The position numbers and the translations under genes are program-made. DNA of 20,461 nucleotides from Treponema sp. (GTDB lineage Bacteria; Spirochaetota; Spirochaetia; Treponematales; Breznakiellaceae): assembly GCA_031283505.1 (NCBI GenBank), contig JAITBO010000411.1, forward strand, positions 1 through 20,461, in the 5' to 3' direction. Positions 1-20,461 of the stretch are shown in pieces (position 1 is the first letter of the stretch; every line of letters begins with the position of its first letter). Below the pieces are notes generated by a model. That model saw only the letters and a program-made list of their open reading frames with translations, had not been told where the DNA came from and made no database searches.

Positions 1-702
1 GCCGATAAGATTATCGCCGTTGGACCGGATGCTGAAACGTGGAATCATCTTTTCGGCGTTTATACGGGTTTTTACCCCTGGAGAGATGACAGGTTTGGGA
101 TCACCTTGGGTTATGCCGGAGTATTTACCCAATATCTTGAAGAATTTTCCATTAAGAGTGAAACCGCCATGCCTCGTGTTTTCAAGAGCGGTGTTAATCT
201 GACGGCGCGTTATAAAACAGATAAATTGACCATAAAAACCGATCACAATTTCAGTTTCTGGTCGGACAAGAACTACAAAATCTACTACCTGTACAAACCG
301 GATGCCCAAAGGATGAAGGACTACGGACTTATGGCTAAGACTAACAGTTCTTCTGATGTTTCTGAAGTATTACACTCTTTTCTCTGGAATGGGATCGGCG
401 CTTCATACAAATTTACACCGGTAATTGAAGGCAACATCTATGTCCGCAATCTGCTCCGTATAGATGAGACGCCGCAATATAAAATGACGATCAACTATTT
501 TTCCCTGGAGTTAAAGTCAAGTTTCCATATTAACTCCCAGGTGGAAGTTTACGGGGGTATTACCTGGCATTACACTGGACGTACCGTATCGGAGAGTCTG
601 CCAAAAGTCTTAGGGGAATTCGGCGCAAACTTACCCCATGGAACCAGTGATTATGTGAACATGATTCAGATTCCCGTTGGGCTAACGGTAAAATTACAAT
701 AA
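1..702 (+). CDS. Probable outer-membrane beta-barrel protein, 3' part only
   Basis: The reading frame is open from the first base of the window, so this is the C-terminal 233 residues of a longer protein; the in-frame ATG at 106 is internal. No named family is recognised. The segment is rich in short alternating hydrophobic and polar stretches with many Tyr, Phe and Trp (for example LFGVYTGFYPW, FGITLGYAGVF, VYGGITWHYTG), separated by polar turns. This is the usual look of transmembrane beta-strands of an outer-membrane barrel. It ends in VGLTVKLQ, a plausible closing strand, although a terminal aromatic residue is missing. The first GH18 gene starts 65 bp downstream on the same strand, so the two may be co-transcribed. 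A glycan porin or adhesin role would suit the neighbours but is inference only. Confidence 0.6.
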   Translation, partial: ADKIIAVGPDAETWNHLFGVYTGFYPWRDDRFGITLGYAGVFTQYLEEFSIKSETAMPRVFKSGVNLTARYKTDKLTIKTDHNFSFWSDKNYKIYYLYKPDAQRMKDYGLMAKTNSSSDVSEVLHSFLWNGIGASYKFTPVIEGNIYVRNLLRIDETPQYKMTINYFSLELKSSFHINSQVEVYGGITWHYTGRTVSESLPKVLGEFGANLPHGTSDYVNMIQIPVGLTVKLQ

Positions 703-713
703 CTGTTTTTTAT

Positions 714-741
714 ATAACCGAAAAGCGTGGTTTTCAGTTAT
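714..741 (+). promoter_or_regulatory. Leader hairpin upstream of first GH18 gene
   Basis: Eleven-base arms (714-724 and 731-741) pair with a single C-A mismatch around the 6-base loop GCGTGG. No T-run follows, so it is a poor terminator. A similar hairpin with a mismatch at a comparable place and a loop also ending in TGG lies upstream of the second GH18 gene (2077-2106). Both precede an AGGAGG ribosome site, so an mRNA leader role or simple co-duplication are both possible. Confidence 0.45.
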
Positions 742-755
742 AAAAATAAATGAAT

Positions 756-761
756 AGGAGG
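756..761 (+). promoter_or_regulatory. Ribosome binding site fixing the start of GH18 gene 1
   Basis: AGGAGG lies 6 bases before the ATG at 768. The earlier in-frame ATG at 750 precedes this site, so it is not the start. The choice matters because it leaves the protein with no room for a signal peptide; the frame is closed by a stop at 741. Confidence 0.85.
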
Positions 762-767
762 AAAATT

Positions 768-1997
768 ATGCAAAAGATTTCAAACAATGCTGCGGACGAT
801 GGATTCATCGGGGATAAGATTATTACAGGGACCAATCAGAAAGTAAAGGCGGTTGTTTATATCGAAGTAAACAACTACAACCCTCTGAATGCCGCTTCCT
901 ATATTCTGGAGGATGGTACATTGTTATTTGACTATGCGGTCATTTTCGCGGCAAACATCAGAAACAGAAACTGCGGCGCTGATCCTAAGTCAAACGACGG
1001 ATGTACTGAAAACGGGCCTCATGTCCACCTCAATGAAAATGTACGGCACCTTCTTGAAAACCGCGAAAAGTACATTAAGCCCTTGCAAGATAAAGGCATC
1101 AAAGTACTGCTTGGGCTTCTGGGCGACCACGATGGTATCAGTTTCGGTACTATGAACGATACCGAAAGGGCGGCCTTTATTGCCGATGTCAAAAAGGACG
1201 TAGAAACTTACGGCCTTGATGGAGTCAACTTTGATGATGAATGGGGCAGCAAGGAAGATACGGATAACTGGGGGGAGAATCAAGAGACTATTTCACCTAA
1301 CAGCATCTGGACTTATCCAGTCACTGAATTGCACTGGCCTTTTAGAGCTACAGTTTATCGGAATCCCAATATGGGAATCGTAGCCGGTAATGGTCAGTTT
1401 GATGCTCCATCTGAGGATGACCAAAACAGGATGTGGCTGGAAAGTGGAGAAAACTATTACAAGACCATCAAAGCTGCCCGGGAAGCCCTGGGACCGGACA
1501 AGATCGTAAGTCTCTACGAATATAATGCAGGACGTTATATAACCCCGGAAGGGCAGACAAACGGTGAAGCTACGGTTGACCTGCTGAGGGGCGCTCTTGA
1601 TTTTGCGTTACAGCCTTGGTATAGCCAGTACATTACTGATAGCGCTAATGGTCTAGATCGGAGCATATATTCTCCTTTTGGTATAGATTTGGGTGGTGAA
1701 GCCTATTATCAGAACGGTACTCCGCTCCCTCCGATTGTGAGTAACGATGGTGACGAACATGGCCCTAATACCATTTATGATTATTCGACTCGTTTTAAAA
1801 ACGCGGCGGCAGAAGGTAAGGCTTACAATATATTGTACCTTTACTCACTGAGACCAGCTTCTGAACTCTTGAAACACGATCCAGATGAAGCGGTGCCGAG
1901 CGTAACCAGGGAAGCGTACATTTCCATGATGACCGGAATTCTCTTTGGTCAACAATGTGTTCTGGCAGATCACGGCGATTATCGTAAAGACTGGTAA
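768..1997 (+). CDS. GH18 endo-beta-N-acetylglucosaminidase (EndoH/EndoF type), without export signal
   Basis: A 409-residue protein whose whole length resembles EndoH and the EndoF-like enzymes, which cut between the two GlcNAc residues of N-glycan cores. Visible family blocks are VYIEVNNYNPLNAASY (first strand), FAANIRNRN, IKPLQDKGIKVLLGLLGDHD, the catalytic segment DGVNFDDEW (D151 to E158), IVSLYEYN and QPWYSQY. D156 and E158, equivalent to the catalytic D130/E132 of EndoH, are kept; the fourth motif position is Asn, a position that also varies in EndoF enzymes. The protein starts MQKISNNAADDGFIGDK with no hydrophobic stretch, whereas the next paralogue has a lipoprotein leader before the same IIxGT-KVKxxVYIEVN segment. 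It is therefore either cytoplasmic or a copy that lost its export signal. The C-terminus is DYRKDW. A strong terminator follows. Confidence 0.88.
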   Translation: MQKISNNAADDGFIGDKIITGTNQKVKAVVYIEVNNYNPLNAASYILEDGTLLFDYAVIFAANIRNRNCGADPKSNDGCTENGPHVHLNENVRHLLENREKYIKPLQDKGIKVLLGLLGDHDGISFGTMNDTERAAFIADVKKDVETYGLDGVNFDDEWGSKEDTDNWGENQETISPNSIWTYPVTELHWPFRATVYRNPNMGIVAGNGQFDAPSEDDQNRMWLESGENYYKTIKAAREALGPDKIVSLYEYNAGRYITPEGQTNGEATVDLLRGALDFALQPWYSQYITDSANGLDRSIYSPFGIDLGGEAYYQNGTPLPPIVSNDGDEHGPNTIYDYSTRFKNAAAEGKAYNILYLYSLRPASELLKHDPDEAVPSVTREAYISMMTGILFGQQCVLADHGDYRKDW

Positions 1998-2014
1998 AAT
2001 AATCGCTCATTTTA

Positions 2015-2068
2015 TGGTTTTGCCGCAAATCATCACTGGATTTACGACAAAACCACGGGAGCGTTTTT
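2015..2068 (+). terminator. Rho-independent terminator of GH18 gene 1
   Basis: Seventeen-base arms (2015-2031 and 2039-2055) pair with two C-A mismatches around a 7-base loop. A T5 run follows at 2064-2068, nine bases after the stem. It lies 17 bp after the stop codon, so gene 1 and gene 2 are probably separate or only partly linked transcripts. Confidence 0.7.
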
Positions 2069-2076
2069 AAATATGG

Positions 2077-2106
2077 TTTAACCGGAAACATTGGTTTTCG
2101 ATTAAA
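2077..2106 (+). promoter_or_regulatory. Leader hairpin upstream of second GH18 gene
   Basis: Twelve-base arms (2077-2088, 2095-2106) with one C-A mismatch and one G-T wobble enclose the loop CATTGG. It is the counterpart of the hairpin at 714-741: same stem logic, same TGG at the 3' side of the loop, and a similar place before AGGAGG (2124-2129). Confidence 0.45.
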
Positions 2107-2135
2107 AGTATAACAAATGCATTAGGAGGCAAACT

Positions 2136-3479
2136 ATGCAAAAGAAGCGAAAAAGCAATGTATGGAAATTGCTTTTGGGCATCATGGCAACGGTCATGAT
2201 CGTATTTATGACAACCGGCTGTCCGACTGGTTCGGAAGAACCTGAGGAGGAGCCAGAATTCATTCCTGAAATCATCCCTGATAAGGTCATTGCCGGAACT
2301 ACTCACAAGGTAAAAACCGCAGTGTACATCGAAGTGAATGACCACAACCCCTTGAACGCCGGTAACTACACCCTTGCTGACGGCACATTGCTTTTTGACT
2401 ACGTGATCCTTTTTGCAGCAAACATCAGAAACAGAAACTGCGCTCTTGAAACAAACGAAAAACATGGTTGTACTGAGCAGGGGCCTCATGTCCATTTCAA
2501 TGATAATGTGCGGTACATCCTGGAGAATCGGCAAAAGTACATCGTACCTCTGCAGAAAAAAGGTATCAAAGTACTGCTCGGCCTTTTGGGAGATCATGAC
2601 GGTATCGGTTTTGGTACTATGAATGCTGCCGACCGGGCGACCTTTATTGCCGATGTCAAGAAAGATGTGGAATATTACAAGCTGGACGGGGTTGACTTCG
2701 ACGACGAATGGGCCAGCAAGGAAGACTGGGACGGCTGGACCAACGAGTATGCGGTCGTTTCACCAAACAGCATCTGGACCTATCCAACAAGCAGGTGGGG
2801 TTGGCCTTTCAGTGGGAATGTCTACCGCGATCCAACCAAGGGAATTGAACCGGGTAATGGTATTCTTAATCCCGCTCCTTCAGAGGATCAAATGGATGCC
2901 ATGTGGAAAGCAAGCGGGGTATTGTACCACCCGCTCATCACTGAAACCCGGTCGGCGTTGGGACCGAACAAGATCATAAGCCTCTATGAATACAACAGCG
3001 GTCGCTATATGACCCCCGGTGGGCAGCCAAACGGCGGACTTGGGGTCGCTCCGCTCAACAGCGCCATAAGTTTTGCGATGCAACCCTGGTATAGTCAATA
3101 CATTGAGAACAGCGCAAATGGCTTTGACCGGAGCAAGTATTCGCCCTTTGGTATGGATTTGGGCGGTAATGCCTATTATCAGGGCGGACCGCCGCTCCCG
3201 CCGATTGTCGTAAACGAAGACGATCATGCAACCAATACCATCTATGATTTTTCGACTCGTTTCAAAAAGGCAGCGACAGATGCCGCCCCTTACGGTATGC
3301 TGTACTTCTTCAATCTGAAACCTGCTTCAGAACTTCTGAAACACGATTCCAATGAGGCGGAGGCAAGTGTAACCAAGCAGGCGTACATTTCGATGATGAC
3401 CAATATTGTATTTGGCCAGAACTGTGTGCTTACCACCGAGGGCGAGGCCGGTGACTATCGTAAAGACTGGGGCAATTAA
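2136..3479 (+). CDS. GH18 endo-beta-N-acetylglucosaminidase, lipoprotein, catalytically complete
   Basis: A 447-residue secreted EndoH/EndoF-type enzyme predicted to release N-glycans by cutting the chitobiose core. Residues 1-29 form a lipoprotein leader: basic start MQKKRK, hydrophobic core to about 25, then TTGC with Cys29 as the lipidation site, followed by a Glu-rich tether (about 34-42). The GH18 barrel begins near VYIEVNDHNPLNAGNY. The full DxxDxDxE motif is present as DGVDFDDE (D184, D187, D189, E191), with D189 and E191 the expected catalytic pair. Other blocks shared with EndoH are FAANI, KGIKVLLGLLGDHDG, IISLYEYN and QPWYSQY. It starts with AGGAGG seven bases before ATG. It is clearly a duplicate of the preceding gene. 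The protein ends DYRKDWGN, a tail related to those of both paralogues. High-mannose specificity would be a guess. Confidence 0.93.
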   Translation: MQKKRKSNVWKLLLGIMATVMIVFMTTGCPTGSEEPEEEPEFIPEIIPDKVIAGTTHKVKTAVYIEVNDHNPLNAGNYTLADGTLLFDYVILFAANIRNRNCALETNEKHGCTEQGPHVHFNDNVRYILENRQKYIVPLQKKGIKVLLGLLGDHDGIGFGTMNAADRATFIADVKKDVEYYKLDGVDFDDEWASKEDWDGWTNEYAVVSPNSIWTYPTSRWGWPFSGNVYRDPTKGIEPGNGILNPAPSEDQMDAMWKASGVLYHPLITETRSALGPNKIISLYEYNSGRYMTPGGQPNGGLGVAPLNSAISFAMQPWYSQYIENSANGFDRSKYSPFGMDLGGNAYYQGGPPLPPIVVNEDDHATNTIYDFSTRFKKAATDAAPYGMLYFFNLKPASELLKHDSNEAEASVTKQAYISMMTNIVFGQNCVLTTEGEAGDYRKDWGN

Positions 3480-3495
3480 AAAAACGTCCGGGGTT

Positions 3496-3534
3496 CCTGA
3501 AAACGCGGGACTGTAAAAATCCGTTTTATTCAGG
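3496..3534 (+). other. Imperfect hairpin after GH18 gene 2
   Basis: CCTGAA (3496-3501) and TTCAGG (3529-3534), extended inward by AACG with CGTT around a 2-base bulge. No T-run follows, so a terminator role for gene 2 is uncertain. It sits between gene 2 and the perfect palindrome at 3553. Confidence 0.3.
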
Positions 3535-3552
3535 ATATTACTTGTTAAGACG

Positions 3553-3574
3553 CCATGCGTCATTTGACGCATGG
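3553..3574. promoter_or_regulatory. Perfect palindrome in front of GH18 gene 3 (possible operator)
   Basis: Arms CCATGCGTCA and TGACGCATGG are perfect 10-bp inverted repeats separated by TT. It lies 26 bp before the chosen start at 3601 and covers an in-frame upstream ATG at 3571. Size and symmetry suit a dimeric repressor site, and the GntR-LacI regulator gene lies downstream, but no second copy was seen in the window. In RNA it would form a very tight hairpin. Confidence 0.45.
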
Positions 3575-3600
3575 TATTAATTCCTTTGGATGATAGAACA

Positions 3601-4908
3601 ATGAACAAGAGCATGAAAATCACGTTTGGAATACTGGCAATGTTTTTTATACTTGCCTGCCAGCAGCCGGGAAATGCGGGAAGCCCATTTGAAATTAACC
3701 CCTCAATTCCGCTCAAAAAGCTGGTAACCACTTCATCCCGAGTAGAAACCATTTGTTATGTGAACGCAGAAGAAGACAATCCCCTTAACGCAAAAGATTA
3801 TATTTTGGCCGGAAATGCCAATAACCCTGATACACAGTTTTTTAACTATGTGGTCCTTGGCTATTCATATATGAACAAAGACAACCGGGGGTATACCCAC
3901 ATGGTAATGACCCCTGCTCTGCAATCCATGCTTAATAATAGTATCACGTATATTAAACCGTTGCGCCTAAAAGGTATACAGGTACTTATCGAAGTGCGTA
4001 GCGGTAATTTTCGGGATGATGAAGATGGTATCGGTACCGGTTTTGGAACTATGGACGTAGCGGCCATCGACGAATTTATAAAAGAACTTAAAATGATAAT
4101 AAATAAATACGGTATTGACGGCTTTGATTTCAATGATATAGGGGGCGGGAAGAATTCCTATCCTCCAAACACCCGCCACCTAAAGCAGTTCCAAAAGGAT
4201 GAGTCTTTGTATCCTGAAAGTATGTTCAAGAAAAAAGACGGCCAGGGCAATATAACCGGCGAATATCTGGAGGACGATGAAATCGAAAGGATTCTCTGGA
4301 TCGAAGGGGGCAGCAACTTTTCAAACCTGATCCAAAGATCCAACGAGTCCCTCAAAGAAACCTACACCTCGGTCTGGAAAAACGGCAGTTTCGCGACTGA
4401 CGTTCCCAGTCACGTTGAACGGTCTATACTGGTGCGGAGCAGGAATCACGGTAATCACTTGCTCTCCCAATTACGCATGGCCTATATGCCCGACGCCTAT
4501 TCAGGCGCGGACCCTAAAACTACGGGAAACTTGAAATACATTGTTTATGACACCCCTTACAACAGCGAAAAACTTCACCCCTCACTCTGGGACGAAGCCC
4601 AGCAAAAAGATGTTGGAGCGATAGAGGCGGATAACAAATATGCCCCTATCGCTGTGGATTTAACGGATCGAAAAGACGCCGATACCGTGCAGCGTTTGGC
4701 AAAGACCTTTTTACTCAAAGACCTAGATGGATCAATCGCCGATCCGGATAATCAGAACAGATACGGCGCGCTGTATTTTACCAACCTGCCGCCTGTATCG
4801 GAGGCCGATTCCGCCGCCTATATGACTTATTTTTCACGGGAACTCTTTGGACGGGTAGTACGGCTTTCCGGCGCCGCCGGCGCGGGGAATTACAAAAAAA
4901 CCTGGTGA
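3601..4908 (+). CDS. GH18-like lipoprotein with substituted catalytic residues (probable glycan-binding pseudoenzyme)
   Basis: A 435-residue lipoprotein: short leader MNKSMKITFGILAMFFILAC with Cys20 as lipidation site. The ATG at 3601 is chosen because it gives this clean leader and has GGATG upstream; the in-frame ATG at 3571 would add ten residues and lies inside a palindrome. The body follows the EndoH/EndoF fold pattern (ICYVNAEEDNPLNAKDY, YIKPLRLKGIQVLIEV, IDEFIKELK). At the active site the motif reads DGFDFNDI (D173 to I180), so the catalytic Asp is Asn178 and the catalytic Glu is Ile180. Hydrolysis by the GH18 mechanism is not expected. The frame is intact over its whole length, arguing for selection as a binding protein. 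The tail NYKKTW matches the paralogues' ending. A different enzymatic role cannot be excluded. Confidence 0.85.
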   Translation: MNKSMKITFGILAMFFILACQQPGNAGSPFEINPSIPLKKLVTTSSRVETICYVNAEEDNPLNAKDYILAGNANNPDTQFFNYVVLGYSYMNKDNRGYTHMVMTPALQSMLNNSITYIKPLRLKGIQVLIEVRSGNFRDDEDGIGTGFGTMDVAAIDEFIKELKMIINKYGIDGFDFNDIGGGKNSYPPNTRHLKQFQKDESLYPESMFKKKDGQGNITGEYLEDDEIERILWIEGGSNFSNLIQRSNESLKETYTSVWKNGSFATDVPSHVERSILVRSRNHGNHLLSQLRMAYMPDAYSGADPKTTGNLKYIVYDTPYNSEKLHPSLWDEAQQKDVGAIEADNKYAPIAVDLTDRKDADTVQRLAKTFLLKDLDGSIADPDNQNRYGALYFTNLPPVSEADSAAYMTYFSRELFGRVVRLSGAAGAGNYKKTW

Positions 4909-4921
4909 TTTATTCCTGTAT

Positions 4922-4971
4922 GCGGGTCTCCGGCCTGTCCTAAAACCCGGCAGGCGGAAGGGTAGACCCGC
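4922..4971. terminator. Inverted repeat between convergent genes
   Basis: GCGGGTCT (4922-4929) pairs with AGACCCGC (4964-4971), with further pairing inside (CCTG with CAGG). It lies between the end of GH18 gene 3 and the 3' end of the convergent regulator gene, overlapping that gene's last codons. No clear T-run is present on either strand, so the terminator function is tentative. Confidence 0.35.
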
Positions 4972-6073
4972 CTGTTAATAAACGGGTAGGTATTTGTATA
5001 TCCCCTATAGAAGCCGGGTCGGCGCCCATGATAATAGTATGTAACAATTCCACCGCCTGCTTTCCGATTTCATATTCGTTTTGCTGCAAGAATGTAAGGG
5101 GAAAACTTTCCGGCATATACGCGGGAGAATCAACGGTGATGAGGGAGAAATCTTTAGGAATACTGCGGCCAAGGGCTTCAACGGCACGTTTAACAACCAG
5201 GGATATTGAAAATTCACTTGCAAAGGCGGCGGTAATTTCAGGATGTGCGGATAAATGATTTTTGACTGCCTCTATGTCGCAATCTGTAGAAATATTAGAA
5301 CAAAGAAAAGCAGTGTCTAAAACAATGCCGCTGTCGGCAAAAGCCTTGATAAAACCATTCCACCGGGCTTCCACAGTAGATATATGCTCGATAGGCCCGG
5401 AATAAAAGGCAATGTTCCGATGTCCCAGTTGCAGAAGGTATTCAACCCCCAACTTTGCGGTAGCAATATTATCGGTGGAGACCGAGGGAACCGGCAGTCC
5501 CTTCATTTTTCTGTCTACAAATACAAGCGGCCTTTTGTTCAATATTTGTTTAAGTATTTCGGCATTGTAATATTCGCCGTGGACAGGCAGCATCAAAATA
5601 CCCGCCGCGTCTTCATCGGTAAGGGACTTGAGCGCCCGTTCTTCCTCCTCCGCCGAATCGCGGGATCGTTTTAGGATGAGATGGTACCCCAGCGTATTGC
5701 AGGTTTCTTCTATTGCGTACAACAAACGGGTTCCAAAGGCATCGTTAAAATCAGAAATAATTAACCCAATGGCGCGGGAGGCAGAGAGGCTTTTTACAAC
5801 TTTACGCCCTATGCTTCTACCCACAAAAGACCCCTTGCCGGGTAACCGGGAGATAAGCCCCTCCTCGGCAAGCATTTCCAGCGCTTTTTTACTCGTTATG
5901 CGGCTCACGCCGAATGTACCGCAAAGGTCTTTTTCGGATGGCAGTCTATCGCCAGGATTCAGTTTGCCTGACGAAATTTTTTCCAGCAAATAGTCATAGA
6001 TATGTTTGTAATACGGATAGGTTGTCGTTTTTATAGGAGCGGCGTCTATCCTAAGATCAGTTGTAGTATGCAT
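4940..6073 (-). CDS. GntR-LacI chimeric transcriptional regulator (AraR-like architecture)
   Basis: A 377-residue regulator. Residues about 20-87 are a GntR-type winged helix-turn-helix (YKHIYDYLLEKISSG, LPSEKDLCGTFGVSR, ALEMLAEEGLISRLPGKGSF). From about 100 a LacI/periplasmic-binding-type sugar-sensing domain follows (AIGLIISDFNDAF, GILMLPVHGEYYN, PLVFVDRKM, VSTDNIATAKLGVEYLLQLGHRNIA, FPLTFLQQNEYEIGKQAVELL). The same GntR plus LacI layout is known from AraR of Bacillus, so a sugar or oligosaccharide ligand is likely. It converges on the GH18 cluster and may control it. A palindrome overlaps its own predicted -10 element, suggesting autoregulation. No ribosome site is visible before the ATG, and the predicted promoter would give a nearly leaderless mRNA. 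Confidence 0.9.
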   Translation of the reverse strand: MHTTTDLRIDAAPIKTTTYPYYKHIYDYLLEKISSGKLNPGDRLPSEKDLCGTFGVSRITSKKALEMLAEEGLISRLPGKGSFVGRSIGRKVVKSLSASRAIGLIISDFNDAFGTRLLYAIEETCNTLGYHLILKRSRDSAEEEERALKSLTDEDAAGILMLPVHGEYYNAEILKQILNKRPLVFVDRKMKGLPVPSVSTDNIATAKLGVEYLLQLGHRNIAFYSGPIEHISTVEARWNGFIKAFADSGIVLDTAFLCSNISTDCDIEAVKNHLSAHPEITAAFASEFSISLVVKRAVEALGRSIPKDFSLITVDSPAYMPESFPLTFLQQNEYEIGKQAVELLHTIIMGADPASIGDIQIPTRLLTGGSTLPPAGF

Positions 6074-6075
6074 AG

Positions 6076-6095
6076 ATGATATATTAACATATCAT
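6076..6095. promoter_or_regulatory. Palindrome over the regulator promoter (possible autoregulatory operator)
   Basis: ATGATAT (6076-6082) and ATATCAT (6089-6095) are perfect 7-bp inverted repeats with a 6-bp spacer. They cover the predicted -10 hexamer and end two bases before the start codon of the regulator gene. This is a typical place for a self-repressor site. Confidence 0.45.
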
Positions 6096-6109
6096 TCGTA
6101 AAAAAACAA
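6081..6109 (-). promoter_or_regulatory. Candidate promoter of the GntR-LacI gene
   Basis: On the minus strand TTGTTT (6109-6104) is followed after 17 bases by TAATAT (6086-6081). The start codon is 7 bases after the -10 hexamer, so transcription would begin at or next to the ATG. Confidence 0.4.
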
Positions 6110-6181
6110 TGCCCCGGCATATACGATCAATTCATAAAAATGGATAGAGAAACCGGGACCGGTACATATAATATAATTGAG

Positions 6182-6212
6182 GCTGTTCCAAAACTTTAGC
6201 TTTTGGAACAGC
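6182..6212. repeat. Perfect 12-bp hairpin of the TTCCAAAA type
   Basis: GCTGTTCCAAAA (6182-6193) and TTTTGGAACAGC (6201-6212) around a 7-base loop. It lies between the two minus-strand genes. Related arms occur at 17655-17701 and 17793-17828, which suggests a dispersed palindromic repeat family rather than an ordinary terminator. No T-run follows on either strand. Confidence 0.55.
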
Positions 6213-6229
6213 TTCCTTGAATTTGATAG

Positions 6230-6254
6230 AAAAACCGGGCTTTTAGCCGGTTTT
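6230..6254 (-). terminator. Rho-independent terminator after the MbfA-like gene
   Basis: Read on the minus strand, AAAACCGG and CCGGTTTT are perfect arms around an 8-base loop and run into T5. It lies 24 bp beyond the stop codon of the minus-strand gene. Confidence 0.65.
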
Positions 6255-6277
6255 CCAAGAGCTTGTTCCGATGTTAT

Positions 6278-7165
6278 CTATACGTCAATGCCCAAAAGGG
6301 ATTTTGCCAGAAGGCCGATGGCAAACGAAATGGCCGCCACACTCAGGCTGATGATCGCCATTTCCCCAAAGCGCCGCCAGAAGGAAAGTGATTGGGCAAC
6401 GGCAAGGTAGAAATTGAACATGAAGATGATGAGCGCCACGATGATCAGCATGACCACAAAAGCTGTAACATACATAGTGTCGGGCAGCAGCAGATAGGGA
6501 AGGACCATCAGCGCAACAGTGATAAGGTAGGCCATTCCGGTATAGACGCTGGACTTTAGGGCTTTCCGGTTGCCGTCGGCCCGTTCTGCCAGGTAGTTGG
6601 AGGCCGCCATGGACAGGGTGGCGGAAATCCCGGTGATAATGCCGGAGAGAGCCGTAAGGCGGGTACTTGCCAGGGCGAAGGTCAATCCCGCAATCGTCCC
6701 GGTGAGTTCCACCAGGGCGTCGTTCAGGCCCAGCACCATTGCCCCGGCGTAATGCAGCCGCTCCTCGTCTATCATTGCTATAAGACAGTCTTCGTGTTCG
6801 CCCTCCTCCGCGATAATGCCGGGGATTTCGAGTATTTCTTTTGCCAGGGGCCGGTAGTTCTTCACCCCGGCGTATTCGCTCTTTTCCAGAAACTTGATAG
6901 TAAAAGTGGCGCCAAGAACACGGCACAAAAAAATATACCAATAGAGCCAAAGCAGGTTTGGGCCGACCTCCCGGCCTGTATAACTCTTCCACACTTCATA
7001 ATGCCGTCGTTCCGATTTTGCCAAGGTCATCAAAACAGTTTTGTTGTTTTTATCCTTTTGCCGTTTTGCTATACTTGCATATATAAGGCTGTCGTTTATT
7101 TCCGTCTTCTGAAAGGACAGCAGTTTTTTGTATACTCCCGGCGAAAAGTCTGTTTTACTCCGCAT
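6278..7165 (-). CDS. MbfA-like protein: ferritin-like domain fused to VIT1/CCC1 membrane domain
   Basis: A 295-residue predicted inner-membrane iron (or manganese) transporter. Residues about 10-145 form a ferritin/rubrerythrin-like four-helix domain with metal ligands E22, E52xxH55 and E121xxH124; this part also contains a hydrophobic stretch near 71-90. From about 148 comes a VIT1/CCC1-type membrane domain (ALVELTGTIAGLTFALAS, then ITGISATLSMAASNYLAERADG) with further membrane segments at about 207-227, 231-258 and 268-290. In alpha-proteobacteria, MbfA with this layout exports iron and protects against iron-linked oxidative stress. The start is supported by AAGGAG (7177-7172) before the ATG. 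It lies downstream of the EndoQ-UvrD gene on the same strand with 229 bp between them. No Fur-like box was recognised. Confidence 0.88.
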   Translation of the reverse strand: MRSKTDFSPGVYKKLLSFQKTEINDSLIYASIAKRQKDKNNKTVLMTLAKSERRHYEVWKSYTGREVGPNLLWLYWYIFLCRVLGATFTIKFLEKSEYAGVKNYRPLAKEILEIPGIIAEEGEHEDCLIAMIDEERLHYAGAMVLGLNDALVELTGTIAGLTFALASTRLTALSGIITGISATLSMAASNYLAERADGNRKALKSSVYTGMAYLITVALMVLPYLLLPDTMYVTAFVVMLIIVALIIFMFNFYLAVAQSLSFWRRFGEMAIISLSVAAISFAIGLLAKSLLGIDV

Positions 7166-7222
7166 TTTTTTCTCCTTAAAAATATCATATTAGGCCGAAT
7201 ATCGAATTTATTCAGGGCGCAT

Positions 7223-7326
7223 CCCCGCCCCTCACCGGGCGGGGACCGGGCTTTCCGGGGCTCCGCTGTCGCTCCGGCCCCGGCTTCGCTTCGCTTGCGC
7301 CGTGGCTGCTTTCGCCCCTGCGGGGC
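7223..7326. repeat. GC-rich extragenic hairpin cluster
   Basis: Three hairpins follow one another: CCCCGCCC/GGGCGGGG (7223-7244), CCGGGGC/GCCCCGG (7255-7283) and GCCCC/GGGGC (7314-7326). Between them lie CTGTCGCTC and GCTTCGCTT, both of which also occur in the intergenic repeat near 19700. It fills most of the 229-bp gap between two minus-strand genes and looks like a genome-wide interspersed element; it may also end transcription of the upstream gene. Confidence 0.5.
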
Positions 7327-7394
7327 GCGCACCCCTTCTATCCCTTGCGCGTTTTTACTGTCGGATACCCCGGCAAAACTCGCAGTCCGGCTTG

Positions 7395-10300
7395 TCAGAA
7401 TAACCGGCCCTGAATATCCCCGGACTTTTGTTTTTCTTTCCCGGCCCCCGGCCCGGCTTCCAATCCTGCCAGAGGCACGAGTTCCTCCAGTTTTGTCAGG
7501 AACCGGCTTGGACCGCCCTCCAGCTTCCTCCCTCCCAGCATCCGGGTACGCGCCCAAGACAGGTAGAGTCCCCGCCGGGCCCTGGTCATGGCCACGTAGA
7601 GAAGCCGCTTTTCTTCCGCTATCCGTTCCGGGGTTCCGCCGTCGTAAAGGGTAAAGGGCAGGATGCCTTCTTCAAGACCGGCCGTAAATACATGGTCAAA
7701 CTCCAGCCCCTTGGAAGCGTGGATGGTCATGACCCGCACGGCTTCCCGCTTTACCGGCCCGCCCGGCCCGGCATCCCCGCTGCCGCTGACCGCCAGGGTG
7801 TCCAGGAATTCCCCAATACTTCCGTACATTCCCGCAAGGGTACGGAGCCGTTCGGCATACCCCGCGTCTTCTCCGGCGGCCTTCCGTTTTCCGCGCCCCT
7901 TTGCGGCTCCTTTCAGAACGCCGTCCTGTTCCGCCTCCTGCCACGCCATTCGCACCGCCTCCGCCGGGGTTTGTCCGGAAAACCGGGCAACGGACTCCCT
8001 CAGCCTGTCCAGTACGGTCTTGACCGGCTCCTCCTCCCACCAGGGACGCTCCCCGGTAACCTCGAAGGGAAGCCCGTGATCCTTGAGGGCCTTGGCAACG
8101 GGCCCGGCCAGCGCCGCCGTCCGCAGAAGAACCGCGCATTCCCCAAGGCTCGTAAGCCCCTTTGCAAGCCCTTCCTCCGCCGCATCCGCATCGTGCCCCG
8201 CAACCCGGCTGTCCATGGCGAAAAAGCTCGTCCCCCCTATGAGCCGGGCTATACGCCGGGCTATGCCCTCGGCCTCGGATTTTTCCGTGGGGTATTCCGC
8301 CCGGAAAAGGCTTACCCCTTGTTCCGTCCCCGCAAGACGGGTGTCCGTCAGCCGTCCGGCGGCGTTGATAATGGGGCCGCCGCAGCGGAAACTCCGGGAC
8401 AGGGAAAACCGCGCCGCTCCGGGGTAATCCTCTCCAAAGCGGTCCAAAAAGCGCTTGTCCGCCCCCCGAAACCCGTAGATCGCCTGGTTGGGGTCCCCGA
8501 TGACCCGGATTTCGGCTTCCGTTTCGTTAAGCGCCCCCTCCCCGGCTTCTTCCGCGTTGGGCGCCAGGAGCCGTACCAGAACGTACTGGGCGAAATTCAC
8601 GTCCTGATACTCGTCCACCAGGATGCAACGGTACCTGGCCCGGCACTTTGCAAGAAGAACCGGGTTTCCCGCCAAAAGCCGCGCCGCCCCCGCGACAAGA
8701 TCATCGAAGTCAAGGAGGGCTTCTTCCCTGAGCCGCCTGCGGTAAAGGCCGTAGAGAGCCTCCGCTTTCGGGCCGGCCTTTCCCAGACCGAAGGTTTCCG
8801 CCAGCTCCGGCAGGGACGCGAGGAAGGGGGCCGGCGTTTCCCCGGTCCCGCCCTCATGACCGCCCAGGCGGGGCGCGGTTTCTCCGGGGAGGAGCAGGAA
8901 CCGTTTCCGGCCTTCAATATACTTTCCCAAACCCTGGGGCCGCATTCCCGTTTTTCCCGGCGCTGCCTTGAGGATTTCCTCCAAAATTTCGTCCCGCCCG
9001 GATTCGCTTAAAACGGTGAAGTTCTCAGGAACCCCCATGCCCGGCGGCTGTTCCCTCAACAGGGCGCAGCAAAAGGAATGGAAGGTGGCGGCGGTGACAC
9101 CGGCGGTGATACCGGCGGTATCACCGGCAGTAATACCGGCTGCCGCCTCATCCGAAACCATCCGGACTATACGTTCCCGCAGTTCCCCTGCGGCTTTTAC
9201 CGTAAAGCTGAGAGCCAAAATGGAGGAAGGATCCCGCCCTTCCCGGATGAGCCGGGTTATCCTGGCGGCAAGGGTTGCGGTCTTGCCCGTACCCGGTCCG
9301 GCAATGATGAGGGCGTACCTGCCGCCGTAGGAAACCGCTTCCTCTTGATCCCGGTCAGGGACGAAAGAAGAACCGGCTCCGGGCCGGGCCGTAGATTCCA
9401 CCCCGGCCTGTCCCTCAGGTTCCCGCCCGGCAGTCCGGTTCCGTTTGACGGGGGTTTCCTTCTTGAGCGGTTTCTCCTTCGGGGCAGCCCCTTTTGTCTT
9501 CGGAGGCTGCGGACCAGGCTGTCCAAATCCCGGCCAGCCGTTCTGCCCGTCGAAAAGCCCCGGCTCCCCCGCAAGGATCGCCTTTTCCCCCGGTGGAAAG
9601 GCCCTGATGACCCCATATTCCCCGTCATAACCGGGGGTAACCGACACGTCCCCGGAACGCATCCGGGTGACGGCGGATGCCAGGAGTTCCCCCGAAAGGC
9701 CGGGACACCCCAGCCTGGCGATCTCCCCCGCCTCCATGTCCAGGAGAATGGCGAATTCACTTCCCGCCTTTTCTATCAAAGCGTCGTAAGCGGCGCCCAC
9801 CCTTTTGGAGGCCGCCCCGGTTTCCAATAGTTCCCCCAACAGTTCCGGCAGGGGGATAAGGGACCGGTAGGGCCGCAGGTTCGCCGCTCCCACGGTCTCG
9901 GGCGGACAGGGGGCCGTCTCGTCCACCGGGCGGCAGGCCAGTTCCAGGACCCGACCCATGACCCCTCGGGTCAACTTTTCCCCGCATACAGGACACACGC
10001 CGCCCGCAGCAGCCGCTTCCTGGGGATTCAGGTAAACCCCGCATTTGCGGTGGCCGTCGTAATGGTACTTCCCCTCCTGGGGGAAAAATTCGATGGTTTC
10101 GGCGATCCGGTTCCCATTGGCGGCAGCCGGGGCGTTCACGGACCAGAGGGCTTCGTACAAGGACGGGTAATCCAGGCTCATGTCAAAGACCGTGGCTTCC
10201 CGGCCCAGTTTTTCCGGGGAATGGGCGTCGGAATTGGAGACAATGGCAAAGCGGTCCAGGGCGGCCAGGGCCCAGTTCATAGGAGGGTTGGAAGACAGCC

Positions 10301-10931
10301 CGGTTTCCACTGCGGGAATCCGGGAGGCAAGGTCCCCGTAGCACTCGTCTATGGAATCGAAACCCGATTGCGCGCCCAGGGCCGAAAACCAGGGAGTCCA
10401 GATGTGGGCGGGGATGAGCAGGGATCGTTCATCCGTATCCAGGAGCATTGACAGAAGATCACGGGAATCAATACCCAGAATGGGCCGTCCATCGGAACGG
10501 ATGTTGCCACCCTCCCGTTCCAGCCGGGTCTGAAAAGAAGCGGCGGCCTTAAAATCGGGCAGAATGACAAGATGATGAATCTTTCTGGTGGCATCCCCCT
10601 TTTTATAAATAGTGCTGATTTCTCCGGTAAGCGCGAACCGGGGAAAATCCCCCGGAGACCCGGAAAGCCTCGGCGTGGGGAGCCCGTCGTTCAAGGCAGG
10701 CCCTCCGTCAAATTCCGCCCGCGCTCGTTCCTGTAAGACGTACAGCCCCGGCTCCCGCTCTTCAAGCTGCTCTCTCAGTTCCGCGAGCCACAGGGGATGA
10801 GTGCAGTCCCCGGTCCCCAAAAGATCTATTCCCTTGATCCGGGCCCACCTGTCCAGATAGGCGGGGGTAAGCTTTTTACTCGTAGCCCTGGAAAACCGGG
10901 AGTGAATGTGCAGGTCCGCAATGACACGCAT
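7395..10931 (-). CDS. Endonuclease Q-like PHP nuclease fused to a UvrD/PcrA-type SF1A helicase
   Basis: A 1178-residue fusion. Residues 1 to about 375 match Endonuclease Q: PHP metal motifs DLHIHS (H8, H10), GTGDCTHP, IHHLVILPD, PAHIWTPW and NSDAH (D235, H237), then a zinc-binding segment with C297, C313 and C316 (CPVCGEKLT). EndoQ cuts DNA 5' of deaminated bases such as hypoxanthine and uracil. A Pro/Lys/Gly-rich linker spans about 467-515. From about 520 a complete helicase follows: Walker A GPGTGKT (545-551), DEYQD (773-777), GDPNQAIYGFRG (812-823), MTIHASKGLEFD (about 1068) and LYVAMTRAR (about 1111). The ATG at 10931 is chosen because the PHP domain begins there; a GTG at 11006 would add 25 unrelated residues. 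The gene is clearly more GC-rich than its neighbours. A role in repair of deaminated DNA, cutting then unwinding, is inferred. Confidence 0.9.
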   Translation of the reverse strand: MRVIADLHIHSRFSRATSKKLTPAYLDRWARIKGIDLLGTGDCTHPLWLAELREQLEEREPGLYVLQERARAEFDGGPALNDGLPTPRLSGSPGDFPRFALTGEISTIYKKGDATRKIHHLVILPDFKAAASFQTRLEREGGNIRSDGRPILGIDSRDLLSMLLDTDERSLLIPAHIWTPWFSALGAQSGFDSIDECYGDLASRIPAVETGLSSNPPMNWALAALDRFAIVSNSDAHSPEKLGREATVFDMSLDYPSLYEALWSVNAPAAANGNRIAETIEFFPQEGKYHYDGHRKCGVYLNPQEAAAAGGVCPVCGEKLTRGVMGRVLELACRPVDETAPCPPETVGAANLRPYRSLIPLPELLGELLETGAASKRVGAAYDALIEKAGSEFAILLDMEAGEIARLGCPGLSGELLASAVTRMRSGDVSVTPGYDGEYGVIRAFPPGEKAILAGEPGLFDGQNGWPGFGQPGPQPPKTKGAAPKEKPLKKETPVKRNRTAGREPEGQAGVESTARPGAGSSFVPDRDQEEAVSYGGRYALIIAGPGTGKTATLAARITRLIREGRDPSSILALSFTVKAAGELRERIVRMVSDEAAAGITAGDTAGITAGVTAATFHSFCCALLREQPPGMGVPENFTVLSESGRDEILEEILKAAPGKTGMRPQGLGKYIEGRKRFLLLPGETAPRLGGHEGGTGETPAPFLASLPELAETFGLGKAGPKAEALYGLYRRRLREEALLDFDDLVAGAARLLAGNPVLLAKCRARYRCILVDEYQDVNFAQYVLVRLLAPNAEEAGEGALNETEAEIRVIGDPNQAIYGFRGADKRFLDRFGEDYPGAARFSLSRSFRCGGPIINAAGRLTDTRLAGTEQGVSLFRAEYPTEKSEAEGIARRIARLIGGTSFFAMDSRVAGHDADAAEEGLAKGLTSLGECAVLLRTAALAGPVAKALKDHGLPFEVTGERPWWEEEPVKTVLDRLRESVARFSGQTPAEAVRMAWQEAEQDGVLKGAAKGRGKRKAAGEDAGYAERLRTLAGMYGSIGEFLDTLAVSGSGDAGPGGPVKREAVRVMTIHASKGLEFDHVFTAGLEEGILPFTLYDGGTPERIAEEKRLLYVAMTRARRGLYLSWARTRMLGGRKLEGGPSRFLTKLEELVPLAGLEAGPGAGKEKQKSGDIQGRLF
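9093..9140 (-). repeat. 12-bp in-frame minisatellite in the helicase domain
   Basis: Four tandem 12-bp units (variants of GGTGATACCGGC) start at 9093, 9105, 9117 and 9129. On the coding strand they give GITAGDTAGITAG, a low-complexity insert between helicase motifs Ia and Ib. Being a multiple of three, copy changes would alter loop length without a frameshift. Confidence 0.75.
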
Positions 10932-11182
10932 GGCTTTATTATAGAAGCCGCCGGATTTTTCGGCAATGCGGCGTTTACGGACAATCAGGAAAGGGGATAT
11001 TATCACTGATTTTCAACACAGGAATAAGGCCAGGATGGACCGGAATAAAATTTCGTCATACAATAATGGCGCAGGCAAACTCCGCCAGTTTTTTTATCGG
11101 GCTTTCCCTATTCCCGGGTAAGCTCCAAGTTCTGGATCAAATGGCGAAACAGTAGTATTTTATATTAAACAAGGAGAATTAT

Positions 11183-11635
11183 ATGGATAATGACGTATTG
11201 ATTGAATGGGATGCCCGATATTCGATGAACATTCAGTTTATAGACGATCAGCATAAAGAGCTTATTAACCTGACGAACGCTTTGTATAAGGGATGCCTTG
11301 TAGGGGACGAGACAGCTCGGACTTATTTTATGGAGACCATCCGTGGAACGGTTGACTATGTGAAGTATCATTTTTCGGCGGAGGAGAAGATGCTGGAGAA
11401 TGTTAAATATCCCGATTTTGCCAATCATAAAAAGGAACACGAAAGTTTCGTAAAAAAAATCCTGGAGGATGTTGAGAAATTTCAGGAGGGCAAGAAATTC
11501 GTACCTAATCAATTTGTCCGTTATTTGAAGGATTGGATACTTACCCACATCGCTATACAGGACAAAAAATACTCCGACTTTATTTTCGACCTCAAGAAAA
11601 AAGGGCTTCTCAATGCCCGCCTGTTCACTAATTAG
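11183..11635 (+). CDS. Bacteriohemerythrin (O2-binding diiron protein)
   Basis: A 150-residue single-domain hemerythrin. All diiron ligands are in place in order: an N-terminal His before the first helix is absent as usual for the core shown, then HKELINL (HxxxE), HFSAEEKML (HxxxE), HKKEH (HxxxH) and HIAIQDKKY (HxxxxD). It opens with the usual WDxxYSMNIQFIDDQHKEL block. Such proteins bind or sense oxygen, or carry it in microaerophiles and anaerobes; in gut spirochaetes oxygen scavenging is a reasonable guess. There is no membrane or signalling domain. AAGGAG (11171-11176) lies 6 bases before the ATG. The gene is divergent from the EndoQ-UvrD gene. Its last three codons, including the stop, form part of a duplicated 10-bp target of the element inserted next to it. 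Confidence 0.93.
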   Translation: MDNDVLIEWDARYSMNIQFIDDQHKELINLTNALYKGCLVGDETARTYFMETIRGTVDYVKYHFSAEEKMLENVKYPDFANHKKEHESFVKKILEDVEKFQEGKKFVPNQFVRYLKDWILTHIAIQDKKYSDFIFDLKKKGLLNARLFTN

Positions 11636-11762
11636 AGTCTGTCCATAATGTAGACACATTATGGGCAGACCACCTTGAAACCCGCATTTTCGCAGCTTTT
11701 AGGCGAGAAAATGCAAGGTCTGTCCGCAAAGTAACCGACTTTATGGACAGACACTAATTAGA
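11627..11762. mobile_element. MITE-like element with terminal inverted repeats and 10-bp target duplication
   Basis: The element spans 11637-11752 (116 bp). Its ends are perfect 12-bp inverted repeats: GTCTGTCCATAA at 11637 and its complement ending at 11752. It is flanked on both sides by ACTAATTAGA (11627-11636 and 11753-11762), a direct repeat expected from transposition. Inside are three hairpins: 11637-11670 (15-bp arms, one mismatch), 11672-11719 and 11718-11752. It has no coding capacity, so it would need a transposase supplied elsewhere; a 10-bp duplication fits IS4-like families among others. The insertion hit the end of the hemerythrin gene without changing the protein and may now serve as its terminator. 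Confidence 0.85.
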
Positions 11763-12052
11763 AAACCGGCGCGGGTTCAAAGCAAGCGCGCTTACCGGTA
11801 TGGACCCGTTTGCTCTGTTCACTATAGTTTATATCGTTTTCCGTTACTTGCGCACCGGAGCCAAATATTGAAAAAAGTTTAGCCACGAACTTCACGAACA
11901 AACTATGGATTTATCCTCAAAAGTTCGTGTGGTTAGCGGTTTATATGAAGCCCCTGGCGTATGGCTGGTCATGGGCGGCGACTTTTATCTGCCGGGGACC
12001 TGCTGCCTTGTCCGCTGGTTTGGCGGGAAGCGGGAAAAACAACAGGTCCTGG
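11763..12052. other. Intergenic region without a recognised gene
   Basis: This stretch lies between the MITE and the 3' end of the AmrS-like gene. It holds an imperfect inverted repeat (11881-11936), and GGACCTG (11996-12002) with CAGGTCC (12044-12050) as widely spaced complementary arms. No coding frame with a recognisable product, no tRNA and no clear promoter was seen. Confidence 0.5.
11881..11936. repeat. Imperfect extragenic inverted repeat
   Basis: AGCCACGAACTT (11881-11892) is largely complementary to AAGTTCGTGTGGTTAG (11921-11936), differing by a 2-base insertion and one change. An internal direct echo, CACGAACTT then CACGAAC, is also visible. It resembles interspersed extragenic repeats; function unknown. 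Confidence 0.4.
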
Positions 12053-13099
12053 CTAACTGACAATGGGCGCCTCTGCTCCGCAATGGGCGCAGTAATACCC
12101 GCAGCCGCTTTCCGTTTTTTTCAGCGCAAGCCCGCTTGTATCGATCCGGTAAGCCCTGCGGCGGACCAAAAGCCCTCCGCAGGCGGGACAAGCGGTGTCG
12201 TGCAGTTCCCCAGCCTGCGTCCCGCCGTCTATGTTGCCGGCGTACACATAAGGGAGAGTTTCCCTGGCGCGGCGGACGGCGCGGATGAGGGAGCCGCTGT
12301 CCGTGGCAGGAGTACGCCAGCGGTAAGCCGGATGGCAGGCCGAAAGGTGCCAGGGGATGTCCCGCGAGAGGCCGGTGATGAAGGCGGCGCACTTCCCGGT
12401 CTCTTCGTCGCCGTCGTTGAGGCCCGGCGCCATGAGGGTGGTGATTTCCAGGTGAACCCCGGCGGCCCACGCCGCTTCGATGAAGGCGAGAACTGCGGGA
12501 AGGTTCCCGCCGAGGATGCGGGAGTAGGTCTCCTCCGAAAAGGCTTTAAGGTCTATGTTGGCGGCGTCGGTCAGGGCCAGGATGTCCGCCGCCGGTTCCC
12601 GGTTCACGCAGCCGTTACTCACCAGGATGTTGGCTATTCCTTCCTCCCGGGCCAGCTTCATGCAGTCCAGGAGAAATTCCGCATGGACCAGGGGCTCCGA
12701 GTAGGTGTAGGCGATTTGGCGGAACCCCCCGGTCCGGGCGGCGGCTATTATTTCGGCAGGGGAAAATTCTCTACCCTCCGCTGCGGCGGTCGTCCCCTGG
12801 GAGATGCGCCAATTCTGACAGAAAGGACAGATCAGGTTGCATCCCGCAAAACCTATGGACAGGATAGACGAGCCGGGCCTGAAGTGGTAGAGGGGTTTTT
12901 TCTCTATGGGGTCCGCCGCCATGGCGGTGACGAGACCGTAGAAGGGAATGGCCCCCGCCCCGCTCCGGTTCTGCCTGACGCCGCACCGCCCGGAACCGCC
13001 GGGAGGGATGCCGCACCGGTGAGGGCAAAGCCCGCAGCGGACTAAGCCGTCCTTCGTCTCAACAGCACTGAAATACCGGGGCCTGTTGTCCGCCGCCAT
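12053..13099 (-). CDS. amrS: AmrS-type radical SAM protein (AmmeMemoRadiSam system)
   Basis: A 348-residue radical SAM enzyme. The [4Fe-4S] cluster motif is CNLICPFC (CxxxCxxC) at about residues 86-93, preceded by a Cys-rich N-terminus (RCGLCPHRCGIPPGGSGRCGVRQN) and followed by barrel segments ending in the family block PGLNDGDEE and WHLSACHPAYR. The C-terminus carries further Cys pairs (CPACG, CAHCG) of a zinc-ribbon kind. In the AmmeMemoRadiSam family this protein is often found with AMMECR1 and Memo-like proteins; neither is in the window. The exact reaction is unsettled. Its ATG overlaps the stop codon of the upstream gene (TAATG), so translation is probably coupled and the two proteins should be made together. 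Confidence 0.9.
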   Translation of the reverse strand: MAADNRPRYFSAVETKDGLVRCGLCPHRCGIPPGGSGRCGVRQNRSGAGAIPFYGLVTAMAADPIEKKPLYHFRPGSSILSIGFAGCNLICPFCQNWRISQGTTAAAEGREFSPAEIIAAARTGGFRQIAYTYSEPLVHAEFLLDCMKLAREEGIANILVSNGCVNREPAADILALTDAANIDLKAFSEETYSRILGGNLPAVLAFIEAAWAAGVHLEITTLMAPGLNDGDEETGKCAAFITGLSRDIPWHLSACHPAYRWRTPATDSGSLIRAVRRARETLPYVYAGNIDGGTQAGELHDTACPACGGLLVRRRAYRIDTSGLALKKTESGCGYYCAHCGAEAPIVS

Positions 13100-13479
13100 T
13101 ATTCGGTGAGGAAGCGGGTCCGCTGTTCCGCGCCGGTCCCCGAGGCTTTATTCACAAACCTTATAGGATCCTGCACTTCAAAAGGCTCCATGATGACTCC
13201 CCGCGCGCCTCGGCGTATCCAGAGCTTGATCAGCGGAACCCCTTCTCCTGCCTCAGTAACTGCGGAATGAACCTCTTCGGCATAGAATACATCGTCAAGC
13301 TTAAACTCCATCACCGCAGGATTATCCCCCAAAGGATCATTGACCAGGATGAGTTTGTATTTATCCGAAGGGTGCTGCTGGGGAAACCCCATAAAGGGGA
13401 CCGTATCTTTGGGAGGACCTCCCTGATATTTGGCGATCTTGCTGATAGGCAATGTTTCAAGATAACTGGTAGCATCCAT
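13099..13479 (-). CDS. Uncharacterised 126-residue protein, coupled to the AmrS gene
   Basis: No family is recognised. The protein is soluble with no signal peptide or membrane segment. It has a Pro/Gly-rich early part (KYQGGPPKDTVPFMGFPQQHP) followed by alternating strand-like segments (YKLILVNDPLGDN, AVMEFKLDDVFYAEEV, VPLIKLWIRRGARGVIMEPFEV), suggesting a small beta-rich domain. AAGAGG (13490-13485) precedes the ATG, and a -10-like TATACT lies further upstream. Its stop codon shares a base with the AmrS start codon (TAATG). The tight coupling suggests a functional link with the radical SAM enzyme, as partner or substrate, but nothing in the sequence shows which. Confidence 0.8.
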   Translation of the reverse strand: MDATSYLETLPISKIAKYQGGPPKDTVPFMGFPQQHPSDKYKLILVNDPLGDNPAVMEFKLDDVFYAEEVHSAVTEAGEGVPLIKLWIRRGARGVIMEPFEVQDPIRFVNKASGTGAEQRTRFLTE

Positions 13480-13498
13480 ACAAACCTCTTAATATTTA

Positions 13499-13527
13499 AG
13501 TATACAGTACGAGCAGGGAAAAATGAA
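13499..13527 (-). promoter_or_regulatory. Candidate promoter of the 126-aa protein/AmrS unit
   Basis: On the minus strand TATACT (13504-13499) forms a good -10 hexamer; TTCATT (13527-13522), 17 bases upstream, is a weak -35. The start codon lies 20 bp downstream of the -10, leaving just room for the AAGAGG ribosome site. Confidence 0.45.
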
Positions 13528-13592
13528 GTATCCGCCAATGAGGAACCCGAAGCCGGCGCATATAAAAGGCAAGTATCTGACAGGGGGGTAAT

Positions 13593-13622
13593 AAAACCTC
13601 GAAAAAGCATACAAGAGGTTTT
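13593..13622. other. Hairpin in the divergent intergenic region
   Basis: AAAACCTC (13593-13600) and GAGGTTTT (13615-13622) pair perfectly around a 14-base loop. It is upstream of both operons and could be a weak terminator for stray transcription or a protein site. No supporting evidence either way. Confidence 0.3.
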
Positions 13623-13754
13623 CGTTGTTGTAAGGGGGAGAGTAAAAAGGAACTGCATAGAAACGAAACGCTCGATAGCGTACAGGGTCTGAGAGCGGGG
13701 ATATATACAGGAGTATTAATTTGGGTTACTTTTTCAATGAGGCAACGCGCCGTC

Positions 13755-13784
13755 TTGAATAAGCAGAGATATTTGGACTATACT
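13755..13784 (+). promoter_or_regulatory. Candidate sigma70-type promoter of the oad operon
   Basis: TTGAAT (13755-13760), an 18-bp spacer and TATACT (13779-13784). It lies 66 bp before the oadG start and would give a leader of about 60 bases ending in AGGAGG (13840-13845). Confidence 0.6.
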
Positions 13785-13850
13785 TTTTGAAAATTCCTTT
13801 TAAAAAAGCGGATAATGGCTTTTAGTATATTAGAGGAATAGGAGGATCGT

Positions 13851-14108
13851 ATGACGATAATCGAGATGCTGGAGCAAAGCGGGGTGCTTACCCTTCTTGG
13901 CATGAGCATAGTGTTCGGATTTTTGATAATTTTGATTGTCTCCATTACTCTGGCGGGCAAAGTTATCCATGCTCTAGGGTGGGATAAGGATGCCGGGGGG
14001 CCGGCAGGCGTTCCCGCAGGAAAAGCCCCGGCTAAGGCCGTCGCTAAAACCGCAGTTGCCGCCGCCATTACCGCGGCGGTGAACGAATACCGCAAAACAA
14101 ATTCTTAA
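13851..14108 (+). CDS. oadG: Oxaloacetate decarboxylase gamma subunit
   Basis: An 85-residue small membrane subunit. It has one N-terminal transmembrane helix (about residues 13-36, VLTLLGMSIVFGFLIILIVSITL), as in OadG and other sodium-pump decarboxylase gamma chains, then an Ala/Pro/Lys-rich cytoplasmic tail. In characterised pumps the gamma chain links the alpha subunit to the membrane beta subunit and helps assembly. It is first in the operon, 17 bp ahead of oadA, with a strong AGGAGG site five bases before the ATG. The tail is poorly conserved in the family, so the assignment rests on size, topology and position. Confidence 0.88.
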   Translation: MTIIEMLEQSGVLTLLGMSIVFGFLIILIVSITLAGKVIHALGWDKDAGGPAGVPAGKAPAKAVAKTAVAAAITAAVNEYRKTNS

Positions 14109-14125
14109 ATTGAGGATGAAACAAG

Positions 14126-16171
14126 ATGGCTAAAGTTCAACTTACCGATTTGGTCCTTCGGGACGCCCATCAATCGCTGTTTGCTACCCGTATGGTGACT
14201 GCCGATATGTTGCCTGTCTGCGAAAAGCTGGACAAAGTAGGCTATTTTGCCCTGGAAGCCTGGGGCGGCGCTACCTTTGATTCCTGTATCCGCTTTTTGA
14301 ATGAAGATCCCTGGGAACGGCTTAAAAAACTTAAGGCCGCCCTGCCGAACACCCGGATCATGATGCTCCTGCGGGGGCAGAACCTCCTGGGATACCGGCA
14401 TTACGCCGACGATGTGGTGGCGAAATTCGTGGAAACCGCCGCCAAAGACGGTGTTGACGTGTTCCGTATTTTTGACGCCGTAAACGATCCCCGGAATTTT
14501 CAGGCCGCCACCAACGCCGCCAAGAAAACGGGCAAGCATATCCAGGCGGCTATTTCCTATGCGGTGACCCCCTTCCATACTATTGAAAAGTACGTTGAAT
14601 TGGCCAGGCAGTACGCCGATATAGGCGCCGATTCCATCGCCATAAAGGATATGTCCGGGCTTTTGAAGCCCTACGAGGCTTATGATCTGGTGAAGGCCAT
14701 AAAGAAGGTGGTGGATATTCCCATCGAGATACACTCTCACGCCACAACCGGTATGTCCGTAGCTACCCTGACCAAGGCCGCCGAAGCGGGGGCGGAGATA
14801 CTGGATACGGTCATCTCCTCTCTGGCCATGGGCACCAGCCACAGCCCCACGGAAACCATGGTGGAGATTTTTAAGGGAACTCCCTACGATACGGGTCTGG
14901 ATACCAAGCTCCTTCTGGAAATTGCGGCTTATTTCCGGGAAGTCCGGAAGAACTACAAGAAATTCGAGTCCAGTTTCCTGGGCGCCGATACCCGTATTCT
15001 GGTCTCCCAGGTTCCCGGAGGTATGCTCTCCAACCTGGAAAGCCAGCTCAAGGAGCAGGGCGCTTCCGACAAGATCGACGAGGTACTCAAGGAAATCGCC
15101 GTGGTCCAGAAAGATGCGGGTTATCCGCCGCTGGTTACCCCTACAAGCCAAATCGTGGGTACCCAGGCGGTGTTCAACGTTCTCTTTGGCCGCTACAACC
15201 GGCTTTCCGGCGAATTTCAGGATCTTCTGGCCGGCAAGTACGGCGCCTGTCCTGCCCCCAAGAACCATGATGTGGTCAAGAAGGCACTGGAAGCCCTTAA
15301 AATGGACAAAGAGATCACCCACCGGCCAGCGGATGATATTCCTGCGGAATACGATAAACTCGAAGGAGAGACCCGGAAACTCCTGGGGACTTCCCCGGTC
15401 ACGGTGGAAGATGTTCTGACCTACGCCATGTTCCCCAAAGTTGCCCCGGACTTCTTCAAAAAGCGGCCCCAGGGCCCGGTGGTGTTTAAGCCAGAAGAAG
15501 AGGCTCCCAAAGCCTCCGCCCCTGCGGGAGCGGGACAGGCCGCCAAATACTCGGTCAACGTGGACGGCGTTAACTATAACGTAGTAGTCGCCCCGGCGGG
15601 GACCGTGGCTATCACTCCGGCGGCGGGCGGTGCGGCGGCTCCGGCTGCCGTGGGCGGCATGGTTGTTCCCGCTCCGGTGGCGGGGACCATCATCCGTTAT
15701 GCCGTTGATGAAGGGGCGCAGGTAAAGGCCGGGGATACTATCATCATCATCGAGTCCATGAAGATGGAACTGGACATCAAGGCCACTCACGATGGGAAGA
15801 TTCACTTCCTGGCGGCTGCCGGGACCCAGGTGGCGGCCCAGCAGCCGGTGGCGGAACTCACCGGTCCCGGTCTGGGGGGCTCGGTTCAGACAGGCGGTTC
15901 TTCCCCGGCGGCTGTTCCCGGCGCGCAGGATACCGCCGCTCCCGTTGCGGCGCCTTCCGGCGGTACAGTAGTGCCCGCTCCGGTGGCGGGGACCATCATC
16001 CGTTATGCGGTGAATGAAGGAGCCCAGGTTGTTTCCGGGGATACCATCATCATCATCGAGTCCATGAAGATGGAACTGGACATCAAGGCCACTGTTGCCG
16101 GTAAAGTTCGCTTCCTGGTCCCTGCCGGGACCCAGGTCGCCTCCCAGCAGCCCATTGCCGAAATAAACTAA
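14126..16171 (+). CDS. oadA: Oxaloacetate decarboxylase alpha subunit with two biotinyl domains
   Basis: A 681-residue carboxyltransferase subunit, longer than the usual roughly 590-600 residues. Residues 4 to about 460 form the carboxyltransferase barrel with LRDAHQSL (metal ligand D13), the expected carbamylated lysine in IAIKDMSG (K174) and metal-binding HSH (H203, H205). An Ala/Pro-rich linker leads into two tandem biotinyl domains, each with the biotin motif ESMKMELDI (K546 and K648). The two domain cores are near-identical at the DNA level, offset by 306 bp, so the duplication is recent or kept alike by gene conversion. The enzyme transfers CO2 from oxaloacetate to biotin; the beta subunit then decarboxylates it and pumps Na+. 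A related substrate such as methylmalonyl-CoA is less likely given the barrel type. Confidence 0.95.
15668..16092 (+). repeat. Direct repeat encoding the duplicated biotinyl domain
   Basis: Starting at 15668 and again at 15974 (offset 306 bp), long identical stretches occur, for example the blocks around CCCGCTCCGGTGGCGGGGAC and the biotin-lysine region (lysine codons 15761 and 16067). The units stay in frame. Such long identity could recombine and delete one domain. Confidence 0.85.
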
Positions 16172-16182
16172 AGGAATTCACT

Positions 16183-17583
16183 ATGCTTAATACGGATATG
16201 AAAAAGAACCCGGCGTTGATAGCGAAAATATGTCTGGTCATTCTTATCGGCGCTTTCGCATTTTCTTTTGTCACTGCGGCCTTTAGTCCCCGGGCCCAGG
16301 CCCAGACTGCGGCCTCCTCGGAAGACCTCCCGTCCTTCAGGAATCTGGGCGGGATCATCCCCAATAGCCGGGAGCTTCCCCGGGTTTCGGTGGGCAGTTT
16401 TCTGCGGAATATCGCCGAAACTACCGGGATTTACGCCTTTATCACCAATAAAACCCAAGAGGAAACCCCCGCAGGGCTTCCCATCACGGTTTTCGGCTGG
16501 CAGGAACTTCTTATGGTGGCGGTGGGCTTCCTCATCATCTACCTTGGGGCGGCTAAGAATTTTGAGCCCCTGCTTCTTATTCCCATAGGTTTTGGGACCG
16601 TTTTTGTGAATATTCCCTTTGCCGGCATGGGGGAAGCGCCCCACGGGATGCTCCACATCATTTACGAAAGCGGGGTGGGTAACGAGTTCTTCCCCATGCT
16701 CATCTTTATGGGCATCGGGGCCATGACCGACTTCGGCCCCCTTATCGCCAACCCCAAGACGGCCCTTCTGGGGGCCGCCGCCCAATTCGGCGTCTTTGCG
16801 ACTCTGTTCTTCATCAGTATCGCAAACTTCCTGCCTGGGGTGGCCTTTAACCTCAAGGAAGCCTGCGCGGTGGCTATCATCGGCGGCGCCGACGGCCCCA
16901 CTACGATCTATATTGCGGCAAAACTTGCTCCCCACCTCCTGGCGACGGTGGCGGTAGCGGCTTATTCCTATATGGCCCTGGTGCCTATCATCCAGCCGCC
17001 CATCATGAAGGCCCTGACTACCAGCCACGAAAGACTTATCAGAATGAAGCAGCTCCGGCCCGTATCCAAAGTGGAAAAGATTTTCTTTCCCCTGGTGGTT
17101 TTTGTGCTGGCCATACTCCTTATCCCGTCGGCAGCGCCCCTTATCGGTTGTCTTATGTTCGGGAACTTCATCCGGGAATGTGGCGTAGTGGACCGGCTTT
17201 CCAAAACCTTGCAGAATGAGCTTATCAACATTGTTTCCATCTTCCTCTCTCTGGGCGTGGGTAGTCAGATGACCCCGGACCGGTTCTTGAATCCCTCGTC
17301 CCTCATCATCGTGGTTATGGGGCTTATGGCCTTCGCCATAGCCACCGCCGCCGGCGTGCTGGTAGCCAAGTTCATGAATCTCTTCCTCAAGGAGAAGATC
17401 AATCCCCTTATCGGTTCCGCCGGTGTTTCGGCGGTTCCCATGGCTGCCAGAGTTTCCAACAAGGTGGGCCTTGAGTACGATCCGGGGAACTTCCTCCTGA
17501 TGCACGCCATGGGTCCCAACGTGGCCGGCGTCATCGGTACGGCCATTGCCGCAGGGGTCATGATAGCGGTGTACGGCGGCTGA
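16183..17583 (+). CDS. oadB: Oxaloacetate decarboxylase beta subunit (Na+-pumping membrane subunit)
   Basis: A 466-residue polytopic membrane protein. It decarboxylates carboxybiotin and couples this to Na+ export. Family marks are [15 protein letters not shown] with the functionally key Asp, [13 protein letters not shown], and the C-terminal segments [17 protein letters not shown] and [15 protein letters not shown]. Many hydrophobic segments span from about 105 to the end. The N-terminus is longer than in short family members: a hydrophobic stretch (about 12-33) resembling an anchor or signal, then a polar region to about 100 before the core. It begins 11 bp after the oadA stop with AAAGGA upstream, so gamma, alpha and beta form one operon. 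Sodium motive force generation during fermentation is the expected role. Confidence 0.94.
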
Positions 17584-17593
17584 TTCGTAGGCG

Positions 17594-17630
17594 GGTCCCG
17601 GCGGCAAGTTTGCTGTCGGGATCGCTTTTT
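17594..17630 (+). terminator. Rho-independent terminator of the oad operon
   Basis: Fourteen-base arms (17594-17607, 17610-17623) pair with three G-U wobbles in RNA, followed after GC by T5 (17626-17630). It lies 10 bp after the oadB stop. Confidence 0.75.
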
Positions 17631-17654
17631 GGCTCTTCGTTTCTATGATTTAAG

Positions 17655-17711
17655 CTTGTTCCGTAAAACCTTGAGTTGTACAAACCGGGTTTTGGAACAA
17701 GTTTATTTTTT
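17655..17711 (+). terminator. Second hairpin terminator downstream of oadB
   Basis: CTTGTTCC-GT-AAAACC (17655-17670) pairs with GGTTTTGGAACAAG (17688-17701) apart from a 2-base bulge, and runs into TTTATTTTTT. Its arms share the TTCC/AAAACC core seen at 6182-6212. Confidence 0.6.
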
Positions 17712-17752
17712 ATGTCCCCGGCTCCGCCGGCGGTTAAGGGCTGGTTTAGGAT

Positions 17753-17786
17753 CTGTGCATAAATAAAATGCACAGCCTTTTATTTT
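17753..17786 (+). terminator. Third hairpin terminator between convergent genes
   Basis: CTGTGCAT (17753-17760) and ATGCACAG (17768-17775) are perfect arms around a 7-base A/T loop, followed by TTTTATTTT. Confidence 0.5.
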
Positions 17787-17792
17787 AATTGC

Positions 17793-17828
17793 GAGGCTTT
17801 CCCAAAACTGAAGTTTTGGGAAAGCCTC
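17793..17828. repeat. Perfect 17-bp palindromic hairpin
   Basis: GAGGCTTTCCCAAAACT (17793-17809) and its exact complement (17812-17828) flank a GA loop. The TTCC-CAAAAC core recalls the hairpins at 6182 and 17655. No T-run follows, so it looks like a dispersed palindrome rather than a terminator. Confidence 0.6.
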
Positions 17829-17845
17829 TTGCTTATCCAATAAGG

Positions 17846-17877
17846 AAATAACATGACCAAATGGTCATGTTATTTTT
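17846..17877. terminator. Bidirectional terminator between oadB and TrpB2 genes
   Basis: Perfect 14-bp arms (17846-17859, 17862-17875) around AA. On the plus strand it ends in T5; on the minus strand it is met 10 bp after the TrpB2 stop codon, with A-rich and T-rich flanks. Confidence 0.65.
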
Positions 17878-17887
17878 GCACAGTTCC

Positions 17888-19267
17888 TTACCTGTTCTGG
17901 GGAATGTCCGGAATGGTGGCGAAGCCCCGTTCCAGTTCTTCTTCCGTGGGGATGTGGTCGCCCATGGTTTTGTCGTTGTAGGATATATAGGCCGAAAGGT
18001 CGAAGTACCCGGTTCCGGTCAGTCCAAAGAGGATGACCTTTTTCTCGCCGGTGCGCTTGCATTCCAGAGCCTCGTCTATAGCCACCTTGATGGCATGGGA
18101 CGATTCCGGCGCCGGAAGTATCCCCTCGATTTTGGCGAATTTCACCGCCGCGTCGAATACGTCGGTCTGCACCTCGGCCCTGGCCTCCAGAAAGCCGTCC
18201 CGGTAGAGCTTGGACAGGACCGAATTCATCCCGTGGTAGCGCAGCCCGCCGGCATGGTTGGCCGAGGGGATAAAGCCGTTCCCCAGGGTGTACATCCTGA
18301 TGAGGGGGGTAGTCCTGGCGGTGTCCCCGAAGTCGTAGGCGTAACGTCCCCTGGTAAAGGAGGGGCACGAGGCGGGTTCAACGGCGATGAACCGGGTATT
18401 CGACTTGCCCGCCAGTTTTTCTCCCATGAAGGGAGCGATGAGCCCTCCCAAGTTGGAACCGCCCCCCGCGCAGCCTATGATGATGTCAGGCTTTATCCCA
18501 TATTTGTCCAGGGCGGCCTTGACCTCCTGGCCTATGATGGACTGGTGGAGCAGTACGTGGTTCAGGACGCTCCCCAGCACGTAGCGGCACTTGTCCGTCT
18601 TGACCGCCGTTTCCACCGCCTCGGAGATGGCGCACCCCAGGGACCCCCCGGTGTCCGGGTCCTTTTCCAGGATCTTCCTGCCCGCATCGGTGGTATCCGA
18701 AGGGGAAGGGATAAGCCGCGCCCCATAGGTCTCTATCAATGCTTTCCGGTAAGGTTTCTGCTCGGAACTTACCTTCACCATGTAGACCGTAAGGCCGACA
18801 TCGTAAAAGCCCGCCGCCATAGCCATGGCGGTCCCCCATTGTCCGGCCCCGGTCTCCGTGGTCAGGGAGGTGAGGCCCTCCTCCTTGGCATAAAACGCCT
18901 GGGCCGCTGCGGAATTTAGCTTGTGGGACCCCGATGTGTTGGTCCCCTCATGTTTGTAGTAAATTTCCGCCGGGGTTCCCAGGGCCCTTTCCAGGAAATA
19001 GGCCCTGATGAGGGGCGCGGGCCTGTAGGCGGTGTAGAACTCCTGTATCCCCTCCGGGATGGGAATGAGCCGGTCCGTGTCGTTCAGCTCCTGTTTGACC
19101 GGCTCCTTGCAGAACACCGCCTCCAAATCCCCGGCGCTTGCGGGCTGCAAGGTCCCCGGATGTAGGATGGGGTCCGGTTTTTCCTTCATGTCCGCCCGCA
19201 GGTTGTACCAGCACCGGGGGATCTCGTCCTCGGAAAGGTAGAGGCGGGTCGGGATTTTTTTCGTCAT
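17888..19267 (-). CDS. trpB2: TrpB2-type tryptophan synthase beta chain (PLP-dependent)
   Basis: A 459-residue fold-type II PLP enzyme of the TrpB2 class, which condenses indole with serine to make tryptophan. Class marks are the long N-terminal part with RCWYNLRAD, GRPxP-like YRPAPLIRA, PLP lysine in SGSHKLNSA (K116), ETGAGQWG (E139 to G146) and phosphate-binding GCAGGGSNLGG (266-276). It is longer than TrpB1 (about 400 residues), as expected for TrpB2. No trpA or other trp gene is next to it, so it may work alone on free indole, which is available in guts, or act on a related substrate. AGGAGG (19281-19276) precedes the ATG, and a strong promoter with an overlapping inverted repeat lies upstream. 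Confidence 0.93.
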   Translation of the reverse strand: MTKKIPTRLYLSEDEIPRCWYNLRADMKEKPDPILHPGTLQPASAGDLEAVFCKEPVKQELNDTDRLIPIPEGIQEFYTAYRPAPLIRAYFLERALGTPAEIYYKHEGTNTSGSHKLNSAAAQAFYAKEEGLTSLTTETGAGQWGTAMAMAAGFYDVGLTVYMVKVSSEQKPYRKALIETYGARLIPSPSDTTDAGRKILEKDPDTGGSLGCAISEAVETAVKTDKCRYVLGSVLNHVLLHQSIIGQEVKAALDKYGIKPDIIIGCAGGGSNLGGLIAPFMGEKLAGKSNTRFIAVEPASCPSFTRGRYAYDFGDTARTTPLIRMYTLGNGFIPSANHAGGLRYHGMNSVLSKLYRDGFLEARAEVQTDVFDAAVKFAKIEGILPAPESSHAIKVAIDEALECKRTGEKKVILFGLTGTGYFDLSAYISYNDKTMGDHIPTEEELERGFATIPDIPQNR

Positions 19268-19306
19268 TTAGTTTTCCTCCTGATAGAACAAAGCGGTTTC
19301 GAGATA

Positions 19307-19344
19307 ATGTTTCATATACAAAAACATTCTATGTATAGAAACAT
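19307..19344. promoter_or_regulatory. Inverted repeat over the TrpB2 promoter start region (possible operator)
   Basis: ATGTTTCATATACA (19307-19320) and TGTATAGAAACAT (19332-19344) are complementary but for one extra base. They cover the -10 hexamer and the expected transcription start, a typical repressor position; as RNA it could also fold in the leader. It does not resemble the TrpR operator. Confidence 0.5.
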
Positions 19345-19368
19345 ATCCGGTTTATTTAATTATGTCAA
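19340..19368 (-). promoter_or_regulatory. Sigma70-type promoter of the TrpB2 gene
   Basis: On the minus strand TTGACA (19368-19363), a 17-bp spacer and TATGTT (19345-19340). The -35 is a consensus match. The start codon lies 72 bp downstream of the -10. Confidence 0.7.
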
Positions 19369-19595
19369 GTAGATTTTCAATTTAATTTTGCCTGTTCCAT
19401 TTTCTACCAGGTTGAATGCCGGGTTTCTATTATAGATGGGGAAAAACAAACCCTCCCTGACGCTAAACTTGACCCGAAATTCGAGTATTGTTATCTGTTT
19501 TAAGAAATTTAACCACGGAGTTTTAGAACCGGAGGTTCCCAAAGCCTCTGGTAGTTACACGGAGGAAACAAGAGAAAAAAAGGTCAGTGAATTAA

Positions 19596-19648
19596 GCGAA
19601 TGGACGCTAATTTATCCGAATAATTCGTGAAAATTAGCGTCCATTCGC
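19596..19648. repeat. Long perfect palindrome, 18-bp arms
   Basis: GCGAATGGACGCTAATTT (19596-19613) and its exact complement (19631-19648) flank a 17-base loop. No T-run follows directly. It looks like an interspersed extragenic palindrome; a MITE remnant is possible but no target duplication was found. Confidence 0.65.
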
Positions 19649-19697
19649 GGACACTTTCTTTTATGTAAACGTATGGGGACCGCCCCGCTGATCCGTT

Positions 19698-19763
19698 GCT
19701 TCGCTTGAAAGGACTGTCGCTCTACACCCTTTCAAGTGGAGTAGCGGAGCCGCAAAGTTGCGG
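19698..19763. repeat. GC-rich extragenic hairpin element related to 7223-7326
   Basis: CTTGAAAGG (19704-19712) pairs with CCTTTCAAG (19728-19736), and CCGCAA (19750-19755) pairs with TTGCGG (19758-19763). It shares GCTTCGCTT and CTGTCGCTC with the element near 7266-7291, though in a different order. Confidence 0.45.
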
Positions 19764-19831
19764 AACTCAGAGGCCCCTACCGGGACCCCCGGATAAGCTA
19801 TATCCGCTCCATAAAGTCATCGTCATAAGCA

Positions 19832-20461
19832 TCACAATGCAGCTATATCTTCGACGGAAAGCCCGGTAGCCTCTGCAATTTGGTCAATGGTTATTCCGAG
19901 TTTTTTCATTTGAGCGGCGACTTTCTCTATGCCTTCCCGCCTACCCCTTTGTATGCCTTCCCGCCTACCCCTTTGTATGCCTTCCCTCCTGGCCTGGTTG
20001 AGTCCGCTGGTCCAGTCTGACATCGCCATTTCCCTCATTTGATATACACGCAACGCCTCTTTGTCGCTTGATACATACTCCATCTTTTCCTCCGCTCTCT
20101 GTATCCCCACGTCCATCCGGATTACCTCCTCCACAAGGCTTTTCGGACTGTCCTGGTCAAACCACGTCAGCCACCGCTGCAACGCATCGTTCCGTATGTC
20201 CCTTTCCCCTATCCGCCGGAACTTCACCATGTCTATAAAATGGATTTCCAGCGCTTCCGTCAATACAACTTCCCGGCGCCTGTCTTCCCGTATATGAAAA
20301 CTTGTATGAAACTCTGGTATCTGCGGCAGAAATTCGTAGTTCACTATGTTTATCGCTATCACATCCGGTGTTTCCCGGTAATCCTGCCCCGCTTCCATAC
20401 TCCGCGAAAACTCACGGCTCCAGTAAAACAGACTCCGCCGGTCCATGTTCCCCAGATTGCG
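19832..20461 (-). CDS. Rpn-family PD-(D/E)XK nuclease/transposase-like protein, C-terminal part
   Basis: The frame runs off the right edge, so the N-terminus with the catalytic PD-(D/E)XK residues is outside the window; the ATG at 20446 is probably internal. The 209 visible residues match the PDDEXK_2 (Rpn) family: GNMDRRSLFYWSREFS, TPDVIAINIVNYEF, FHTSFHIREDRRREVVLTEALEIHFIDMVKF, and a helical tail with repeated GIQRGRRE units. It ends in a short helical motif, MKKLGITIDQIAEATGLSVEDIAAL, common as the tail of these proteins. Rpn proteins of E. coli promote RecA-independent recombination and often lie in mobile or variable regions. The repeat-rich region before it fits that picture. Confidence 0.85.
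   Translation of the reverse strand, partial: RNLGNMDRRSLFYWSREFSRSMEAGQDYRETPDVIAINIVNYEFLPQIPEFHTSFHIREDRRREVVLTEALEIHFIDMVKFRRIGERDIRNDALQRWLTWFDQDSPKSLVEEVIRMDVGIQRAEEKMEYVSSDKEALRVYQMREMAMSDWTSGLNQARREGIQRGRREGIQRGRREGIEKVAAQMKKLGITIDQIAEATGLSVEDIAAL
19929..19976 (-). repeat. 24-bp tandem repeat in the Rpn-family gene
   Basis: Two exact 24-bp units (19929-19952, 19953-19976), followed by a partial third from 19977, encode repeated GIQRGRRE octapeptides near the C-terminus. The length keeps frame, so copy number may vary between strains. Confidence 0.8.

What the first reader, a model, noticed from the sequence alone, without database searches (positions are those of the whole stretch)
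7395..10931. Endonuclease Q fused to a UvrD-type helicase in one polypeptide
The N-terminus carries EndoQ-like PHP motifs (DLHIHS, GTGDCTHP, NSDAH) and the zinc segment CPVCGEKLT; the C-terminus has a full set of SF1A helicase motifs. EndoQ is best known as a stand-alone archaeal enzyme that nicks 5' of deaminated bases. A covalent link to a helicase suggests a self-contained nick-and-unwind route for deaminated DNA, useful under oxidative or nitrosative stress in a gut. The fusion may already exist in sequence databases; its biochemistry is, as far as I know, not established.
Basis: partly seen in the sequence, partly recalled or inferred. Interest (0 to 1): 0.8.

Follow-up and report, generated by a model that had tools for sequence, protein, structure and literature searches.

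The report
DNA-damage nicking enzyme fused to helicase
One bacterial protein joins an enzyme that cuts DNA next to chemically damaged (deaminated) letters to a motor that peels DNA strands apart, and it ends in a tag that may dock it on the replication clamp; this looks like a compact repair machine that is common in bacteria but for which I found no published test.

The parts
7395..10931 (-). EndoQ-UvrD fusion gene, 1178 aa, including stop codon
   Evidence: single open frame; homologues over the full length
9594..10931 (-). EndoQ module, aa 1-446 (PHP catalytic domain, zinc segment, C-terminal part)
10620..10622 (-). E104, equivalent of PfuEndoQ E76
   Evidence: alignment, numbering; invariant 85 of 85
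10575..10577 (-). H119, equivalent of PfuEndoQ H84
10404..10406 (-). H176, equivalent of PfuEndoQ H139
9981..10052 (-). Zinc segment H294-x2-C297 ... C313-x2-C316 (first Cys of the archaeal segment is His here)
   Evidence: all four invariant 85 of 85
9375..9566 (-). Disordered linker aa 456-519; aa 456-460 (EPGLF) is at the place where many fusions of other phyla have a second QxxLF-like motif
   Evidence: pLDDT under 50 for 456-519; loose motif Q-x-x-[LF]-[FLI] or Q[LM]SFF in aa 445-470 in 24 of 41 non-spirochaete rows and 3 of 44 spirochaete rows
7458..9374 (-). UvrD/PcrA-type SF1A helicase, aa 520-1158
7728..8045 (-). Short 2B-equivalent region, about aa 963-1068
   Evidence: 106 residues between motif IVc and V; median 113 in 62 fusions, 167 in 11 other UvrD-type helicases
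7398..7412 (-). C-terminal beta-clamp-binding-type motif QGRLF (aa 1174-1178), at the end of a disordered tail
   Evidence: QxxLF within the last 14 aa in 143 of 170 distinct fusions, window included; pLDDT under 50 at 1157-1172 and 1175-1178

Best explanation
A clamp-tethered excision-repair enzyme for deaminated bases. The EndoQ module flips out uracil, hypoxanthine or an abasic site and cuts 5' of it, leaving a 3'-OH and a 5'-phosphate strand that carries the lesion. The attached UvrD-type motor then loads at that nick on the undamaged strand, moves 3' to 5' along it, and peels away the lesion-bearing strand, while the C-terminal QxxLF peptide holds the enzyme on the beta sliding clamp, where polymerase refills and ligase seals. 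Shown here: one intact polypeptide, both folds, conserved catalytic residues of both modules, wide co-inheritance, a conserved clamp-type motif. Inferred: lesion specificity, unwinding, loading strand, clamp binding, order of steps.
For: EndoQ fold and essential residues (essentiality of E76, H84, H139 from passages of PMC8307549). Helicase fold and invariant K550, T551, D773, E774, R849, R1117. 65 of 80 loci fused, 4 with a separate helicase frame downstream, a fifth such case at L145 with a 4 bp gap; L032 and L073 among these may be frameshifted fusions. Split helicases group with fused ones on one side of a 95* branch. EndoQ and helicase distances correlate, r 0.745, 0 of 2000 permutations as high. 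QxxLF at the C-terminus in 143 of 170 fusions against 1.2% in shuffled tails and 0 of 14 other UvrD-family helicases from 8 carrier genomes. In L065 both separate genes end in QxxLF; in L072 the EndoQ ends in the variant QLSFF and the helicase in QLNLFDL. Published: archaeal EndoQ uses a C-terminal PIP box to bind PCNA, with strand displacement proposed after incision (PMC4858679); [quoted passage not shown]
Against: No activity was measured. Stand-alone-size EndoQs are common (56 of 77 matches in one phylum sample, 55 of 97 in another, by frame size), and no helicase lay within the fetched flanks of 20 of 20 such loci of the second sample, so the motor is not needed by every EndoQ. Seven of the 8 stand-alone loci among the 80, and 7 of 7 in the G001-phylum sample, lack the clamp motif. 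The window's motif QGRLF departs from the strong consensus QL[S/D]LF; QMGLF, also off consensus, binds weakly (PMC12309361). A UDG-superfamily gene is nearly always present too, so the pathway looks partly redundant. The zinc segment has His in place of one Cys.
Confidence: 0.55

Rival explanations
1. Clamp-recruited fork or gap helicase with a damage sensor: the main work is done by the helicase at stalled forks or gaps, and the EndoQ module only marks or nicks lesions met there; unwinding of the nicked damaged strand is not the purpose.
For: The terminal clamp-type motif sits on the helicase, also in split loci L065, L072 and L145. Spirochaete fusions keep the terminal motif (113 of 126) but mostly not the one after EndoQ (3 of 44).
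Against: The EndoQ active site is invariant in 85 of 85 fusions. In the spirochaete loci L002 and L009, nested among fusions, EndoQ stands alone with no helicase in the locus; whether that helicase lies elsewhere in their genomes was not checked.
Confidence: 0.2
2. Same enzyme, other lesions: mainly abasic sites, oxidised pyrimidines or other base damage rather than deamination, acting as a small excision-repair system.
For: Published EndoQ substrates include AP sites and oxidised pyrimidines (passages of PMC8307549 and PMC4357722). UDG is present in 37 of 41 EndoQ-carrying genomes, so uracil may not be the limiting lesion.
Against: Residues said to exclude normal bases (H139, G169, S171) map to H176, G211 and S213, all invariant, as expected for U and Hx recognition.
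Confidence: 0.15
3. Anti-phage or anti-plasmid system that attacks DNA with unusual bases, by analogy to nuclease plus UvrD helicase systems such as Gabija.
For: GajB profiles match the helicase. An antiviral role was suggested for bacterial EndoQ (passage of PMC8307549).
Against: GajB matches follow from UvrD homology, and the nuclease part is EndoQ. By Pfam, 10 window ORFs and 10 neighbours at 8 other loci look like ordinary genes (PADLOC was not run on neighbours). Rows cluster by lineage. 0 of 92 matching phage records has a place covering 80% of the protein.
Confidence: 0.08

Closest known systems
Endonuclease Q of Pyrococcus furiosus (PDB 5zb8, 7k30)
   Same: PHP fold, E76/H84/H139/D193 equivalents, zinc segment, whole EndoQ length
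   Different: 30-33% identity in structure alignments; first zinc Cys is His; helicase appended; QxxLF where the archaeal enzyme has a C-terminal PIP box
Bacterial stand-alone EndoQ (Bacillus, Desulfovibrio homologues in PMC4357722, PMC4858679, PMC8438529; passages seen)
   Same: EndoQ homology; a clamp motif in the C-terminal region of bacterial homologues was already noted (PMC4858679)
   Different: The passages seen do not mention a fused helicase; the GGGG-type Bacillota group (16 read here) lacks the motif and branches apart
UvrD / PcrA / Rep
   Same: SF1A motifs and fold
   Different: Scores far below the PcrA, UvrD and Rep cut-offs (262 of 911 bits for PcrA), separate branch, short 2B region, clamp-type motif at the end
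Nucleotide excision repair after incision (UvrC cut, UvrD removes the oligonucleotide, Pol I fills)
   Same: Nick next to damage, then a UvrD-type helicase displaces the damaged strand (PMC5053424 passages; Pol I part from titles in its reference list)
   Different: One nick, one polypeptide, base-specific recognition without UvrA/UvrB
Gabija GajA-GajB
   Same: Nuclease plus UvrD-like helicase
   Different: GajA is not a PHP enzyme (recalled); no GajA seen in the protein or among the scanned neighbours

Membership tests
Endonuclease Q (broad family) | PHP-type fold of EndoQ over its whole length | tested here: met
Endonuclease Q (broad family) | Catalytic residues E76, H84, H139 of PfuEndoQ | tested here: met
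   E104, H119, H176; 85 of 85 fusions
Endonuclease Q (broad family) | Zinc knuckle with four protein ligands (four Cys in the archaeal enzyme, PMC4357722) | tested here: inconclusive
   His-Cys-Cys-Cys instead of four Cys, invariant 85 of 85; metal binding not measured
Endonuclease Q (broad family) | Incision 5' of U, Hx or AP site | not testable with these tools
   needs a nicking assay
NCBIfam TIGR00375 (curated family) | Score above the curated cut-off of 326.6 bits | tested here: not met
   153.5 bits; filed as a relative, not as a member of this curated family
SF1A helicase, UvrD-like | PF00580 and PF13361 above cut-off, conserved motif residues, fold | tested here: met
PcrA / UvrD / Rep equivalogs | Score above NCBIfam cut-offs | tested here: not met
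   262 of 911, 220 of 1144, 218 of 951 bits
SF1A helicase, UvrD-like | ATP-dependent 3' to 5' unwinding | not testable with these tools
   polarity assumed from the family
Beta-clamp client | QxxLF-type motif in a flexible segment | tested here: met
   QGRLF at 1174-1178 after a segment with pLDDT under 50; consensus from passages of PMC12309361
Beta-clamp client | Physical binding to DnaN | not testable with these tools
   needs peptide or protein binding assay
Gabija | GajA partner (OLD-type nuclease, recalled) next to GajB | tested here: not met
   nuclease part is EndoQ; no such Pfam match in this protein or in 10 window ORFs scanned

The most novel reading that the evidence does not exclude
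Bacteria in many phyla possess a third general route for deaminated or abasic DNA beside glycosylase repair and EndoV repair: a beta-clamp-tethered EndoQ-UvrD machine that nicks 5' of the lesion and unwinds the damaged strand itself. Its short 2B region makes the motor less dependent on outside activators, and tethering to the clamp or the neighbouring EndoQ replaces MutL- or UvrB-type recruitment. This would supply the missing step after EndoQ incision.
Probability: 0.4. Interest if true: 0.8.

Novelty: new variant of a known kind. Interest (0 to 1): 0.62.

Why it matters
EndoQ is described in print as archaeal plus a few bacteria (Bacillus, Desulfovibrio), and how its nick is repaired is called elusive (PMC8438529, passages seen). 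Here the fused form alone occurs in 14 named bacterial phyla, and nature has tied the nick to a strand-separating motor and a replication-clamp-type tag. That makes the post-incision step directly testable with one purified protein, and it gives a reason to look for a deamination mutator phenotype in bacteria that also have UDG. Note: the architecture is already visible in databases, so the value lies in the function, the spread and the clamp motif, not in first sight of the fusion.

Tried and rejected
Replacement of UDG or EndoV: UDG superfamily (PF03167) in 37 of 41 genomes reached through EndoQ loci (32 fused, 2 split, 7 stand-alone) and in 195 of 197 genomes of the G001 phylum sample. The 2 without a match, G001 and G046, both carry EndoQ (Fisher p 0.024), which may be genome incompleteness. 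EndoV (PF04493) in 10 of the 41. In the phylum sample 1 of 31 strong EndoQ carriers against 19 of 166 others has a strong EndoV match, p 0.21; dropped before that count were two weak EndoQ matches (G110, which has EndoV, and G186) and two weak EndoV matches (G142, G181). Rejected as a firm claim.

Defence system: rejected as best reading. Conserved neighbourhood: none of 10 neighbour proteins of the window matches any of the 80 loci; the same search found EndoQ in 80 of 80. Missing 2B domain: my first thought was that it is absent; alignment shows it is short, not absent. RNA families: none at gathering score. tRNA: none.

Rows left out and limits: structure alignment A2 has 85 rows (window, 38 of the other 119 listed homologues, 46 of 65 fused loci). 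In the EndoQ tree 12 loci (similar or short) and 3 cut by contig ends (L021, L035, L069) were dropped, only 4 of the listed homologues were used, and the stand-alone copy of L142 was not included. For helicase controls 20 regions were fetched; 6 gave no closed frame that passed my motif filter; 14 were used for the motif count (three pairs of them come from two closely similar genomes), 11 for the 2B size, 10 for the tree. The spirochaete group in the motif counts includes database proteins whose organism was not always named. The 170 include the window itself and at least three proteins marked partial by their source (P0006, P0070, P0073), which count as misses. Fused-size frames were judged by length (800 aa or more); in the G020 sample matches under 121 bits (fragments) were not counted. 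The helicase was checked only for the 23 of the G001 sample: 22 in the same frame (in L108 the EndoQ start lies in another frame), and L099 after an in-frame TAG. L032 and L073 may be frameshifted fusions rather than two-gene forms; they were not mended. Organism names come from record titles, many of them MAGs, and may be wrong. Both trees are 'quick' and unrooted, with weak and long branches, so one fusion event is compatible with them but not proven.
Full report

Are both enzymes intact? Passages of a review (PMC8307549) report that E76, H84 and H139 hold the catalytic metal of PfuEndoQ and that alanine at each abolishes cutting, and that H139, G169 and S171 shape the base pocket. From the alignment with numbering checked, these are E104, H119, H176, G211 and S213 here. 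All are invariant in 85 of 85 fusions, as are H10, D42, H45, D235, H237 and the zinc-segment residues H294, C297, C313 and C316; H8 is kept in 84 of 85. The archaeal zinc segment has Cys where this one has His294; His is a normal zinc ligand, but binding was not measured. In the helicase K550, T551, D773, E774, R849, R937 and R1117 are invariant 85 of 85 and the Q-motif glutamine 84 of 85.

How common is it? A search with the whole protein filled its limit with 7995 candidates, all significant; the 120 listed are the window's own entry and relatives of 795-1283 aa, 51-81% identical, named by sources as UvrD-helicase domain-containing protein, TIGR00375 family protein, superfamily I helicase or DNA helicase. 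So the architecture is already in databases. A scan of genome contigs kept the best 80 loci of at least 584: in 65 the EndoQ frame also holds the helicase, in 4 a separate helicase frame follows on the same strand (L032, L065, L072, L073; in L072 after about 0.9 kb), in 3 the contig ends too soon, and 8 are stand-alone. By record titles the fused rows of the tree fall in 14 named phyla: Spirochaetota, Thermodesulfobacteriota, Myxococcota, Cloacimonadota, Elusimicrobiota, Calditrichota, Bacteroidota, Gemmatimonadota, Chloroflexota, Actinomycetota, Pseudomonadota, Planctomycetota, Binatota and Bacillota. This sample is biased towards relatives of a spirochaete fusion. Samples drawn evenly from five phyla, with matches judged by frame length (800 aa or more against under 600), gave fused-size to alone-size counts of 23:8 (197 genomes; two weak hits not counted), 20:56 (149; one of 610 aa), 3:1 (149; one weak hit not counted), 41:55 (148; one of 671 aa, fragments not counted) and 9:0 (148). 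One locus carries both a fused and a stand-alone copy (L142).

History. In the EndoQ tree (116 rows) the window lies in a starred spirochaete clade of 14 rows, 12 fused and 2 stand-alone. Sixteen Bacillota stand-alone proteins of a GGGG type branch far away. With split rows counted as not fused, the fused label needs 13 changes, at least 12 forced by starred branches, so loss (or gain) of the helicase happened repeatedly. In the helicase tree the 57 fused or split helicases lie on one side of a 95* branch from 10 other UvrD-type helicases of carrier genomes. Pairwise distances of the two halves correlate (57 rows, r 0.745; 45 without spirochaetes, r 0.725; 0 of 2000 permutations as high). This fits joint inheritance. 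It does not prove a single fusion.

The clamp motif. The protein ends ...DIQGRLF. The published clamp-binding consensus is QL[S/D]LF or more generally QxxLF, with positions 1, 4 and 5 most important (PMC12309361, passages). QxxLF occurs in the last 14 residues of 143 of 170 distinct fusions, window included (113 of 126 spirochaete-like, 30 of 44 others), in 1.2% of shuffled tails, in 30 of 13,261 other 14-residue windows of the same proteins, and in 0 of 14 other UvrD-family helicases from carrier genomes. Several of the 27 misses are cut proteins or near variants such as QLKFF or QLRFF. A second, loosely defined motif sits directly after the EndoQ module in 24 of 41 non-spirochaete rows (shuffled 4.9%) but only 3 of 44 spirochaete rows (shuffled 1.1%). 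In split pair L065 both proteins end in the motif, in L072 the EndoQ ends in QLSFF and the helicase in QLNLFDL, the L145 helicase ends in QASLF, and 20 of 20 stand-alone EndoQs read from the G020 phylum, none with a helicase in the fetched flanks, end in QxxLF. On the other side, 0 of 16 GGGG-type proteins have it, and 7 of 8 stand-alone loci among the 80, 7 of 7 from the G001 phylum sample, and the three other Bacillota EndoQ frames read (L145, L146, L147) lack it at the end. A clamp motif in the C-terminal region of bacterial EndoQ homologues was already mentioned in 2016 (PMC4858679, passage), so the motif as such is not new; its conserved place at the end of the fused helicase, often with a second copy after EndoQ, is what I add. 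The window's own QGRLF lacks the favoured L and S/D, so its affinity may be modest.

Mechanism. EndoQ leaves a 3'-OH and a 5'-phosphate at the nick (PMC4357722, passages) 5' of the lesion. [quoted passage not shown] Loaded on the intact strand at this nick it would move so as to displace the lesion-bearing strand. Archaeal workers proposed strand displacement by polymerase, flap cutting and ligation on PCNA after EndoQ (PMC4858679 discussion, read), and a review adds a helicase to that list (PMC8438529). The fusion would supply motor and clamp tag in one chain. The 2B region, which limits monomer activity in Rep and UvrD (recalled, not from a call), is short here: 106 residues between motif IVc and V, median 113 in 62 fusions, against a median of 167 (115 to 185) in 11 controls. 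Everything about activity is inference.

Role in the cell. Carriers keep other UvrD-family helicases as well: 8 of 8 genomes searched have 4 to 10 PF00580 matches, some of them pieces of one frame. A UDG-superfamily gene is present in 37 of 41 EndoQ-carrying genomes, EndoV in 10 of 41. No neighbour of the window gene recurs in the 80 loci, and neighbours at 8 other loci differ from each other; in the window the gene stands between a divergent hemerythrin and a VIT1-type protein. Nothing found points to gut stress or defence.

Literature. Searches for EndoQ with helicase, UvrD, fused, sliding clamp or domain architecture, and for COG1379, TIGR00375 or YqxK listed no paper whose title, abstract start or passages seen describe this fusion. 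The library lacks most subscription journals; the 2021 EndoQ structure paper and a 2020 paper cited by PMC8307549 were asked for and are not held, and the 2017 Bacillus pumilus paper was seen only as a citation. So this absence is limited. Fig. 9A of PMC4357722 draws domain structures of bacterial homologues and could not be viewed.

Noticed in passing
window 750-1997, 2136-3479, 3571-4908 (+): Three tandem ORFs that look alike by eye; the first two have weak GH18 matches just under cut-off (the third was not scanned), perhaps chitinase or endo-N-acetylglucosaminidase-like.
   Followed up: no
window 6278-7165 (-): VIT1-domain protein with an extra N-terminal part (ferritin-like by eye) directly downstream of the fusion gene.
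   Followed up: no
window 10931-11635: Hemerythrin-family protein (11183-11635, +) divergently transcribed from the fusion; a TATAAT-like match ends at 10938, only a few bases before the fusion's ATG, so the message may be nearly leaderless.
   Followed up: no
window 19832-20446 (-): PDDEXK_2 transposase-type match covering only profile positions 81-229 of 229, near the window end.
   Followed up: no
L111-L130 (20 loci of the G020 phylum): 20 of 20 stand-alone EndoQs end in a QxxLF clamp-type motif.
   Followed up: yes
L142: One genome stretch carries both a fused (1216 aa) and a stand-alone (445 aa) EndoQ about 7 kb apart on opposite strands.
   Followed up: no
L002 and L009: Spirochaete EndoQs nested among fusions that have neither a helicase in the locus nor the clamp motif.
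   Followed up: partly
L074 (Moorella stamsii): A UvrB-type gene lies 165 bp upstream of the fusion on the same strand.
   Followed up: no
L099 (G073): An in-frame TAG interrupts the EndoQ part of an otherwise full-length fusion.
   Followed up: no
database proteins: A Pfam accession, PF27218, not among the matches of the scanned Pfam copy, is listed on most relatives, including stand-alone EndoQs; probably a newer EndoQ-part domain.
   Followed up: no
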